DNA from: an uncultured Spartobacteria bacterium
GTDB taxonomy: Bacteria; Verrucomicrobiota; Verrucomicrobiia; Chthoniobacterales; Chthoniobacteraceae
Assembly: GCA_903929475.1 (NCBI GenBank)
Contig: CAIYUV010000074.1
Coordinates: 1-64,000, forward strand
Reading direction: 5' to 3'
Length of the DNA stretch: 64,000 nt
This document shows positions 1-64,000 of the stretch, piece after piece. A program made the translations under genes and the position numbers. A model generated the notes under the pieces. It saw only the letters and a list, made by a program, of their open reading frames with translations. It searched no databases and was not told the origin of the DNA. Positions within the stretch are counted from its first letter, which is position 1; each line of letters opens with the position of its first letter.

Positions 1-132
1 CAGGTCGTCTTCGAGCGAAAGGAAAAATTGCGCGCTGCCGGGCTGACCCTGGCGCGCTGCGCGACCGATGAGCTGGCGATCAATGCGCGAGGATTCGTGG
101 CGTTCGAGGCCGATGACGTGGAGGCCGCCTGC
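1..132 (-). CDS. SecA-like translocase/helicase motor, internal 44-residue fragment (partial)
   Basis: Read on the minus strand from 132 down to 1, the frame gives 44 residues matching the conserved helicase region II of Sec[19 protein letters not shown], then [14 protein letters not shown], then a segment ending FFLSLEDDL. In housekeeping SecA the middle motif is normally RQLRGRAGRQGDPG, so this is a divergent member. The gene continues past the left edge toward its C-terminus. Its N-terminal part should lie at positions above 132, but similarity stops abruptly there. The frame then runs through a few unrelated codons into a stop at about 159-161, and the plus strand becomes a histidine kinase. 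The gene is therefore truncated by a junction, not just by the window edge. Family assignment is strong; whether it is the housekeeping or an accessory SecA cannot be told from 44 residues. Confidence 0.85.
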
Positions 133-151
133 GCGTTCGCTCGCAGGCGGC
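124..151. repeat. Perfect 10-bp inverted repeat at the SecA/kinase junction
   Basis: GCCGCCTGCG (124-133) and CGCAGGCGGC (142-151) are exact reverse complements around an 8-base loop. The left arm is the Ala-Gly-Gly of the SecA fragment read on the minus strand. The right arm is the Ala-Gly-Gly of the kinase H-box read on the plus strand. Two unrelated genes are thus joined head to head exactly where they share a short inverted match. Confidence 0.9.
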
Positions 152-1270
152 ATCGCTCATGATTTCAACAACATCCTCGTCGGCATCATCGGCTACGCGG
201 AACTCGCCCGCGCGCGACTGCCCTCCGCGCATCCCGTCGGCGACGATCTCTCCCACGTCCTCAGCGCGGCGAATCGAGCGCGCGAACTCGTCCGGCAAAT
301 TCTCACCTTCTCCCGCAAGCGACCGCCGGAGAAACAAATCATCGCACTAGCGCCCATCGTTCGCGACACGCTCAAGCTCCTCCGGGCAACGTTGCCAGCC
401 GCCATCGAGATTCGCGCGGAGCTGGAGCCCGGCGTCGGCAGCATTTTTGCCGACCCCACGCAGCTCCATCAGGCGCTGTTGAATCTGGCGACGAACGGCG
501 CACACGCCATCGGCGGTGCGCCCGGTCGGCTCGTTGTTTCGCTCGAGGAAATGGTCGCGACACCAGCGCTGCTCGAAGCACATCCTTGTCTCGCCAACGG
601 ACGCTGGGCCTGCCTTAGCGTGGCTGACACTGGACGCGGCATGGACGCCGAGACGCTCCAGCACGTATTCGAGCCGTTCTTTACCACCAAGGATTTGGGC
701 GAAGGAACAGGCATCGGTCTCGCTGTCGTTCACGGCATCATCGAGGCGCACAGCGGAATCATCAGCGTCGAGAGCGCGCTCGGCAGCGGTTCTACATTTC
801 GCATTTTTCTCCCGCTCGCCAGCGAGCCAGTCGGTCCTCCTCCGCGTGAAGAAAATACGCCCGAGGGTAACGGACGGCACGTCCTCGTCGTGGATGATGA
901 AGCGATGGTCTGCGAAGTCGCGCGCACATTTCTCGAAGAACTGGGCTACCAAATCACCACCTGTCAGAGCCCGGAGCGTGCGCTCGAAGAATTCACCGCC
1001 GCGCCTGCTAAATACGGCGCCCTCCTCACGGATCTAAACATGCCGCACCTCAATGGTCTCGAACTCATCCGCCGTATTCGCGCCAACTGCAATGTAGGCG
1101 CTGCGCTGCCTTGCGTTCTTTTCACCGGCTTTGTCGGCAGTGCCGCGACCGAGCAGGAAGCCATGGAACTCGGACTCCGCGAAATCCTCAACAAACCTTT
1201 CACGCGCCACAGCCTCGGCCTCGCCATCCACCGCGCAATCATAGGCGCACCCGGTGCGTTGAACGTTTAG
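137..1270 (+). CDS. Hybrid sensor histidine kinase, C-terminal part (5' truncated at junction)
   Basis: Recognisable kinase sequence starts at 137 with [14 protein letters not shown], the H-box of the HisKA family carrying the phospho-accepting His. It continues through an HATPase_c domain (DTGRGMD, then [18 protein letters not shown]) and ends with a receiver domain ([11 protein letters not shown], with the acceptor Asp in LLTDLNMP). Family members normally have PAS or other sensor domains before the H-box; these are missing because upstream sequence switches to a reversed SecA fragment. The ATG at 68 opens the frame but translates that foreign sequence, so it is not accepted as a start. The stop overlaps the convergent protease gene by 4 bases. 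Expected role: autophosphorylation and phosphotransfer in a two-component pathway; the signal is unknown. Confidence 0.85.
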
Positions 1271-4200
1271 CGAGAAAAGCGCAGGCGGATGAATTGCTTC
1301 TCTCTGATTGCGCCTATGAAAAGAACGCGGGCGCGGAGCGTTTGAACCGCTCCGTCTGCAACCAGTTCGAGTGTAAGCGGATTCCACGTTAGGAAATCGG
1401 TGGAACTCTCGGCGGAATAGATCACATCCGGGAGCGCCTTGGGGCGGGTGAACGTGAGCGTGAGGCCGGCGTCGTCAAGTGCGGAGGAAAGGTCTGGAGT
1501 TGAATTACGCGGGTCGGTGCCCAATGCGTATTCGGCGAGATTCGACCAACCGTCGCCGTCGGGATCGGCCATGTCATCCGCGAGTCCGGCCGTGATTTCC
1601 GCCGGGGTAAAATATTGAGCGCGCCAGCTTGCGAGCGTTTGTCCGGCGATGACGAGTGTGCCGGATGCGCTGCCCGAGTAGTTGGTGTCGTTGATTGCAG
1701 CCACGACTGCGTAGCTGCCGAAATCCACGGGTGCTGTGGCAAAGCCATCGTAGGTGAAATTGACCGTGAGATTCGATGGTGTTGTCGAGGCGGTGGCGGA
1801 TTTTTGGTTGCCGTCGTAAGTCTGCGCGAGGCTGGCGAGCGTCACGGATGCTGTGGCTTTGGAGACGACGAAAGTGCCGCTGGCGGAGCCGGTGTAGTTT
1901 GCATCGTTGTTGGTGCCGACCACTGCGTAGCTTCCGGCGTTCGTGGGTGCGGTGGTGGAGCCGTCGTAGGTAAATGTGACTGCGAGTCCCGATGGAGATG
2001 TTGTGGCGGTGGCGGATTTTTGTGTGCCGCTGTAAGTCTGTGAGAGGCTGCCGAGCGTTACGGTGGCTGCGGCCTTTGTCACCGTCACATTCGCAGTGCC
2101 AGTGATGCTTCCGCTCGTGGCTGTGATGTTGAACGGCCCGCCGACAGCGTTTGCTGTGAATGTTCCATCTGCAGCGATGCTGCCACCGCCGTTCGTGCTC
2201 CATGTCACGTCTGGTTGTGCGGCGAGTGCCGCGCCAAATTGATCCAGCACACTCGCCGTGAAAATTTGCGTTTCACCATAAACCTTGCTGACACTCGACG
2301 GTGTCACTGTGATGCCTGCGGGCGTCTGTTGCACCACGACGTCCACGCTGCTCGTAGCCGTGAGGCCCTCGGCGTCGCGCACTGTGACCGTAAAAGTGTA
2401 GGAACCGGCGGCGGTGAATGTCGCGGTGGTTGTCTTCGCGATATTGTTTCCGTTTTCGCTGAATGAAACGGGCGTCTGAAATGTGCCGCCAGTGTAGGAC
2501 CATGTGTAAGTCAGGGCCGGTTCGCCTGCGTCATCGCTCGCCGTGACGCTGAGGTTGCTGCTCAGCCCGGTCACGGTCGCAGACGTGGCGCTCGCGGCGT
2601 TGACGATGGCCGGGGCCAGATTCGACGAAGGTATGACGGCAGCCAGCGCCGCGTCATCCACATACCAGCCCGTGCTTGCGGTGGTGGAGTTTGTCGCAAG
2701 CCGCCAGCGAATGCGCAGCGTGTTGCCGGCATATTTCGCCGTGTCCGTGAGGTTCACCGCGACTTGTGTGAAGCTGCCACCGTCGCCAGTCCACGCCTGC
2801 CTGCCGTTGAGTGGATTGCTTCCGGAGCTGATCGCGGAATTGTATCCGCCTGACGCAAAGCTTGCACCGGAGCCGCTCGCCAGCACGTCGAACCACGCGC
2901 CGTTGTTCACGGAAAATTCAAGCACTCCGGCGTCCTTCGTATTTTGCAAATTGTAGTAATGCCAGAATGTGAGTTGGAGGTTCGTCGCGGCTGCCGGGAT
3001 GGAAATCGAAGGCGAGTAGAGGTCGTCTATATTTGCGCCCGCCTGAGCCGCAGCGAAGAACGAGTGTGTCGCCGAGTGGCTTTGCGCAGTGCTCAACGTC
3101 CAGTTGTCCGTGGTGTAGGGCGAGGTCGCGCTGTGCGTCCAGCCAGTCGCGCCGCTTTCGAGAGTATCCTGCCACGCGGGGCCGACGATGGAGAATGCGT
3201 TCTGCAGGCTGACAGTCTGGCCGTCAGGATTGGTCACCACGGCATTCCACAAGCCTGCAGCCATTCCAGAAGTGTTGATTCGGAATTTGACGGAATTGCC
3301 GATGACCTCCTGCCCGGTTCCCGCCACGTCGGACTGCCCCGCCTTTGTCAGCTTCACGTTTGCACCGAGGAGAAAATTTGCCCCGACCAGCGTGAGTGTC
3401 GTGGTTCCAGTTCCGGTGTTTGGTGCGAGCGACGATGCCGTTGGAGCCGCCGCGACCGCGCTGGTGGCGCCTCCGCTGATGATGAGCGAAAATTTTTGCG
3501 AGCCGTTGGTGAGCGTGCCGGAAAATGTCACGACCGCCGTGTAGTTTCCTGCGGCGGGCGGCGAGGCGATGAACACCTGTTCGACGTTATCGGTGTTGTT
3601 CACGCCAGTGGTTGCGGGCGCGGAGAGGTTCGCGTTTGTCCACGTGCCCACGTAGGGCATTACCCACGGCTGGTGTAATGTGCCTGCTGGGCCGTTGATT
3701 TTTAAATCGAGATTGTTCACCAGCTCCTCCGTGCGTGAATCACTCGCCGTCACAGCCGTGCCCGCCGGGTCTGTCCAGCACAGCGTTGCGCGGATCGGAC
3801 TACTGCCGTCCCACGCAAAAGTGTAGCTGCGCGAGACCGCCGTAGTAATGACTTGATCCTCGATGATGCGTCGTGTGCCGGGGCTGTCCTTGTAGGCCTG
3901 CGCGAGATCCGCCGCCGCCTTCACGTTGATGAGCCCCCAGCCATTTTGATAATCCGGCCCCGGCGTGCCGAGGTCGTCCGCAGTCTGAATGAGCAGCGCC
4001 TTCAGCGTGCTCGCGCGCATCGCGTGGCCGGGGAAAAGATGATCCCACCATTGCACGAGCAGCGCCGCCGAACCCGTCGCGTTTGGCGCGGCCATGCTCG
4101 TTCCGCTGTAGGTGGCATAGGCCGAATTGCTCGTCGCGATTGAGGAGTAGAGGTTGTCGCCGTTCGCCACGAGATCGGGTTTGATGCGTCCGTCGTCCGT

Positions 4201-5331
4201 GGGGCCCCACGAGGAAAAATACGACATCGTTCCGTTCGCGGGTGCCCGCACGCCACCGCTCACGGCATCGGCCACGGCACCGATGGAAAGGACGTTCTTC
4301 GCCACGGCGTCCGCCGACATTGTATCGTAGCCATTGCCTTTATAGACGCCGTCGCCCGCCGGGTGCGAAGCCGGATTGTAGCTCACAGCGCTGGTGCCGC
4401 CCGCCGTCAGCGAAACCGGATCACCGGTCGAAGGATTGTCAGCGCGGTCATTCCCGGCGCTGCGCACTACGAGATAATACGGCAGACTGAATGCCAGCGA
4501 ATCGTCGTCCCGCGCATTCGTGTCGTATTTTCCAAAATCCTGCTCCGTTCCGGCGCTGTTCGTGCCCGTGCCCCACCAGTCCCACATCGGCGACGCTTTT
4601 CCCGTGTAGTTCCACCCCTCGATGAATCCGTAGCTGTGGTTGCTCAGGTAAATTTTTCCCGCTTCCCCCGGATACGACGCCCCCCGCGCCGTCATCTCGC
4701 TTTTGTCGTTCGTCCATTCGTAGGAGTCCACCAGCACCGAAGGAGCCATCCCCTTCGCCGCCGCCACCACGCCAGCAGCGGCAATCGTCCCGCCTACGTG
4801 GGTCGAGTGATCCGCCGCCGCCGCCCCGTCTTTTGCCGTCACGCGTCCTCCGAATTCCTGATGCGTCGTGCGCGCCGACCCTGCATCCCATTCGCCCACC
4901 GTCACGCCCGTCCCGTTCATCGAATACGGCGCTGCTTGCAAAAGATTCGCGCCCGTCGAGATCGCCGCGTTCACATTGTGCGTCGTAAAATACACTGGCC
5001 TGTTGCCGATGAAATCCATCAGTTCCACCGTGCGCCCGTTCCTCAGCAGATGGCGCGTCGGCAGGCCGAGCTGCTTCGCCTTTGCCTGCGCCGCCTGCCT
5101 GTGCTGATCCCGCTGTGCGCGTGCCTTTGCCACCACCGCCGCGCGTTGAGCCGGATCTTTCATATCCACTCCCGGCGCGTTAAGCCAGTCCGACAATGTC
5201 TCCTGCGCCGCAAGACCGCGCACGAGGCCGAGCGCGATTGCGGACTGAATTAGGAATGTTCGGAGGAATTTCAAGCCGCCCAAAATGCGTAAAAACCGCG
5301 CTACCGCAAGCACTCGCGGGTGACGCCCCAT
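1267..5331 (-). CDS. Very large secreted subtilisin-like (S8) serine protease with MBG repeats
   Basis: 1354 residues. The N-terminus has basic residues, a hydrophobic stretch at about 24-40 and GLAAQ, consistent with a signal peptide. The S8 catalytic domain spans about 130-480: Asp149 (GEWDAG), His175 (DHSTHVGG), oxyanion Asn294 (SAGND) and Ser412 (SGTSMAAP). All four key residues are present, so it should be active. A P-domain/IPT-like beta region follows, then a jellyroll-like region (about 720-900), a PKD-like domain, a bacterial Ig-like domain and two tandem MBG domains. The C-terminus has DPDGDGWSNLAEYALGTDP, a module frequent on exported Verrucomicrobiota proteins, here without a visible membrane anchor. 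Likely an extracellular or surface protease. It stands alone between two sensor kinases and converges on the upstream kinase fragment. Confidence 0.9.
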   Translation of the reverse strand: MGRHPRVLAVARFLRILGGLKFLRTFLIQSAIALGLVRGLAAQETLSDWLNAPGVDMKDPAQRAAVVAKARAQRDQHRQAAQAKAKQLGLPTRHLLRNGRTVELMDFIGNRPVYFTTHNVNAAISTGANLLQAAPYSMNGTGVTVGEWDAGSARTTHQEFGGRVTAKDGAAAADHSTHVGGTIAAAGVVAAAKGMAPSVLVDSYEWTNDKSEMTARGASYPGEAGKIYLSNHSYGFIEGWNYTGKASPMWDWWGTGTNSAGTEQDFGKYDTNARDDDSLAFSLPYYLVVRSAGNDRADNPSTGDPVSLTAGGTSAVSYNPASHPAGDGVYKGNGYDTMSADAVAKNVLSIGAVADAVSGGVRAPANGTMSYFSSWGPTDDGRIKPDLVANGDNLYSSIATSNSAYATYSGTSMAAPNATGSAALLVQWWDHLFPGHAMRASTLKALLIQTADDLGTPGPDYQNGWGLINVKAAADLAQAYKDSPGTRRIIEDQVITTAVSRSYTFAWDGSSPIRATLCWTDPAGTAVTASDSRTEELVNNLDLKINGPAGTLHQPWVMPYVGTWTNANLSAPATTGVNNTDNVEQVFIASPPAAGNYTAVVTFSGTLTNGSQKFSLIISGGATSAVAAAPTASSLAPNTGTGTTTLTLVGANFLLGANVKLTKAGQSDVAGTGQEVIGNSVKFRINTSGMAAGLWNAVVTNPDGQTVSLQNAFSIVGPAWQDTLESGATGWTHSATSPYTTDNWTLSTAQSHSATHSFFAAAQAGANIDDLYSPSISIPAAATNLQLTFWHYYNLQNTKDAGVLEFSVNNGAWFDVLASGSGASFASGGYNSAISSGSNPLNGRQAWTGDGGSFTQVAVNLTDTAKYAGNTLRIRWRLATNSTTASTGWYVDDAALAAVIPSSNLAPAIVNAASATSATVTGLSSNLSVTASDDAGEPALTYTWSYTGGTFQTPVSFSENGNNIAKTTTATFTAAGSYTFTVTVRDAEGLTATSSVDVVVQQTPAGITVTPSSVSKVYGETQIFTASVLDQFGAALAAQPDVTWSTNGGGSIAADGTFTANAVGGPFNITATSGSITGTANVTVTKAAATVTLGSLSQTYSGTQKSATATTSPSGLAVTFTYDGSTTAPTNAGSYAVVGTNNDANYTGSASGTFVVSKATASVTLASLAQTYDGNQKSATASTTPSNLTVNFTYDGFATAPVDFGSYAVVAAINDTNYSGSASGTLVIAGQTLASWRAQYFTPAEITAGLADDMADPDGDGWSNLAEYALGTDPRNSTPDLSSALDDAGLTLTFTRPKALPDVIYSAESSTDFLTWNPLTLELVADGAVQTLRARVLFIGAIREKQFIRLRFSR
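1648..2080 (-). repeat. Two tandem MBG-domain repeats inside the S8 protease gene
   Basis: Two copies of about 213 bp encode consecutive domains with the shared words SL(S/A)QTY(S/D)G, QKSATA, FTYDG, GSYAVV and NYTGSASGT / NYSGSASGT. These match the MBG ('mostly bacterial glycine-rich surface') beta-sandwich family found in giant exported proteins. The copies are similar in DNA as well as protein, which implies a fairly recent duplication or ongoing copy-number change. Confidence 0.75.
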
Positions 5332-5410
5332 TCATGCGTCATGTTAACCGCACGCTTGATTAGCAGGCATCGGGCAACGGCGTCCTGGGATGTAAATACG
5401 CCGGGCGATT

Positions 5411-8400
5411 TTACGCTTGGGAAAGAACTTCCTTCAAAACTTTGAGCAGCGTCTCCGCCGTGTAGGGCTTGGGGAGGAAATGCTTCACGCCGAGGCTGGC
5501 GATCTGGCTGTTGGCCGAGAGGCCGCTCGCCGCGATGATGCGCACCGAGGGGTCGAGCTTCATTAGGACATGGATGGTCGCGAGGCCGTCCATCACCGGC
5601 ATGGTCATGTCCGTCAGCACGACGGCGATTTCGGCTTTGCGGGTTGCATAGATGGCGACGGCCTCCGAGCCGTCGGCTGCGAGGAGAACGCGGTAGCCAA
5701 ATGTCTCGAGCGTTCGCTGTGTGATCAGGCGCACGGAGGCCTCGTCGTCCACGACGAGGATCAGTTCGCCGTGGCCGCGCGGAAGTTCGGCGGCGATTTC
5801 CGCAGCGGCGGCGGACGCCTCGGTCCGAGCGGGGAGATTGATGTGGAACTTCGTGCCCTTGCCCATCTCGCTGTAAACGCGCATGAAGCCGCCGTGGCTT
5901 TTGATGATCGCTAGCGAGGTGGAAAGCCCGAGACCGGTGCCCTTGCCCACTTCCTTTGTGGTGAAAAAGGGATCGAATATCTTCTCCAGGATTCCCGGCG
6001 GAATGCCGCTGCCGGTGTCCTCGACCTGGATGAAAACGTAAGGCCCTGGCTTGGCCTCGGGATTCAGGCGCGCGTAGTGCGCGTCGAGCATGAGGTTTTC
6101 CGCGGAGATGGTCAGCCTGCCGCCGTGCGGCATGGCGTCGCGCGCATTCACGCAGAGATTCATCAGCACCTGGTAGAGCTGCGTGGGATCGCCCACGACA
6201 GTCCAGAGGTCGTTCGGCAGCATCGTCCGCATCTCGATGCTCTTGAGAAAGGTGTCCCTCACGGTTTTTTCCATGTCCTGGACGAGGTGCCGGATTTGCA
6301 CCTCCATCCGCCGACCTTCGACGCCGCGGGCAAAGGACAGAACCTGCCGGACCATGTCGGCCCCGCGCTGCGCGCTGGTGCTCAGGATATCGAGAAGGTG
6401 CAGGCTCTCGGCATCGGGGAAACGCATCCTCAGCACCTCGATCGCCATCATGATTGGCGAAAGCACGTTGTTCAGATCATGCGCGATGCCGCCGGCCAGC
6501 GTGCCGATGCTCTCCATGCGCTGCGCCCGCAGGAACTGCAGCTCCAGCTTTTTCCGCTCGGTGAGATCGAGCACGAAGCAAAAGCCCTCCTGCGGACTGT
6601 CCTCATAATTTGCCGCACCGATGATGACGGGCACGTGGGTGCCATCCTTGCGGATGTATTCCTTCTCAAACGGCGGACAGACTCCCTTGGCGGCAACCTC
6701 CCTCAGGCAGCGCCGATCCTCTTCCGCGTAATCGGGCGGTGTCATCGCGATCCAATTCATGAGTCCCCCATCCAAATCCTCGCGGGTGTATCCGGTGAGT
6801 TGCAGGAAGACGTCGTTGGCCCCGGTGATCGCGCCGCTCGTATTCCAAAATATCACGCCCTGCGCGTTGGACTCCACCAGTCGGCGGAAGCGATCTTCGG
6901 CGCGCTTGCGCTCGGTGATGTCCCAATTGACGCCAATCATGCGTTTCGCGGAACCGTTGGATGCGTGCTTTACCAAGGCATGAGCCTCAATGTTGCGCAC
7001 CTCGCCGCCGGGCCAAATCACACGGAATTCGGCATGGAAACCATTCACGCTATTCACCGCGTCACGGATATCGGCCTCCGCCTGTGCGCGGTCTTCCGGG
7101 TGCAGACCATTCAGCCACGCATCGTAAGCGCCGCTGAAGTCATCTTCAAGGATGCCGTAAAGCCGATACATCTGCGCGTCCCAGACTAACTCGTTCGTCA
7201 CCACGTCCCAGTCCCAGATTCCCATGTGCGCCGATTTCGTGGCCAGCTCGAGACGCTCCCGGCTTTCCAGCATCAATGACTCCGTCTGCTTGCGCTCGCT
7301 GATGTTTTCGTGGGCTACAACCACCCGCACCGGCCCGTCGCCGCCAAAACGGGTGACCCGCACGATAAACCAGCGCTTTTCCACCGGGCTGTGGCAGGGG
7401 TATTCCAGATGAAATTCGTCGCTCTTCCGGGCCATGACTACACGGATGCCTTCGGCCACGGCTGCGCCCTCTTTGGAGAATTGGCCGGTGGCCGAATCGC
7501 AGACCTGCAGGTAGTTGTCGCCTACGCCGTGGCTGCTGCCCATAAAGCGGTTGTCGTCGGCAAAGCGACTCCACGCCGCGTTGACTTCGACGATGGTTCC
7601 GCGCTCATCAAGGATCGCGATGTGCGAGGAGAGCGCGTCGAGCGTGGAGCGCAGGAAACGCTTCGACTCCAGCAGTCTGGTTTCCGCGAGTTTACGCTTG
7701 GTGATGTCGCGGATGTTGCACTGGATCACCTTGCCGCCGCTGACCAGATAGACATTGCTCACGAACTCCACGTCTATCTTTCGCCCGTCGCTGGTTTCCA
7801 AGGGCAGATCCTCGTAGCGGACGTATTCCTTCTGCTGCAATTCCGCAAATTTGTCCTCGTTGGCCACGATATTCTTGAAAAAACCCAGATCCCAGATCGC
7901 CTTGCCTAGGAATTGTTCGTGCGAAAACCCGAGCAGCGTCTCCAAGAATGGATTCACATCCATCACCATCCCGTTCTCGGCATCGAGGATCAAAATGCCG
8001 TCTTGCGCCGTCTCGAAGAGCCGCCGGTAGCGCAGCTCCGAGGCACGCAGTTCCGTCTCCGTCCGCAGGCGCTCGGTGGTGTCAAGGATCGTGCTCAGGG
8101 TGAGCGTGCCTTCGGGCGTCTCAATCGGGTTCAGCCCGATCTCGACCGGCACCTCCGAGCCGTCCTTGCGCAGCGCGAAGAAATTGCGTCCATGGCCCAA
8201 CCGCCGCACTTCGACGTGCTCCGCATACTCTGAGCGATGACCTCTGTGTGCAGTGCGGAGCCGCACAGGCATCAGCATCTCGACAGGCTGCCCGACCATC
8301 TCCCCGGTGTCATAACCGAAAAGCTTTTCCGCGCGTGCATTCACAAGCAGGATGTGCCCCTGCGCATCCGCCAGCACGATGGCATCCGGCGTGGCCTCGA

Positions 8401-8464
8401 CGACGAGCTGGAAGATGTCGGCCACATCGCCAACTGGCATTTCGGATGTGATTGGATTAGACAT
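5411..8464 (-). CDS. Multi-PAS hybrid sensor histidine kinase with receiver domain
   Basis: 1017 residues with no signal peptide or membrane segment, so probably cytoplasmic. Five PAS domains follow in series at about 14-135, 140-265, 270-400, 405-525 and 530-650, with PAC-type ends such as DTTERLR, DITKRKLAE, NISERKQTE, DITERKRAE and DLTERKKLE. The kinase core has H-box [13 protein letters not shown] (His near 660) and ATP-binding boxes DTGSGIPPG and FDPFFTTKEVGKGTGLGLS. The C-terminal receiver has LILVVDDEASV with the acceptor Asp in LTDMTMP (near 950). It is a complete hybrid kinase of the same H-box subfamily as the truncated kinase at the left edge. No partner regulator or phosphotransfer protein is adjacent. 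Ligands of the PAS domains cannot be inferred. Confidence 0.93.
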   Translation of the reverse strand: MSNPITSEMPVGDVADIFQLVVEATPDAIVLADAQGHILLVNARAEKLFGYDTGEMVGQPVEMLMPVRLRTAHRGHRSEYAEHVEVRRLGHGRNFFALRKDGSEVPVEIGLNPIETPEGTLTLSTILDTTERLRTETELRASELRYRRLFETAQDGILILDAENGMVMDVNPFLETLLGFSHEQFLGKAIWDLGFFKNIVANEDKFAELQQKEYVRYEDLPLETSDGRKIDVEFVSNVYLVSGGKVIQCNIRDITKRKLAETRLLESKRFLRSTLDALSSHIAILDERGTIVEVNAAWSRFADDNRFMGSSHGVGDNYLQVCDSATGQFSKEGAAVAEGIRVVMARKSDEFHLEYPCHSPVEKRWFIVRVTRFGGDGPVRVVVAHENISERKQTESLMLESRERLELATKSAHMGIWDWDVVTNELVWDAQMYRLYGILEDDFSGAYDAWLNGLHPEDRAQAEADIRDAVNSVNGFHAEFRVIWPGGEVRNIEAHALVKHASNGSAKRMIGVNWDITERKRAEDRFRRLVESNAQGVIFWNTSGAITGANDVFLQLTGYTREDLDGGLMNWIAMTPPDYAEEDRRCLREVAAKGVCPPFEKEYIRKDGTHVPVIIGAANYEDSPQEGFCFVLDLTERKKLELQFLRAQRMESIGTLAGGIAHDLNNVLSPIMMAIEVLRMRFPDAESLHLLDILSTSAQRGADMVRQVLSFARGVEGRRMEVQIRHLVQDMEKTVRDTFLKSIEMRTMLPNDLWTVVGDPTQLYQVLMNLCVNARDAMPHGGRLTISAENLMLDAHYARLNPEAKPGPYVFIQVEDTGSGIPPGILEKIFDPFFTTKEVGKGTGLGLSTSLAIIKSHGGFMRVYSEMGKGTKFHINLPARTEASAAAAEIAAELPRGHGELILVVDDEASVRLITQRTLETFGYRVLLAADGSEAVAIYATRKAEIAVVLTDMTMPVMDGLATIHVLMKLDPSVRIIAASGLSANSQIASLGVKHFLPKPYTAETLLKVLKEVLSQA

Positions 8465-8644
8465 CTTTCATTGAGGTTTGCGGCATAGTGCCATCTTCTA
8501 CTTCGCGGCCCAATTATCCGGTGGATGTATCCAATTCATCTTCGTGTGGACTTTCAGTGAGCCTCCGATCCTCGCTGGCTGCGCGGGGCTTTACCTTTTG
8601 TGTTCGCCCGCTAGCCTGCGCGCCCTTTTTCAAAATACACGGCC
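8465..8644. other. Divergent intergenic region between the PAS kinase and alaS
   Basis: 180 bases hold the upstream regions of both divergent genes. No clear sigma-70 hexamer pair, Shine-Dalgarno sequence, T-box leader or other structured element was recognised. Confidence 0.5.
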
Positions 8645-11392
8645 ATGCTCACCAGCACACAGATCCGCCAGTCGTTCTTCGATTTCTTCCGCGAGAAAAA
8701 GCACACCATCGTGCCCAGCTCGTCGCTCATGCCCGATTCGCCGAACCTCCTCTTCACGAATGCCGGCATGAACCAGTTCGTCCCCATCTTCCTCGGCGAG
8801 CGCGCTGCGGATGTGAGCAAGTGGGCGGGCGCAGTCCCCTCCAGCGACACGCGCGCAGCGGACACGCAGAAGTGCATCCGCGCAGGCGGCAAGCACAACG
8901 ACCTCGATGACGTCGGCCTCGACACCTACCACCACACGTTCTTCGAGATGCTCGGGAACTGGTCCTTCGGCGACTACTTCAAAAAGGAAGCCATCGAGTG
9001 GGCGTGGGAGTTGATCGTCGAGCGGTGGAAATTTCCCGCGCAGCGCCTTTACGCGACGATCTACAACCCCGACAAATCCATCGGCGACCCCGCCGAGCGC
9101 GACGAGGAAGCGTGGAATTTCTGGGCGGAAAAATTCCGCAGCAAAGGGCTCGACCCCGCCATCCACATCGTCAACGGCAACAAAAAGGACAATTTCTGGA
9201 TGATGGGCGAAACCGGCCCGTGCGGCCCGTGCTCCGAGTTGCACGTGGACCTCACACCCGCTGGCGACACGAAAGGCGCGCTCGTGAACAAAGGCACCGC
9301 CGAGTGCATCGAAATCTGGAACCTCGTCTTCATCCAGTTCAACGCCAACCCCGACGGCACCTTCACGCCGCTCCCCGCGCAGCACGTGGACACCGGCATG
9401 GGCTTCGAGCGCGTGACCTCGATCATCCAGGGCACAAAAAACTTCACCGACTTCGCCAACGCGAAAATCTCCAACTACGAGACGGACATCTTCCGCCCCA
9501 TCTTCGACGAAATCGAAAAACTGAGCGGCAAAACCTACGGCTGCACGCTCCCGCAATCCGGCAGCACCGGCGACACCGCGCAGGAAAAAGAGGACGTCGC
9601 ATTCCGCGTCATCGCCGACCACATCCGCACGCTCAGCTTCGCCATCGCCGACGGCATCCAGCCCGGCAACAACGACCGCAACTACGTCCTCCGCCGCATC
9701 CTCCGCCGCGCCGTGAAATACGGCCGCACGCTCGGATTCAAAGAACCGTTTTTCTACAAACTCGTGGACGTCCTAGCCCGCACCATGGGCGATGTCTTCC
9801 CGAACATCCGCGAAAAACAAAAGCACGTAGCGGAAACACTGAAGCGCGAGGAGGAGGCGTTTAACCGGACGCTGGATCGAGGGATCGCGATCTTTGATGA
9901 GGCCGTTACAGAGTTGACCGCGATGCGAGGGGGCTTGTTTACGGCGAAAGACTCGCAGCGCAACACGAGTTTAATTGAAATTGAGCTTAAAGGCGCCTTC
10001 GCCTTCAAACTCTACGACACCTACGGCTTTCCGCTCGATCTCACCGAGTTGATGGCCCGCGAGCGAGGCCTCACCGTGGACACCGCTGGCTTTGAAGTCG
10101 AAATGGAGGAGCAGCGCGCCCGCGCTCGCGCCGCGCAGAAGAAACAAATCATCGAGCTTTCCCAAATCGAGACGACGGTGCCGACGAACTTCCTCGGCTA
10201 TGACGCGCTCTCGACCGAGGCAAAGGTGCTCGAAGTCGTCGCGCTCAAGGACAAGACCGCCGTGGTGCTCGATTCGACCACCGCCTACGCCGAGATGGGC
10301 GGGCAGGTGGGCGATTCCGGCGAGATCGTGCATGGCGCGGATACGTGGCGCATTTCCAATACGCAGAAGAGCGGCAACACGTGGCTGCATTTCCTCGAGG
10401 GCGTGGATGCTCCCGCCGTGGGCACGCATGTGACGCTGGCCGTCGAAGCCCGCCGCCGCGCCGCTATCCAGCGGCATCACACCGTTACGCATTTGCTGCA
10501 CTGGGCGCTGCACGAAGTCGTGAACAAAGACGCCACGCAAAAAGGCTCCAGCGTCGCGCCGGACAAGCTGACGTTTGATTTCAACAGCGCCGCACTTTCG
10601 CCCGAGCAAGTCCGCGATATCGAGCGCCTCGTGAATGAGCGCATCCTCGAAAACGCGCCCGTCGTCTGGAACGAAGTGCCCTACGCCGACGTGCGCGGGC
10701 GCGCCGACATCATGCAGTTCTTCGGCGACAAATACGGAGAGACCGTCCGCGTCGTGGACATCGGCGGATACAGCAAGGAACTCTGCGCTGGCACGCACAC
10801 CCGCGCCACCGGCGAGATCGGCCTTTTCCGAATCGCCAGCGAAGCCGCCATCGCCGCCGGAGTCCGTCGCATCGAAGCCGTCGCCGGCCTCAGCGCCTAC
10901 GATTCCGCGCTGAACGAAGCCGCGCGACTGCACGCGTTCGCCGCGAAAATCGGCGCGCCGCTTTCCGATCTGGAAAAGAAACTCGACGCCGTCCTCGCGC
11001 AGCAAAAGGAACTCGAAAAGACGCTCAAATCCGCCCAGCAGCGCGAAGCCGCCGGGCGCGCCAAATCGCTCCTCGCGAGCGCGGAGAACAACGCCATCGT
11101 CGCCAACCTCGGCGACCTCGACGGCGACAGCGTCATGCACATCGCCGAAGCGCTGAAAGGCAGCTTCCACGGCATCGTCGTCCTCGGCGCAGCCAGCGGC
11201 GGCGCAGTCACGCTCATCGCGATCGTGGGCAAAGAGTTTCAATCCAAAGTGCAGGCCGGAAAAATCATCCAGACCATCGCCCCGATCGTCGGAGGCAAAG
11301 GCGGAGGCAAACCCGACTTCGCCCGAGGCGGCGGCAAAGACGCCAGCAAACTCGCCGAAGCGCTCGCGAATGCGCGTGCGTTGATCGTCTAG
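8645..11392 (+). CDS. alaS: Alanine--tRNA ligase
   Basis: 915 residues, within the usual 850-950 range. It charges tRNA-Ala in the cytoplasm. The N-terminal class II synthetase core begins LTSTQIRQSFFDFF and contains NLLFTNAGMNQF and TGPCGPCSE. The editing domain carries the zinc-binding HTVTH (612-616) and CAGTH (714-718) motifs. The C-terminal dimerisation (C-Ala) part contains a coiled-coil-like stretch and the glycine-rich GGKGGGKPDFARGGG. Around residues 400-450 (bases 9840-9995) there is an extra segment between FDEAV and FKLYDTYGF whose codons are clearly AT-richer than the flanks. The next gene follows 5 bases downstream. Confidence 0.97.
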   Translation: MLTSTQIRQSFFDFFREKKHTIVPSSSLMPDSPNLLFTNAGMNQFVPIFLGERAADVSKWAGAVPSSDTRAADTQKCIRAGGKHNDLDDVGLDTYHHTFFEMLGNWSFGDYFKKEAIEWAWELIVERWKFPAQRLYATIYNPDKSIGDPAERDEEAWNFWAEKFRSKGLDPAIHIVNGNKKDNFWMMGETGPCGPCSELHVDLTPAGDTKGALVNKGTAECIEIWNLVFIQFNANPDGTFTPLPAQHVDTGMGFERVTSIIQGTKNFTDFANAKISNYETDIFRPIFDEIEKLSGKTYGCTLPQSGSTGDTAQEKEDVAFRVIADHIRTLSFAIADGIQPGNNDRNYVLRRILRRAVKYGRTLGFKEPFFYKLVDVLARTMGDVFPNIREKQKHVAETLKREEEAFNRTLDRGIAIFDEAVTELTAMRGGLFTAKDSQRNTSLIEIELKGAFAFKLYDTYGFPLDLTELMARERGLTVDTAGFEVEMEEQRARARAAQKKQIIELSQIETTVPTNFLGYDALSTEAKVLEVVALKDKTAVVLDSTTAYAEMGGQVGDSGEIVHGADTWRISNTQKSGNTWLHFLEGVDAPAVGTHVTLAVEARRRAAIQRHHTVTHLLHWALHEVVNKDATQKGSSVAPDKLTFDFNSAALSPEQVRDIERLVNERILENAPVVWNEVPYADVRGRADIMQFFGDKYGETVRVVDIGGYSKELCAGTHTRATGEIGLFRIASEAAIAAGVRRIEAVAGLSAYDSALNEAARLHAFAAKIGAPLSDLEKKLDAVLAQQKELEKTLKSAQQREAAGRAKSLLASAENNAIVANLGDLDGDSVMHIAEALKGSFHGIVVLGAASGGAVTLIAIVGKEFQSKVQAGKIIQTIAPIVGGKGGGKPDFARGGGKDASKLAEALANARALIV

Positions 11393-11397
11393 TCCCA

Positions 11398-13110
11398 ATG
11401 CCTGAAATTAAATGCGAGCGATCTCCCCGGCCCAATGCATGGGAGTATGCTCTGGCGGGGCTGGCGCTGGTCGTTTGCTTCGGGCTGCGCATCGCCTACA
11501 TCTATCACTATCGTTTTGACTCGGATGAGCCCCAGCATTTGCACGTGGTCTGGGAGTGGTTGCAGGGCGGCATCGCCTACCGCAATTTTTTCGACAACCA
11601 TGTTCCGCTTTTTCACCTGCTCTCTGCGCCCATCCTCAAGCTTACTGGCGAGCGCGCGGATGCCTTGCTGTGGATGAGGCTGTGGCAATTGCCGGTTTTC
11701 GCGAGCAGTCTGTTTTTGACCCATCGGATTTCATCGCTGCTTTTTTCAAAAAGGGTCGCGCTATGGTCGGCGGTCTTCCTCGGTCTGTATCCGTATTATT
11801 TTTTCCCCACGATCGAGTTTCGCCCGGACAATCTGTGGGGCTTGACATGGCTGGCTGCGCTGTGGGTCGCGCTCAGCGGGGGGCTGGGACTTAAGCGGTC
11901 ATTTGCGGTTGGTTTGATCCTCGGCCTGGATTTCAGCTTTTCGATGAAGACGAGCCTGCTGCTTGCATCGGGAATGCTGGCTGTAATTGGGAGTTTCGTT
12001 GCCCTGCCAAAATTGCGCGCCACTTCGCCACGCGTGATTGTTGCCACGGTCGCAACCGGGTTGGCGGGCCTGCTGGTGGTTCCGGCTGCGCTGCTGCTAT
12101 ATTTTTCATCCCAGGGAGCGCTGCAATCGCTGTATCAATGTGTCATTAAACACAACTTGGTGGCTGCTTCCACAACAGGGCACGCACGATGGATCCAAAT
12201 TCTGTCGGTGATTCCCGTGTTTGGCGGACTGTGGTGGTGTGCGCGTCGCATTGCGAAAGCGAGCCACGACGAAACGGTCGCAACGAGGCGCGTGCTGGTC
12301 TTTCTCATCGCGGGCACTTTTCTGACCTTGCTGCATGGTTTTTGGGGAATCATCACGCGGCAGGATTTTATTCCGAACGATCCATTGCTCGTGCTGCTCG
12401 TAACGCCGCTGATTTTCGAAGGAGCACGGCGATTGTCGGGAAAATTTTCACGGGCCGATGTGGCGGTGCCCTCGCTGGTTTTCATCCCTGTTCTTTTGGT
12501 GGTTGGCGTTGTCTGGATTCTACTCGGAAGGTCTTTGCGCCTGAAAGAGACACAGGGCCAGATAAGGTATGTGTCCGAGGTGCTGAGTCTGACAGGGCCG
12601 CACGACTATGTGATGGACTTCAAGGGAGAGGCGATTTTCAGACACCGGCCTTACTACTACGTGCTCGAGCCGATGACGCGGATGCACATCAAGTCGGGGA
12701 CAATCGTGGACGACATTCCCCAGCGTATGATTGATACGAAAACTTGCGTGGCGCTGGCTGTCACTCACCGGCATTCGGCCCGGACGGAGAATTTCATTCG
12801 CTCCAACTATCTTCAAGTTTCACAAGTGAGGGTGGCCGGTCGTTTTGTAGAACCGTCTGCGGATGGGGCTTTCGTTTTCGATATCAAAGTGTCGGTTGCC
12901 TACGTGTTGATGGATCGAAACGGCTTGGTCAGCGGCAAACTGGACGGGACGCAGACGACAGGAACCTGCACGCTTAGCGCGGGAAGCCATCGGTTCGAGC
13001 CTGCGAGGAAGATTGGCGGAAAACTCGCGGTGTTTTTGGAGCCCGCATGGAAGAAAGGTTTCTCGCCATTCTATCCGGTTCCATTTGAGAAATTCGAAAG
13101 TGAATTTTAG
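11398..13110 (+). CDS. Polytopic GT-C glycosyltransferase-like membrane protein
   Basis: 570 residues with roughly ten hydrophobic segments. The first periplasmic loop has SDEPQHLHVVWEW, followed by YRNFFDNHVPLFHLL. This acidic Asp-Glu pair after the first membrane helix is typical of the GT-C superfamily (PMT/ArnT/RgtA-like), which transfers sugars from polyprenyl-phosphate donors to lipids, glycans or proteins at the outer face of the inner membrane. A soluble C-terminal domain covers about residues 380-570. Donor and acceptor are unknown. The gene is 5 bases behind alaS, but its third-position GC is visibly lower than alaS, which could mean a later acquisition. Confidence 0.7.
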   Translation: MPEIKCERSPRPNAWEYALAGLALVVCFGLRIAYIYHYRFDSDEPQHLHVVWEWLQGGIAYRNFFDNHVPLFHLLSAPILKLTGERADALLWMRLWQLPVFASSLFLTHRISSLLFSKRVALWSAVFLGLYPYYFFPTIEFRPDNLWGLTWLAALWVALSGGLGLKRSFAVGLILGLDFSFSMKTSLLLASGMLAVIGSFVALPKLRATSPRVIVATVATGLAGLLVVPAALLLYFSSQGALQSLYQCVIKHNLVAASTTGHARWIQILSVIPVFGGLWWCARRIAKASHDETVATRRVLVFLIAGTFLTLLHGFWGIITRQDFIPNDPLLVLLVTPLIFEGARRLSGKFSRADVAVPSLVFIPVLLVVGVVWILLGRSLRLKETQGQIRYVSEVLSLTGPHDYVMDFKGEAIFRHRPYYYVLEPMTRMHIKSGTIVDDIPQRMIDTKTCVALAVTHRHSARTENFIRSNYLQVSQVRVAGRFVEPSADGAFVFDIKVSVAYVLMDRNGLVSGKLDGTQTTGTCTLSAGSHRFEPARKIGGKLAVFLEPAWKKGFSPFYPVPFEKFESEF

Positions 13111-13236
13111 GGCGCGAAATGAGGAGCGATATGAAGCGCTGGTCAATGCAGAGTGGCCCGTGCGTTTGTGGTCAACGATATGAGTCGCGAAATTATGATC
13201 GGTGTTTTTTAATCGTGTGTAGCTCGCTGTAGTGCC

Positions 13237-13926
13237 GTGACGATTACCCATACATTGCCATCTACAAAATCAATCAAGCGACTCAGACGCTGGCTGATTG
13301 GTTTGCTTTGTTTTGGAATATGTTCGGCAATTTTTGTCTTTGCGACAAATCGCGTGGTGCTCAGTGCTGGCGATGGGCGGATTTATTTTCAGGCGGAACA
13401 AGTGCCTGCGCGTGAAGTGGCGATTGTGCTCGGCTCTGCACCGCAGATTGGCGGGAAGTGGAAGAATCCATTTTTCGAATCGCGTCTGGACGCGGCTGCT
13501 GAACTCTGGCGTGCGAAGAAGGTGCGGTATTTCATTTTGAGCGGAGACAATGGGCGTAATGACTATGATGAACCCAGCGCGATGCGCGATGGTCTTGCCG
13601 CCCGTGGTGTGCCGGCAGACCACGTGACGCTCGACTATGCGGGATTTCGCACACTCGATACGATGGCGCGGGCGAAAGCGGTCTTCGGCCAGCATGCCGT
13701 CATCGTGATCACGGATGATTTTCACCTTCCTCGTTCGCTTTTCCTCGCACAGGCCCACGGGTTAGATGCGGTGGGTTTTTACGGTGCGCACGTCGCCTTC
13801 GGAACTTCGGCAAGAACCCGCATCCGCGAAATTGGTTCACGGACAAAGGCGTGGCTCGACGTTTATGTGCTGCACACCAAACCCAAGTTTTTGGGGCCGC
13901 CTGTCGCTGTGCCGACTGTGAAGTAA
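13237..13926 (+). CDS. SanA/YdcF-like DUF218 membrane protein
   Basis: 229 residues. One N-terminal membrane segment (WLIGLLCFGICSAIFVF) is followed by a DUF218 domain: VAIVLGSAP, then ESRLDAAAELWRAKKV, YFILSGDN, and VITDDFHLPRSLFLA. This order matches SanA of E. coli (vancomycin-resistance/envelope barrier protein) more than YdcF. The family is thought to act on cell-envelope carrier lipids or the permeability barrier, but the reaction is not established. Start taken at the first ATG before the membrane segment. The stop overlaps the next start in a TAATG arrangement, indicating translational coupling with the globin gene. Confidence 0.8.
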   Translation: MTITHTLPSTKSIKRLRRWLIGLLCFGICSAIFVFATNRVVLSAGDGRIYFQAEQVPAREVAIVLGSAPQIGGKWKNPFFESRLDAAAELWRAKKVRYFILSGDNGRNDYDEPSAMRDGLAARGVPADHVTLDYAGFRTLDTMARAKAVFGQHAVIVITDDFHLPRSLFLAQAHGLDAVGFYGAHVAFGTSARTRIREIGSRTKAWLDVYVLHTKPKFLGPPVAVPTVK

Positions 13927-14381
13927 TGCGCGACTACATCGTTCAGCCGAATCCACCGGTGGACGCGCCGCCTTTTGCCCCGCTGTATGAACGGCTCGGC
14001 GGGGAGGCGGGGTTGCAGCGGCTGGTGAAATGGTTTTATGCGCGGCTGCGCTATGAGCCAGAGGTGGAGGCGATTTTTCGCGAGCATGTGCGCGACTGGC
14101 CTGCGCATTTGCAGACGATTGTGGATTTTTGGGCGCAGGTGACGGGCGGGCCGCAGCGTTACGCGGGCGGGTTAGGGCGTCATATTTTTCTGCAACTGAG
14201 CCCGGTGCATTACGAGGTGTGGCTGGCGGTGTGGGGGAGGAATTGCAACGAGGTGCTAGCGCCGCGCGAGGCGTCGGAAATGATGGCGCTCGCGCAGGAT
14301 TTCGGTAACAGGCTGCAGCAAATGAGCGCACAACACCGCAATGCCCAGCAACAGATGCATCCAGATGTAACATCGAAATGA
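13926..14381 (+). CDS. Truncated (2/2) haemoglobin
   Basis: 151 residues from an ATG that overlaps the preceding stop (TAATG). Globin features: LYERLGGEAGLQRLVKWFYARL at the start (helix A/B region, shown here as two joined words), FREHVRDWPAHLQTI, FWAQVTGGPQRY, a His in the GRHIF segment as the likely proximal haem ligand, and YEVWLAVW near the end. Truncated haemoglobins bind oxygen or nitric oxide and assist respiration or NO detoxification. The subgroup is unclear: the WAQVTGGPQRY word resembles group II while the His-region and YEVWLAVW resemble group III. The tail after about residue 130 is Gln-rich and not part of the fold. Why it is coupled to a SanA-like gene is unknown. Confidence 0.8.
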   Translation: MRDYIVQPNPPVDAPPFAPLYERLGGEAGLQRLVKWFYARLRYEPEVEAIFREHVRDWPAHLQTIVDFWAQVTGGPQRYAGGLGRHIFLQLSPVHYEVWLAVWGRNCNEVLAPREASEMMALAQDFGNRLQQMSAQHRNAQQQMHPDVTSK

Positions 14382-14427
14382 TGATCCGCACTGGCAGCCG
14401 CGCAATTTTCCAGATACCAGCCCAACC

Positions 14428-15462
14428 ATGACACGAGTTTCAGACGTTCACGTTATTGCAAATACCGCGCTTCCTTCGCCGAGGGCGTTGAGTGTGGAAA
14501 TCCCGCGCAGTGAGGCGCACGCGGCGTTTGTCGCTGGGGCGCGCGCGGATATTTCGCGGGTGATTACGGGCGAGGATTCTCGCTTCGTGCTCATCGTCGG
14601 GCCGTGCTCGATTCACGATTTGAAATGCGGACGCGAATACGCGGAACGGCTCGCGAAGCTGGCCGAGGAAGTGCGCGACCGCGTGCTGGTGGTGATGCGC
14701 GTGTATTTTGAAAAGCCGAGGACGACGGTCGGCTGGAAGGGTCTCATCATGGACCCGCATCTCGACGGCACGAACGACATTCCAGCGGGGCTGCGCATCG
14801 CGCGAGGTTTCCTGCGCGACGTGCTCGATCTCGGGCTGCCGACGGCGACCGAGATGCTCGATCCCATCACGCCGCAATACATCGCCGATCTTACGTGCTG
14901 GAGCGCCATCGGCGCGCGCACGACGGAGTCGCAAACGCACCGGCAGATGGCTAGCGGGCTCTCGATGCCCGTCGGTTTCAAAAACACGACGAGCGGCGCG
15001 GTGATTCCGGCGATCAATGCGATCAAGGCGGCGATGCAGCCGCAGACTTTCCTCGGCATTGACGATCAGGGCCGCGCGAGCGTGGTGGCGACGGAGGGAA
15101 ATCCCGACTGCCACGTCATCCTGCGCGGTGGCGACGATGCGGCGAATTACGATGCGGAGTCGGTGGCGAAGACGCTCGCTGCCTTGGAAAAACACGGACT
15201 GCCAAAGACGGTGATGATTGACGCGAGCCACGCGAATTGCGGCAAGGATTGCCGGAAAATGCCCGCAACTTTCCGCAGCATCATCGCGCAACGTGCAGCG
15301 GGATCGCGCGGGATTGTCGGCGCGATGCTGGAGAGCAATCTTGTCGCCGGCGCACAGAGTCTCGGCGAATCGAAAGACGCGCTGGTCTATGGCCAGTCCA
15401 TCACCGACCAGTGCATTGACTGGGCGACGACGGAGGAATTGGTGCGGGAGCTTGCGCGCTGA
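14428..15462 (+). CDS. aroF: 3-deoxy-7-phosphoheptulonate (DAHP) synthase, class I
   Basis: 344 residues, the usual length for AroF/G/H. It condenses phosphoenolpyruvate with erythrose 4-phosphate, the first step of the shikimate pathway. Diagnostic words: VGPCSIHD, MRVYFEKPRTTVGWKGL, DPHLDGTNDI, LPTATEMLDPITPQY, GARTTESQTHRQMASGLSMP, VGFKNTTSG, and the metal-site DASHANCGKD. These are the classic type I-alpha motifs. The C-terminal segment includes LVYGQSITDQCIDW. The stop overlaps the start of the exonuclease gene (TGATGA), so the two are probably co-translated. Which aromatic amino acid inhibits the enzyme is not inferable here, so the symbol is generic. Confidence 0.93.
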   Translation: MTRVSDVHVIANTALPSPRALSVEIPRSEAHAAFVAGARADISRVITGEDSRFVLIVGPCSIHDLKCGREYAERLAKLAEEVRDRVLVVMRVYFEKPRTTVGWKGLIMDPHLDGTNDIPAGLRIARGFLRDVLDLGLPTATEMLDPITPQYIADLTCWSAIGARTTESQTHRQMASGLSMPVGFKNTTSGAVIPAINAIKAAMQPQTFLGIDDQGRASVVATEGNPDCHVILRGGDDAANYDAESVAKTLAALEKHGLPKTVMIDASHANCGKDCRKMPATFRSIIAQRAAGSRGIVGAMLESNLVAGAQSLGESKDALVYGQSITDQCIDWATTEELVRELAR

Positions 15463-16220
15463 TGAAGCTGATTTCGTGGAATGTGAACGGCGTCCGCGCG
15501 TCGCTGAAAAAAGGTTTTCTCGATTTCCTCGCCGCGCAAAACGCGGACATCGTGTGCGTGCAGGAAACGAAGGCGCATCCCGATGATGTGGACGCGAAGT
15601 GGCCGGGCTACACGGCTCATTGGAACTGGGCGGAAAAGAAAGGCTACAGCGGCGTGCTCACGCTCTCAAGAAAAGCACCACTCGCTGTGACGCGCGGCAT
15701 CGGCACAGTGGAGCACGACCGTGAAGGGCGCGTGCTCACGTCGGAGTTTGCGGAGTTTTTCCTCGTGAATGTGTATGTGCCAAACTCGCAGCGTGAGTTG
15801 ACGCGGCTGGACTACCGGCAGCAGTGGGATCGTGATTTTCTCGCCTATCTGCGAGCTCTGGAAAAACGGAAGCCGGTGATTTTTTGCGGCGACTTGAATG
15901 TGGCGCACACGGAGATCGATCTCGCGCGACCGAAGGACAACGTGCGCAACCACGGCTTCACGATTGAGGAGCGCACGGGGTTCGATGCGTTGGTGGCGGC
16001 AGGGTTTGTGGATACGTTCCGGGAGTTTGAAAAAGCGGGCGGGCATTACACGTGGTGGAGCCAGATGAACAATGCGCGCTCGCGGAACATCGGCTGGCGC
16101 ATTGATTATTTCCTGTGCTCGGAGTCGCTGCGCAAAAAGCTGAAGTCGGCGACGATTTACAAGGATGTGACCGGCTCGGATCATTGTCCCGTCGGGCTGG
16201 AGTTGATTCTGCGGAAGTGA
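15462..16220 (+). CDS. xth: Exodeoxyribonuclease III / AP endonuclease
   Basis: 252 residues, typical length. The enzyme cuts at abasic sites and removes 3'-blocking groups in base-excision repair. Catalytic words of the exonuclease-endonuclease-phosphatase fold are in order: MKLISWNVNGVRA (Asn metal ligand), VQETK (Glu), YSGVLTLS, GDLNVAHTEIDL (Asp, Asn), and GSDHCPVGLEL (Asp-His pair). WRIDYFLCS precedes the last motif as in XthA/ExoA. The gene overlaps the DAHP synthase stop. No Shine-Dalgarno sequence is needed if translation is coupled. Confidence 0.94.
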   Translation: MKLISWNVNGVRASLKKGFLDFLAAQNADIVCVQETKAHPDDVDAKWPGYTAHWNWAEKKGYSGVLTLSRKAPLAVTRGIGTVEHDREGRVLTSEFAEFFLVNVYVPNSQRELTRLDYRQQWDRDFLAYLRALEKRKPVIFCGDLNVAHTEIDLARPKDNVRNHGFTIEERTGFDALVAAGFVDTFREFEKAGGHYTWWSQMNNARSRNIGWRIDYFLCSESLRKKLKSATIYKDVTGSDHCPVGLELILRK

Positions 16221-16240
16221 TCTGAAATTCCGCGCTCGTC

Positions 16241-17197
16241 ATGCGACGCGCTTCGCTGGAAAGTGCCGCCATGCCTGTTTCCGTGGAGCCCATCGAGAAG
16301 GGCGGCTCTGGCCGCAAGTTCTGGCGCGTCAATGTTGCCGGACGTTCGCTTATTCTCGTGAGCTACAGCGAGGAGCGTCCGGAGAATCGTCATTACGTGG
16401 AGATTGGACAATTTCTCGCCGCCGTCGGCGTCCGTGTGCCGCGTGTTTATTTTCACGATGAAAAAGAGGGGATGATTTTGATGGAGGATGCTGGTGGAAA
16501 TGATCTGTGGTCGCACCGTGGAGATTCGTGGCTGGAGCGGCGTGCGCTTTATCAGCGGACGCTGGATCAGGCGCTGGTGCTGCACACGAAGGCGCACACG
16601 GCGGAGGGGCGTCCGCATTTGCAGCAGGAATTTGACGCGGCGCTGTATGGCTGGGAGCAGGCGTATTTCATCGAGCATTGTTTGCAGCGGCACTTCGGGC
16701 TTTCGGAAAGTGAAGTCGCGGAGCACGTGGATCGCACGCGGCTCGCGGAGATCGCCGCGCATCTCGCTGCGCAGCCCCGTTGCCTCGTGCATCGTGATTT
16801 TCAAAGCCAGAACGTGATCGTCCGCGATGGCGAGGTGTGTCTGATTGATTTCCAAGGGTTGCGTCCGGGGCTTGCGCAATATGACCTCGCGTCGCTGCTG
16901 CATGATCCTTACGTGGAGTTGACGGCGGCGGAGCGTGGGGAGTTGCTGGCGCATTATCTCAGCGGGTTGCTCGGTGCTGGTCGGCACGAGGAGGCGCACT
17001 GGATGGCGCTGTATGATTTGTGCGCGATGCAACGGCTGATGCAGGCGCTCGGTGCCTACGGAAAACTTGGCCACTCCGATGGACGTGCGGATTTTCTCGC
17101 GCATATCCCTGCTGCGCTGCCGCGACTCATCGAAGTGCTGGAACGGGTGCCGGGTCTGGAAAAATTGAGGGCGCTGCTCGCGCGGCTACGGGCCTAA
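16241..17197 (+). CDS. AmgK-like aminoglycoside-phosphotransferase-fold kinase
   Basis: 318 residues (308 if the second ATG at 16271 is used, which fits the family N-terminus better). The fold shows GSGRKFWRV as the nucleotide loop, LVHRDFQSQNVIV as the catalytic H-x-D-x4-N loop and LIDFQGLRPG as the metal-binding DFQ. This sequence style (COG3178) covers AmgK, the sugar-1-kinase for N-acetylmuramate/N-acetylglucosamine in anomeric recycling of peptidoglycan sugars. The usual partner, the nucleotidyltransferase MurU, is not adjacent, so the substrate is uncertain. It follows xth by 20 bases and ends convergently, overlapping the stop of the HtrA-like gene by 12 bases. Confidence 0.75.
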   Translation: MRRASLESAAMPVSVEPIEKGGSGRKFWRVNVAGRSLILVSYSEERPENRHYVEIGQFLAAVGVRVPRVYFHDEKEGMILMEDAGGNDLWSHRGDSWLERRALYQRTLDQALVLHTKAHTAEGRPHLQQEFDAALYGWEQAYFIEHCLQRHFGLSESEVAEHVDRTRLAEIAAHLAAQPRCLVHRDFQSQNVIVRDGEVCLIDFQGLRPGLAQYDLASLLHDPYVELTAAERGELLAHYLSGLLGAGRHEEAHWMALYDLCAMQRLMQALGAYGKLGHSDGRADFLAHIPAALPRLIEVLERVPGLEKLRALLARLRA

Positions 17198-18226
17198 TTC
17201 GAGGACTCCGTTGGAGCCAAGGAATGGCTGCGCCTGCCGCTCTATCGTGGGCGCTTCGTCGTTGGGTGGATCAATGGGGGTGATGTTCAAGTTGTGGATG
17301 TGGCCTGCGCGGGAGATGCTGACTTTCACAGGCTCACCCGCCGTGAGGTAGAAGGCAGCGTTCAGCACGTCTTCGGGGTTGGTGATTTTCCACGCACCCA
17401 TTTGAAGGAGCACATCGCCGACACGCAGGCCGCCTTTGTGGCCGGGGCCGTCGGTGATGAGGTTGCGAATGCGTGCGGTGCTGTCGTGCTCGGGCGCGTC
17501 GGTGATGCGCACGCCTGCGCCGAGCCAGCCGCGACGGATGTGACCGTGGTTGCGGAAGTCGTGGAGGATTTTGTCAGCAGCCTCGATGGGCAGCGCGAAG
17601 AGTCCGCTGCCGCCTTCGAGTGTGCTGATGAGGACGCCGACGGTTTCGCCTTTGAAATTTACGATGGGCGAACCGCCCTGGCCTTTTTGCACTGGTGCGC
17701 TGGCGCGGATGTGGCGCGTGGCGAAGTAGCGGCCTTGAAAACCGATGTCGAAACCCGCGACAATGCCGAAGCTGGGCGAGAGAGGTAAGTCGAGCGGGTA
17801 GCCGAGCGCGATGACAGGAGCTGCAAGTGCGAGCGCGGAGCTGCTGCCGGATTTTAGAAATTGGAGAGGCTTGTCGGCTTCGATTTTCAGCACAGCGAGT
17901 CCGCAGCGTTCGTCGGCGACGAGTCGGGAAGCGGAAAATTTTTCATCGCCAATGCTAACGACGATGTCCTCGGTCGTGCCGCCGATGGTGTAGCTGGTGA
18001 AGAGCGTGCCGTCGGAATCCACGAGAAAGCCGGTGCCGCTGAGCCGGCCATGTTCATCATCGGCCTCGATGCGGCAGACGGCTCCACGGCTTTGATTAAA
18101 AACGCCGCGAACTTCGCGCGTGATCGCATCGGAGAGCGTTTCTGATTTCGCCTCCTCGGCGAAAGTGCACGGCGCTACGCAGGCGAACGCGGCTGCGAGG
18201 CTAGAAGCGAATCGGCGCAGGCTCAT
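17186..18226 (-). CDS. HtrA/DegP-like S1C pseudoprotease with PDZ domain, exported
   Basis: 346 residues from the ATG at 18226, which directly precedes a signal peptide (RRFASSLAAAFACVAPCTFAEE). The trypsin-like S1C fold is clear: GTGFLVDSDGTLFTS, CGLAVLKIEA, IALGYPL, IRASAPVQKGQGGSPIVN, and a PDZ domain at about 225-330 (RRGWLGAGVRITD, GGLRVGDVLLQMGAWKI). All three catalytic positions are replaced: His by Thr80 (TSYTIG for TNAHVV), Asp by Gly109 (CGLAVLK for TDLAVLK) and Ser by Gly184 (GQGGSP for GNSGGP). It is therefore predicted to be inactive as a protease and to act as a sensor or chaperone in the periplasm. It is last in an ECF sigma / anti-sigma operon, the place MucD or DegQ takes in RpoE operons. 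Confidence 0.85.
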   Translation of the reverse strand: MSLRRFASSLAAAFACVAPCTFAEEAKSETLSDAITREVRGVFNQSRGAVCRIEADDEHGRLSGTGFLVDSDGTLFTSYTIGGTTEDIVVSIGDEKFSASRLVADERCGLAVLKIEADKPLQFLKSGSSSALALAAPVIALGYPLDLPLSPSFGIVAGFDIGFQGRYFATRHIRASAPVQKGQGGSPIVNFKGETVGVLISTLEGGSGLFALPIEAADKILHDFRNHGHIRRGWLGAGVRITDAPEHDSTARIRNLITDGPGHKGGLRVGDVLLQMGAWKITNPEDVLNAAFYLTAGEPVKVSISRAGHIHNLNITPIDPPNDEAPTIERQAQPFLGSNGVLELGP

Positions 18227-18707
18227 AGCTCGCGGGCTGTGCATCAATGACGAAGCGTGTAGGCATTCCTGGCTGCGGGTTGTTCTGCACAGGGCGTTTG
18301 GTTTTGCGGATGGCAAGCGATGGATTGCCGGGCTGGAGTGTGATGAACTGCTCCTTGTCGGCGGAAACAGTAGCGACATTTTCCTGCGGCGACGATGGGA
18401 TCGTCTGAGCGAATTGCTGTTGCTGCGCTGGCTGGCGAGTGGGCAGTGCGATTTGGATCGCGCCGATTCCGATGAGGAGGACTGCGGCCATGGTTCCGGC
18501 GTAATTCCAGTCGAGCCGCATTGAACCGAAGAATGTGCGCAGGCGTTCGAGCGAAATTTTCCACGCTGGCTGGTGCAACAACTCCTCGCGCTGGCGACGG
18601 TGGATGTTTTTCAACAAGTCATCGAAGTAGCCCGGCGGCGGCTGCTCGTGGCGCTTGAGGCGGAGCAGGGCTTGGAGTTGCTGTTCGGTGAGTTGTTTAT
18701 CTTCCAT
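18201..18707 (-). CDS. Probable membrane-anchored anti-sigma factor
   Basis: 168 residues. The N-terminal cytoplasmic part (about 1-65) is charged and helical and contains PPPGYFDDLLKNIHRRQREEL. A single membrane segment follows at about 70-88 (AGTMAAVLLIGIGAIQIAL). The remainder is a Gln/Pro-rich periplasmic tail. It begins 3 bases after the sigma factor stop and its 3' end overlaps the HtrA-like gene by 26 bases. No ZAS/RseA motif was recognised, so the assignment rests on topology and position. In RpoE-type systems the anti-sigma holds the sigma factor at the membrane until envelope damage triggers its release. Confidence 0.65.
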   Translation of the reverse strand: MEDKQLTEQQLQALLRLKRHEQPPPGYFDDLLKNIHRRQREELLHQPAWKISLERLRTFFGSMRLDWNYAGTMAAVLLIGIGAIQIALPTRQPAQQQQFAQTIPSSPQENVATVSADKEQFITLQPGNPSLAIRKTKRPVQNNPQPGMPTRFVIDAQPASYEPAPIRF

Positions 18708-18710
18708 ATG

Positions 18711-19310
18711 CTAAGCGGCTGAAATTGGCGCGAATTCGGAGAGCCACGCTTGAAGTTGTTTGTGGGCGTAGAAAAGGCGCGAGCGCACGGTGCCTTCGCT
18801 AGTGCCGAGAATTTTTGCGATATCGGCGTGCGCCATTCCTTGAATGTCGAACATCGTCACGACGGCGCGGTGGTCGGGTGAAAGTTTCATCATCGCCTCG
18901 TTGATCTTCTTTTGCAGTTCGCCGAGGTCGGTATCGCGGACGGGCGTGCTGGCGGCGGTCAGCTCGGTGAATTCCTTGTCGTTGGCGATGCCGTTGTCCA
19001 CGTCATCGAGGCTGATGGTCCGGCGGCGGCCCCGCTTTTTCAGGAAGTTGAGCGTCGTGTTCGCGGCGATGGAATGCGTCCACGTATAGAACTGCGATTT
19101 TCCACGGAAGCCGCCGATGTTGCGATACGCCTTGCCCCACACATCTTGCAGGATGTCGTTTGTGTCCTCGTGGTTCGAGGTCATGTGATAGACGAGCGCG
19201 TAAAGTCGGGGGCTGTATTTGACGATGAGCGAATCAAACGCCGCTACGTCGCCGGTTTGAGCACGGGCGACCAGCTCTTCATCCTCACGTCGGCTTTGTT
19301 CCTGTTCCAT
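18711..19310 (-). CDS. ECF-type RNA polymerase sigma factor (RpoE-like)
   Basis: 199 residues from the ATG at 19310, chosen because AGGAAGGA lies 10 bases upstream on the coding strand. An in-frame ATG at 19415 would add 35 residues with no family similarity. Region 2 has AFDSLIVKYSPRLYALVYHM and EDTNDILQDVWGKAYRN, with GGFRGKSQFYTWTHSIAANT for promoter melting. Region 4 has LSPDHRAVVTMFDIQGMAHADIA and the recognition helix LGTSEGTVRSRLFYAHKQL. The linker between regions 2 and 4 is long and acidic. It directs RNA polymerase to stress-type promoters and heads an operon with an anti-sigma factor and an HtrA-like pseudoprotease. Confidence 0.93.
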   Translation of the reverse strand: MEQEQSRREDEELVARAQTGDVAAFDSLIVKYSPRLYALVYHMTSNHEDTNDILQDVWGKAYRNIGGFRGKSQFYTWTHSIAANTTLNFLKKRGRRRTISLDDVDNGIANDKEFTELTAASTPVRDTDLGELQKKINEAMMKLSPDHRAVVTMFDIQGMAHADIAKILGTSEGTVRSRLFYAHKQLQAWLSEFAPISAA

Positions 19311-19706
19311 GGTGCGCGCGTCCTTCCTAGCGGCGAGAGCGCTGGTGGGCAAAGCCGATTCGACTGGAACGAAGGATGGCATCAGGGTGGTGAAACTGAG
19401 CGTTGAGGTGCTCATTGAATACGTTTTCGGTGAAAGTGCAAAGGGAGAGGTGAGAGGGCCGGTGTCAGCGCGACGGTCAAATTCCACCGCGCCCAGAGCG
19501 GCAAAATCAAACTGAGGCTGATGAGGATTATCATGGCTCGATGAACTTCGTGGGCTTCAGACACGCGGCGGGTGCGAGTGTTCAAAAAAATGTGCCTCCC
19601 AAAAAGTAGCGTAGCGGTTGCGTCACACCGAGTGCGCGGCGTTCACGGCGTTTGTTTCTGAATGATTTGGCTGGAGCGGATTCAGTGTTCAAAGAACTGA
19701 AGCCTA

Positions 19707-19758
19707 GCGTCACAGTGACGCACCAAGATGGCCAAAAGTGTGCCAAATAGTGTGACAC
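19707..19758. promoter_or_regulatory. Candidate operator: two GTCAC/GTGAC palindromes upstream of dnaK
   Basis: GCGTCACAGTGACGC (19707-19721) is a perfect 15-base palindrome around a central A. GTGTGACAC (19750-19758) is a second palindrome with the same half-site word. Their centres are 40 bases apart, close to four helical turns. A further GCGTCACAC occurs near 19619. They lie 60-200 bases before dnaK, and the sigma operon runs the other way. The regulator is unknown. Confidence 0.45.
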
Positions 19759-19817
19759 GGCGCAGCTTCATCAATACGAAAATTTTTCGTAAATATCAGG
19801 TGCGCAGATTTATAGGA

Positions 19818-19823
19818 TATAAT
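19818..19823 (+). promoter_or_regulatory. Candidate -10 box for dnaK
   Basis: A perfect TATAAT sits 80 bases before the dnaK start in otherwise GC-rich DNA. No good TTGACA lies 16-18 bases upstream (ATCAGG is found there), so a different sigma factor or an activator may be involved. Confidence 0.4.
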
Positions 19824-19902
19824 CTCTGTATTGGCCCGTCACTTGCGTAGAGGCCCGACGCTTCGTTAGGAGCAACTTTTTTAAAACCAACCAATACTTT
19901 CT

Positions 19903-21849
19903 ATGGCTAAAATCCTCGGCATTGACCTCGGCACCACGAACTCCTGTATGTCCGTCATGGACGGGCAGGAGCCCAACGTCCTCGAAAACTCGGAGGGCGC
20001 GCGCACCACGCCGTCCGTCGTCGCTTTCAGCAAAACTGGCGAACGTCTCGTCGGTCAGGCGGCGAAGCGTCAGGCGGTCACGAACGCGACGAACACCATT
20101 TTCTCCGTGAAGCGTTTCATGGGGCGCAAGTTCGATGAAGTGCAGGACGAATTGAAGCGCGTGCCTTACAAAGTCGTGAAAGCGGCGAACGGCGACGCGC
20201 ACATTCAGGTGCAGGTCGGCGGTGAGACGAAGACGTTTTCGCCACCGGAAATTTCGGCGATGATCCTCGCGAAACTCAAATCCGACGCGGAAGCGAAGCT
20301 CGGCGAAACCATCACGCAGGCGGTCGTCACGGTGCCCGCATATTTCAACGACTCACAGCGTCAGGCCACGAAGGACGCCGGGAAAATCGCGGGCCTCGAA
20401 GTGCTCCGCATCATCAACGAACCCACGGCGGCATCGCTCGCTTACGGCCTCGATAAAAAGCGCGACGAGAAAATCGCCGTGTATGACCTCGGCGGCGGCA
20501 CGTTCGATATTTCCGTGCTGGAAATCGGCGACGGTGTCTTTGAAGTGAAAGCCACAAACGGCGACACACATCTCGGCGGCGACGACTGGGACAACACGCT
20601 CATGGATTGGATTCTTGCTGAGTTCAAAGCCGACTCCGGCCTCGATCTCACGAAGCAGCCCGACGCCATCCAGCGCATTAAAGAGGAAGCCGAGAAAGCG
20701 AAAATTGCCCTCAGCTCCGCGCAGGAATACGAAATCAATTTGCCCTTCATCACCGCCGACCAGACCGGGCCGAAGCACATTCAGAAAAAGCTCACCCGCT
20801 CGAAACTCGAACAGCTCACCGATTCGCTCTTCCAGCGCACGCTCGCACCGACGCGGGCTTGCATGAAAGACGCCGGCCTTTCCGAGAAGGACATCAACGA
20901 ACTCGTCCTCGTCGGCGGCATGACTCGTATGCCGAAGGTCATCGAGACCGCCCGCGCCATCATCGGCAAAGAGCCGCACAAAGGCGTGAACCCCGATGAA
21001 GTCGTCGCCATCGGCGCAGCCATCCAGGGCGGCGTGCTTAAGGGCGACGTGAAAGATGTGCTCCTGCTCGACGTGGCCCCGCTCACGCTCGCCATCGAGA
21101 CCGCAGGCGGCGTTGCCACGCCGATGATTACGCGCAACACGACCATCCCATCGCGCAAGTCGCAGATTTTCTCGACCTATTCGGACAGCCAGCCCGGCGT
21201 GGAAATCGTCGTCCTGCAAGGCGAGCGCCCGATGTCGAAGGACAACAAAAAGCTGGGCACCTTCCACCTCGACGGCATCCCGCCTGCCCCGCGCGGCACG
21301 CCGCAAATCGAAGTCACGTTCGACATTGATGCGAATGGAATCCTGCACGTCTCCGCGAAAGATCTCGGCACCGGCAAGGAGCAAAAAATTTCCATCACCG
21401 GCAGCAGCGGCCTCTCGAAAGAAGAAGTCGAGAAGATGCAGCGCGAAGCCGAGGCTCATGCCGAGGAGGACAAAAAGGCGAAGGAATCCGTCGAGATTCG
21501 CAACAACGCCGACAACCTCGCCTATCAGTGCGAAAAACAACTCAAGGAGCTGGGCGATAAAATCCCCGGCAATGTGAAGAGCGAAATCGAAGCGAAGATC
21601 GCCACGGTGAAAGAAGCCCTCAAAGGCAACGACGTGGAGGCCATCAAAACCGCCTACACCGATCTGCAAAACAAATTCCAATCCGTCAGCGAAGACCTCT
21701 ACAAAAACGCTGCCGCCGGAGCCGGACCGCAGACCACACCCGAAGATTTTGCGAAGCAAAACGCAGGTGATGGCGAAGGTGCCGCGAAGAAAGACGGCGA
21801 CGTCGTGGACGCAGAGTTTGAAGTCGTGGATGGGGACAAGAAGAAGTAA
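19903..21849 (+). CDS. dnaK: Chaperone DnaK (Hsp70)
   Basis: 648 residues, full length. An ATP-driven folding chaperone of the cytoplasm. The nucleotide-binding domain has [58 protein letters not shown] and [12 protein letters not shown]. The substrate-binding domain includes [14 protein letters not shown], and the Lys-rich lid ends [11 protein letters not shown], equivalent to the EEVKD-type tail. The start is fixed by MAKILGID. The leader is A/C-rich without a Shine-Dalgarno sequence. dnaJ and grpE are not adjacent. A small secreted protein and then groES-groEL follow on the same strand. Confidence 0.98.
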
Positions 21850-21855
21850 CGCCCG

Positions 21856-22209
21856 ATGAAACGCCGTCTCACACTCGCCATTGGCTGCCTTGCTGCCGCG
21901 ATGCCTTCCGTCTCTTCGGCTGCTGATCCGGCGCGCACGGTGAATGTGGCTCCCGCACAAACTTCCCGCTTTAGCCTGCTCGACGCCACACAGGCGGCGC
22001 ACGGCGAGTTGGAAAAGCGCGGGCTTTCACCCGACCACACCATCGCCAGCGTCGTCCTGCTCAAGGGCGTGCAGGCGGGCACGGGGAGCTACGATGTGCG
22101 TATCGAACCACCGGCCACGCTTGAAGACGGGCAGCGGCTGCGCGGCTTCTGCGTCGGGCTGGATGGCAGCATCGTTGCCGTGAGCGGATTCCGAGCGAAG
22201 ACCGACTGA
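21856..22209 (+). CDS. Small secreted protein of unknown function
   Basis: 117 residues. A clear signal peptide (KRRLTLAIGCLAAAMPSVSSAAD) is followed by about 90 residues without recognised motifs: a helical part (LLDATQAAHGELEKRGLSPDH), then a likely beta-rich end (YDVRIEPPATLEDG, GLDGSIVAVSG). It starts 6 bases after the dnaK stop and lies 108 bases before groES, so it may be part of the chaperone transcript. Its exported nature next to cytoplasmic chaperones is unexpected. I do not recognise a family. Confidence 0.6.
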   Translation: MKRRLTLAIGCLAAAMPSVSSAADPARTVNVAPAQTSRFSLLDATQAAHGELEKRGLSPDHTIASVVLLKGVQAGTGSYDVRIEPPATLEDGQRLRGFCVGLDGSIVAVSGFRAKTD

Positions 22210-22317
22210 ATTTCCTAATTTTCGCCGTGTTCAACGGTCGGTGGCTTCTGCCTCCGGCGGATGAAGTCGGCGATTTTAACCAACAACAAACCAACAACCA
22301 AAAAAACCAAATACAAC

Positions 22318-22614
22318 ATGGCTAAAGTGAACGTTCGTCCCCTCGGGGATCGCGTCCTCGTGCAACACGTCGAGGAAGCGGAAGTCAAAAAAGGCGGCAT
22401 CATCATTCCCGATACCGCGAAGGAAAAACCACAGGAGGGCAAAATCATCGCTCTCGGAACCGGCAAGCGCGACGAGGACGGGAAAATCATCCCGTTCGTC
22501 GTGAAGGTCGGCGACAAGGTGCTCGTCAGCAAATACGGCGGCACGGAAATCAAAATTGATGGGGAGAGCTACCTCATCATGCGCGAGGACGACATCCTCG
22601 GCATCATCGGCTAA
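22318..22614 (+). CDS. groES: Co-chaperonin GroES
   Basis: 98 residues, typical length. It caps the GroEL ring. Family words: [12 protein letters not shown], the mobile loop [44 protein letters not shown] and [10 protein letters not shown]. The start at 22318 gives the standard MAKVNVRP. An upstream in-frame ATG at 22261 would translate the Asn/Lys/Thr-rich leader and is rejected. The 40 bases before the start are almost only A and C (runs of AACCAACAA-type words) with no Shine-Dalgarno sequence. groEL follows after 35 bases. Confidence 0.98.
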
Positions 22615-22640
22615 ACCAAACTCAACCTACTAAAAACTAA

Positions 22641-24284
<1,644 letters not shown>

Positions 24285-24323
24285 AAAACTCCCGCTCTCG
24301 ATAAAGAGCTAAGTAAATTCACA

Positions 24324-24360
24324 AACCGCCGGTTTCCGAAAGGGGACCGGCGGTTTTGTT
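24324..24360 (+). terminator. Rho-independent terminator after groEL
   Basis: AACCGCCGGT (24324-24333) pairs perfectly with ACCGGCGGTT (24346-24355) around a 12-base loop, followed by TTTGTT. It ends the groES-groEL transcript 40 bases after the groEL stop. Confidence 0.9.
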
Positions 24361-24425
24361 ACATATAGTCCGACCAAACGTAAAAACTATCTGCATTCAA
24401 ACGATGAATCCTTTCTTTGGTGGTA

Positions 24426-24725
24426 TTAAAGCCGTCGCCGAATCGTTCGGGCGATTGTTTTGGGGTCCTGCCGGAGGTCTTGGAGCGCGACCACCATCAG
24501 ACGGTTTCCTTCAATCGTATAAAAAAGGCCATACACCGATTTCCCCACGCGAGTCCGCCTTACTGCCCCGATTTTCGATCTCGCTGCCAATTTCGGAAAT
24601 TTTCTGAGCAACTCCAGCTTGCGATCCAATGCACGGAGAAAAGCGTCTCCGCCAGATGTCTCGTCGAGCAACGAGTAAATCTCATCCAAATCGGAATCGG
24701 CTCCGGAGAGGATGATGACTTCCAT
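24426..24725 (-). CDS. RelE/ParE-family toxin
   Basis: 99 residues from the ATG that overlaps the upstream antitoxin stop (TGATGG); an ATG at 24764 would lie inside the antitoxin. RelE/ParE-fold words: MEVIILSGADSDLDEIYSLLDE, split as SDLDEIYSLLDE after MEVIILSGA, then FLRALDRKLELLRKFP, RRTRVGKSVYGLFYTIEGN and VVALQDLRQDPKTI. The arrangement beta-helix-helix-beta with Arg at RRTRV and the Gln-Asp-Leu end are typical of ParE-like gyrase or ribosome-dependent RNase toxins; the target cannot be decided. Lower GC than the neighbouring chaperone genes suggests a mobile module. Confidence 0.85.
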   Translation of the reverse strand: MEVIILSGADSDLDEIYSLLDETSGGDAFLRALDRKLELLRKFPKLAARSKIGAVRRTRVGKSVYGLFYTIEGNRLMVVALQDLRQDPKTIARTIRRRL

Positions 24726-24946
24726 CACCGTTTTTTTCTGAGTCTTGCTTTTACCTCCGTCCAACTTTTCGCAGAGGAAGGATTGGCGTGGTAATTCGCG
24801 ATTCGTTCATTCAGCGCAGCAGTCAAGGCCTTGTCTTCCACGGGGCTGCCATACACTTCATCAACAAGCTCGGAAATCAGGATACGCTTCTTCGCGAGGG
24901 AAAGGGCGCGCAATTGAGGAATCGTTTCCGTAACCATGCTCTGCAT
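24725..24946 (-). CDS. Antitoxin of the addiction-module (TIGR02574-like) family
   Basis: 73 residues. IPQLRALSLAKKRILISELVDEVYGS followed by ALNERIANYHANPSSAKSWTEVKARL (each cut here below 20 in a row: LSLAKKRILISELVDEVY and ERIANYHANPSSAKSW) is the pattern of the small helical antitoxins paired with ParE/RelE toxins: 'S..E+..L...L...' then 'R...++ NP....W..V...L'. It overlaps the toxin start. It probably neutralises the toxin and represses the operon. Confidence 0.8.
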   Translation of the reverse strand: MQSMVTETIPQLRALSLAKKRILISELVDEVYGSPVEDKALTAALNERIANYHANPSSAKSWTEVKARLRKKR

Positions 24947-25124
24947 CTTATCGGGGAATCAAAACGTGGCAAGTGCGTGCTATTCGAACACCGCTCAAAA
25001 AAACGGCATCACTGAAGCCCGACATGGCAAAAGGTAACGAATGACTGAAAAGGGCGGGGCGAAAGGGCGCGGCGATTTGTTTTTGAGGAAAGGAAACGGA
25101 TTCGCGCAATGCATGGCAAAACCA

Positions 25125-26519
25125 CTATTTCTGGAGCTTTGTGAGTAGCGCAAAATACCGTCTCAACGCGGTTGCGCGCGGGCGGAGGTTCACGTCTGTG
25201 CCAGCATAGAGGGCTGAAGGTGAGAATTTACGAAACTCGCTTTTGATCGCACGGACGAGCAATTCTTGGTCGGGTTCCGGTGTCAGTCCCATGACAATAC
25301 GCGTGATGACCGAGTTTTCAGGAAACTGCTTCAGCGCGGCGAGAAGTTCAGGGCTTTCCTTTTTCAATTTTCCATTCGACATCAGTTCAATCAAATAGCC
25401 TGCGGCAAAGCGTGCGTCTCCCGTGGCTTCCCATCCCTTTTTTTCGACTGACTCCATCTCGGGAGTTTTTGCAAAAATGTTCGCCAGAACATTATGGAGT
25501 TCTGCATCGTGTGAAGTGGCCGCCCGTTTCAACAAAGCGGGGCCAAACAATTTTCGGGCATCTTCGATTTTCAGCAGGTTTGCGTCCATGGCGGCTCCCA
25601 GCATCAGCGACAGAGTCCCCCCGTCTGGAGGGAGCGTTTGTTGTGAGTCGAAGAAGAATCCATATTTCTTCAATAAAGTCTCAACGCGTTCCTTGGAGAC
25701 TTTGTCTTTTTCGGCTTCTTGTTCTTCAGTTTTACTGCCGCGCTGTAAAAACAACTTTGAGGCACATTCCAACGCTTTGCGCGCCGTTCCTTCCGGCAGC
25801 TTTTCCAACAAGGGGATATCGCTTTCGAGATACGGCATGTGAGGCGCGGCATTCCACCAATCGTGTTCATAAGTTCCATCCAGTAGGACCAGCTTTGCTG
25901 CCGCTTCCGCATCTCCCATCTCAGCCTTCGATCGAAGTTCAGCTCGTTGGCGATGGAAGGATGAGTTTTTGTATATGTCACACACGAGGGATTCCAGCGT
26001 GGCGATGGTTCCCCTGGTCGCCTCTTCGGATTTTTTCCATCGCGCGCAGGCTTCCGGGATTTTTCCGAGGCGTATCAGGCAATCCGCAGCAAGTCCATGA
26101 ACGGGCGCGAAGTTCGGATTTGTTTTTGTGTAAGTGTCGTAAGCAGCAAGAGCCCCTGTATGTTCGCCGACGCGATGTTGCTCCATCGCCCACTCAAGCG
26201 CGGCATTGGGATAACTAGGCAGTTTTTCAAAAGCCTCCTTGTGCATCGCGTAGGAGATTTTCTGATCAATCTCAAAGAGAGCATTGCCCAACATGAATGC
26301 CTCGATGCCGGTTCGGGTTTCTTTCGGGAACCTGGCAACCATGATTGAGATGGATTCATCCAGTCGCCCCGACAACAGCAACTTTCCAGATGTTTTTTGA
26401 ACCTCCTTAAGTGCCGTCGTGACCGCACAAATTTCTTCATCGTGGGATTTTTCCACTCCGAAGGCGGTAATCGCCATCCAGAGGAATGTTGCGGCAACGA
26501 CGAGGGCGAACTTTTTCAT
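25125..26519 (-). CDS. Exported TPR-like protein of unknown function
   Basis: 464 residues from the ATG at 26519, just before a signal peptide (MKKFALVVAATFLWMAITAFG). The body is almost all helical with tetratricopeptide-like spacing: AMHKEAFEKLPSYPNAALEW, EHTGALAAYDTYTKTNPNFA, VHGLAADCLIRLGKIPEA, ARWKKSEEATRG, then less regular helices. No catalytic motif is visible. GC is lower than in surrounding genes, like the toxin-antitoxin pair next to it. It may be a periplasmic scaffold. Family not recognised beyond the TPR-like pattern. Confidence 0.65.
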   Translation of the reverse strand: MKKFALVVAATFLWMAITAFGVEKSHDEEICAVTTALKEVQKTSGKLLLSGRLDESISIMVARFPKETRTGIEAFMLGNALFEIDQKISYAMHKEAFEKLPSYPNAALEWAMEQHRVGEHTGALAAYDTYTKTNPNFAPVHGLAADCLIRLGKIPEACARWKKSEEATRGTIATLESLVCDIYKNSSFHRQRAELRSKAEMGDAEAAAKLVLLDGTYEHDWWNAAPHMPYLESDIPLLEKLPEGTARKALECASKLFLQRGSKTEEQEAEKDKVSKERVETLLKKYGFFFDSQQTLPPDGGTLSLMLGAAMDANLLKIEDARKLFGPALLKRAATSHDAELHNVLANIFAKTPEMESVEKKGWEATGDARFAAGYLIELMSNGKLKKESPELLAALKQFPENSVITRIVMGLTPEPDQELLVRAIKSEFRKFSPSALYAGTDVNLRPRATALRRYFALLTKLQK

Positions 26520-26681
26520 TATGATGCAGAACACATACGAGGGAAAAATCGGCACGGCAATTTGGTTTTTGGAGATTTGCCTTTGGAAACAGGGAAGGGG
26601 CTCAGCGGAAATTGAACGTAACAGATGATTTCATTGCCGAAGGGGGTGATTCGCGCGAATCTCACGCGCGATTTCCACCGG

Positions 26682-27692
26682 ATGAAAAATTCTTTGCCAA
26701 TGTTCGCTGCGCTGTTTGCGTGTGCTTTTTGCCCGGTGCTCCGTGCGCAGCAACCGGCAACGACGGATTTCCAAGTGTATCGCGGGACGCAGGTGCCACC
26801 GGAGGTGGAGCGGATTTATGAAAAGGGGCTGAAGTATCTCGTGGCGGCGCAAAATGCCGACGGGACTTTCCCCGGCCAGTATGGGACGGAGCCGGGCGTG
26901 GTGGGGTTTGCGCTAATGACGATGCTGGCGCATGGCGATGACCCAAATCACGGGCCGTATGCGAAGGCGGTGAAGAAGTGCGTTGAGTGTCTGCTGAAAA
27001 ATCAGGCGGAGAACGGCTACATCGGCACTTCGATGTATAATCACGGTTTTGCGACGCTCGCGTTGGCGGAGGCGTATGGGACGGTGCAGGATGATCGCAT
27101 CGGACCGGCGCTGAAAAAGGCGGTGGAACTGACGCTGAGTTCGCAGGATAAAAATAAATTTCACGGCTGGCGTTATTCGCCCGAGGCGCAGGATGCGGAT
27201 TCGACGGTGAGCGGGGCGTGTTTTGTTTCGCTCATCGCAGCGCGAAATGCGGGTGTGAAGGTGCCGGACAAAAACATCGAGGACGCGCTGAAGTTTTTCA
27301 CCGACTGCCAGAACGTGGGCGGTGGCGACATCGGCTATTTGCCGCGCAGCGGTGCGAACGGCGGGGCGACGACGGCGATTGGCGTTGCGGCGTTTGCGTA
27401 TGCGCGGAAAAAGGATCAGGCGACATACACGAAGGCGCTCAAGGCGATGAAGAATGCCGAGGAAAGCGGGGGAGGATATCCATTCTATTTCGAGTATTAT
27501 GCAGCGCAGGCTTACTTTCAGAGCGACATCAAAGCCTGGCAGGCTTGGAACGACAAGCAGGTGAAGCGGCTCGCCGAAATGCAAAACGAAGATGGAAGCT
27601 GGGACGCCGGCCTTGGCCCCGGCACAAGCACCGCGCTCGGCCTGCTCTCCATCGCGCTGAACTATCGCTACCTTCCGATTTATGAACGCTAA
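26682..27692 (+). CDS. Secreted squalene-cyclase-like (alpha/alpha toroid) repeat protein
   Basis: 336 residues from the ATG at 26682 before a signal peptide (KNSLPMFAALFACAFCPVLRAQ). The rest is a series of QNADGTFPGQYG-like and QNEDGSWDAGLG-like repeats with intervening helices, the prenyltransferase/squalene-oxidase repeat that builds an alpha/alpha barrel. The cyclase catalytic motif DXDD is not visible: the candidate segment reads EAQDADST, so enzymatic cyclisation is not supported. Such secreted toroids are frequent in Planctomycetes and Verrucomicrobiota and are of unknown function. Its end overlaps the next gene by 11 bases, which implies a functional pair. Confidence 0.75.
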   Translation: MKNSLPMFAALFACAFCPVLRAQQPATTDFQVYRGTQVPPEVERIYEKGLKYLVAAQNADGTFPGQYGTEPGVVGFALMTMLAHGDDPNHGPYAKAVKKCVECLLKNQAENGYIGTSMYNHGFATLALAEAYGTVQDDRIGPALKKAVELTLSSQDKNKFHGWRYSPEAQDADSTVSGACFVSLIAARNAGVKVPDKNIEDALKFFTDCQNVGGGDIGYLPRSGANGGATTAIGVAAFAYARKKDQATYTKALKAMKNAEESGGGYPFYFEYYAAQAYFQSDIKAWQAWNDKQVKRLAEMQNEDGSWDAGLGPGTSTALGLLSIALNYRYLPIYER

Positions 27693-30684
27693 ACTCACGG
27701 CGCGCGGGATTCGATTTGCGGTGGTCGCCGCGCTCCTGCTGTTTTCACGAGCATGGGCGGAGAAAATTATCGAGGTTCAGGAGCAAATTGAATTGGACGG
27801 GCTGCATGAGTTAATACCCGGCGGCGATGTAATCGTGAACGGCAACGTGGTGGCGCCGAATCCAAACAAGCCCGCTGACAAAGCGCAGGAGAAGGATGCA
27901 GCAAGCGAGCAAGTGCTCGAATTGACGGACGGCTCGCAGCTTCACGGGCAGCTCGTTTCGCTCGGCAAAGGCGAGATTGTGTGGAAGCGCGCGGATGCGG
28001 AACAGCCGCTCATTTTTTCGCCGCAGGAAGTGCGCAAGCTTGTTCTCGGAAAACCGATTCCGCTCAAGGACGCGAAGGCAAACGCCACGCTCAAACTGAA
28101 CAGCAACGATTGGCTCACGGGGGAAATGAATGTGTTTCGGGACGGAAAATTTCAGATCGAAATCGCCGGGGCGACGAAACTCGAAGTCGAGCGCGGCAAA
28201 GTCGAGTGGCTCTCACTTTCGCCTACGACACCGCCGGATGCCTACGACGGGCCAGTCGGGCCGATGGGCATGACGGGCTGGGACACGGGAGGCGAAATCG
28301 GCGGCGCATGGGACTACGCAGACGGTGCGTTCATCGCAAAGATGCCTTCGCTGATTTCGCGATCATTCGACGCGCTGTCGGAGAAAGTGGACATCCAGTT
28401 CACGTCCGGCGACGGCGGCAGCAACAATCGTGGGATGGCCATGTGGCTTCAGCCGGGAAAAAATATTCGCGGCTACGGAAAGGGTTCGGTCTATCTGCGT
28501 TTTCAGGCGAACAGCGTGAACGCGAACGTTTACACCGGCGAGCAGATGAAAAATTTCAGTGCGGACATTCCTGCCGAAAAAGAGGAGAAAAAAATCTCAC
28601 GCTACCGTCTGCTCTTCGACCGCAAAGATGGGAGGCTGATCATTATCATGAACGGCAAACAGATCGCCGACTGGAAATTGCCCGAGGCCAAGGAGGCACC
28701 CGCAGGCGGCATGATCAACTGGCAGCCGAACTACTGGAATTCCGAATCGCCATGGACGCTTTCAAACATCCGCGTGCAGCCATGGGACGGCTATCCCGTG
28801 CCCGATGCGAAGGACGATGAGGTCGGAAAGGATTTGATCAAAGCGGCAACAAAGGAACGCAAAGCGGGAGTGCTCGAAGCCATCACCACGGAAGCGGTGA
28901 AATTCAGCGGCGCGGAGATTTCGCGAAAGGAAACGATTTTTCTCCGTCTCTCGCCGTCCGCGAATGCGGAGCCGCCGCCGGCCGCCGCTGCACACGTGTG
29001 GCTTGCATCGCGCGGAGAATTCGACGTGACGGGGATCGGCTTTCGCGACGGGCAGCTCAAAGTGCGCACAGCGTTCGCTGGCGATTTTGCGCTGCCGGTG
29101 TCTGCGATTCGCGCGATTGAATTTCCACACAAGGCCACCGCCACCGAGAAGGCCGTGGCCGATGGAGGCGACACGCTCATTTTCAAAAACGGCGATCAAC
29201 TGCGCGGGACGCTGAGCGCCGCGAGCAACGATCAGCCGCTGCAATGGAAACCGGTGAAGGGCGACAAGCTCATCGCGTTTGCGCCGGGCAGGCTCGCGGG
29301 CGTGCTGCTCGCACCACGCAAGGACGCGCAGACAAGCGCCGGCGGAGCGGTGGTGCGTTTTGAAAATGGCGACTGGCTGCCTGGGAAATTACTCGCGCTA
29401 GACGGGCAAAATTTACGGCTCGGCACGGCGCTTTGCGGCGACTTGAACATCGCGCGCGGCGGGGTGCGGACTGTTTATTTTGGTGGAGATGGAGAAGCGC
29501 CCGTCTGGGATGGCGCGAGCCAGCGCGAAGCGTGGGTGCGCGGCACGGCGCTCCCCGGCTACTACAACGAAGGGCGGGTCAAAAAAGACGACAAAAAACC
29601 AAGTCCGTGGCGCTATCTCGACGGTGCTTTCACTTTGGTCGGCGGCAACAGCCGCAACGGCAACGGGCAGAATCTCGGGCGTAAATTTGATACGCTGCCG
29701 GAGAAGGTGGACATCAGTTTTGAACTTTCCACGACGAGGGGCCCGGCTGCTTTTGCGATTCAGCTCTTTGTCGAGGAAAACAGACAAAGCGGCATCATGG
29801 TGCAGGGCAGTTGGGACAGCGTATATCTTTACGACATGTCGCCGCGCAAACAGGGCGGTGCCTTTTTCAACCAGCCGCAGCAAATTGAGTTTGGCTCCAA
29901 GATCGGCAGCGAAGGAAACCGGCGACATTTTCGTTTTCTTGCGGACCGCAAGACCGGACGGTTGTGGATGCTTGTGAATGGCCAGCTCGTCGGACAGATC
30001 AAGCGGCGCAGCGGCGGCGAGGACAATCCCAAACCCGGAAAGGGCGTGGCCATTGTCCCGCAGCAGATAGGAGCGCGCGTGACGGTGTCGAATTTATGGA
30101 TCGCACCGTGGAGCGGAGCACTGCCAGCGCAGGCGAAGAAGGACGAAAAATCCAAGGGCGGCAAGGACGCGGAGCCTGAAAAAAAAGAAGAGGAGGTAAA
30201 TAAGCCTGAAGAGGAAAAGAAACCAATCGCGCCTGCGCTCGACGCGCTCGCACTCGTGAACGGCGACGAGACGCAGGGTGAAATCGTGAGCGCGACGGCG
30301 GATTCGTTGCGCATCAAATGCGACGCCGGGGAAATAGACATCCCCATCGCGCGCACGCTGATCGCGGATTTCACCAGCAAGCCCGCAGCGGCGAAGCCCG
30401 GCATCCGCCTGCGCTTCGCGGGCAAGGGCGCGCTTACGGTGCAGTCGTTCAAAATCGAAAATGGAAAAGTTGTCTGCCAGAGCGCGAATGCCGGCGAACT
30501 CACTTTCCCGGCCTCTGCGCTGTCGGAGATCGTGTTTCAGCCAAACCAAGTGCGACCATTCGAGGGTGCCGGAGGAAAGGACAGTAACAGCGCGCAGATT
30601 GGCGGACCATGGGGAGGAGATGGCATTATCCAAATTGAAGGGAACGTTCAAATTCTGGGTGGCGGGCAGTTCATCAGAGACTGA
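27682..30684 (+). CDS. Large exported protein with LamG-like domains and repeated beta motifs
   Basis: 1000 residues with a signal peptide (RFAVVAALLLFSRAWAE). Five copies of a short beta unit are recognisable, e.g. LTDGSQLHGQLVSLGKGEIVW, cut as TDGSQLHGQLVSLGKGE near 95, FKNGDQLRGTLSAAS near 500, FENGDWLPGKLLALDG near 560, VNGDETQGEIVSATAD near 855 and a last near 900. Each is followed by a stretch ending in a hydrophobic RT(V/L)xF- or R(K/A)LVL-like strand. Two concanavalin/LamG-like regions lie at about 190-370 and 610-810, both with LDGAF/ADGAF, LPEKVDI / LSEKVDI, DRKxGRL and NGxxx. A charged linker (Lys/Glu-rich) is at about 815-845. It overlaps the toroid gene by 11 bases. A surface or periplasmic binding protein is likely; ligand unknown. 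Confidence 0.7.
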   Translation: MNAKLTARGIRFAVVAALLLFSRAWAEKIIEVQEQIELDGLHELIPGGDVIVNGNVVAPNPNKPADKAQEKDAASEQVLELTDGSQLHGQLVSLGKGEIVWKRADAEQPLIFSPQEVRKLVLGKPIPLKDAKANATLKLNSNDWLTGEMNVFRDGKFQIEIAGATKLEVERGKVEWLSLSPTTPPDAYDGPVGPMGMTGWDTGGEIGGAWDYADGAFIAKMPSLISRSFDALSEKVDIQFTSGDGGSNNRGMAMWLQPGKNIRGYGKGSVYLRFQANSVNANVYTGEQMKNFSADIPAEKEEKKISRYRLLFDRKDGRLIIIMNGKQIADWKLPEAKEAPAGGMINWQPNYWNSESPWTLSNIRVQPWDGYPVPDAKDDEVGKDLIKAATKERKAGVLEAITTEAVKFSGAEISRKETIFLRLSPSANAEPPPAAAAHVWLASRGEFDVTGIGFRDGQLKVRTAFAGDFALPVSAIRAIEFPHKATATEKAVADGGDTLIFKNGDQLRGTLSAASNDQPLQWKPVKGDKLIAFAPGRLAGVLLAPRKDAQTSAGGAVVRFENGDWLPGKLLALDGQNLRLGTALCGDLNIARGGVRTVYFGGDGEAPVWDGASQREAWVRGTALPGYYNEGRVKKDDKKPSPWRYLDGAFTLVGGNSRNGNGQNLGRKFDTLPEKVDISFELSTTRGPAAFAIQLFVEENRQSGIMVQGSWDSVYLYDMSPRKQGGAFFNQPQQIEFGSKIGSEGNRRHFRFLADRKTGRLWMLVNGQLVGQIKRRSGGEDNPKPGKGVAIVPQQIGARVTVSNLWIAPWSGALPAQAKKDEKSKGGKDAEPEKKEEEVNKPEEEKKPIAPALDALALVNGDETQGEIVSATADSLRIKCDAGEIDIPIARTLIADFTSKPAAAKPGIRLRFAGKGALTVQSFKIENGKVVCQSANAGELTFPASALSEIVFQPNQVRPFEGAGGKDSNSAQIGGPWGGDGIIQIEGNVQILGGGQFIRD

Positions 30685-30745
30685 ACAATCACGCCATTTT
30701 TGCCGCTCGCACTCCTCTGTTTCACTGGCAAAATTCCCGACCGCG

Positions 30746-31447
30746 ATGAATACAACGTTGCTCACCGTTCTCCAACTTCCGCTGCTCGCTGATGGTGAAG
30801 AATCCATCGCGGCATCGGCAGAAGAATTATCAGCCACGCAAAACGTCGAACTTCCTGCGCTGACGGCGAATTTTCCGCGCTTGCTCGATGAAGCCATCGC
30901 CCGGCTTTCCGCGCCCGGTGATGCGGGTGTCGTTTTTCCAGACGATGAAATCCACCGCGACATCCTGCTCCCATTGCTGCCTGCGATGCTCGGCGATGCG
31001 GCTATTCGTGAGCATTGGGCTGTGTCCGGCATCGCTGCGCGCAAGTGGGTGCCGGATGATTTTGAAATTCCCGTCACCGCGAGCTACCACGCCAGCCCCG
31101 ATGCGCGCGCACTCGCCGACACGCTGCTCGCCGAGCCGTCCTTCCGCGAACTGTGCGCAGCGCTGCTGAATCAACTTCGCATCACGCCGCCAGTCGTGAC
31201 GGAGTTTTCGGCAGCAGCGGAAGAAATGCTGGAAACTGCAACCGTCTCGACGGACGAAGAACTGCCAGTCGAGGCGGAAACTTCTTTGTCCGCCGTGCCG
31301 TCAGTCGATCCGTTCGACGCACTGCTTGCGCGCTTGAACGGCCCGGGTGGCGTCCCGATGTCCGAGTTGCTCGCCGAGCCAGAATTACTCGCGCGCCTCA
31401 CCAGTTCCGAGGGCGAACGGCTCCGCGTGATTGTGCTGCCCGTTTAA
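30746..31447 (+). CDS. Hypothetical acidic protein
   Basis: 233 residues from the ATG at 30746; longer versions starting upstream would translate the region after the previous stop and have no support. No signal peptide. The protein is rich in Ala, Glu and Leu, with mostly helical predicted character: FPRLLDEAIARLS, EIHRDILLPLLPAMLGDAA, DTLLAEPSFRELCAALLNQL, then an acidic linker and a C-terminal helix-rich part (DPFDALLARLNGPGGVPMSE). No known family recognised. It ends convergently with the amidohydrolase gene, overlapping by 4 bases. Confidence 0.6.
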   Translation: MNTTLLTVLQLPLLADGEESIAASAEELSATQNVELPALTANFPRLLDEAIARLSAPGDAGVVFPDDEIHRDILLPLLPAMLGDAAIREHWAVSGIAARKWVPDDFEIPVTASYHASPDARALADTLLAEPSFRELCAALLNQLRITPPVVTEFSAAAEEMLETATVSTDEELPVEAETSLSAVPSVDPFDALLARLNGPGGVPMSELLAEPELLARLTSSEGERLRVIVLPV

Positions 31448-32442
31448 GCCTTGCGCATTCGTAGCAGCGAGCCGGCGCGGGTGAAGTGAGCATCGGGGAA
31501 TCCCATTGCCCGTTTGAGCTGGTAGTCGCGCTCAATGACGTTCGGCTCCTTCTGCCAGCGGCGATATGCGCTCCACGGGACGAAGCCGCGCAGCGCGGCC
31601 CACAGGCCTGAGCAGGGGACGGGAAAATCGCTGCCATGCAACAGGCGCTCGTCGAGCAGTCCGGCATTCGGACCGACGCAACGATGTGCGTGGCGTCCGC
31701 GAAGAGGGACATTCCATGCGCTCGTGTCGCCGTAGAGATTCGGCCACTTGGTGAGCATCTCGGCGAAGACGTGAAAATACTCCGGGTCGCCGAGTCCGCT
31801 CTTGGTCGCGGCGTGCGCGGCGATCACGGTCACGCCACATTCGAGCGGCTGAGTGAGGATGCGCGGGTCGGAGAAAGCGTGGTTGATGACTTGCACGGTG
31901 TGCTCGCCGCCGGTGTGGGCGAGCAATGGCAGTCGCGCTTCGGCGATGCGTTCCCAAAATTTGCGGTAGCGCCGATCGTTGCAGTCCACGTTATGGCAGT
32001 TGGGCAGCATTTTCAAAACCGCTGCGCCAGCTTCGAGGCAGCGCTCCAATTCATCCAGCGCATCGGCGCGTGCAGGGTGGATGCTCACTGCGGGAATGAA
32101 TTCGGGATGCTCTCGCGCGAGCCGCAGCACGTAGTCGTTCGGCACGTGGAAGGAGCCCGCGTCCATTTTCGTGCCGTCGGCGGAATACACTTCGTCCTGT
32201 GCGAGGAGCACGGCGGCGCCGAGGGATGATTCGCGCACGAGACGCAGCAGATGTGCGACGTAGCGTTCGTCAAAGTCCGGCGCGTGCAGCGAAATTCCGC
32301 GCAGACCGATGTGGTGGAGCATGTATGCGCCCATCGGTTTTTGCCACCATGTCGCGCCGAGTTTCACCCAGCAGCCGGAACCGTTGCGGCCGTTGCCGAC
32401 GAGGTGGACATGGGCGTCAATCGGCGAAGTCATGCGAAGCAA
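31444..32442 (-). CDS. Amidohydrolase-family (metal-dependent TIM-barrel) protein
   Basis: 332 residues. IDAHVHLVGNG gives the HxH metal ligands near the N-terminus. Further barrel motifs are FIPAVSIHPAR, LLAHTGGEH (His), VIAAHAATKSG (His) and LLHGSDFPVP (Asp). This order matches amidohydrolase_2 proteins (ACMSD-like decarboxylases and hydrolases of cyclic compounds). The substrate is not inferable. It lies downstream of the ArnT-like transferase with only 4 bases between them and may be co-transcribed. Confidence 0.8.
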   Translation of the reverse strand: MLRMTSPIDAHVHLVGNGRNGSGCWVKLGATWWQKPMGAYMLHHIGLRGISLHAPDFDERYVAHLLRLVRESSLGAAVLLAQDEVYSADGTKMDAGSFHVPNDYVLRLAREHPEFIPAVSIHPARADALDELERCLEAGAAVLKMLPNCHNVDCNDRRYRKFWERIAEARLPLLAHTGGEHTVQVINHAFSDPRILTQPLECGVTVIAAHAATKSGLGDPEYFHVFAEMLTKWPNLYGDTSAWNVPLRGRHAHRCVGPNAGLLDERLLHGSDFPVPCSGLWAALRGFVPWSAYRRWQKEPNVIERDYQLKRAMGFPDAHFTRAGSLLRMRKA

Positions 32443-32446
32443 AATT

Positions 32447-34075
32447 TCATTTCTTTTTTTCCGCCGTCGCAGCTCGCACGAGGTAATTCATACCGTAGGT
32501 GCCGATGATCGGTGACTTTGAAAAAGGAAACTTTTTGGAGAGCGATCCGATGTCGTTTGAGCGCAGCGCGCAAAGTGCCGAGGAATGCTGGGCGAAATAT
32601 TTTTCAACACCATCGTTTTTCCAAACAACGACCTGCAGTGGATGCGCTGCCCAAAATGGCTGGGCTTTATCTGCAAGCACCGTAACGGGGGCCTTGGTGT
32701 AATAGATGATCCCACGCACGGGGAATTTTCCGCTGAGCAACGGTTCGTCGCCACGCCGTTGGGCGAGCATCTGTGCGGCGATCTGGCGCGCGGAAAGTTC
32801 GGCATCCACAATGGGCAGGCTGATAGTGAGTGATGCACCGAGCAGGAGCAGTGGCGTGACGGTTGTTACGACGACCCATGGTGTGAAACGTCGCATCGCG
32901 AGCAACACCAGCGCCACGCCGAGGCCCGCTGACATGAAGAGCGCGGGCGTGGCGAACAACTTTGTCGCTTTAAAAAATGGAACGAGAAACGTGACTGCGA
33001 ACTGAAGCGTTGCGGTGCTGATTGCGGTCCATCTTTCCGCAGGCGAGCGGAAGCCTTCTGCGAGCAGCGAATCGAGCGCGACGCCGACGAGCAGGGCCAG
33101 CGGAACAAAAAGAAAGAAGGCGTAGGAAGGGAGCTTCGATTGCACGAGCGTGAGGAAGACGAGGCTCGTGACCAGCCAGCAGCCGATGAAAAGTTGCCGC
33201 GGATCCGTGCGGAAGGAGGAGCGCATCCGCTTCACGCAAACGGCGACTGCGGGCATCCACGGTATGGAGCCGAGGAAGAGCAGGCCGATGTAGTAATACC
33301 AGTGGTTGTTCGCCGGATGCTCGGCCCGGAAGAGGCGCAGCCAGTTGTCGCGGATGAAAAAGTCCTCCCAAAATTGCCGCGCGTGCCATGCGAACATCAG
33401 CGCATACCAAGGGACAACGATGATCACGTATGCGAGCACGCCGGCCCAAAAACCTCCTCGTGAGCGAGGGACGGGAGCTTTAGTGATCAGATGAAATGCA
33501 GCGACGGCGAGCAGAGGGAACAGCGATCCGATTGGCCCTTTGGTGAGCACTGCGAGTCCACCACAGGCGATGTGCAAAAAAATCCATGGCCCGCGTTTCA
33601 TGCCGGGCTGGAGCGCGAACCAATAGCTGAAAATGGAGGCAGCGAGAAAGAATGCGAGGGGGATGTCCGTCAGCATGAGCCGAGACATGACGCAATACTC
33701 AAGGCCTGTCGCGAGCACGAGCGCGGAGAGCATGCCTGTGCGGCGATTCAGCACGCGTGCGCCGAACGCATACACGAGGAAGACGAGCAGCGTGGCAAAA
33801 AGCGCGGTGGGGGCGCGTCCGGCAAATTCGTTTTCGCCAAAGACGCAGAATGAAGCGGAGACGAGCCAGTAGTAGAGGATGGGTTTTTCAAACTGCGGCT
33901 CGCCGTAGATGCGGGGAGTGATCCAGTCGCCAGTTTGAATCATCTCGCGCGCGGTCTGCGCGTAGAACGGTTCATCGGGATCCACCAGACCGATTGCACC
34001 GAGGCGCCACCAAAAGGCGGCGAGACAAATGATGAGCAGGATGAAGATGTCCCGGCGGAGATTCGCGTTTTGCAC
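32447..34075 (-). CDS. ArnT-like GT-C glycosyltransferase
   Basis: 542 residues with about ten to twelve membrane segments. The N-terminus fits the PMT_2/ArnT family: a first helix (IFILLIICLAAFWWRLGA), then DPDEPFYAQTAREMIQTGDW and GEPQFEKPILYYWL, the acidic metal/donor-binding loop and Lys-Pro loop. The membrane arm has GMLSALVLATGLEYCVMSRL and TDIPLAFFLAAS, then LTKGPIG. The family transfers amino-arabinose or other sugars from undecaprenyl phosphate to lipid A or other envelope acceptors. The acceptor is unknown. It lies 32 bases after pdhB on the same strand, but a functional link to pyruvate dehydrogenase is not evident. Confidence 0.85.
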   Translation of the reverse strand: MQNANLRRDIFILLIICLAAFWWRLGAIGLVDPDEPFYAQTAREMIQTGDWITPRIYGEPQFEKPILYYWLVSASFCVFGENEFAGRAPTALFATLLVFLVYAFGARVLNRRTGMLSALVLATGLEYCVMSRLMLTDIPLAFFLAASIFSYWFALQPGMKRGPWIFLHIACGGLAVLTKGPIGSLFPLLAVAAFHLITKAPVPRSRGGFWAGVLAYVIIVVPWYALMFAWHARQFWEDFFIRDNWLRLFRAEHPANNHWYYYIGLLFLGSIPWMPAVAVCVKRMRSSFRTDPRQLFIGCWLVTSLVFLTLVQSKLPSYAFFLFVPLALLVGVALDSLLAEGFRSPAERWTAISTATLQFAVTFLVPFFKATKLFATPALFMSAGLGVALVLLAMRRFTPWVVVTTVTPLLLLGASLTISLPIVDAELSARQIAAQMLAQRRGDEPLLSGKFPVRGIIYYTKAPVTVLADKAQPFWAAHPLQVVVWKNDGVEKYFAQHSSALCALRSNDIGSLSKKFPFSKSPIIGTYGMNYLVRAATAEKKK

Positions 34076-34107
34076 AATCGAGTTTTCTCAGCGCGGAACG
34101 CCGTGGG

Positions 34108-35082
34108 CTAGCAGATACTCAGCACCTTCTCGACGATGTCGAGCGGGCGCGGGAGTTGTTTCTTTTCCAACTCGGGGCTGTAGATCGCAGGCGCGTCCAT
34201 CGAGCTGATGCGAAGAACTGGTGCGTCGAGATCGTCGAAGGCTTTTTCCTGAAGCATCGAGGCGATTTGCGCGCCGACGCCGCAGAACGGTTTGTTTTCC
34301 TCGATGTAAACGGCGCGGTGCGTTTTGCGGACGCTTTCGAGAATCGCTTCTTCATCGAGCGGGCGGATGCTGCGCAAGTCCACGACTTCGGCGTTGATGT
34401 TGTGCTCGGCGGCGAGAAGTTCGGCGGCCTTGAGCGCGGTGAGCGCGGCGCGTCCGTGGGCGATGAGCGAAATATCGGTGCCTTCGCGTTTCACGTCGGC
34501 CCTGCCGAGCGGGATGAGATATTCCTCCTCGGGCACCTCGCCTTTTTCGCCGTAGAGCAGCGTGTTTTCCATGAACATGACGGGGTCATTGTCGCGGATG
34601 GCGGATTTCATCAGGCCCTTCGCATCGTAGGCGGTCGCGGGGCAGACGACTTTCAGGCCGGGGATGTTAGCGAGGAAATTTTCGTGGTTGTGCGAGTGGG
34701 TCGCGCCGACGTTCGTGCCGCCGTTTGCGGGGCCTCTTATCACGATGGGGCAGTTGATGAGGCCGCCGCTCATGTAGCGGACTTGCGCGGCGTTGTTGAT
34801 GATCTGATCCCACGCGACGGCGGCGAAGCTCCAGAACATCAGTTCCATCACGGGGCGAATGCCGAGCATGGATGCGCCGATGCCCATGCCGATGAAGCCC
34901 GCCTCGGAAATCGGCGTGTCCATCACGCGCTTGCTGCCGAAACGCTGCCAGAGTCCGCGTGTGACTTTATATGCGCCGTCGTATTCGGCGACTTCCTCGC
35001 CCATGAGGACGACGTTCGGGTCGCGTTCCATTTCTTCGGCAAATGCCTGGTTGAGTGCGTCGCGGTATTCGATGAGTGGCAT
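34108..35082 (-). CDS. pdhB: Pyruvate dehydrogenase E1 component, beta subunit
   Basis: 324 residues, standard for alpha2beta2-type E1. Pyruvate decarboxylation with thiamine diphosphate. Words: YRDALNQAFAEEMERDPNVV, MGEEVAEYDGAYKVTRGL, TPISEAGFIGMGIGASM, FWSFAAVAWDQIINNAAQ, HSHNHENFLANIPGLKVVCP is cut here to SHNHENFLANIPGLKVVCP, and VEVVDLRSIRPLDEEAI read as EVVDLRSIRPLDEEAI. The partner alpha subunit is upstream, separated by a small gene. E2 and E3 genes are not in this window. Confidence 0.93.
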   Translation of the reverse strand: MPLIEYRDALNQAFAEEMERDPNVVLMGEEVAEYDGAYKVTRGLWQRFGSKRVMDTPISEAGFIGMGIGASMLGIRPVMELMFWSFAAVAWDQIINNAAQVRYMSGGLINCPIVIRGPANGGTNVGATHSHNHENFLANIPGLKVVCPATAYDAKGLMKSAIRDNDPVMFMENTLLYGEKGEVPEEEYLIPLGRADVKREGTDISLIAHGRAALTALKAAELLAAEHNINAEVVDLRSIRPLDEEAILESVRKTHRAVYIEENKPFCGVGAQIASMLQEKAFDDLDAPVLRISSMDAPAIYSPELEKKQLPRPLDIVEKVLSIC

Positions 35083-35103
35083 GGTTTGGAGTATTGAGGA
35101 CTG

Positions 35104-35601
35104 TTAGTGTAAGCAGCCCATGTAAATTTTTGTTTTCTTGGCGTAAGCAGTTGGTGCCCATTTGGCGAATTGTTGTGCCTGTGCCTGCGCGGCGGCAGGG
35201 CTGTCGTGGATACCGGCGACGACCAAATATAAGTTTTTTCTGAAGCCATCGTAGCCTTCGGATCGTTCAACAGAAAGATACTCGCTCTGCTCTTCTCCAA
35301 CTTTGAGAACAGCCTTGTGATAACGACGAGCGGAGTATTGTCCGCGGAAAATTTCATCATCAAAGTTGTCCGGATAGATCAGACCGCGCTTTTTGTCAAA
35401 AACGCGCCCTCGCATCGAAAATTGAATATTTGAAGCTTTGGCGATTTTTTTGGCGTCACTGTGTGCAGCGTCGAAAGTGTTGTAAACGGAGAGGATGACG
35501 ACCCATCTGTTTGCTAGGAAGTCTGGATCCTTCGCCGACACGATTGGCGGAGCGGCGATCAGGCCGAACAAGGCAAGAAAAAGAGCAAATATTGAGCGCA
35601 T
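35104..35601 (-). CDS. Small secreted SPOR-like protein between pdhA and pdhB
   Basis: 165 residues with a signal peptide (RSIFALFLALFGLIAAPPIVSAKD). Two similar beta-alpha units are visible: WVVILSVYNTFDAAHSDAKK followed by IAKAS, and LYLVVAGIHDSPAAAQAQAQ followed by QFAKW. This periodicity (V-V-x-x-x-x-A..A...A) resembles SPOR domains that bind denuded peptidoglycan, but the similarity is faint. Its codons are AT-richer than those of the flanking pdh genes. It sits 21 bases from pdhB and 30 bases from pdhA, splitting two subunits of one enzyme with an exported protein. Confidence 0.6.
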   Translation of the reverse strand: MRSIFALFLALFGLIAAPPIVSAKDPDFLANRWVVILSVYNTFDAAHSDAKKIAKASNIQFSMRGRVFDKKRGLIYPDNFDDEIFRGQYSARRYHKAVLKVGEEQSEYLSVERSEGYDGFRKNLYLVVAGIHDSPAAAQAQAQQFAKWAPTAYAKKTKIYMGCLH

Positions 35602-35631
35602 CGAAAAACTCAGAGAACCAGCCTTGACGGT

Positions 35632-36714
35632 CTAGTCGTTAAAGAAGTGTTTGCCTGTGCGGCCTGCCTCGGTCTGGCGATCCACTTCAAAATAAACGTC
35701 CTGTGTGATGCTTTCCTCGCTGGGGATTGGGCTTTCGTCGGCGAATTGCGCGGCGGCTGCGGCCTCGGCTTTAGCGGCTTCGTCGAGTTGCTCGTATTTT
35801 TCCTCGGTCAGGGTTCCCTCTTCGATCAGGCGGCGTTTGAAGACCTGAATGGGATCGTGATTTTGTTTGTAGTGCTCGATTTCCTCTTTCTGCCGGTAGC
35901 CGCCGGTGTGTTTCGCATCGGCGACGGAGTGGCCGTAGTAGCGATAGGTGGCGATTTCGAGGACGGTCGGCTTGCTTTCGTTGTGCGCGCGCTCGATGGC
36001 GGTTTGCACGTTGGCGCGGACTTCGTAGATGTCGGTGCCGTTGCATTGCCCCCACGCGATGTTGAAGCCCTCGGCGCGCTCGGCGAGGCAGCTCTTAAAT
36101 GACGAGCTACGCGCGAGGCTCGTGCCCATGCTGTAGCCGTTGTTTTCGATGATGTAGATCACCGGGATGTCAAAAAGCGCGGCCATGTTCAGGCTCTCGT
36201 AAAAGCATCCCTGGTTCACTGCGCCATCGCCCATGAAGCACATCGCCGCGCCTTTCACGCCTTTGTATTTCAAAGCGTAGGCGAGGCCGAGGCCGAGCGG
36301 GGTCTGGCCGGCGACGATGCCGTGGCCGCCCCAGTAATTTTTGTCCGGCGCGAAGAAGTGCATCGAGCCGCCTTTGCCTTTCGAGCAGCCGGTGACCTTG
36401 CCAAACAATTCGGCCATGCACTCGTTCATGGTCATTCCGACTGCGAGAGCATGGCCGTGGTCGCGATAGGCGGTGATGACGTGGTCGTCGTCGCCCATGA
36501 GCGATACGCAACCTACGGCGACGGACTCCTGCCCATTATAAAGATGGAGGAAACCGCCCATTTTTTTGGCCTGATACTGGCGGAGCGACTCCGTCTCAAA
36601 CCGGCGAATGCGCACCATTTCGGTGAGGAGCCGCACTTTCTGCTGTGCAGAAAGTTTGGAATTGATGGGCGTTTTGGCGAAGTCGAGTTGTTCAGCTTTA
36701 GCGGCGGAAGCCAT
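35632..36714 (-). CDS. pdhA: Pyruvate dehydrogenase E1 component, alpha subunit
   Basis: 360 residues. Thiamine-diphosphate-binding E1 alpha: RIRRFETESLRQYQAKKMGG, FLHLYNGQESVAVG, DHVITAYRDHGHALAVG, GKGGSMHFFAPDKNYWGGHG is cut as GGSMHFFAPDKNYWGGHG, GDGAVNQGCFYESLNMAAL (TDP motif GDG..N), and ENNGYSMGTSLARSS with the phosphorylation-loop-like region after it. The C-terminus reads QDVYFEVDRQTEAG. The order pdhA - small gene - pdhB is on one strand. Only E1 is seen here. Confidence 0.93.
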   Translation of the reverse strand: MASAAKAEQLDFAKTPINSKLSAQQKVRLLTEMVRIRRFETESLRQYQAKKMGGFLHLYNGQESVAVGCVSLMGDDDHVITAYRDHGHALAVGMTMNECMAELFGKVTGCSKGKGGSMHFFAPDKNYWGGHGIVAGQTPLGLGLAYALKYKGVKGAAMCFMGDGAVNQGCFYESLNMAALFDIPVIYIIENNGYSMGTSLARSSSFKSCLAERAEGFNIAWGQCNGTDIYEVRANVQTAIERAHNESKPTVLEIATYRYYGHSVADAKHTGGYRQKEEIEHYKQNHDPIQVFKRRLIEEGTLTEEKYEQLDEAAKAEAAAAAQFADESPIPSEESITQDVYFEVDRQTEAGRTGKHFFND

Positions 36715-36921
36715 GGCAAAAAGTGTCTTGTTAGATGGTGATGCTCATCCGCGCACGGATGAACGACATAATTATCGCGGCACATCCTAGGGAAGTGCGC
36801 AAACCGCGCAACTCTCGAATCACACGGAATCGCAAAAACGCATTCAAAGGTTCCTGCGTTTCTGTGGTTGCCCCTGAACGCCGGCGCGCTTATGCCGCTG
36901 AGCGTTCCATTTTATCACCAC

Positions 36922-37728
36922 ATGAAAACCACCATCGCACTGTTTGCCACATTCCTCGCCACGTCCGCGCTCTTCGCCGAAGACGTGAAGCCGCTCAAAG
37001 CCCTGCTCGTCACCGGCGGGTGCTGCCACGAATACGGAAAACAGAAGGATGTGCTCAAGCAGGGCCTCGAAGCGCGCGCCAATGTGATCGTGGACATCGT
37101 TTATAGCGCCGACCCGAGCACAAAGCCGCCGATCGAAATTTACGGGAAGCCGGATTATGCGAAGGGATACGACGTGGTCATCCACGACGAATGTTCCTCG
37201 AACCAAAACGCCCCCGACGTCATCACCGGCGTGCTCCAGCCGCACGTGGACGGCATCCCCGGCGTGAATCTCCACTGCGCGATGCACAGTTATCGTTTCG
37301 GAAATTTCGGCAAGCCCGTGCCCGCCGGAGCGGACAATGCGCGCTGGTATGAATATCTCGGATTGCAGTCCACGGGACACGGCGCTCAGCAACCCATCGC
37401 GATCACTTTCACCGACAAAGAATCGCCTATCACCAAGGATCTCGCCGACTGGACGACTGTAAACGAAGAACTCTACAACAACGTCCAGATACTCACTGGC
37501 AAGGCACTGGCGCGTGGCAAGCAGGGCAATGCGGACAATGTCGTCGCATGGACGAATGAATACGGCCCGAAGAAGACGCGCGTCTTTTCGACCACCATCG
37601 GCCATAACACAGCGACAGTCGCTGATGAGCGCTATCTTGACCTCGTGACGCGCGGCCTGCTGTGGGCGACCGGCAAGCTCGGCGACGACGGCAAGCCCGC
37701 GAAAGGCTACGAGGCAAAAGCAAAGTAA
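36922..37728 (+). CDS. Secreted ThuA-like domain protein
   Basis: 268 residues from the ATG at 36922 before a signal peptide (KTTIALFATFLATSALFAED); two earlier in-frame ATGs add no similarity. Words of the ThuA (trehalose utilisation, class I glutamine amidotransferase-like) fold: KALLVTGGCCHEYGKQKDVL, YDVVIHDECSSNQ, GVNLHCAMHSYRF, WYEYLGLQSTGHGAQQPI, ITKDLADWTTVNEELYNN, TRVFSTTIGHN and DLVTRGLLWATGKL. ThuA-like proteins are abundant and exported in Planctomycetes and Verrucomicrobiota, often tied to sugar or glycoside breakdown; the reaction is not established. It is divergent from pdhA, and argA follows 55 bases downstream. Confidence 0.8.
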   Translation: MKTTIALFATFLATSALFAEDVKPLKALLVTGGCCHEYGKQKDVLKQGLEARANVIVDIVYSADPSTKPPIEIYGKPDYAKGYDVVIHDECSSNQNAPDVITGVLQPHVDGIPGVNLHCAMHSYRFGNFGKPVPAGADNARWYEYLGLQSTGHGAQQPIAITFTDKESPITKDLADWTTVNEELYNNVQILTGKALARGKQGNADNVVAWTNEYGPKKTRVFSTTIGHNTATVADERYLDLVTRGLLWATGKLGDDGKPAKGYEAKAK

Positions 37729-37783
37729 TTAGCAGATTGCGCTTTTCCGCGCGGCGCGTTTGGCGCACAAACGACCGACTTCA

Positions 37784-39094
37784 ATGAAAGTCTCCGATCT
37801 GCGCGGCATTCTTACTTACGTCCCTCGCTTCCGCGAAAAGACATTCGTCATCGCGGTGGATGGCGAGGTCGTGGCGTCGCCAAATTTCTCCACCATCCTG
37901 CTCGACCTCGCCGTGCTGCGTTCGCTGAACGTGCGCGTCGTGCTCGTTCACGGCGCAGCGGCGCAAATCGAAAAGCTCGCCGCCGAGCGTGGCGTGAAGC
38001 CGAGCAATACGAACGGCACCGGCATCACCGATGAAGCGACGCTCAAGGTTTCGCTCGATGCGGCGACGACGCTGATGAACGACATCATGCAGGGTCTCAC
38101 GAGCGTGGATCTGCGTGCCGCCTACGCAAATGTGATCATCGCGCACCCTGCAGGAATTCTGGGCGGCGTGGATTTTCAGCACACCGGCAAAGTCGAGCGC
38201 GTGGATACGAAACTCCTCCAGCTCCTGCTTAACGACGGCGCGATCCCCATCGTGCCTCCGATTGGTTTCGACGGTGAAGGCCGCACTTTCCGCGTGAACA
38301 GCGACGCCATCGCCGTGGAAGTCGCCGAGGCTTTGCAGGCGATGAAAGTGATCTATCTCGGCGCACGCGACGGCGTCGAAGTAGCTGGCGCGCTCGTTCA
38401 GCAGCTCAGCATCGCAGAAGCGGAGGATTTAGTGAAAAAGCGCCGCGCACAACTCGACCCGGGCACCATTTCCAAAATCGAGCACGGCGCCCGCGCCTGT
38501 CGAAACGGAGTGCCGCGCGTGCATTTGCTGAACGGAAATACGGATGAGGCGTTGCTTGCGGAGGTGTTTAGCACCGAAGGCGTGGGCACGATGATTTACG
38601 GAAACGATTACCAGCAGATCCGCCGCATCTTTAAAAAGGATGTGCGGGCCGTGCTCACGTTGATCAAATCGAGCGTCGAGCACGCCGAACTGGTGAAGCG
38701 AACGCGCGCCGAGTTGGTCGCACAGCTTGACGACTATTGGGCGCTCGAAGTGGATCGCCAGCTCGTCGCGTGTGCCGCCGTGCATTTTTACCCCGAGGCG
38801 CAGAAGGCGGAATTGGCCTGCCTCTACGTGGCGAAGGCGCATGAAGGGCAGGGCTACGGGCGCAAGCTCATGGCGTTTGCCGAGCAACTCGCCGCGCAAA
38901 AAGGAGCGAAGCACATTTTTGCGTTGAGCACGCAGGCGTTTAATTATTTTCAGCAAAAGGGCGGCTACATCGAAGTCACCCCCGACGAGCTTCCGCCCGA
39001 GCGCCGGAAAAAATACGACACAAGCGGACGTAACTCGAAAGTGCTGCAAAAAGCAGTCGTCGCCACGACCGCCGCCGAGGCTCCGCGCGTTTGA
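37784..39094 (+). CDS. argA: N-acetylglutamate synthase (amino-acid N-acetyltransferase)
   Basis: 436 residues from the ATG at 37784; it makes N-acetylglutamate, the first step of arginine synthesis. An amino-acid-kinase-like domain (about 1-290) has VVLVHGAAAQIEKLAAERGV, NGTGITDEATLKVSLDAATT, VIIAHPAGILGG, DGAIPIVPPIGFDGEG and FRVNSDAIAVEVAEALQAMK, the AAK_NAGS style. The GNAT domain (about 290-436) has EVFSTEGVGTMIYGNDYQQI, ACLYVAKAHEGQGYGRKLMA (acetyl-CoA loop) and FALSTQAFNYFQQKGGY. The kinase and GNAT domains together are the classic bifunctional-looking ArgA. No other arg genes are adjacent. Confidence 0.93.
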   Translation: MKVSDLRGILTYVPRFREKTFVIAVDGEVVASPNFSTILLDLAVLRSLNVRVVLVHGAAAQIEKLAAERGVKPSNTNGTGITDEATLKVSLDAATTLMNDIMQGLTSVDLRAAYANVIIAHPAGILGGVDFQHTGKVERVDTKLLQLLLNDGAIPIVPPIGFDGEGRTFRVNSDAIAVEVAEALQAMKVIYLGARDGVEVAGALVQQLSIAEAEDLVKKRRAQLDPGTISKIEHGARACRNGVPRVHLLNGNTDEALLAEVFSTEGVGTMIYGNDYQQIRRIFKKDVRAVLTLIKSSVEHAELVKRTRAELVAQLDDYWALEVDRQLVACAAVHFYPEAQKAELACLYVAKAHEGQGYGRKLMAFAEQLAAQKGAKHIFALSTQAFNYFQQKGGYIEVTPDELPPERRKKYDTSGRNSKVLQKAVVATTAAEAPRV

Positions 39095-39121
39095 TGAGCG
39101 AGACGTGCTCGTTTCCCAAAT

Positions 39122-40741
39122 ATGAATAGCGGAATCCTCCTCGATGCGTTGGTCATCGTGGCTTACTTTGCCATCGTGCTTTTCATCGGGCTGCGGATGA
39201 GCCGGGGCGAAAAGTCTGTGGAGGGTTTTGCGCTCGGCAATCGCCAGATCGCTTGGTGGGCCGTGCTGGCGAGCATCCTTGCGGCGGAAATTTCTGCGGG
39301 CACATTTTTCGGTGCACCGGGCGAGGGATTCGCGCTGAGGAACTACACTTACATCCAACTCATCATCGGTTACCTGCTCGCACGTATCTTGGTGAGCGCG
39401 GTTTTCATCCCGGCCTACTACCGCTACAACGTAGTGAGCATTTACGAATTCCTCGAAATGCGCTTCGGCCCGCAGACAAGGCGCAGAGCGTCTGCGGTGT
39501 TTCTCGTCACGCGTTTGCTGGCGAGCGGGACGCGGCTCTGGGTGCCCACGGTGCTGCTCGTGATGATCTGGAATCTCGCGCATCCCGAAGTTCATGCGAC
39601 GCCCATGCATGAATTTTGGCTCTGCGGCGGCGCGCTGGTTTTCATCACGCTCGCGACGGCGCTCTACACGACCATCGGCGGAATCCGTGCAGTGATTTGG
39701 ACGGACGTGATTCAGATCGTCGTGCTCGTAAGCGCGCTCGGTTTTTCGCTCGGCTACCTCATCGTCCACAACGGCGGCTGGGGCGCAGTGAGCAGCACTT
39801 TGCTTGATGCAAAAGTTTTCGATACCGGGATAAAAGATGGAATCGGTTTTTGGGCGAATGTGAAGGGTGTGCTGGAGCAGGAATACACGTTGTGGGCCGC
39901 GTTTCTCGGATCGACGTTTGTGACCCTCGCAACGCACGGCACCGATCAAGACATGGTGCAGCGGATGCTCACCGCGAAGAACAAGCGCCAGAGTGCGGCG
40001 GCGACAATTCTGAGCGGGCTTGCTGATGTGCCGATCCAGTTTGCAGTGCTCGCGATCGGCATTCTGCTCGCGGTCTATTACGGTGCGAATCCAGATCCAC
40101 TGCTGCCGCGCAATCCCGACACCGGCGCTGTCATCGCCAACAAAGCGTATCCGCATTTCATCCTCACCGTGATGCCCGCCGGCCTGCGTGGACTGGTGCT
40201 TGCCGGCGTGCTCGCGACGACGATGGGATCGCTGAGCACGGCGATCAATTCTCTCGCGACCTCATACGTGCGCGACTTTCATTTTCGCTGGTTTGGTGAG
40301 CCGACGGAAGACAAGGGCCGCGTGCGTGTGCTGCGGCTCGGCACGGTGATTTTCGCGCTGCTGTTTATTGTCGTCGGACTCGGCACTGCGTGGGTCACGG
40401 CGCTGAACCCGCAGCTTCGCATCATCCCGATCATCCTCGGAATTTTCGGCTACACCTACGGTTCGCTGCTCGGCGTTTTTCTCGTGGGACTTTTTACGCG
40501 TGGACGTGGGAACGATGTTGGCAACGGCATCGCGATGCTGGCCGGATTTCTCATCGTCGTCATATTGAGCGGCCTGCACAACGATGTGTGGCGACTCTTC
40601 CATCCTGGCGTGAAAAACGCCGTGCTTTGGCAGGCAGACTGGCTGCCTGTGATTGAATTTCCGTGGCGCGTTTTTTTCGGAGCCGTCACCAGCTTCGCGA
40701 TTGCAGTTTGCTTTCGCTCGCCGAGGCGCATGGATGCTTGA
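39122..40741 (+). CDS. Sodium:solute symporter family (SSS) transporter
   Basis: 539 residues with about 13 membrane segments. SSS-family words: IVLFIGLRMSRGEKSVEGFA, LGNRQIAWWAVLASILAAEI, GTFFGAPGEGFALRNYTY, VVSIYEFLEMRFGPQTRR, SAVFLVTRLLASGTRLWVP, TTIGGIRAVIWTDVIQIVVL, GTDQDMVQRMLTAKNKRQ, GLVLAGVLATTMGSLSTAIN and SLATSYVRDF. These match SGLT/PutP-like symporters. The solute is not predictable from sequence. It follows argA by 27 bases; a link to arginine is not implied. The oriC-like region begins after its stop. Confidence 0.9.
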   Translation: MNSGILLDALVIVAYFAIVLFIGLRMSRGEKSVEGFALGNRQIAWWAVLASILAAEISAGTFFGAPGEGFALRNYTYIQLIIGYLLARILVSAVFIPAYYRYNVVSIYEFLEMRFGPQTRRRASAVFLVTRLLASGTRLWVPTVLLVMIWNLAHPEVHATPMHEFWLCGGALVFITLATALYTTIGGIRAVIWTDVIQIVVLVSALGFSLGYLIVHNGGWGAVSSTLLDAKVFDTGIKDGIGFWANVKGVLEQEYTLWAAFLGSTFVTLATHGTDQDMVQRMLTAKNKRQSAAATILSGLADVPIQFAVLAIGILLAVYYGANPDPLLPRNPDTGAVIANKAYPHFILTVMPAGLRGLVLAGVLATTMGSLSTAINSLATSYVRDFHFRWFGEPTEDKGRVRVLRLGTVIFALLFIVVGLGTAWVTALNPQLRIIPIILGIFGYTYGSLLGVFLVGLFTRGRGNDVGNGIAMLAGFLIVVILSGLHNDVWRLFHPGVKNAVLWQADWLPVIEFPWRVFFGAVTSFAIAVCFRSPRRMDA

Positions 40742-41234
40742 TTCCAGCGCCATGCCTGCGTGCGGATCGGCTTGTTTGCGTGACTTTCATATCACGACAA
40801 CGCGGAGAGCGTGTAAAATTGGACACTTCAGCGCAGGGCAAGTTTTTTTTGCAAAAAAAGTTTCCATATCCACAGCGAAAAACCTTGTTCGTGAAGTTCA
40901 CTATTTTCATGCTCCGCGACCTCCGGCGGTCACAAAAATCGCTGGTGTGAATAACTCGTGAACAACTCGGCATTTCATCAACCATGTAAAATTTCTGTCG
41001 CTTGCCCGGCGCCGGAAGTGTTGCCGAATGTTCAAAATAATGTAGTCATCGGCGTTCCACGCTCATACGTCCTGCAAAACGTTTCGCGAAAGCGTTTTGC
41101 AGGTTCATTTTTCGGCTGCCCTGCCGGAAGTGTGGAACGCACTCACGCGCCGCCGGGCTAGAAACTAGCTCAGTTCCGCGCTTGCCACTCCCCCATAACA
41201 GCCCGAAAAACGACCAAAACCGCCCTGTGGATAA
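40742..41234. other. oriC: Probable replication origin (oriC) region upstream of dnaA
   Basis: About 440 bases without genes plus the first codons of dnaA. DnaA-box-like nonamers: ATATCCACA (40866-40874, one mismatch), TGTGAATAA (40946-40954, reverse complement TTATTCACA, fits TTATNCACA) and TGTGGATAA (41226-41234, reverse complement TTATCCACA, perfect). AT-rich patches lie at 40845-40865 and 41030-41045. A long dyad (41071-41103) and a flanking inverted repeat follow. Position directly before dnaA is the usual place for oriC. No tool-based skew was run. Confidence 0.6.
41071..41103. repeat. Nested dyad symmetry element upstream of dnaA
   Basis: CCTGCAAAACG (41071-41081) and CGTTTTGCAGG (41093-41103) are exact 11-base inverted arms. 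Inside them sits a second palindrome, TTTCGCGAAA (41082-41091). Outside them, GCGTTCCAC (41052-41060) and GTGGAACGC (41132-41140) form a third inverted pair almost centred on the same point. GCCGGAAGTGT also occurs twice (about 41011 and 41123) as a direct repeat. Confidence 0.85.
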
Positions 41235-42594
41235 AATTCCCACTACCCAAAATCTCGCGCCCGTCTGGGCCGAAATCGCTTCTGCGCTCCGCGCAGAGGT
41301 TTCTGCTGATATTTTCGACCGTTGGTTCAAGGAAACCGAACTCGTCGAACTCAGTTCCGAACATCTCACGCTTCGTGTCCCGAATGAGATCTACCGCTAC
41401 TGGATTGAAGATAATTACTTCGACCCGCTGCGTGCCGCCGCGTTGTTCACATTAAAGAGCGCCCGCGAAATCCGTTTCGTAAGCGCTGGTCTCGCCCAAG
41501 TGCCGCACCATGAGCCGGAGCGTGTAAAACCGCGCGTGCAACTCACGGAGGAGGAATCCGACGAGAAAGCCGTGGCCAACGGACTCAATCCGAAAAACAG
41601 CTTCGATAACTTTGTCGTCGGCTCGAACAACGAATTCGCCGCCGCCGCATGCCGCGCAGTCTCGGAAAATCCCGGCAAAGTCTATAACCCGCTTTTTTTC
41701 TACGGCGGAGTGGGGCTCGGCAAAACGCATCTCATGCACGCCATCGGTCATCACCTGATGGCCGCGCGGAAGATGAAAGTCTGCTATGTCACGAGCGAAA
41801 AATTCACCAATGAGTTCATTGATGCGATTCAGAACGGAACGCTCGTGAAATTCCGCAAGCGCTACCGCCAGGTGGACGTGCTGCTCATTGACGACATCCA
41901 CTTTTTCGCCGGCAAGGAGCGCTCTCAGGAAGAGTTCTTCCACACGTTCAACACACTGTTCGACGGACACAAACAGATCGTCCTCAGTTCCGACCGTCCG
42001 CCTGCTGAAATCGGCAACCTCGAACCACGACTCGTTTCGCGCTTTGAATGGGGGCTCACCGCCGAGTTGCAAGCGCCCGATGTCGAAACGCGCATGGCCA
42101 TCTTGCAAAAGAAAGCGGCCAGCATCGGCGCGATCATCGAGCCGGAGATCATCCAGTTTGTAGCCGAGCGCATCCGCACAAACATCCGCCGACTCGAAGG
42201 CGCGCTCATGCGAGTCGCGTCATTCCGTTCGCTCAGCGGCACCAAGCCTTCGCAAGAACGCATCGAGATTTTGCTCAAAGATCTCCTGCAGGAAGAAGCG
42301 CGCCGCACCGTCAGCGTGGAGCAAATCCAAAAACGCGTGGCAGAACACTTCGACGTTCGTTTCGCAGACATGACCAGCAAACGACGCCCAAACAGCATCG
42401 CCTTCCCGCGCCAGATCGCCATGTTCCTCACGCGCGAGCTGACGAAAATGTCGCTCTGCGAAATTGGCGACGCCTTCGGTGGCCGCGACCACGGCACCGT
42501 CCTCCACGCACACCGCCTGGTGAAAGACCGCATGGGCGACGACGACAAAGTGAAGCAAGTCGTCAAATTCCTGAACGATCAGTTGCAGCGCTAA
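41182..42594 (+). CDS. dnaA: Chromosomal replication initiator protein DnaA
   Basis: 470 residues, typical length. It binds DnaA boxes and opens the origin. Domain I: LAPVWAEIASALRAEVSADI, FDRWFKETELVEL. AAA+ core: NPKNSFDNFVVGSNNEFAAA, Walker A GGVGLGKTHLMHAIGHHLM, Walker B DVLLIDDIHFFAGKERSQEE, sensor LSSDRPPAEIGNLEPRLVSRF in shorter form SSDRPPAEIGNLEPRLVSR. Domain IV: SKRRPNSIAFPRQIAMFL and GDAFGGRDHGTVLHAHR (DnaA signature). The start at 41182 gives a Pro/Asn/Lys-rich lead-in; a GTG at 41227 would begin closer to the family's first helix. A perfect DnaA box overlaps these first codons, an autoregulatory arrangement. Confidence 0.97.
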   Translation: MPLPHNSPKNDQNRPVDKIPTTQNLAPVWAEIASALRAEVSADIFDRWFKETELVELSSEHLTLRVPNEIYRYWIEDNYFDPLRAAALFTLKSAREIRFVSAGLAQVPHHEPERVKPRVQLTEEESDEKAVANGLNPKNSFDNFVVGSNNEFAAAACRAVSENPGKVYNPLFFYGGVGLGKTHLMHAIGHHLMAARKMKVCYVTSEKFTNEFIDAIQNGTLVKFRKRYRQVDVLLIDDIHFFAGKERSQEEFFHTFNTLFDGHKQIVLSSDRPPAEIGNLEPRLVSRFEWGLTAELQAPDVETRMAILQKKAASIGAIIEPEIIQFVAERIRTNIRRLEGALMRVASFRSLSGTKPSQERIEILLKDLLQEEARRTVSVEQIQKRVAEHFDVRFADMTSKRRPNSIAFPRQIAMFLTRELTKMSLCEIGDAFGGRDHGTVLHAHRLVKDRMGDDDKVKQVVKFLNDQLQR

Positions 42595-42736
42595 AAAGCG
42601 GTATCGCCACGGGGGCTGGAACCAACTGAGTCTCGGCTGATGGAGCAGCAGATGTTTTCTGCGTGCATTGGCCGTGTTGCAGGCATACAAGCCGCGCCTC
42701 TCGCGCATGGGCGCGAAAAAACTCATCTTATTTGCC

Positions 42737-45019
42737 ATGAAACGCCGTCCACTTCACTCGCTCTTCGCGCCAGTCACTGCACTCTTTGTCGCCGCCGCAT
42801 TTACCGCGTGCGACAAGGCACCGGAAAAACCAACCGTGCCGCAACCCGAGCCGGCCAAGCCTGCGACGGAAAAAGCTGCCGAAGTGCCAAAGCCAGTGCC
42901 TGCACAAATTGCTCCTGCAAATCCCGCGCTGACCCAGCCAGCTGCGGAAGCGGCGAAACCGGCTGCTCAAGCTGCGGATATCGCGAAGGTGGCCTCCACA
43001 TACGGCTTCGCCGCGCGGCTTCCGAAGGACGTTGAGGGTTTTTCGGCCATCTACCATCTGCACGACATCTGGGTTTCATTCAGCAACAGCAAGTGGGCCA
43101 CGACGCTGCTCGATCTGGAACCGGTGAAGAAGGATCCCCAAATTCAAAACTCCATCAAACAGTGGAACTCACCCGAGGTTCAAAAGGTAAAGGATCTTGC
43201 CGAGGCGATTCTTGGTAATGAATTCCTCGTCGTTCAGCCCGCCGGCTTCGCCGACAAAGTCCTGCCGCTGGAGGAGGCCGTCACGAAACTTTCCGAGGCG
43301 TATATCCAGCAAGCATTTCTCGCCGGCCTGAGTGGAAAAAAGATGGGACCCAAAGAAATTCAGACCCTCATGCAGAACGCGGCGCCCGAACTCATCCCGG
43401 CTTTTGCAAAATGCGACGTGCCACCGCTTCTTTTCATCACCAAGGCTGGGCAGGCAAAGGCCGACATTGATGCCGCCTTCAAGCAACTCGCTGGATTGAT
43501 CGGCACCAAACTCCCGCCCGGCTTCGAACTGGGCAGTTTCAAGGTCGCGGACAAATACGAATTTCAAACCCTCAGCGTCGTTGCAAAAAAACTCGTCGCG
43601 CAATTTCAGGAAGTGCAGTTCGAGCTTCAACTCAAGGAACTCATCGGCGACGCGGCGAAGGCCAAGGAACTCGTCGCGCAGATTTCCGCCAAGCGTGCCG
43701 ATCTCGCGTGGGGCTGGGTGAACGACTATTTCGTCGTCTCCATCGGCGCGGATCACAGCCACGTGAAATTCGCCGCATCCGAAGCCGAGAGCGCACTTGC
43801 GATTTCCGACGTAGCCAGGCGCGCGGTGCAGTTTGCCGGGAAAAAACCGCTGGGCCTCGCGTATGTGAGCAAATTGCTCTTCGAGAAATTTGCACCGCAG
43901 ATTGAATTCGCCGACAAATTCAAGGGCATCTCCAACGAACTTCGCGGCATTCTGAAGCCGGAGCACATCACCGCCATGCAGGCCGACGTGAAAAAACTCG
44001 AAGGCAAGGCGCAGACGCTTTTCACGAGGAAATTCGACCCGATGGTCTCGGTGTCCTACGTCGAGGGCGGCATCCACGCCGACAACTTCGGTGGATTGAG
44101 GAACAGCAGCTACGATTCATCGAAGCCGCTCGGTTTCGCCAGCCTCGCCACGCCGGCGTCGTTCCTGTTTTTAGACAGCCGCGACAACGGCGCACACAGC
44201 AAGGCTGTCCTGGATTTCATCGAGGAAGGAGCATCCACCGTCTGGAGTTGGTATGAAAAATACGGGCGCACCATGGTTCCCGAGGAGGAACGCAAGGGCG
44301 CTGCGATGGTCGAAGGCATGGCGAAACCGATGGTCGAGCAGCTTTGGAAATCCGGCCGCTTGCTTGGCAAGGCGCTCGGAGATGAGTCTGCCTTCATTTT
44401 GGATCTCAATGGCAATATGCCTAAGATACCAGACACGTTCCCGCCTTTCCTCGACGGCGGAAAAATCCCGCGCATCGCGTATGTTGCCGAATTGAAGGAC
44501 CGCGCCGCGCTCGCAGAATCGTGGAAAGGCTTTTCGGGCCTCATCAAACAAATCGCCGCATTCGTCCCGCCCACGGCACTTCCGCAAGGCGTGCCGGAGC
44601 CGGTGATGACAAAGGACGGCGATGTAGAATTGCACTTCATCCCGCTGCCAGTGCCCACCGACGACTTGCTGCCGCACATCGCCATCAGCAAAGACCGCTG
44701 GATCATCAGCACGTCGCCGAGCTTCAGCAAAGAAATCGCATCCAAAGCCGCCACGAACACCGGCCCCGCGCTCGGCAACAATGATCAGGTCAATTTCAGC
44801 GCCCTCTGGGATCTCGCCGAAGTCTGGCTTGGAATCTTGGACAAAAATGCCGAACAAATGCTCGGCCCCGTCGAAGCGAAGGAATTCCAGCACGACCGTC
44901 CATTGGTCGGCACCATCCTCAAACTCGCCCGCTGCTTGAAAGGCATCGAAAGCCAGATATCCGAGGAATCAGGCCAGGCCCGCATGAGCGTGCACATCAA
45001 GGTCGAGGATTTGAAGTAG
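42737..45019 (+). CDS. Large lipoprotein of unknown function
   Basis: 760 residues from the ATG at 42737. Signal peptide with a lipobox (VAAAFTAC, Cys about residue 23), then a Pro/Ala/Glu/Lys-rich linker of about 60 residues, as in proteins that cross or reach through the periplasm. The remainder is a mixed alpha/beta protein with words such as KMGPKEIQTLMQNAAPELIP, VPPLLFITKAGQAKADIDAA, LAWGWVNDYFVVSIGADHSH, PLGFASLATPASFLFLDSRD, ESAFILDLNGNMPKIPDTFP and FSALWDLAEVWLGILDKNAE. No catalytic motif or known family is recognised; the overall style recalls DUF3352-type proteins, but weakly. It follows dnaA by 142 bases and converges with the ABC ATPase gene. Confidence 0.75.
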   Translation: MKRRPLHSLFAPVTALFVAAAFTACDKAPEKPTVPQPEPAKPATEKAAEVPKPVPAQIAPANPALTQPAAEAAKPAAQAADIAKVASTYGFAARLPKDVEGFSAIYHLHDIWVSFSNSKWATTLLDLEPVKKDPQIQNSIKQWNSPEVQKVKDLAEAILGNEFLVVQPAGFADKVLPLEEAVTKLSEAYIQQAFLAGLSGKKMGPKEIQTLMQNAAPELIPAFAKCDVPPLLFITKAGQAKADIDAAFKQLAGLIGTKLPPGFELGSFKVADKYEFQTLSVVAKKLVAQFQEVQFELQLKELIGDAAKAKELVAQISAKRADLAWGWVNDYFVVSIGADHSHVKFAASEAESALAISDVARRAVQFAGKKPLGLAYVSKLLFEKFAPQIEFADKFKGISNELRGILKPEHITAMQADVKKLEGKAQTLFTRKFDPMVSVSYVEGGIHADNFGGLRNSSYDSSKPLGFASLATPASFLFLDSRDNGAHSKAVLDFIEEGASTVWSWYEKYGRTMVPEEERKGAAMVEGMAKPMVEQLWKSGRLLGKALGDESAFILDLNGNMPKIPDTFPPFLDGGKIPRIAYVAELKDRAALAESWKGFSGLIKQIAAFVPPTALPQGVPEPVMTKDGDVELHFIPLPVPTDDLLPHIAISKDRWIISTSPSFSKEIASKAATNTGPALGNNDQVNFSALWDLAEVWLGILDKNAEQMLGPVEAKEFQHDRPLVGTILKLARCLKGIESQISEESGQARMSVHIKVEDLK

Positions 45020-45021
45020 CG

Positions 45022-45756
45022 CTAGTATCGCAGCACGCGGGCGAGGAAGTCGCGGCACTGCGCGGAGTTTGGGGCGGTGAAGACTTGCTCGGCGGTGCCG
45101 GTTTCCACGATGCGGCCGTTGGCGAGCAGTGCGACAACATCGCCGACGCGACGGGCGAAACCCATCTCGTGCGTGACGAGAACGAAATCGCGGCCTTCGC
45201 GTTTCAACTCTTCGATGACTTCGAGCACCTCCGCCGTCATCTCGGGGTCGAGCGATGAAGTCGGCTCGTCGAAGAGCAACACGCGCGGCTTCACGGCGAT
45301 GGCTCTTGCGATGGCGACGCGTTGTTTTTGTCCGCCGGAAAGTTCCGCCGGTTTTTTTCCGGCGTGTTCGCCGAGCTGGAAGCGCTTCAGCGTTTCGCTG
45401 GCGATGTCCCGTGCTTCGCCGGGCGTGTGGCCGTGAACTTTTTCGAGGGGCAGGGTGATGTTTTCCAGCGCGGTGAGGTGCGGGAATAAATTGAATGATT
45501 GAAACACCACGCCAAGCCGCCGCCGGTGGGCGCGGAGGGTTTCTTCGTTGGAGAATTCCACGCTTTCTCCATCGAGCGCGATGGTGCCGGAGTCCGGCGT
45601 CTCCAGCCCGGCGATGATGCGGAGCAGCGTGCTCTTTCCGCCGCCCGACGGGCCGATGAAGACGATGGCGCGCGCTTCGTCGAAGTCTGCGGTGATGCCG
45701 TCGAGCACCACTTTCCCGTCAAATGACTTTGCGAGCTGGTTAAGTTGCAGACGCAT
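45022..45756 (-). CDS. Polar amino acid-type ABC transporter ATP-binding protein (orphan)
   Basis: 244 residues from the ATG at 45756; upstream in-frame sequence is antisense to the acetyltransferase and is rejected. Walker A GPSGGGKSTLLRIIAGLE, Q-loop FQSFNLFPHLTALENI, signature LSGGQKQRVAIARAIAV, Walker B VLLFDEPTSSLDPEM and H-loop LVTHEMGFARRVGDVVAL are all intact. The sequence resembles GlnQ/HisP (PAAT family). No permease or periplasmic binding protein is adjacent, so its membrane partner must be elsewhere, or it serves another role. It overlaps the upstream acetyltransferase gene by 17 bases. Confidence 0.9.
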   Translation of the reverse strand: MRLQLNQLAKSFDGKVVLDGITADFDEARAIVFIGPSGGGKSTLLRIIAGLETPDSGTIALDGESVEFSNEETLRAHRRRLGVVFQSFNLFPHLTALENITLPLEKVHGHTPGEARDIASETLKRFQLGEHAGKKPAELSGGQKQRVAIARAIAVKPRVLLFDEPTSSLDPEMTAEVLEVIEELKREGRDFVLVTHEMGFARRVGDVVALLANGRIVETGTAEQVFTAPNSAQCRDFLARVLRY

Positions 45757-46510
45757 CGCTTGAAATTTGCTCCGGGGGGCGCACGAAAATCGTCTCCGCA
45801 AAAAGCTCGAAGCCCAGCGCCTTCGCGATTTCCACGGAGCCGGTGTTGTCCGCGTGTGTGCGGTATTGCACGATGCGCCTGCGCGCCATCGCGCCACGGG
45901 CGGCGGCCATGGCGACGAGACGGCCCAGTTTTTTTCTGCGAAAATCGGGATGCACCGCGACGCCGATGTGGGCGATGCGCCCCGGCCATGCATCGTAGCC
46001 CGCGACGGCGAGGAGTTGTTTTTTGAAAAAGACGCCCCACATCGGGTGGGGGCCGAATTCCAGACCGCAGTGCTCGTATTCCTTTTTGGTGAGCGCCCCC
46101 GCGAACTCCGAAAACGCCCGCGCATCCATCGCCGCCAGCCCGCGCAGCATCATGCCGCGCGGTGCTGCGAAACTTTTCCACGCATCACGCGCGGAGTCGG
46201 CGTAGAAAAGCATGGCTGGGCCAATGACTTTTCCGCACATCTCCGGCAGATATTTTCGCCAGAAGGCCTTCGAGAAAATGGTTGTCAGCTTCTTGTTCAC
46301 GATCCCGTCGCGGATGTTCTCCAGCTTCCACGGTGCGGCGGCGATGCGCATAAATTTTCCGCGCCGGAACGCGAAGATGCCGGGTTGCAGCGAATTTCCA
46401 GAGAGCGTGACGCCCGGGTGCGTCGCCCACAGATCGGCGCCGCTGATTCCCAGTTCCTGCGCCCACCATTCGAGGATTGTATCGAGCGATTTAGGCCGAA
46501 GTTCAGACAT
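45740..46510 (-). CDS. GNAT-family acetyltransferase
   Basis: 256 residues. The C-terminal GNAT domain (about 120-250) has AAMDARAFSEFAGALTKKEY, MWGVFFKKQLLAVAGYDAWP, IGVAVHPDFRRKKLGRLVAM (acetyl-CoA pyrophosphate loop R-x-x-G-x-A type) and YRTHADNTGSVEIAKALGFEL. The N-terminal 115 residues are a separate helical region with WKLENIRDG and FWRKYLPEMCGKVIGPAML, a layout seen in two-domain GNAT proteins. Substrate unknown. It overlaps the ABC ATPase gene and is divergent from the GAF-HlyD gene. Confidence 0.8.
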   Translation of the reverse strand: MSELRPKSLDTILEWWAQELGISGADLWATHPGVTLSGNSLQPGIFAFRRGKFMRIAAAPWKLENIRDGIVNKKLTTIFSKAFWRKYLPEMCGKVIGPAMLFYADSARDAWKSFAAPRGMMLRGLAAMDARAFSEFAGALTKKEYEHCGLEFGPHPMWGVFFKKQLLAVAGYDAWPGRIAHIGVAVHPDFRRKKLGRLVAMAAARGAMARRRIVQYRTHADNTGSVEIAKALGFELFAETIFVRPPEQISSDASAT

Positions 46511-46678
46511 TGTGCAGCCTCATGCCGCAAATGCCCGCGCGTGGCAACCGTTGCCGGAGATGTTCGTGGCAAAAACTTCATCGGGTGTTTTCTAAGAGAA
46601 AACGTGCACCGGGCGTTACCACTTGCCGGGTGCTTTGCCTTGCCGAATGCGGCGGGGACACTACTTTCCCGGCGCACG

Positions 46679-48817
46679 ATGTCCGAACCACAAACTGTCG
46701 AAGCCGCACGAGCCCGCATCCAGCGGCTCGTGGATGAAATAGCGGCCCTGAGCAAAGGCGAGATGCGCTCGGAGGAATACTACCAGCAATTCCTCACGCG
46801 CGCCGTCACTGCTTGTGATGGTCGTGGTGGCGCCGTGTGGCTCGTCGGCCAGCGCAGTGCCGAGGGGAAGGGCGAGTTTCAGCTCGCCGCCGCAGTGGAT
46901 TTGGAATCATCGCTTTTTCAAAATGATGAACAGCAGCGCGGCGTGCTTTTGCGCTCGCTCGGCGAAGTCGTTCAAAGCAAAAAGCCGCTCGTCCTTTCCG
47001 CCGACAACCAGACCGGCCCGCAGCCCGGCTCTTTGCAGGCGCAGCTTTCGCAGATGGCTCCGCAGCCGTCCGCTCCCTCGCCCAACCGCACGCCTTTCCC
47101 CTTTGTCCACGTCCCGCTATTTTTGAAGGAGCAGGTGCTCGGCGTCCTTCAAATATGGCTACAGCCCTACGTCACGCGCGAAAATTACGCCGAGTTCGCC
47201 ACGTTCCTCACGCAACTCGCATCGCACGTCGAACAGTTCTTCCAGTCGCGCCGGCTCGGCAATCTCGTCGTCGAAAACCAACGCCTCCAGCATCTGTTGA
47301 AATTCATCAGTGACCTCACCGGGTCGCTCGATCCTCAGGAGGTCGCCCGCCTCGCCGCGAATTACGCGCGCGACCTGCTCGGCTGCGAACGTTGCGCCGT
47401 GGCGCAGATTCGCGGGATATCGTGGGAGACGCTCGCGATTTCCGGCCAGGAGGTCGTGGAAAAAAAGAGCACGATGGTGAAGGCGATGACGGCATTCATC
47501 GCAGCACACACGCCAGGCCATGCGGTCGCTGTCGCTCATGAGGGTGGAGCAACGGAGCAGAAGGCGTGGATTCTTGCGCTCACCAAAAAGGAGCTGCTCG
47601 AACTCGCTGAAAACGGTGCGCCCGCCGACGATTCCCGCGCGCTCGCGCTGCGCCCGAACGGGCCGACAACCGCGGTGGATGCCGAGTTCTTCGAGTCAAG
47701 CCAGGTCACATCCACGCTCCTCGTCCAGCTTCTCGATGCTGAGAAGCAAATCGTCGGTGCACTGCTCGCCGAGAGCACGGTGGAATCTTTCTTTTCACCC
47801 GCCGCCGGGGCGGTGGAGATTCCATCGAGCCACCGCCTCGCCGAGTGGCTCGCCACGAACACGGGCCGTGCCCTTCGCGGTGCGCGCGACCATCGCGAAC
47901 TGCCTTTTCTTTTCGCCACCAAACGCCTGCGCGACACGAAGCGCCGGCTCACGGGCAGCGACCGCGCGCGGCATCGCATCAAGCTAATCGTCTTCCTCGT
48001 GTTGCTTTGCGGTGTGTTGTTTTTCCCGTGGATGGAGGAGATCGAGAGCGACTGCACGCTCGTCCCGCACCAGCGCGTGAAAATCGTCCCCGAAATCTCC
48101 GGGCGCATCGAGGAGGTTTTTGTCCGCGAGGGACAGGCTGTAAAAAAAGGAGACGCGATTGCGCGGCTCGACACCTCGACCCTGGAAACTCAACTCAAAG
48201 GTGCGCTCGAGGAAAAACTCGGTGCGACTGCGGAAGCGGAGCGATTCCGCGGGCTCAATGAACCCGCTGGCATGGAGATCGCGCTCACCCGAGTGCGCGC
48301 CGCCGAGGCAAAGGCGCAGGGGCTTCAGCGCGACATCACATCTGCGACGTTGCGCAGCCCGATAGATGGCGTCGTCCTCACCAAGGACATCGAGCTTTCA
48401 CGTGGTGTATTTGTGCAGGCAGGCGCGGATTTCACCGTCGTAGGCACCACCGAGTCATGGGATTTGCAGGTGCATTTGCAGGAAAAACAAGTTGGCCGTG
48501 TCGAAAAGTTGCTCGACGAAACCAAGCAGGTGCCCGTGCGCTTCATCCTCTACACGCACAACACGCACGAACTCGGCGGCGTGCTGAAGGATCGCTCGCA
48601 ACTCAGCCAGATTGCCTACCCGCACCAGCGCGAAAACGCGCTTCAGGAAAACGCCTTCATCCTCACGCTTTCTGACGTGCAAACGCCGCCTGACGTTCGC
48701 ACCGCACTGCGCCCGGATCTCACGGGGCGTGCGAGCATCACCTTTGGCCGCAAGCCGCTCATTGTTCTCTGGGCGCGTAACATCGGACAGTGGTTCCGAC
48801 TGAAGTGGGTGTGGTGA
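46679..48817 (+). CDS. GAF-domain / HlyD adaptor fusion protein
   Basis: 712 residues from the ATG at 46679 (the frame is open farther upstream, but only as antisense of the acetyltransferase). Two GAF-like domains occupy about 20-185 (GRGGAVWLVGQRS, FPFVHVPLFLKEQVLGVLQI) and 215-385 (LLKFISDLTGSLDPQEVARL, LLGCERCAVAQIRGISWETL). A single membrane segment (RIKLIVFLVLLCGVLFFPWM) is at about 437-455. A HlyD/RND-adaptor region follows: LVPHQRVKIVPEISGRIEEV, FVREGQAVKKGDAIARLDTS (lipoyl half-motif), a short helical hairpin, SATLRSPIDGVVLTKDIELS and a beta-barrel to the end. GAF is cytoplasmic and HlyD periplasmic, so it may connect a cytoplasmic signal with the export channel. First gene of the four-gene cluster; 8 bases before the next. 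Confidence 0.85.
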   Translation: MSEPQTVEAARARIQRLVDEIAALSKGEMRSEEYYQQFLTRAVTACDGRGGAVWLVGQRSAEGKGEFQLAAAVDLESSLFQNDEQQRGVLLRSLGEVVQSKKPLVLSADNQTGPQPGSLQAQLSQMAPQPSAPSPNRTPFPFVHVPLFLKEQVLGVLQIWLQPYVTRENYAEFATFLTQLASHVEQFFQSRRLGNLVVENQRLQHLLKFISDLTGSLDPQEVARLAANYARDLLGCERCAVAQIRGISWETLAISGQEVVEKKSTMVKAMTAFIAAHTPGHAVAVAHEGGATEQKAWILALTKKELLELAENGAPADDSRALALRPNGPTTAVDAEFFESSQVTSTLLVQLLDAEKQIVGALLAESTVESFFSPAAGAVEIPSSHRLAEWLATNTGRALRGARDHRELPFLFATKRLRDTKRRLTGSDRARHRIKLIVFLVLLCGVLFFPWMEEIESDCTLVPHQRVKIVPEISGRIEEVFVREGQAVKKGDAIARLDTSTLETQLKGALEEKLGATAEAERFRGLNEPAGMEIALTRVRAAEAKAQGLQRDITSATLRSPIDGVVLTKDIELSRGVFVQAGADFTVVGTTESWDLQVHLQEKQVGRVEKLLDETKQVPVRFILYTHNTHELGGVLKDRSQLSQIAYPHQRENALQENAFILTLSDVQTPPDVRTALRPDLTGRASITFGRKPLIVLWARNIGQWFRLKWVW

Positions 48818-48825
48818 CTTTTTCC

Positions 48826-49539
48826 ATGAAAACAAAAATATTTCTCTCCATCGTTCTGTCCCTCGCCACGCTACGCGCCGATCCCGTGCAAGGCGTTGTG
48901 TTTCCGATCAAGACCGTGCAGGTGAGTTCGCCGGTGCTGCAGGAAGTCATCACCGAAGTCCTCGTCGAGGAAGGCACCGAGGTGCGCGAAGGGCAAATCA
49001 TCGTCCAGCTACGTAACGAGCGCGAAAAGCTCGACGTAGAGTTGTCGAAAAAACTGATCGAATTGAAGACGTTCATCGCTCGCGGGCAGGAAAAACTCTA
49101 CAAGGAAAAAATGGGCAGCGAAGAAAAGGCGCTCGAAGCAAAAACCGACCTCGAGCTTGCCACCCTGCAGCAGTCGTCCAAGGAAATCGCACTCCGGGAA
49201 AAAACCGTCCGAGCGCCCATCAGCGGCGTCGTGGTGAAAAAATACAAGGAGGCTGGTGAATCCATAGACCGCGCGGAAAAACTCATGGACATCGTGAACA
49301 TCGAGACAGTCTATGTGCAGTTCTATCTCGCGCCTTCACTGCGCAAATCCGTGCAGCAGGATCAAGCCATCCGCGTGCGCATCCTCGATCTCGAGGGAGC
49401 GGAGTTCGACGGCAAGGTGACATTCATTGACCCGCGCAACGACGCAGCGAGCGGTCTCGTCCGTGTGAAGGCGCAGATTGAAAACAAGGATCGCCGCATC
49501 AAGCCCGGCATGAAGGGCAGTGCGGAATTCGGGAAATGA
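48826..49539 (+). CDS. Exported HlyD-family periplasmic adaptor (short)
   Basis: 237 residues from the ATG at 48826 before a signal peptide (KTKIFLSIVLSLATLRADPV). Lipoyl/hairpin/beta-barrel order: VSSPVLQEVITEVLVEEGTE, VREGQIIVQLRNEREKLDVE, coiled coil around RGQEKLYKEKMGSEEKALEA, VRAPISGVVVKKYKEAGESI, DIVNIETVYVQFYLAPSLRK and KPGMKGSAEFG. It lacks an N-terminal membrane helix, unlike classic HlyD, so it is likely free in the periplasm or held by partners. Second gene of the cluster, between the GAF-HlyD fusion and the M50 gene. Confidence 0.88.
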   Translation: MKTKIFLSIVLSLATLRADPVQGVVFPIKTVQVSSPVLQEVITEVLVEEGTEVREGQIIVQLRNEREKLDVELSKKLIELKTFIARGQEKLYKEKMGSEEKALEAKTDLELATLQQSSKEIALREKTVRAPISGVVVKKYKEAGESIDRAEKLMDIVNIETVYVQFYLAPSLRKSVQQDQAIRVRILDLEGAEFDGKVTFIDPRNDAASGLVRVKAQIENKDRRIKPGMKGSAEFGK

Positions 49540-49556
49540 TTTCGGTTTCCTGAACC

Positions 49557-51770
49557 ATGGCTGATCTCGCGCCAGTCGCTCTCGAAAAGGCCGCAACTCC
49601 GCAGGAAAACGTCGTCCTGCCCGCGTTGCGCGGGGATCTTTCGATCAGCAAGCAATACTACGAGGGACGCACCTACTATGTCGTCAAAGATCCCATCTCG
49701 CTGCAATACTTCCGGCTTACTGCGGAGGATTACGCGCTCGCCTCGCTTTTCAATGGCAGGCGCACGTTCGGGCAGATTCGCGACGAGTGGGCGAAGGGGC
49801 ATCCTCACCTCCGGCTGGATTTCACAACCGACGAATTGAACGAGCGTGTGCTCAAATTCGCCAACGATCTTGCGCTGCTGCAATTTCTCAGCGTGCAAGG
49901 GCAGCGCGTGAAAGCGCGGCTCGATGCTGCGAAGCGACACAAGGCAAAAAAGGGCGGGCTCTACGCTTTTACAAACCAGGTCTTTTTTTTCCGCAAAGCG
50001 CTCTTTGACCCGGATCGCCTCTTCGCACGCATGGCGAAACCGCTGTGGTGGATTTGGACGAAGGCCACGTTTTGGATTTCGTGGGCGGTTATCGCGCTCG
50101 GGGCTGCGGTGTTCATCTACAACGCCGACCATCTCGATCAGGCGCTCGCGAATCTTTTCAACTGGCACAACATCGCGCTGATGTGGGTGACGACGATCCT
50201 CATCAAGAGCATCCACGAACTCGGCCACGGGCTGACGTGCAAACATTTCGGCGGCGAGGTGCATGAAGTCGGCGTGATGACGATGGTCTTCACGCCATAT
50301 TTTTTTGTGAACGTGAGCGACTGCTGGACAATGCCCGACCGCAGGCACCGGATGCTTGTTTCCTTCGCGGGCATCTACGTCGAACTCGTTTTTGCCGCGC
50401 TCGCTGCGTTCCTCTGGGTCGTCATCGCGCCGGGCTGGTTCAAGGATTTCCTGTTCAACATCATCATCGTCTCCAGCGTCAGCACGCTGCTTTTCAATGC
50501 GAATCCGCTCATGCGTTTTGACGGTTACTATATCATGATTGACGCCACCGAGACGCCGAACCTCCAGCAAAAGTCGCGTGCGCTTGTGCAAAACACAGTC
50601 ACGCACTGGCTCTTTGGAAAAGGCACGAAAGGCGAACTGCTCTCGCGGATGCCGCTGCCCAAAAAGCGGCTGCTCCTCTTTTACACCTACGCCGTGCTCT
50701 CGTGGCTCTACGGCTACTACGTCATTTACAAGCTGATCGTCTTCATGGAGCCGCATCTCAAGCCGCTCGGTCTCGAAGGCCTCACCAATTGGTTTGCTTT
50801 CCTTGCTTTGACGGGATGGGTGGTCGTGCCACTCTGGCATTTCGTGCAACATCTTCATCTCACTACTGACGACCTCAAACCGGGCGGACGCTGGCGGCGC
50901 ATTGGATGGATATTCGGCGTCCCGCTCGCGGCGTTCATCGGATTTTGTTTTGTGCCCGTGGAAAAGGAAGTAACCCGACACAGCGCAGTCGAACTCGCAG
51001 ATCCAGAAATCGTCCACCCGGATACCGCCGGTTTCATCAGCGAGGTGCGCGTGCGCGAAGGGCAGATCGTGAAGCCGGGCGATGTGCTCGGCGTGCTCGA
51101 CAATCGCGAGATGAAACAGAACCTCGCCGTGCAGGAGCAGACCGTCCATGAATACGAATTGCGTATCCAGCAGGCACTGGGTCTTGGCAAGACGGAGGAA
51201 ATCCGCGTCCTCGAAAACATGCTCGCCGGTGCGAAGAATACGCGAGCCAAACTCCAGCAGGACGTGAACCGCCTCGAACTTCGCGCCAAGACAGGCGGCG
51301 TCATTCTTTCCCGCGATCTCGGACTACGCATCGGCCAGCTCTTGCGTCCGCCACAGGATGCGTTTTGTGAAATCGGATCGCTCAATCCGATGAAGATCAA
51401 AGTCCCCCTCGATGAAAAAGAAGTTCGCTACGTGAAGCCTGGCAACCCCGTCACGCTCATCGCGGACGCTTTTCCAGGAATAAAATTCCAAGGTGTTGTG
51501 GCGGGCCAGCCGATGGAACTGGAAGATCACAATTTTCCACCGGCCTTCAGCAAGGATCGCGGCGGCGACGTTGCCACTTATCACGATGCCAGCGGACACG
51601 ACAAACTCCTCGACCACGTCTATGTCATCACTGTCGAAGTGCAGAACCCTGAAAATCTCCTTCGCTACGGCATGACCGCGCGCGCAAAAATCGCCACCGG
51701 CAAACGCCCCTTTGGCGGAATCGTTCTTCAATGGATCACCGACTTAATCAGCCTCGACTACCGTTTCTAA
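49557..51770 (+). CDS. PqqD/RRE-like - M50 site-2 metalloprotease - HlyD fusion
   Basis: 737 residues. About 22-125: a PqqD-like winged domain (ISKQYYEGRTYYVVKDPISL, QYFRLTAEDYALASLFNGRR, TFGQIRDEW), the RiPP recognition element fold. About 150-450: a polytopic M50 protease with HELGH at 220-224 in the second helix, VFTPYFFVNVSDCWTMPDRR, and the third ligand Asp322 in NPLMRFDGYY, so the zinc site is complete. From about 455: a membrane helix (IGWIFGVPLAAFIGFCFVPV), then a HlyD adaptor with VHPDTAGFISEVRVREGQIV, hairpin ending RLELRAKTGGVI, and barrel. It probably cleaves or handles a peptide at the inner membrane and passes it to a TolC channel. Its stop overlaps the TolC start (TAATG). Confidence 0.85.
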   Translation: MADLAPVALEKAATPQENVVLPALRGDLSISKQYYEGRTYYVVKDPISLQYFRLTAEDYALASLFNGRRTFGQIRDEWAKGHPHLRLDFTTDELNERVLKFANDLALLQFLSVQGQRVKARLDAAKRHKAKKGGLYAFTNQVFFFRKALFDPDRLFARMAKPLWWIWTKATFWISWAVIALGAAVFIYNADHLDQALANLFNWHNIALMWVTTILIKSIHELGHGLTCKHFGGEVHEVGVMTMVFTPYFFVNVSDCWTMPDRRHRMLVSFAGIYVELVFAALAAFLWVVIAPGWFKDFLFNIIIVSSVSTLLFNANPLMRFDGYYIMIDATETPNLQQKSRALVQNTVTHWLFGKGTKGELLSRMPLPKKRLLLFYTYAVLSWLYGYYVIYKLIVFMEPHLKPLGLEGLTNWFAFLALTGWVVVPLWHFVQHLHLTTDDLKPGGRWRRIGWIFGVPLAAFIGFCFVPVEKEVTRHSAVELADPEIVHPDTAGFISEVRVREGQIVKPGDVLGVLDNREMKQNLAVQEQTVHEYELRIQQALGLGKTEEIRVLENMLAGAKNTRAKLQQDVNRLELRAKTGGVILSRDLGLRIGQLLRPPQDAFCEIGSLNPMKIKVPLDEKEVRYVKPGNPVTLIADAFPGIKFQGVVAGQPMELEDHNFPPAFSKDRGGDVATYHDASGHDKLLDHVYVITVEVQNPENLLRYGMTARAKIATGKRPFGGIVLQWITDLISLDYRF

Positions 51771-53620
51771 TGACCGCTCGCTGGCTGCTCCCACTTCTCG
51801 CCGCACCCGTGCTCCTCGCCGCCTACGGCGACGCGAAACCCGACAAGCGGATGCCGTCATTCAAAATCACCATGCCTGCGGTGATCGAACTTTCCACCGA
51901 GGGCGCCGCGCAGTCCGACGCGGACATTCACGTCGCGAAAAAGAAGGATTTCTTCGGCCCGGGCAGCGTCACACAGACGATCACACTCAGCGATGCGATC
52001 CAATGGGCGTTGAAAAACAATCTCGACTCGAAGGTCGAGGAAGTCGGTGTGCTCGTCGAGGAGGCGCGATTGCGCAATTCCTACGGCGAATTCGATCCCG
52101 TCTTCAGTTTCAGCGTAGTCCGCTCGGACGCACAGAATCCGGATAGTCGCAACAACATCAGTTCCGCAGACGCCGTTGCGCAGCTTGAGTCCATTCAGGC
52201 GCAGATTGACGCGATCAACAACAACACGGATGCGCTCCACACCAACATCAACGCTATCCGCGAAGCGCGCGGCCTGCCTCCGCTGACATTTAGCACCACT
52301 CCGCTCGCCGCAGGTCTGGGTAGCAACCAGCCTATCATCTTCGACCAGCAGACAGATCATGGCGAGGTCAGCATTCAGGCACGTTCGCCCTTCGGCACAG
52401 TCATCCGTGCGGGTGTCCGCACCACGAGATTGCGCAGCACATTCGACGGCGACACGCGCACGATTACTCCCACATATCTGGCTTCCACGACGTTCGAGGG
52501 CCGCCATCCTTTGCTCAAGGATTTTGGCTTTGACGCCAGCCTCGCCGATATCCGCATCTCGCGAAAAACACGCGACTCGCAGGAGCTGACGTGGAAATTC
52601 CGCCTCGAAGCCACGTTGCAAAACGTCGTCTCCAACTACTACGAGGTCCTGCTCGGCATCACTGATTTGGAAAACAAAGGCGACGCCATCACCGCCGGGT
52701 TGGGTCTCGTTGCGCAGAGCAAGCGCCGCAAGGAACTCGGCTTCCTTTCTCCCTACGAAGTGCAGCAGGCGCAGGTGCAACTGTCCTTTGATCGTGAAAA
52801 TCTCCTCCTTGCTAAAAACTTTTTTCTCGACCGCCAATTTTCTCTCAAACGCCTCATTCTTCCCGGATATAAAAGCGAAGATCGCAGCGTTTACTTACCC
52901 GTCGAGATGCCCTCACTGAAAGTGCCCGTGCTCGACCGCGACGCACTGCTCTCGATGGCATTTGAAAAGCGGCTCGATTTCAAAGCGGCGCTCATCGCCG
53001 CCGAGTCCGAGGATATCCGCATAAAATTCGCGAAGAACCAGCGACTCCCGCAGCTCGACATCGTCGGCAGCTACGGCTGGAGCGGACTCGACACCGGCGG
53101 TTATCAGGACGCGTGGAACCGCATGACACACAGCCAGGCCCCGCAGTGGCAGCTCGGCGTCAGTGGAAGTTTCCCCATTGGAGGCATACAGCCGCGTGCA
53201 CAGTTGGACGCAGCCAAAGCGCGCAAACAGCAGGCGCTCCTCCGCATCAAGGCCGCCGAACTCGAAATCGGCCTGAGCGTCGAGCGCGCCATCGAACTCA
53301 TCCGCACCAACGAGCAACGGCTCAAAACAGCCCGGTTCACGAAGACCACCGCCGACGAAGCCGTGCGCGTCGGTTTCCGCCGGATGGAAGAGGGGCTCAT
53401 CAGCAACTTCGACCTCATCGAGCAACAGCGGAAACTCTACGAAGCACGCACCCGTGAACTCAGCGCCATTTTCGATTTGAACAAAAGCATCACCCAACTC
53501 TGGCTCGCCACCGGCACCGTCCTGGAAAATCTTGGCATCACCTTCGCCGATGCGCCCTCCTCCAAGCCCAAGTCAGCACCCGCACCCGCTCCCAAGTCCG
53601 CGACCACAAAGAAAAAGTAG
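51770..53620 (+). CDS. TolC-family outer-membrane efflux channel
   Basis: 616 residues from the ATG at 51770 (TAATG overlap with the M50 stop), just before a signal peptide (TARWLLPLLAAPVLLAAYGD). About 75-600 is the TolC repeat fold: TITLSDAIQWALKNNLDSKV, RLRNSYGEFDPVFSFSVVRS, FRLEATLQNVVSNYYEVLLG, KELGFLSPYEVQQAQVQLSF, then in the second half LDFKAALIAAESEDIRIKFA, QRLPQLDIVGSYGWSGLDTG and GFRRMEEGLISNFDLIEQQR. The C-terminus is a Pro/Ala/Lys-rich tail. It closes an envelope-spanning set with the two adaptor proteins and the protease-adaptor. The threonine aldolase-like gene begins 6 bases downstream. Confidence 0.92.
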   Translation: MTARWLLPLLAAPVLLAAYGDAKPDKRMPSFKITMPAVIELSTEGAAQSDADIHVAKKKDFFGPGSVTQTITLSDAIQWALKNNLDSKVEEVGVLVEEARLRNSYGEFDPVFSFSVVRSDAQNPDSRNNISSADAVAQLESIQAQIDAINNNTDALHTNINAIREARGLPPLTFSTTPLAAGLGSNQPIIFDQQTDHGEVSIQARSPFGTVIRAGVRTTRLRSTFDGDTRTITPTYLASTTFEGRHPLLKDFGFDASLADIRISRKTRDSQELTWKFRLEATLQNVVSNYYEVLLGITDLENKGDAITAGLGLVAQSKRRKELGFLSPYEVQQAQVQLSFDRENLLLAKNFFLDRQFSLKRLILPGYKSEDRSVYLPVEMPSLKVPVLDRDALLSMAFEKRLDFKAALIAAESEDIRIKFAKNQRLPQLDIVGSYGWSGLDTGGYQDAWNRMTHSQAPQWQLGVSGSFPIGGIQPRAQLDAAKARKQQALLRIKAAELEIGLSVERAIELIRTNEQRLKTARFTKTTADEAVRVGFRRMEEGLISNFDLIEQQRKLYEARTRELSAIFDLNKSITQLWLATGTVLENLGITFADAPSSKPKSAPAPAPKSATTKKK

Positions 53621-53626
53621 CGCACC

Positions 53627-54664
53627 ATGCCCGCACCGCGCCGCCATTTCGCAAGCGACAACTACGCCGGGGCCACCCCCGAGGCATGGGCCGCCATCGA
53701 GGAAGCGCGCCATGGACACGCCCGCGCTTACGGCGAAGACGAGTGGACCGCCCGCGCAGCCGACATGCTCCGCGACCTCTTCGAGACCGACTGCGAAGTC
53801 TTCTTCGTCTTCAACGGCACCGCCGCGAACTCCCTCGCCCTCGCCACCTGCTGCCAGAGCTACCACAGCATCCTCTGCCACGAACTCGCCCACGTCGAAA
53901 CCGACGAATGCGGCGCACCCGAATTCTTCAGCAACGGCACCAAAGTCCTCCTCCTCCCCGGCGCCAACGGCAAGATCGATCCCGCCGGCATCGAACGCGT
54001 CGTCAAAAAACGCACCGACCTCCATTTTCCAAAACCCCGCGCCGTCAGCATCACCAACGCCACCGAAGTCGGCACCGCCTACACCCCCGGCGAAATCAAA
54101 TCCATCTGGGCGCGCACCAAATCCCTCGACCTCCACCTCCACATGGACGGCGCGCGCTTCGCCAACGCCGTCGCCAGCCTCGGCTGCACGCCGAAGGAAA
54201 TCACATGGCAGGCCGGTGTGGACGTGCTCTGCTTCGGCGGCACCAAGCAAGGACTCCCCGTCGGCGAAGCAGTCGTCTTCTTCAACCGCGACCTCGCCCG
54301 CGAATTTGAATACCGCTGCAAGCAAGCCGGCCAGCTCGCGAGTAAAATGCGATTCCTCAGCGCCGGATGGGTCGGGATGCTCAAGGACGGCGCATGGCTG
54401 CGCCACGCTGCCCACTCCAACGCCATGGCCGCCCGGCTCGACGCCGCTATCAGCCCCATCCCCGGCGTGAAAAAACTCTTCCCCCGCGAAGCCAACTCCG
54501 TCTTCGCCGAACTCCCGCTCCCCGCCATCGAAAAACTCCTCGCGAAAGGCTGGCGCTTCTACACCTTCATCGGCGCAGGCGGCTGCCGCTTCATGTGCTC
54601 GTGGGACACCCAGGCCGAAGACGTGGACGCCTTCGCCGCCGACGTGCGCGCGAGTATCGAGTGA
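53627..54664 (+). CDS. Threonine aldolase-like PLP enzyme
   Basis: 345 residues of the low-specificity L-threonine aldolase / beta-eliminating lyase group, which splits threonine to glycine and acetaldehyde. Fold type I words: RRHFASDNYAGATPEAWAAI, HGHARAYGEDEWTARAADML, VFFVFNGTAANSLALATCCQ, HVETDECGAPEFFSNGTKVL, LHMDGARFANAVASLG (Asp for the PLP ring nitrogen) and FGGTKQGLPVGEAVVF (Schiff-base Lys in TKQG). The start is at ATG 53627 after AGCGCACC. It directly follows the TolC gene; co-transcription with the export cluster is possible but a functional link is unclear. Confidence 0.88.
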   Translation: MPAPRRHFASDNYAGATPEAWAAIEEARHGHARAYGEDEWTARAADMLRDLFETDCEVFFVFNGTAANSLALATCCQSYHSILCHELAHVETDECGAPEFFSNGTKVLLLPGANGKIDPAGIERVVKKRTDLHFPKPRAVSITNATEVGTAYTPGEIKSIWARTKSLDLHLHMDGARFANAVASLGCTPKEITWQAGVDVLCFGGTKQGLPVGEAVVFFNRDLAREFEYRCKQAGQLASKMRFLSAGWVGMLKDGAWLRHAAHSNAMAARLDAAISPIPGVKKLFPREANSVFAELPLPAIEKLLAKGWRFYTFIGAGGCRFMCSWDTQAEDVDAFAADVRASIE

Positions 54665-54702
54665 CGGGAGGCGTGTCCTCCCGACGCTGCATGGCTTCCT
54701 GC

Positions 54703-54738
54703 TTCTCCCATTCGTGCCTTGTTGTCTTCGTGGTAAAA
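54703..54738 (-). repeat. Degenerate ACCACGAAGACA-type interspersed repeat
   Basis: Read on the minus strand, the segment contains TTACCACGAAGACAACAAGG followed by CACGAATGGGAGAAG. This is a mutated copy of the ACCACGAAGACACGAAGG-type short intergenic repeat that I recall from many environmental bacterial genomes. One isolated, degenerate copy. Confidence 0.4.
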
Positions 54739-54856
54739 AAATCCTGTTCGGAAAATACGTGCTTGCACTGCACGCGGGGGCATGGCTACAGCGTCCTCAT
54801 CCACCACGAACTATGCGCCCCGCTCATGCTTTTAGGATAAAGACCCAGCCCTCGCT

Positions 54857-54928
54857 GTCGGAGCGTCGGAGCGTCGGAGCGTCGGAGCGTCGGAGCGTCG
54901 GAGCGTCGGAGCGTCGGAGCGTCGGAGC
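54857..54928. repeat. Nine perfect tandem copies of an 8-bp unit
   Basis: GTCGGAGC is repeated nine times without a single difference over 72 bases. Eight is not a multiple of three, so all reading frames are visited every 24 bases; a coding role is unlikely. Perfect identity signals recent slippage. Confidence 0.97.
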
Positions 54929-55322
54929 GTTTATAGAAGACTTTTGCGTGGGAGCGGTTCGGCGGGAAAAAGCAAGGTTTGTCTCGGAATCCGTCGAGCT
55001 TTTTCCACAAATGGGATCGTTAGCGGGGCGATTGAGGCAATGGGTGCGGGTGACGACCTCGTGCTCCAGATGGACACAACCGTGGCAGGCCGCATCATCG
55101 TGGACGCCGGCCAGGGCCCCGGAGAAACGCCAACACCCACGCCGCCCACGCCGTAGTCCAATGATTACCAAGCAAACCCATACTCCGACACTCGGCACCC
55201 TCGCCGACCAGATAACCTAGCCCGCGACACTGCTCATCACCCTGCCGTAGTAGGCGCTTCTAGCGATCACTGATTCAATCTTCCCGTAACAGATACAAAA
55301 CCAAGACACACCAAACACATCT

Positions 55323-55667
55323 ATGCCACTGATTCAATGTCCCGAATGTAGTAACTCGGTTTCCAATACCGCCGCCGCTTGTCCACACTGCGGGGCACCG
55401 GTAGCTCGTGCTGCCACAGTGCGCGATGCCATCGGCACTTGGACGCGACTTCGTGATTTCCGTCTTACAGTTCGCAAACTGCGCAGAGAGTTGCGCGGCG
55501 GTGATGACGATGAGCTACGGCGTATTAAGACAACGACTGACCGATTGGGCAAATGGACTTGGAATCTTTTTTACGCGCAGCTTGTAGCCTTTGCCTTTGG
55601 AATCGCGTTTCTCTCGGTTGCCCTAATTCTTCTCTATAAAGGGCACGTTTTTCCTAAGCCAGCGTAG
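55323..55667 (+). CDS. Zinc-ribbon single-pass membrane protein
   Basis: 114 residues. N-terminal zinc ribbon: CPECSNSVSNTAAACPHCG gives the four Cys ligands CxxC...CxxC. A charged helical middle (LRDFRLTVRKLRRELRGGDD) is followed by one membrane segment near the C-terminus (LVAFAFGIAFLSVALILLY). No enzymatic motif. Such short ribbon-plus-helix proteins are common and of unknown role. It is a stand-alone gene between the repeat stretch and the first PIN module; its codons are AT-richer than those of neighbours. Confidence 0.75.
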   Translation: MPLIQCPECSNSVSNTAAACPHCGAPVARAATVRDAIGTWTRLRDFRLTVRKLRRELRGGDDDELRRIKTTTDRLGKWTWNLFYAQLVAFAFGIAFLSVALILLYKGHVFPKPA

Positions 55668-55724
55668 GAAGTTGACACGCAGAGAAACCACGCTGTGGGA
55701 CAGATGATTGTGCCGCTGCACGCG

Positions 55725-55759
55725 TTGACTCCCCGCAGAAAGTCGGGCATGGTGCGCAC
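55725..55759 (+). promoter_or_regulatory. Promoter/operator leader, copy 1 (PIN module 1)
   Basis: TTGACT (55725-55730), a 17-base spacer and CATGGT (55748-55753), with the ATG only 6 bases later. That spacing predicts an mRNA starting at or next to the start codon. The spacer holds the shared word GCAGAAAGTCGGG; its CTCCGGAG-type palindrome is imperfect here (CCCCGCAG). Similarity to copies 2 and 3 starts at about 55702. Confidence 0.6.
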
Positions 55760-55990
55760 ATGAGCACGATCACTATTCCACTAACGGAGGAAGACTTGTC
55801 TTTCCTCCGAACCTATTCGGAGGAGCAGGGGACTTCGGCGGAGGCGTTCCTCGCGCGGCAGGCGCATAATTTACGCGAGCAAATGCAGAGGCCGCTGCAC
55901 GGGGAGGTGGAGGCGGCGAGCGGGATCATTGCGCCGGAAATCGCTGGCAGGGAAGCGCACCGTGAACATCTCGAAAAGAAGCAGGCGTGA
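55760..55990 (+). CDS. Putative antitoxin of PIN module 1
   Basis: 76 residues. N-terminal STITIPLTEEDLSFLRTYSE, then EEQGTSAEAFLARQAHNLR, look like a ribbon-helix-helix DNA-binding domain (a short strand followed by two helices). The rest is a charged tail that would wrap the toxin. Its stop overlaps the toxin's GTG start (GTGA). It follows a leader shared with two further copies. Confidence 0.7.
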   Translation: MSTITIPLTEEDLSFLRTYSEEQGTSAEAFLARQAHNLREQMQRPLHGEVEAASGIIAPEIAGREAHREHLEKKQA

Positions 55991-56400
55991 CGGTCACGGT
56001 GGACATCAATGTGCTGCTGGATGTTTTCCAAAAGCGTGAACCGCACCACGTCGCATCCGCACAAGTAGTGAGTATGGTGGCAGCGGGGACGCTGGACGGG
56101 GTGTGTCCTGCGCATGGGCTGACGACACTCTACTATCTTGTGCGCAAACATGGTTCGAGGCCGGATGCAGAGGCCGCGATGGATCGGGTGCTGGGTCATT
56201 TCCAAATCGGCAACCTCGATGCTGCGGGCTGGCAGGAGGCGAGGAGGCTTTCGCTCCCGGACTTTGAAGATGCAGCGGTGGCGGCTGTGGCCAAAGCGAC
56301 GGAATCGGCCTTCATCATTACCCGGAATGTCGGAGACTTTGCGCGGTCGCCCGTGCCAGCGATCATGCCGACAGATTTCCTCAGCCAATTCGCGTTCTGA
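55987..56400 (+). CDS. PIN-domain toxin (VapC-like), module 1
   Basis: 137 residues from a GTG that overlaps the antitoxin stop. PIN-domain acids: Asp in TVDINVLLDVFQKRE, the middle LTTLYYLVRK region, Asp/Glu in LSLPDFEDAAVAAVAKATES and the final ITRNVGDFARSP. PIN toxins are Mg-dependent RNases that cut tRNA or rRNA. The mid-domain Glu usually expected after the first helix block is not obvious (AHGLTTLYYL), so activity should be tested rather than assumed. Confidence 0.85.
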   Translation: MTVTVDINVLLDVFQKREPHHVASAQVVSMVAAGTLDGVCPAHGLTTLYYLVRKHGSRPDAEAAMDRVLGHFQIGNLDAAGWQEARRLSLPDFEDAAVAAVAKATESAFIITRNVGDFARSPVPAIMPTDFLSQFAF

Positions 56401-56460
56401 AGTGCATTGCGCCGCAGGAAGTGATGAGGGATTAACTGATGATGGTGCCGCTACCACGCG

Positions 56461-56495
56461 TTGACTCTCCGGAGAAAGTCGGGCATTTTCCGCGC
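56461..56495 (+). promoter_or_regulatory. Promoter/operator leader, copy 2 (PIN module 2)
   Basis: TTGACT (56461-56466), 17-base spacer, CATTTT (56484-56489), CCGCGC, then ATG at 56496. The spacer contains the perfect 8-base palindrome CTCCGGAG inside a wider GACT...AGTC dyad, placing a likely repressor site between the -35 and -10 boxes. Similarity to copy 3 begins near 56438 and runs into the coding region. Confidence 0.65.
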
Positions 56496-56720
56496 ATGAG
56501 CACGCTTGCTGAAATTGAAAAGGCCATCGAACAATTGCCGCCGGAACAATGGGCGGAGATTCGCCGCTGGATGGAGGTGCATGAGCCTAAGCAGGGAAAC
56601 GGAGCGGCGGAGAAGCGGGTGGATTGGTCGAAGAGCGCTGCTTTGACGCATAGCCGCGACAAGGGACGGGTGCTTTCTACCGAGGAAGTCAGCAGCTTGT
56701 TTGAGGAATTGCGCGGCTGA
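56496..56720 (+). CDS. Putative antitoxin of PIN module 2
   Basis: 74 residues from the ATG at 56496, just 6 bases after the -10-like box; an ATG at 56439 would translate the promoter and is rejected. The N-terminus STLAEIEKAIEQLPPEQWAE resembles small helical antitoxins (AEI..AIEQLP...W.E+..W). A charged tail follows. No family is firmly named. The toxin starts 5 bases downstream. Confidence 0.7.
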   Translation: MSTLAEIEKAIEQLPPEQWAEIRRWMEVHEPKQGNGAAEKRVDWSKSAALTHSRDKGRVLSTEEVSSLFEELRG

Positions 56721-56725
56721 TCCTG

Positions 56726-57157
56726 ATGTTCACTGCCGATACGAGTTTCGTTTTTTCGCTGTATGGAGCGGATGTGAACACTGCATCTGCAAAGGCCCGG
56801 ATGGCAGGTGCGCTGGAGCCGCTGGTATTGACGGGATTGCATCGCTTTGAACTTGGAAACGCCCTTCGCCTCGCTGTCTATCGCGGAAATCTGCCGCCGG
56901 ATGAAGCAGGGAAGAGGCTTGCGGATTTCGACGCGGATGTTGCCGCCGGGCTCGTGACGCTGGTGGAGGTGGAATCGGTTCCGCTTTTTAATCGCGCGAG
57001 CGTTTTGTCCGAATCGCACACGGCGACGCAGGGGCAGCGTTCGATGGACATCCTACTGGTCGCTACGGCCATGGAAATGGAGGCATCTGATTTTCTAAGT
57101 TTCGATGACCGCCAGCGTGCGCTCGCTGTAGCGGAAGGGCTTCGCGTCGGGCCGTAG
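56726..57157 (+). CDS. PIN-domain toxin (VapC-like), module 2
   Basis: 143 residues. PIN acids: Asp in FTADTSFVFSLYGADVN, Glu in LHRFELGNALRLAVYRG, Asp in QRSMDILLVATAMEMEASDF and FDDRQRALA near the end. All expected acidic positions are present, so it is a plausible active RNase toxin. It differs clearly from the toxin of module 1 despite the near-identical leader, so the two modules are not simple duplicates. Confidence 0.88.
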   Translation: MFTADTSFVFSLYGADVNTASAKARMAGALEPLVLTGLHRFELGNALRLAVYRGNLPPDEAGKRLADFDADVAAGLVTLVEVESVPLFNRASVLSESHTATQGQRSMDILLVATAMEMEASDFLSFDDRQRALAVAEGLRVGP

Positions 57158-57202
57158 AGATATGCTTGGGGACTGGCTGATGGTTGTGCCACTGCCCCCC
57201 CG

Positions 57203-57270
57203 TTGACTCCCCGGAGAAAGTCGGGCATTTTCCGCGCATGAGCACACTCGCTGAAATCCGCAAGAAATAG
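57203..57270 (+). pseudogene. Third leader copy with decayed antitoxin start
   Basis: TTGACT (57203-57208), 17-base spacer with CCCCGGAG, CATTTT (57226-57231), CCGCGC and ATG (57238), almost identical to copy 2. The reading frame gives MSTLAEIRKK and then TAG: the first seven residues match the antitoxin of module 2 (MSTLAEI), after which it stops. It is the truncated head of a third module; the toxin part is missing. yebC begins about 100 bases downstream. Confidence 0.8.
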
Positions 57271-57373
57271 GGATGGAGAGATGCGCTGCCTTAATTGAGG
57301 AAGATGCCTGTGCCGCCGGATGCGCAGATTATCTGTTCACATTCTGCGCGGGTGTGTTTAGAAAGCGGGGACT

Positions 57374-58105
57374 ATGGGACGTCAATGGCTCCAAGCAAAA
57401 CGGGAAGTCGCGAACCTTCGCAAGGGCGCGGCTGTCGGCAAACTCACCAAGGAAATCGCCGTCGCTGCGAAGCTCGGCGGGGCGGATCCGGATTCCAATG
57501 CGCGGCTTTTCGCGGCCATGGAAAAGGCGCGGAGGAATTCCGTGACGCGCGACGCCATCGAGCGGGCGATCAAAAAGGGCGCGGGCATCGGCGATGAGAA
57601 GATGGTGATGGAGCACATCGTTTTCGAGGGCTACGCGCCGCACAAGGTCGCGCTGATCGTGGAGGTGCTCACGGATAACAACAACCGCACGGCGCCGGAG
57701 ATCCGGATGCTTTTCAAAAAGGGCCAGCTCGGTGCGCCGGGGAGCAACAAGTTTTTGTTCGAGAACGTGGGGCTCGTCGAGGCGCACACGGACAAGCTGG
57801 ATACGGACATCGAAGAAGCCGCCATCGAAGCCGGCGCGAACGAAGTCGAGGCGCTGTCGCACGACCAGAATGACGACATCCCGGCGGATCGCAAAGGGGC
57901 GCGCTTCATCACCGACCGCACTTCCACGGCGGCGGTGTCGAAGTGGCTTTCGCAAAATGGCTGGACCGTAGTGACGAGCGAACTCGGCTACGTGCCGAAG
58001 AACTGCCCCGAACTCAGCGATGCGCAGCGCGCCGAGGTGGGCGAGTTTTTGCAGGACCTGGACGACCACGACGACGTTCACCGCGTCTGGGCGGCGATGA
58101 AGTAA
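57374..58105 (+). CDS. yebC: YebC/PmpR family protein
   Basis: 243 residues, typical length. Family words: MGRQWLQAKREVANLRKGAA, GKLTKEIAVAAKLGGADPDS, NARLFAAMEKARRNSVTRDA, IERAIKKGAGIGDEKMVMEH and FEGYAPHKVALIVEVLTDNN. The three-domain YebC/TACO1 family is linked to transcriptional control and, more recently, to translation of proline-rich stretches. In many bacteria it lies near ruvC; that gene is not here. The first residues differ slightly from the usual AGHSKW start. Confidence 0.93.
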   Translation: MGRQWLQAKREVANLRKGAAVGKLTKEIAVAAKLGGADPDSNARLFAAMEKARRNSVTRDAIERAIKKGAGIGDEKMVMEHIVFEGYAPHKVALIVEVLTDNNNRTAPEIRMLFKKGQLGAPGSNKFLFENVGLVEAHTDKLDTDIEEAAIEAGANEVEALSHDQNDDIPADRKGARFITDRTSTAAVSKWLSQNGWTVVTSELGYVPKNCPELSDAQRAEVGEFLQDLDDHDDVHRVWAAMK

Positions 58106-58149
58106 GTCATGAGTGCGGCGGCACGCCACTTGCGAATCAGCCCCGCACC

Positions 58150-59022
58150 ATGAGCGCCACACACATCGAAAAACGCGGCGGAGTCACCTACCGCGAATTT
58201 TACAATGACTACGTCCTCGCCAACCGCCCGGTCGTGCTCACGGATGCGCTTGCCGGCTGGCCCGCGCTGGGAAAATGGTCGCCGGAATTTTTCGCCGAGC
58301 ACTACGCGCACAAGGAATTTGAGATAGACGACAAGAAGTGGATGCTGGGCGATTTCATCCGCGCCGTGATCGCCTCCGACCCTGCGAATCCCGCGCCGTA
58401 TCTGCGGAACAAAGTCCTGCGCGAACACTTCCCCGACTTGTGGAGCGACATCCGCCCGGAGACGAAATTTTTCCAGCCCAACTGGATGACGCGCCCTTTC
58501 GGCAACGCGGTTTATCGCGAGCTGTTTCATCGCGGCTGCGCGATTGAAATTTACATCGGCGGCAACGGGCGCGGCTTTCCCGTGCTGCATTGGGACGGCT
58601 ACCACACGCACGCGTTCCTCATGCAATTTTCCGGGCGCAAGGAGTTCTTCGTTTATGGCCCTGACCAGACGCAGTTCCTCTACCCACGCGAAGATTGCCC
58701 GAACATTTCGCTCTGCGCGGACATCAAGAACGTGGACTTGGAAAAGTATCCGCTCTTCGCCAAGGCGAAGCCTGCGGTGTTCGTGCTGGAGCCGGGCGAG
58801 ACACTCTTCATCCCGAGCGGTTGGTGGCACACGACGCAGATGCTTTCCCCGAGCATCTCGCTCTCGTGCAACGTGGGCAACGCGAGCAACTGGGCCGACA
58901 TGCGCCGCGACGTGACGAACAAAGGCAAGGCGCTCAATCGTCTGAAAGCCTCGCTTTATCTGCGGGCGAAAGAGTTGCAGTTCCGCGTGCAGGATGCTTT
59001 CTCGGTTGCGCCACGCGATTGA
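58150..59022 (+). CDS. JmjC/cupin_8-type 2-oxoglutarate-Fe(II) oxygenase
   Basis: 290 residues from the ATG at 58150; a longer frame from 57943 would overlap yebC out of phase and is rejected. Fold words: REFYNDYVLANRPVVLTDAL, FAEHYAHKEFEIDDKKWMLG, metal site HWDGYHTH (His147, Asp149), QFSGRKEFFVYGPDQTQFLY, VLEPGETLFIPSGWWHTTQ with the distal His227. The HxD...H triad is complete, so it is likely an active hydroxylase of a protein or small molecule. Substrate unknown. Confidence 0.88.
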   Translation: MSATHIEKRGGVTYREFYNDYVLANRPVVLTDALAGWPALGKWSPEFFAEHYAHKEFEIDDKKWMLGDFIRAVIASDPANPAPYLRNKVLREHFPDLWSDIRPETKFFQPNWMTRPFGNAVYRELFHRGCAIEIYIGGNGRGFPVLHWDGYHTHAFLMQFSGRKEFFVYGPDQTQFLYPREDCPNISLCADIKNVDLEKYPLFAKAKPAVFVLEPGETLFIPSGWWHTTQMLSPSISLSCNVGNASNWADMRRDVTNKGKALNRLKASLYLRAKELQFRVQDAFSVAPRD

Positions 59023-59040
59023 CGCGGGCACTTTCCGCAC

Positions 59041-59661
59041 ATGTCCCGGCTCTTCGCACTCCTCACCTGCCTCGCGCTCACCGGTTGCCCCGTAGCGAAA
59101 AAATCCGCCAGCGTTCCGCCGCAATACCACCCCGCACTAGGCGACTTTCTTTTTCAATCCTTCCCGCATAGCCCGTTGACCGACGCCATTGAGGGCTGCT
59201 CCGGCTCGCCGCTTTCTCATTGCGGCATAGTGAAGCAGACCGAGGGCAAATGGGTCGTCATCGAGGCCGTAGGACCGGTGAAAGAGACGCCGCTTTCCGA
59301 ATGGATCGCTCAGGGACGCGACAATGCGTTCGCGGCCTATCGCTTTCGCGCACCGCTCGCGGAGAAAATCCCGGCCATCATCAGCGCCGCCGAAAAATAC
59401 GAGGGCCGCCCCTACGACATTCACTACGATTTCGACGACACGAAAATCTATTGCAGCGAATTGCTGTGGAAGGCGACGCGCGATGCAACGGGTGTGAAGC
59501 TCGGGAAAATTCAAAAGCTCGGGGAATTGAAATGGCAGCCTTACGAGGAGGTCATCCGTTATATCGAAAATGGTGCGCTGCCTCTCGATCGCGAGATGAT
59601 CACACCGCGCTCGGTAGCCGAAGATTCACGACTCGAGGAAATTTTTCGCGAGCGGATGTAG
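59041..59661 (+). CDS. YiiX-like permuted NlpC/P60 lipoprotein
   Basis: 206 residues. Lipobox near the start (LLTCLALTGC, Cys about 16) predicts anchoring in the outer or inner membrane. The YiiX/YebB-like (DUF830) permuted papain fold shows YHPALGDFLFQSFPHSPLTD, SGSPLSHCGIVKQTEG with His60, EKYEGRPYDIHYDFDD and KIYCSELLWKATRDATG with Cys138. In this permuted group His precedes Cys; both are present, so it may be an active amidase or thioesterase-like enzyme at the envelope. Starts 18 bases after the oxygenase. Confidence 0.82.
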   Translation: MSRLFALLTCLALTGCPVAKKSASVPPQYHPALGDFLFQSFPHSPLTDAIEGCSGSPLSHCGIVKQTEGKWVVIEAVGPVKETPLSEWIAQGRDNAFAAYRFRAPLAEKIPAIISAAEKYEGRPYDIHYDFDDTKIYCSELLWKATRDATGVKLGKIQKLGELKWQPYEEVIRYIENGALPLDREMITPRSVAEDSRLEEIFRERM

Positions 59662-59670
59662 CGCGCAAAT

Positions 59671-60513
59671 TCACCGCACCTCGATGACGAGGGCGGTGGT
59701 GTTGTCGCGGCCTGAGCGTTCGAGCGAGGCGTTGACGAGGCGGAGTGCGGGGTTGAGCGCGGCTTCGGCGGGGTCGGGGTTGCGGAGGCGTTCGAGGATT
59801 TGTTCGTCGAAGAGGCCGTCGGTGACGCCATCGGTGCAGAGGAGGAAGATGTCGCCGGGCTCGCAGGAGATGGCACCGAGCTGCGGGTCCACGAATTGAT
59901 GCCCGGCACCTAGGGCTTTTTGGAGGATGTTTCGTCTCGGGTGGTTGCGGGCTTCGCGCTCGTTGATTTCGCCTTTCCGAAAGAGCCAGCCGACGTGTGT
60001 GTCGTCCTGGCTGACCTGGCGGATCGTATTTTCACCGGCGGGGAGGTAGTAAATGCGGCTGTCGCCGATGTGCGCGAAATGCATCCAGCCGGGCGTGAAC
60101 CAGCACAGGCTGAGGGTCGCGCCCATGCCGGAACATTCGTCGTAGCTTTCACCGAGGAAAAGGAGGGCGCGGTGGATTTGCTGGAAGAGTTCAGTGAGGA
60201 CGTCGTCGTGCCCGGCGTCGAGGCCGAGGGCGGATTGTTTGAAGGAGCGGGGGAGGAGGCGCGTGATTTTTTCGATGGCGATGCGGCTGGCAAATTCGCC
60301 GGACTTTGCGCCGCCCATGCCGTCGCTCACCGCGAAAGCGAAGTCGGCGGTGGCGGTCGAAGCATCGCCGATTTTTCCGAGGAGGTGGACTTCCTGCGCG
60401 TCGAACCGCAGACCGAGGAAGGAGTCTTCGTTATTGGCGCGCACTTTCCCGCGGTCGGTGTGGCCAAACCAATGGAGATGCCGCGCGGCGGTGGGTTTAT
60501 TTGGCGGTTCCAT
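59671..60513 (-). CDS. PP2C-type protein phosphatase
   Basis: 280 residues from the ATG at 60513. Metal-binding acids: HTDRGKVRANNEDSFLG (first Asp, Glu-Asp pair), FAVSDGMGGAKSGEFASRIA, then CSGMGATLSLCWFTP, HIGDSRIYYLPAGENTIRQV and LLCTDGVTDGLFDEQI, RDNTTALVIEV. These are all PPM/PP2C motifs. It removes phosphate from Ser/Thr. A region between about 45 and 75 (FDAQEVHLLGKIGDASTATA) is an insert relative to short Stp-like phosphatases. Its first 17 bases overlap the end of the mini-kinase gene, which is upstream on the same strand. Confidence 0.92.
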   Translation of the reverse strand: MEPPNKPTAARHLHWFGHTDRGKVRANNEDSFLGLRFDAQEVHLLGKIGDASTATADFAFAVSDGMGGAKSGEFASRIAIEKITRLLPRSFKQSALGLDAGHDDVLTELFQQIHRALLFLGESYDECSGMGATLSLCWFTPGWMHFAHIGDSRIYYLPAGENTIRQVSQDDTHVGWLFRKGEINEREARNHPRRNILQKALGAGHQFVDPQLGAISCEPGDIFLLCTDGVTDGLFDEQILERLRNPDPAEAALNPALRLVNASLERSGRDNTTALVIEVR

Positions 60514-60904
60514 CGGGTGGTTTTTCAAAGCCGGGGAGGATGGTGGCAAACTCGAAATCAATCAGACAGAAGCGCCCGTCGGACGGGCGGTAGGTGATGT
60601 TGCGGATGTTGGCGTCGTCGTGGCGAACACCATAAGCGAGGAGTTCGCCGAAAAGTTCCGGGATGCGCGCCTCGTCCACGTGCTCGACGCGCGAGCCGCA
60701 GTTGGTGGTGATGATGCGGAGTTGCACCGGGTCGGCTTCGAGGAGGCGCGGGACGAAATTGCAGCCGCGCGCCTCAAGATGGCGGAGGACGCGCACTTCA
60801 TTCTCGAAGCGCTCGCGAGCTTTCGGGCCGCGAAACGTTTTAAAGACCCGGCCATCATAGCTGAGTCGAACCAACGCCCGCAATGTGTCCTTCACATTCT
60901 GCAT
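60497..60904 (-). CDS. Minimal Ser/Thr kinase-like protein
   Basis: 135 residues from the ATG at 60904 (151 if the ATG at 60952 is used). It is far shorter than ordinary kinases (about 250-300). N-lobe: Lys22 in VFKTFRGPKARERF and Glu36 in FENEVRVLRHLEARG, spacing of the beta3 Lys - helix C Glu pair. C-lobe: HDDANIRN (His95-Asp96-Asp97, Asn102: H-x-D-x4-N catalytic loop) and LIDFEFA with Asp116 in DFE. The glycine loop and the C-terminal substrate-binding helices are missing. RIO/Bud32-like proteins have the closest layout. Overlaps the PP2C gene by 17 bases, suggesting a kinase-phosphatase pair. Confidence 0.72.
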   Translation of the reverse strand: MQNVKDTLRALVRLSYDGRVFKTFRGPKARERFENEVRVLRHLEARGCNFVPRLLEADPVQLRIITTNCGSRVEHVDEARIPELFGELLAYGVRHDDANIRNITYRPSDGRFCLIDFEFATILPGFEKPPDGTAK

Positions 60905-61015
60905 GGCGCGAAGATGCGCCCGCCGCCGCAACGGGCAAGCCAGAACCCGCAATCTGCGGACATCGGCAATTTGAAGAGCATTTTGTAATGATTTAAATTT
61001 CCGGCTTTTCTTTCA

Positions 61016-61031
61016 TGGCACCCGTATTGCT
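61016..61031 (+). promoter_or_regulatory. Sigma-54 promoter of glnA
   Basis: TGGCAC-N5-TTGCT: TGGCAC at 61016-61021 and TTGCT at 61027-61031, with GG and GC exactly 10 bases apart. It matches the -24/-12 consensus in all invariant positions. It points at glnA, with transcription expected to begin near 61042 and a leader of about 105 bases. Activation by an NtrC-like enhancer protein would be required; no such gene is in this window. Confidence 0.85.
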
Positions 61032-61063
61032 AAAGTGTCCGCGCGCACCCCGCAAAAACTGAA

Positions 61064-61147
61064 AATAAGGGTAAAACCAACAACAATAGCAGTCAAAAAA
61101 AGCGCAGACTGCGCAAAAAAAGACACAACCAACAACAGCAACCAACA
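61064..61147 (+). promoter_or_regulatory. A/C-rich untranslated leader of glnA with small hairpin
   Basis: The leader before the ATG at 61148 is made of words such as AAAACCAACAACAATAGCAG and ACACAACCAACAACAGCAAC, with almost no G or T and no Shine-Dalgarno sequence. Inside it GCGCAG-A-CTGCGC (61102-61114) is a perfect inverted repeat flanked on both sides by A runs. Similar A/C-rich leaders precede dnaK, groES and groEL. Confidence 0.6.
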
Positions 61148-62173
<1,026 letters not shown>

Positions 62174-62195
62174 GTCAGGAACCATTCAGTTCATA

Positions 62196-62237
62196 GCAAA
62201 CGCCGTCCTGCAACACGCGGGGCGGCGTTTTGCTTTT
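62196..62237 (+). terminator. Rho-independent terminator after glnA
   Basis: GCAAACGCCGTCC (62196-62208) pairs with GGGGCGGCGTTTTGC (62219-62233), with one bulge and one G-T pair, and a T-rich tail (TTTTGCTTTT). It lies 23 bases after the glnA stop. Confidence 0.85.
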
Positions 62238-62277
62238 ATCGTCTGCTGAGTATTCCAAACTTACCCAAGGCATCCCC

Positions 62278-62979
62278 TCACGGGCTCACCGTCACCTTCG
62301 CCACGCCCGTCCAGTCGCCGTTCGGCGTGCCCTTGTCCCAGAAACGCATCCGGTATTCGCGCACTTCGGGCGTGTCGGCGGCGAGCAGCGGGCGCTCATC
62401 GTCGTAGGGGCTTTCGGTATCCACCCCCAGCGGCTCCCAGTCGCCTCCGCCGCGGCGCGATTCCATGCACACGCCCGCGTGGCCGAATTTGAAAAACTTC
62501 AGCCGCACCACCTCCGCGCTCTGGCCCGGCAGCGCCCGCACCGTGAATTTCGGCGTCGCATGTTCCGCCGCGTTCTCGCGGCCCACGATCCCCAAATCCG
62601 TCCCCAGCGACTCCGCGTAGCCCGGCTGCAATTTCAGCCTCGCCACCAGCGCGAAAATCCGCCCCAGCGCCCCCGGTGGCCGTGGTGCGACACCCGCAGG
62701 CGGCGATGGCGGCGCAAAAACGGGCATCGTCACCGCCGACTCCCCCTTTCCCGAGAGCACTGCATTCCCCGCAGCCGTCGTCGCTCTTGCAAAAGCCCGC
62801 ACCAACGGCAGACACTGCCCCAGCACAAACGCACACCAGAGCGCATCCGCGACCACCTCCGCCGCCTCCCCCGCCGGGACTCCCATCGCCGCCGCCGCCG
62901 CTGGCAGCCTGCTTGCAAAATGTTCCAGCCAGCCCGACTGCTCCGAGAGCGGCCTTGGGAAATAGTTTTGTAGTTTCAT
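62278..62979 (-). CDS. Conserved hypothetical protein downstream of a palindrome array
   Basis: 233 residues from the ATG at 62979 (KLQNYFPRPLSEQSGWLEHF). An N-terminal helical half (PAGEAAEVVADALWCAFVLG, LVRAFARATTAAGNAVLSGK) is followed by a Pro-rich stretch (FAPPSPPAGVAPRPPGAL) and a C-terminal beta domain: RIFALVARLKLQPGYAESLG, ESRRGGGDWEPLGVDTESPY, DDERPLLAADTPEVREYRMR and FWDKGTPNGDWTGVAKVTVS, a fibronectin-like ending. I recall closely similar hypothetical proteins ('KxQdYFP...RFWDKGTPNGDW') from Verrucomicrobiota and relatives; function unknown. Its upstream region carries the 21-bp array. Confidence 0.75.
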   Translation of the reverse strand: MKLQNYFPRPLSEQSGWLEHFASRLPAAAAAMGVPAGEAAEVVADALWCAFVLGQCLPLVRAFARATTAAGNAVLSGKGESAVTMPVFAPPSPPAGVAPRPPGALGRIFALVARLKLQPGYAESLGTDLGIVGRENAAEHATPKFTVRALPGQSAEVVRLKFFKFGHAGVCMESRRGGGDWEPLGVDTESPYDDERPLLAADTPEVREYRMRFWDKGTPNGDWTGVAKVTVSP

Positions 62980-63136
62980 GGGAAAGAAGAGAGACGGAAT
63001 TGCAGCCCCCGAGGAGCGGGGAAAAACACCCCGCACCGCAGTCGGCAGACGCAGTGAAGCTCCGGCCCGTCCCGGCAACCCGGCTCCGGCCCGCGAGGAC
63101 TTCCCTGCGACAAAAGGGTTCTAGCATGGAGGCGCC

Positions 63137-63400
63137 GTGAGCGTCCACAGAAAAAGCGTGGACGTCCACGGATATTCCGTGGATACCCACTGAAAAGATG
63201 TGGACGCCCACGCGTAGAATGTGGACATCCACATATTATATGTGGAAAGCCACGTATAATCTGTGGACATCCACGATCCATCAGTGGATAGCAACGTATT
63301 TGTCGTGGACTTCCACGTATCCTTCGTGGGCGTCCACCAATTACCTGTGGGCGTCCACGGATTATCAGTGGACGCCCACGCCTAATCCGTGGACGCTCCA
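63137..63400. repeat. Array of 13 palindromic 12-bp cores at exact 21-bp period
   Basis: Thirteen cores start at 63137, 63158, 63179 and so on every 21 bases to 63389. The consensus is GTGGACGTCCAC, itself a perfect palindrome; the outer GTGG/CCAC is almost invariant and the centre varies. Twelve 9-base spacers separate them; they are all different and AT-rich in GC-rich surroundings (for example GGATATTCC, ATATTATAT, GTATTTGTC). 21 bases are two helical turns, so cores fall on one DNA face. One plus-strand frame is open through all units as a heptapeptide W-T-S-T-x-x-x (63141-63413), and one minus-strand frame as x-x-I-R-G-R-P. It lies about 160 bases upstream of the hypothetical gene. Too short for CRISPR repeats; no cas genes. 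Confidence 0.95.
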
Positions 63401-63868
63401 AAAACCCCCATGAACCCTCTCCCAACATAGAAGAACCCCCATCAACCTCAAACCCCACCCACCCGGAACGCGCCCAACAAGGAGGGGGGCCGTCCCGGCC
63501 CCCAGCCAACCTCCGGGAGGCCCAGCGAAAGGCGCAACCCCAGCGATGTCACGCCGGGGGTCCCCCTGCCGGGACGGCGCCTCTCCTTACCGCACTAGCG
63601 TGGAGCACCAAAGGTGCGAACCCATACCAGCCTAGGGCACCGCCCTAGGAACCCGGTCGTTAAAAACCAAAGCCCCAAAGGGGCGCGCCAAATGGGGCCG
63701 CCCTTACAGGGCTTTGTTCATCGTGGGCGGGGGACTAGGGCGTTGCCCTAGGCTGGTATGAAGCCGGGCCGTTGGCCCTGCAAAACAGAACGGCCCTCCG
63801 CATCGCCAGCCATAGGTGCGCCTTACTGCGGCGGGTTCGCTGCAGCGCATAGGGGCTAGGCCGCGTTG
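63401..63868. repeat. Intergenic inverted-repeat element with CCTAGGGC hairpins
   Basis: CATACCAGCCTAGGGCA (63623-63639) and TGCCCTAGGCTGGTATG (63744-63760) are exact 17-base inverted arms about 100 bases apart. Each arm lies in its own hairpin: CCTAGGGC-ACC-GCCCTAGG (63631-63649) and CTAGGGC-GTT-GCCCTAG (63735-63751). GGGGCC- and AAAGGGGC-rich words fill the interior. Resembles the mosaic intergenic repeats I recall from Verrucomicrobiota and Planctomycetes. No gene is seen in the rest of this 468-base stretch. Confidence 0.75.
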
Positions 63869-64000
63869 TCATTTGGCTTCGGTCTGCACTGCCTCAAGCA
63901 TGGCGGGATCTCTCCGCGTGTAGCCAGTCGGTGAGCGCTCCGAGATCACGCTGAGATCAACTGTCCTGCCCTTGAAGTCGCCGGAGAGAACCTCCGCGAA
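63869..64000 (-). CDS. C-terminal 43 residues of an unidentified protein (partial)
   Basis: From the right edge, the minus strand is open for 43 codons to a TGA at 63869-63871: FAEVLSGDFKGRTVDLSVIS, ERSPTGYTRRDPAMLEAV, QTEAK. Codon choice is like that of a real gene and the stop sits just before a repeat element. No family can be named from so little; the N-terminal part lies beyond the window. Confidence 0.5.
   Translation of the reverse strand, partial: FAEVLSGDFKGRTVDLSVISERSPTGYTRRDPAMLEAVQTEAK

Follow-up and report, generated by a model that had tools for sequence, protein, structure and literature searches.

How would an envelope system composed of three HlyD adaptor domains and an outer-membrane channel move a substrate out of the cell when no pump is encoded with it, and what would that substrate be? 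The question is raised by a four-gene unit in a 64,000-nucleotide stretch of DNA (hereafter the window, contig C74) from a 4.5 Mb Chthoniobacteraceae-like MAG (Verrucomicrobiota) in 295 contigs; among named genomes, those nearest to it are MAGs carrying the label Chthoniobacteraceae, Chthoniobacter, Verrucomicrobiaceae or Prosthecobacter. A sequence-only reading had described four tightly packed genes at positions 46679-53620, and all of them were found, in the order GAF-HlyD, HlyD, RRE-M50-HlyD and TolC (Table 1). The gaps between them measure 8 and 17 nt and the fusion and TolC genes overlap by 1 nt, therefore leaving no room for a precursor gene within the unit. HlyD and TolC are export parts, and it is probable that the four genes form a secretion channel in which a leader-reading protease stands in place of the pump.

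Table 1. Features of the four-gene unit and its upstream flank, in window coordinates.
Feature	Position	Strand	Basis or remark
DnaA gene	41182-42594	+	
781-residue protein	42674-45019	+	no Pfam match
GlnQ-like ABC ATPase	45022-45756	-	Pfam; divergent, upstream of the unit beyond a GNAT gene
GAF-HlyD, 712 aa	46679..48817	+	Pfam GAF over cut-off; cytosolic GAF residues 33-186
GAF-HlyD topology	one TM about residues 435-452, periplasmic HlyD 467-625	+	Pfam
HlyD adaptor with N-terminal signal sequence, 237 aa	48826..49539	+	HlyD_D23 4e-20, RND_mfp 1.6e-34, both over cut-off
RRE-M50-HlyD fusion, 737 aa	49557..51770	+	
RRE/PqqD-like domain of the fusion, residues 13-127, three strands then helical bundle	49593..49937	+	AlphaFold, Foldseek
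M50 active site: K217-HELGH (220-224) and NANPLMRFDG (314-323, Asp322)	50205..50525	+	homologue alignment
C-terminal HlyD/adaptor domain of the fusion, residues 484-712	51006..51692	+	Pfam; Foldseek
TolC-family outer-membrane channel, 616 aa	51770..53620	+	OEP 8.7e-30

Among the profile matches that the sequence-only reading had anticipated, HlyD was recovered over cut-off, as were GAF and OEP (HlyD_D23/HlyD_3 for the adaptors), M50 fell slightly below its cut-off (E 2.5e-5), and the Pfam HMM search returned no PqqD match for the fusion; the TolC gene product reached 2.7e-20 against the type_I_sec_TolC model, under that model's cut-off. Support for the proposed PqqD/RRE-like N-terminal domain came from structure. 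An AlphaFold model of the 115 N-terminal residues, obtained from a 20-sequence alignment (pLDDT 88), presents a three-stranded sheet and a winged-helix bundle like those of solved RREs. Its best PDB matches in Foldseek were the TbiB1 RRE with leader peptide, PqqD, lasso-peptide B1 and the sactipeptide enzyme CteB, with probabilities of 0.95-1.00, modest E-values (7e-3 upward) and one methyltransferase scoring among them. On this model, the N-terminal domain of the fusion is predicted to have an RRE-like fold. As for the protease, the HELGH motif and the catalytic Asp322 were both located at the residues claimed earlier, and K217, H220, E221, H224, N314, N316, P317, L318, D322 and G323 were invariant among 20 homologues sharing 23-73% identity. 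The HExxH motif and the distal NxxP...D lie within the membrane domain, as in peptidase family M50. Moreover, HExxH was retained in all 80 homologous Verrucomicrobiota loci read (up to 20 kb each) and in eight plasmid homologues, as was the distal Asp, with small surrounding changes in five of these, and the M50 site is intact. The C-terminal part of the fusion resembles MacA, MexA and AcrA (Foldseek, E down to 3e-12).

HlyD and TolC proteins are commonly paired with ABC, RND or MFS pumps, sometimes unlinked, and the unit could be a conventional assembly of the tripartite efflux or type I kind, its pump being encoded elsewhere or lost. The GlnQ-like ABC ATPase encoded divergently upstream in the window favors this possibility; however, the orthologous loci fetched showed no ABC ATPase in their surroundings, and one occurs within 6 kb in only 8 of the 80 homologous loci, so that the efflux pump was rejected for want of a conserved ABC gene. 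In the window flanks, Pfam detected neither an RND nor an MFS pump gene, which sets the locus apart from RND/MFS tripartite efflux pumps, and the RRE-M50 fusion is conserved at the place where a pump would be expected. An ordinary pump system is consequently considered highly improbable, and the earlier claim of three HlyD domains plus TolC without RND, ABC or MFS pump was upheld, no pump being conserved nearby. The orthologous loci fetched retained the four genes as the only conserved unit, with differing flanks, except that in one genome (G014) no GAF-HlyD gene neighbors the other three, an HlyD frame of 692 codons being located on a different contig; in a second one (G005), the contig stops within the fusion gene. 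More broadly, a large HlyD gene immediately precedes the RRE-M50 gene in 69/80 homologous loci, and TolC was detected in 32/80 with a weak profile. The observations that could have overturned the earlier reading, namely loss of the RRE fold and of the zinc ligands or a regularly adjacent pump, were not made: the fold is present, the ligands are retained, and an ABC gene is not a regular neighbor in relatives.

A module of this type was published in 2015 by Kamneva, Poudel and Ward (PMC4452313) from Verrucomicrobia and other phyla, as a SecA_DEAD/type-I-related set comprising an HlyD protein with weak M50 similarity, GAF-HlyD, HlyD and sometimes OEP, accompanied by a secondary SecA and likewise lacking an ABC transporter, which also argues against the ordinary-pump possibility. 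In that paper, the M50 protein was proposed as a possible pore and the broader role was called completely unknown, and the portion of its text available mentions neither an RRE domain nor a leader or a cargo (PMC4452313). Methylobacterium extorquens AM1 is among the bacteria with such an operon, META1p2402-2399 (PMC4452313). Thus, the earlier statement that no function had been described holds for the role but not for the module type itself. The window variant differs from the published module in lacking the secondary SecA_DEAD, both at the locus and in the whole genome: a truncated SecA-like ATPase is carried by 21/80 homologous loci, whereas the whole-genome search found a single SecA here (a 988-codon frame on contig C140), and a dedicated SecA elsewhere in this genome was rejected on that account. 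The window locus therefore belongs to a known module, of which it is a variant lacking this SecA. The available text of a tripartite-efflux review (PMC8277102) does not mention M50-HlyD proteins.

The identity of the cargo was suggested by the neighbors of homologous systems on plasmids. A tblastn search for plasmids carrying the fusion returned 78 records, and in six of the loci read, the fusion, HlyD and mostly TolC genes adjoin a gene with an annotation of Ig-like, LEPR-XLL, LamG or DUF4347 and a length of approximately 7 to 32 kb. All six giant products start with an LExR motif: IEPRILLSA in Thalassospira, LESRQLFDGA in E. coli, LEPRMLFDGA in Kosakonia, LEPRFMFDAA in Azospirillum, LEPRVLLNA in Methylosinus and MEPRVLLSA in Pontibrevibacter. 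The E. coli system (L065, NZ_CP081687.1), with its 13 kb Ig-like gene, is plasmid-borne, and among 5,426 complete E. coli genomes its fusion gene is present in 24, in most cases on a plasmid. The Ig-like protein RSP, encoded by IncHI plasmids, was considered as a characterised relative and rejected, since it is reported to be exported through the plasmid's type IV system (PMC6764697).

The LEPR-XLL / LEPR-8K domain (NCBIfam NF012209) has the LExR motif as well, likewise at the N-terminus of very large proteins; it is an annotation model only, and the FDGA and RIAPA variants extend beyond it. Because NF012209 alone gave one protein over cut-off in this genome and loose matches in control genomes, a wider leader profile was built. 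In the 80 Verrucomicrobiota loci, a regular expression found 17 N-terminal motif cases against one in the reversed and one in the swapped control, and the profile, partly trained on sequences near the loci, gave 30 matches at ≥8 bits, about 19 of them not training rows, against one reversed and one shuffled sequence. Once a second profile, directed at FDGA leaders, was added, a leader gene was found in 28/80 loci, nearly always less than 8 kb from the fusion gene, a count that leaves out a spurious-looking match at L144. Examples at the N-termini of giant proteins beside homologous loci include LEPRILLSA, LEDRILFDGA and LESRIAPA. The motif was seen in open frames whose lengths run from 5,000 to more than 20,000 codons, including those of 22,555 codons (G014:C91 near 56688) and 20,466 codons (G051:C142 near 82030), which are among the largest bacterial reading frames. 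The window itself contains no LExR gene, and among the orthologous loci only that of G016 has an adjacent one.

At the genome level, the RRE-M50 gene was found in 62 of 289 Verrucomicrobiota genomes and the leader profile in 28, 27 of which also have RRE-M50. When the genomes that had supplied profile rows were excluded, RRE-M50 was present in 14/15 leader genomes (Fisher p = 5e-11, a value inflated by shared ancestry, to which the RRE-M50 tree answers in part). The sole motif-positive genome without RRE-M50 (G302) was set aside, since its match lies near the frame end with 67 residues left and is probably due to chance. In a congener (G007) carrying both leader subtypes, the RRE-M50 gene was not detected, reflecting either an assembly gap or a real loss, and two genomes (G024 and G034) have the machine and no leader at the threshold used.

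The association is also supported by the way in which leader and machine vary. On the tree of the RRE-M50 region, in which the window row was labelled from its genome rather than its locus, the leader subtype changes 4 times, against 16.6 in shuffles. The FDGA subtype forms a single clade (support 100) joining enterobacterial and Azospirillum plasmids with distant Verrucomicrobiota, and the remaining alphaproteobacterial systems are placed with the LSA types. Across phyla, the subtype of the leader tracks the RRE-M50 tree. Within the family two systems occur, the window type and a paralogue, and among the loci read, which represent a subset of the matches, genomes in which the window type is the sole system (G008, G016) showed RIAPA leaders only, those with only the paralogue (G003, G004, G015) showed LCSA-type leaders and no RIAPA, and those with both showed RIAPA and sometimes also LSA-type leaders. 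The present genome has both systems, with seven RIAPA-type proteins and one LSA-type. The domains recognized in its leader proteins are FG-GAP, PATR, DUF5649 or cyclophilin, as expected of surface or secreted proteins, and most of the leaders, judged by a simple measure of hydropathy, are without the hydrophobic core typical of a Sec signal.

The sequence-only reading had assigned a small peptide to the system as cargo, a view compatible with RiPP-type maturation, in which the RRE would take a small precursor, M50 would remove its leader and the mature peptide would leave through TolC. The RRE fold is in line with it, and residues 48-423 of the fusion, its RRE-like plus M50 region, align end to end with the daptide metalloprotease model NF041824 (9e-50) and match YydH/LiaK NF058609 (2e-12). 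Tandem small LExR proteins of 110-220 codons near a homologous system point the same way; they were seen in one genus as the sole small candidate cargo (L111 1932-2760, L112 2080-2922, L113 1602-2433 and L116 17062-18020) and bear the leader variant LESRELFAAAAVPHH. However, the daptide score of 169.8 bits remains far from the 300-bit cut-off and that of YydH/LiaK is also below its curated cut-off, the fusion differs from both families by its HlyD domain, and most leader-bearing proteins have hundreds to thousands of residues. The proposed search of neighboring loci for a conserved small precursor or radical SAM enzyme found neither beside the orthologues, on which ground a RiPP cluster was rejected. 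Maturation of a small peptide is accordingly rated unlikely, and the peptide cargo was replaced by the large, often giant, surface-type proteins on which LExR occurs.

Regulated intramembrane proteolysis is a frequent role of M50 enzymes, and the fusion could instead be a site-2 protease that cuts a membrane-bound regulator, with HlyD and TolC as scaffold or sensor and GAF as input. The presence of the GAF domain and of an ECF sigma-factor gene in two paralogous loci would suit such signalling, but neither a sigma nor an anti-sigma gene was observed next to the window-type orthologues, and the RRE domain, TolC and the co-occurrence of leaders would be left unexplained, making this alternative very unlikely. 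As a separate observation, in these paralogous systems (L056 5029-6837 and L058 near 12361, minus strand), the frame with the ECF sigma-factor domain runs in frame into a LEARRVPSA leader-like stretch.

Considering the leader distribution together with the domains, the system probably exports large surface proteins bearing an N-terminal LExR leader, which the RRE would bind and M50 would cleave before exit through TolC. The logic of capture by the RRE, cleavage by M50 and release through TolC, already put forward by the sequence-only reading, is plausible with this cargo. We infer the following route. The cytosolic RRE domain would bind the leader, mainly of the IE-x-LE[SA]R-IAPA type in this genome, and the M50 membrane domain would hold and cut it, perhaps just past its small-residue end (APA, LSA, FDGA). 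The cargo would then cross a periplasmic funnel made of the three HlyD domains and leave through TolC, while a cytosolic signal may be sensed through the GAF domain. In related loci, the truncated SecA-like ATPase would be the probable motor; in the window variant, which has no motor gene, the candidates are the housekeeping SecA, an ATPase encoded elsewhere and an ion gradient.

This route shares HlyD adaptors and TolC with type I secretion (HlyB-HlyD-TolC), some members of which typically export very large surface proteins such as LapA, and differs from it in the lack of a conserved ABC exporter. Classic type I cargo carries a C-terminal signal, whereas the candidate tag is N-terminal here. 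A wider proposal, for and against which we see equal grounds, is that these loci represent a distinct class of Gram-negative secretion in which the RRE reads the N-terminal LExR leader of large to giant surface proteins and the fused M50 both removes the leader and, through its membrane domain, takes the place of an ABC pump. Leader and reader would have co-diversified and been transferred jointly from phylum to phylum, enterobacterial plasmids being among the recipients.

The link between leader and cargo is the new part, suggested by comparative genomics, and no description of it was found in the open-access literature. The 2015 description of the module, as far as its available text goes, left substrate and role completely unknown (PMC4452313), and with a leader-cargo link that question becomes open to direct test. 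The link also suggests an exit route for some of the largest bacterial proteins and, if true, leader recognition by RREs, known from small modified peptides, would extend to the export of whole proteins.

Follow-up and report, generated by a model that had tools for sequence, protein, structure and literature searches.

What is a run of thirteen short palindromes, spaced by exactly two turns of the helix, doing in front of a hypothetical gene, and does it belong with that gene? The window, the whole 64,000-nucleotide stretch of DNA analysed here, raises these questions with the following features.

63137-63400, no strand assigned: array of period 21 bp, with thirteen 12-bp cores (arms GTGG and CCAC, inner four bases variable) and twelve 9-bp spacers.
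62281-62979, minus strand: family-1 gene of 233 amino acids (MKLQNYFP...), with N-terminal helices and a fibronectin-III-like C-terminal domain.
63022-63136, no strand assigned: proximal block, lying between array and gene and also present in a near copy on contig C250 (78% across an alignment of 152 positions).
63401-63838, no strand assigned: distal block, likewise present in the near copy on C250; the 91% match spans 63349-63838 and includes the last array units.
63422-63436, plus strand: edge motif CCAACATAGAAGAAC, one mismatch from CCAACAGAGAAGAAC; it follows the array and keeps its 21-bp register.

The initial annotation described thirteen 12-bp cores and twelve 9-bp spacers with no indel in 264 bases, and this is accurate. 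The cores start at 63137, 63158 and so on to 63389, the step is always 21 bp, and Tandem Repeats Finder also calls period 21 at this position. Ten of the 13 cores match GTGGNNNNCCAC, a pattern with 14 matches in the window against a mean of 0.90 and a maximum of 3 in 100 dinucleotide shuffles; the end cores are degenerate, GTGAGCGTCCAC being the first and GTGGACGCTCCA the last. Each arm is conserved in its four outermost bases, GTGG and CCAC, with the inner four variable. All 12 spacers are distinct and most are AT-rich. Since the family-1 gene is on the minus strand the array is upstream (5′) of it, 157 bases separating the array edge from the start codon. Reading frames are open on the plus strand at 63198-63413 (71 amino acids) and on the minus strand at 62976-63509 and 62396-63232, the latter two through much of the array. 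Within the distal block, at 63626-63762, a CATACCAGCCTAGGGC-type sequence occurs twice in inverted orientation, and similar sequence is present at other loci of the genome, for example L027.

Does the array accompany the gene elsewhere? When the genome collection was scanned with family 1, 48 loci emerged, every one in a record whose title names Verrucomicrobia or one of its families or genera. The record set CANJNZ, titled Chthoniobacteraceae, is among them; the initial annotation had associated the family with this phylum. In a first test an array of period 21, 42, 63 or 84 was directly upstream in 29 of 31 loci; in the controls, none of the 31 had another period there, and an array was present in 1 of 383 other 700-nt windows. 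A second gene family (type L014:1875-2513) has upstream arrays as family 1 does. With duplicates removed, 65 of 80 distinct Verrucomicrobiota loci carry an upstream array (family 2, 20 of 26), whilst the controls, their windows and genes drawn from the same loci as the test cases, gave 1 of 77 downstream and 4 of 80 for other periods. For the other genes that our own simple hexamer gene finder predicts in the named loci, an upstream array occurs in 1 of 270 cases and in 0 of 92 where the intergenic gap is at least 150 nt. No array was detected upstream in the remaining 15 of the 80 loci at the thresholds that we set (identity 0.60, window 84), and these misses include L110, L119 and L208, at which the identity rounds to 0.60 but lies just below the cut. 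L114, L199 and L201 were removed as duplicates of L105 on a 60-nt signature, L114 perhaps wrongly. The proposal that the array belongs with its hypothetical neighbour, for which orthologues without any array were the point to check, is sustained by arrays of the same period upstream of 45 of the 54 distinct family-1 orthologues.

A profile comparison of the two families detected no homology between them. The AlphaFold models of both place N-terminal helices before a beta sandwich (mean pLDDT 88.4 and 85.0), and with pTM values of 0.54 and 0.51 the arrangement of the domains is uncertain. Pfam identifies the family-2 sandwich as a fibronectin type III domain (E 4e-6, above cut-off), and Foldseek agrees. 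For family 1 the Foldseek matches to fibronectin-III domains are weaker, the best E being 1.1e-3, and the Pfam search gave no match. A PHROGs search with family 2 gave weak matches only, tail proteins among them (best E 0.0043); PADLOC found nothing, and the family searches run on the cassette genes gave no Rep or Par match. In many Verrucomicrobiaceae the family-1 frame is about 30 residues longer upstream, with a repeated W-D motif. At L100 (5908-6000) and some 20 other Verrucomicrobiaceae family-1 loci an in-frame N-terminal extension, MNWDxGxWDSGxWDQPSDYF, precedes the MKRQNYYP start.

A search of the whole source genome, from the Chthoniobacteraceae, revealed further arrays that repeat the 21-bp step with cores of other sequence. 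The sampled part, 424 kb, holds 11 arrays of period 21 or 42/63/84 with very different cores, one of the 11 being a weak 42-bp repeat (identity 0.64) that possibly does not belong. In stretches not picked for arrays, and with runs of N set aside, period 21 or a multiple is the commonest single period among tandem repeats of similar length. The edge motif CCAACAGAGAAGAAC follows the last unit of many arrays, in register, at 24 sites in the genome (at most one mismatch) against none in a reversed control. The motif is local, being present in 2 of 117 genomes searched, and the units that precede it are diverse: GTGGACGTCCAC, GGGATGAATCCC, AGGAATGTTCCT, AAAGACTTCTTT, CTAAAACTTTAA and CCGTAACTACGG alternating with CCAAAACTTTGG. 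The complementary arm pairs are many and unrelated (GTGG/CCAC, GGTA/TACC, GGGA/TCCC, AGGA/TCCT, AAAG/CTTT, CCGT/ACGG and CCAA/TTGG), and some unit types recur across different bacterial families. At L079 (9054-9818) and L013 (1058-1533) the spacers mostly end in A-rich runs before the G-rich arm, giving the array a polarity, and at L098 (3862-5050) two arrays of period 69 bp lie near a family-1 cassette, in addition to its 42-bp array.

At what level might such a structure act? The 56 gene-linked arrays are more self-complementary than column-permuted versions of themselves, with mean z values of -1.91 (p 3e-8) on one strand and -1.89 (p 3e-7) on the other, and no difference between strands (paired p 0.86). 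Individually, 23 of 55 arrays, weak detections included, pass the dyad permutation test. The excess is equal on both strands and a role at the DNA level is therefore favoured. Phase is broken once in the 56 arrays, despite 3,285 mismatches at 10,165 compared positions, with the caveat that detection by fixed period disfavours finding phase-broken arrays. An exact two-turn step combined with such sequence freedom indicates duplex DNA. Intrinsic curvature, calculated by a wedge model with hand-entered parameters, is no greater than in column-permuted arrays (z 0.20 and 0.08). In that model a period of 21 bp by itself bends the DNA more coherently than one of 20 or 22 bp; curvature contributes nothing further, and selection for it was dropped as an explanation.

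Complementary arms around four variable bases also resemble stems and loops, and the array could be transcribed as a leader of the gene, a ladder of hairpins affecting translation or stability. On the gene-sense strand G-T mismatches do outnumber A-C mismatches, 355 to 223, when all arrays are pooled. Taken array by array, however, the G-T excess comes to 30 against 20, better folding is seen for the sense strand in 34 of 56 arrays and both strands are equal against permuted arrays, so we set the wobble signal aside. Hairpins do not need an exact 21-base step, and Rfam gave no match above cut-off. We consider the RNA explanation unlikely; of the DNA- or RNA-level role first put forward, it is the DNA part that fits better.

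The initial annotation named a heptapeptide repeat as the rival explanation, with the frames that cross the window array on both strands in its favour. A stop-free unit of 21 bp will, when repeated, leave an open frame by chance. When frames are fixed to the edge motif in 22 arrays each is open in 8-15 and closed in 7-14; there is no Pfam match, and a repeat peptide now appears very improbable. PARCELs, presented in a section of PMC2996958 as palindromic amphipathic repeat coding sequences, are similar in having dyad-symmetric repeats of variable sequence that spread within genomes. They are coding, whereas the arrays are intergenic and keep no single frame over the 22 examples, and a PARCEL-like repeat was ruled out.

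The explanation that we prefer, with about an even chance of being correct, is that the array is a cis-acting, helically phased, multi-site DNA element that controls or organises cassettes and of which solo copies have spread through the genome. Two-fold-symmetric sites exactly two helical turns apart would all be presented on one face of the duplex, and might form a platform for cooperative binding of a candidate dimeric protein. Placed ahead of a family-1 or family-2 gene, the array probably controls or organises that cassette, expression being the presumed trait under control. Units would turn over fast by unit-wise recombination and copying between loci, with core sequence and copy number drifting, whilst selection would preserve the 21-bp phase and the symmetry.

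Which protein might bind? In most family-1 cassettes the first candidate is a small XRE-type helix-turn-helix (HTH) protein encoded before the array. Two kinds of neighbour recur among 24 long family-1 loci: ahead of the array a small HTH gene, initially noted in 14, and behind family 1 another small gene, noted in 15, whose product contains or resembles NSPASSAEMRSQL. In a profile search, 23 of 30 family-1 loci proved to have an XRE-type HTH gene on the same strand no more than 1.5 kb upstream. The HTH stop is 544-825 nt before the family-1 start, and the array therefore sits between the two genes. HTH_3 (Pfam) is above cut-off in all three HTH proteins tested. Two of the proteins encoded after family 1 were tested, and that of L120 has collagen repeats. 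This NSPASSAEM-type small protein (L113 6807-7073, L120 6780-7157) strikes us as reminiscent of phage tail-fibre parts.

Reading the array as a simple operator is weakened on two counts. The HTH profile has no match in the window cassette or in family-2 cassettes, and the units can differ where the HTH proteins are near-identical: L103 and L145 share 92% HTH identity yet 18% of array 8-mers, L113 and L124 again 92% yet 3%. Array similarity correlates less with HTH similarity (Mantel r 0.27, p 0.009) than with that of family 1 (r 0.43), and the former correlation could reflect shared descent.

That many arrays stand alone, away from families 1 and 2, also counts against cassette control. Six of the 24 edge-motif arrays are beside family 1 or 2 (one of these a fragment) and 10 have neither family next to them; contig ends truncate the other 8. 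The occurrence of arrays elsewhere in the genome had been named at the outset as grounds for doubt and is in part what we see. Sampled arrays, even so, are confined to genomes in which each family has two or more genes: five such genomes gave 22 arrays over 969 kb and four genomes with none or one such gene gave none over 568 kb, in a small sample uncorrected for phylogeny. One of the latter four, G008, has a single family-1 gene with an upstream array (L207) outside the sampled stretches.

What similar cassettes have in common is the gene and both the proximal and the distal edge block, whereas the units in between differ. Edge blocks of approximately 90-420 nt are common to solo and cassette arrays or to different solo arrays. 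The near copy of the window element on C250 (91% identity in an alignment of 491 positions) has about four units; it lacks a family-1 gene and lies alongside a different gene. These shared blocks, the near copy beside another gene, the 24 edge-motif sites and the restriction of sampled arrays to genomes with several genes of each family would suit a selfish or mobilised intergenic repeat, in which the cassette is the full element, the dispersed arrays are copies that have lost the gene, and the units are recognition or processing sites of a putative mobilising activity. A section of PMC3733652 describes a comparable arrangement, REP elements and REPtrons, as GTAG/CGTC repetitive extragenic palindromes with RAYT transposases, and the likeness lies in palindromic repeats dispersed between genes and in a gene family that accompanies them in the genomes concerned. 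The arrays differ in their exact 21-bp phase, their non-fixed sequence, their upstream-only position and linked proteins that are not tyrosine transposases. Neither family resembles a nuclease or transposase by Pfam or Foldseek. The source genome has only four Y1_Tnp matches, the nearest about 1.5 kb from an array cassette (C236), and none encodes family 1 or 2, so an associated RAYT gene is lacking. By eye there is no common tag across the cores; CGTC lies inside some, such as GTGGACGTCCAC, and is absent from CCGTAACTACGG and GGGATGAATCCC. Arrays are upstream and hardly ever downstream of genes, unlike recognition ends that flank an element, and no relative was found in viral contigs with the family-1 profile A2 or in plasmids with the family-1 protein of L032. 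A mobile repeat is a possibility that we regard as doubtful.

Turnover of units, copying between loci and the sharing of some unit types across bacterial families are likewise what a neutral minisatellite might display, its period inherited from one ancestral array, its symmetry maintained by template switching at quasi-palindromes and its gene linkage a consequence of cassette descent. Against this, two families of no detectable homology both keep the upstream array, family-2 copies at 28-40% identity included, and phase breaks are nearly absent. Neutral drift is, in our judgement, improbable, and the phased DNA element continues to be the explanation that we favour.

How do the arrays compare with known systems? 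XRE/Cro-type repressors act at tandem operator arrays, and the one-face symmetric sites beside a small HTH gene in most family-1 cassettes are similar. The arrays differ in having 4 to 20 or more sites, in sequence turnover despite a conserved HTH protein and in family-2 cassettes that give no HTH match. Plasmid iterons and partition centromeres are also direct repeats of about two helical turns; the arrays, by comparison, occupy tens of chromosomal loci with differing units and are linked to helical/fibronectin-III proteins.

CRISPR repeats are of 24-48 bp with spacers of regular size, according to a section of PMC3733652, as opposed to cores of 12 bp and spacers of 9 bp in the arrays. Full-text searches of the open-licence literature found no published description of such arrays. 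Since REP/REPtron, CRISPR and coding repeat each lack a match in a defining feature that was tested, and given the result of those searches, we rate the arrays themselves as new, with the proviso that part of them might eventually come under a known kind, the operator array. More tentatively, and with greater doubt than hope, they could represent a chromosomal repeat-plus-protein system of the Verrucomicrobiota, not described before, in which geometry is recognised rather than a fixed sequence, the helical/fibronectin-III proteins act on or diversify through the arrays, and solo arrays are dispersed targets.

It is unusual for exact two-turn spacing to persist from one bacterial family to another when the sites themselves change in sequence, and this implies that helical phase itself is selected or is set by mechanism. 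Two unnamed protein families are tied to one DNA architecture. The arrays are open to genetic testing as period, units and gene can each be altered. Several contig ends fall within or beside arrays, which may explain the poor assembly of such genomes.

Elsewhere in the window a perfect tandem repeat of GTCGGAGC, 9.2 copies, is present at 54857-54930, and at 55987-57154 there are two predicted genes, with a small gene between them, that we take to resemble PIN-type toxins.
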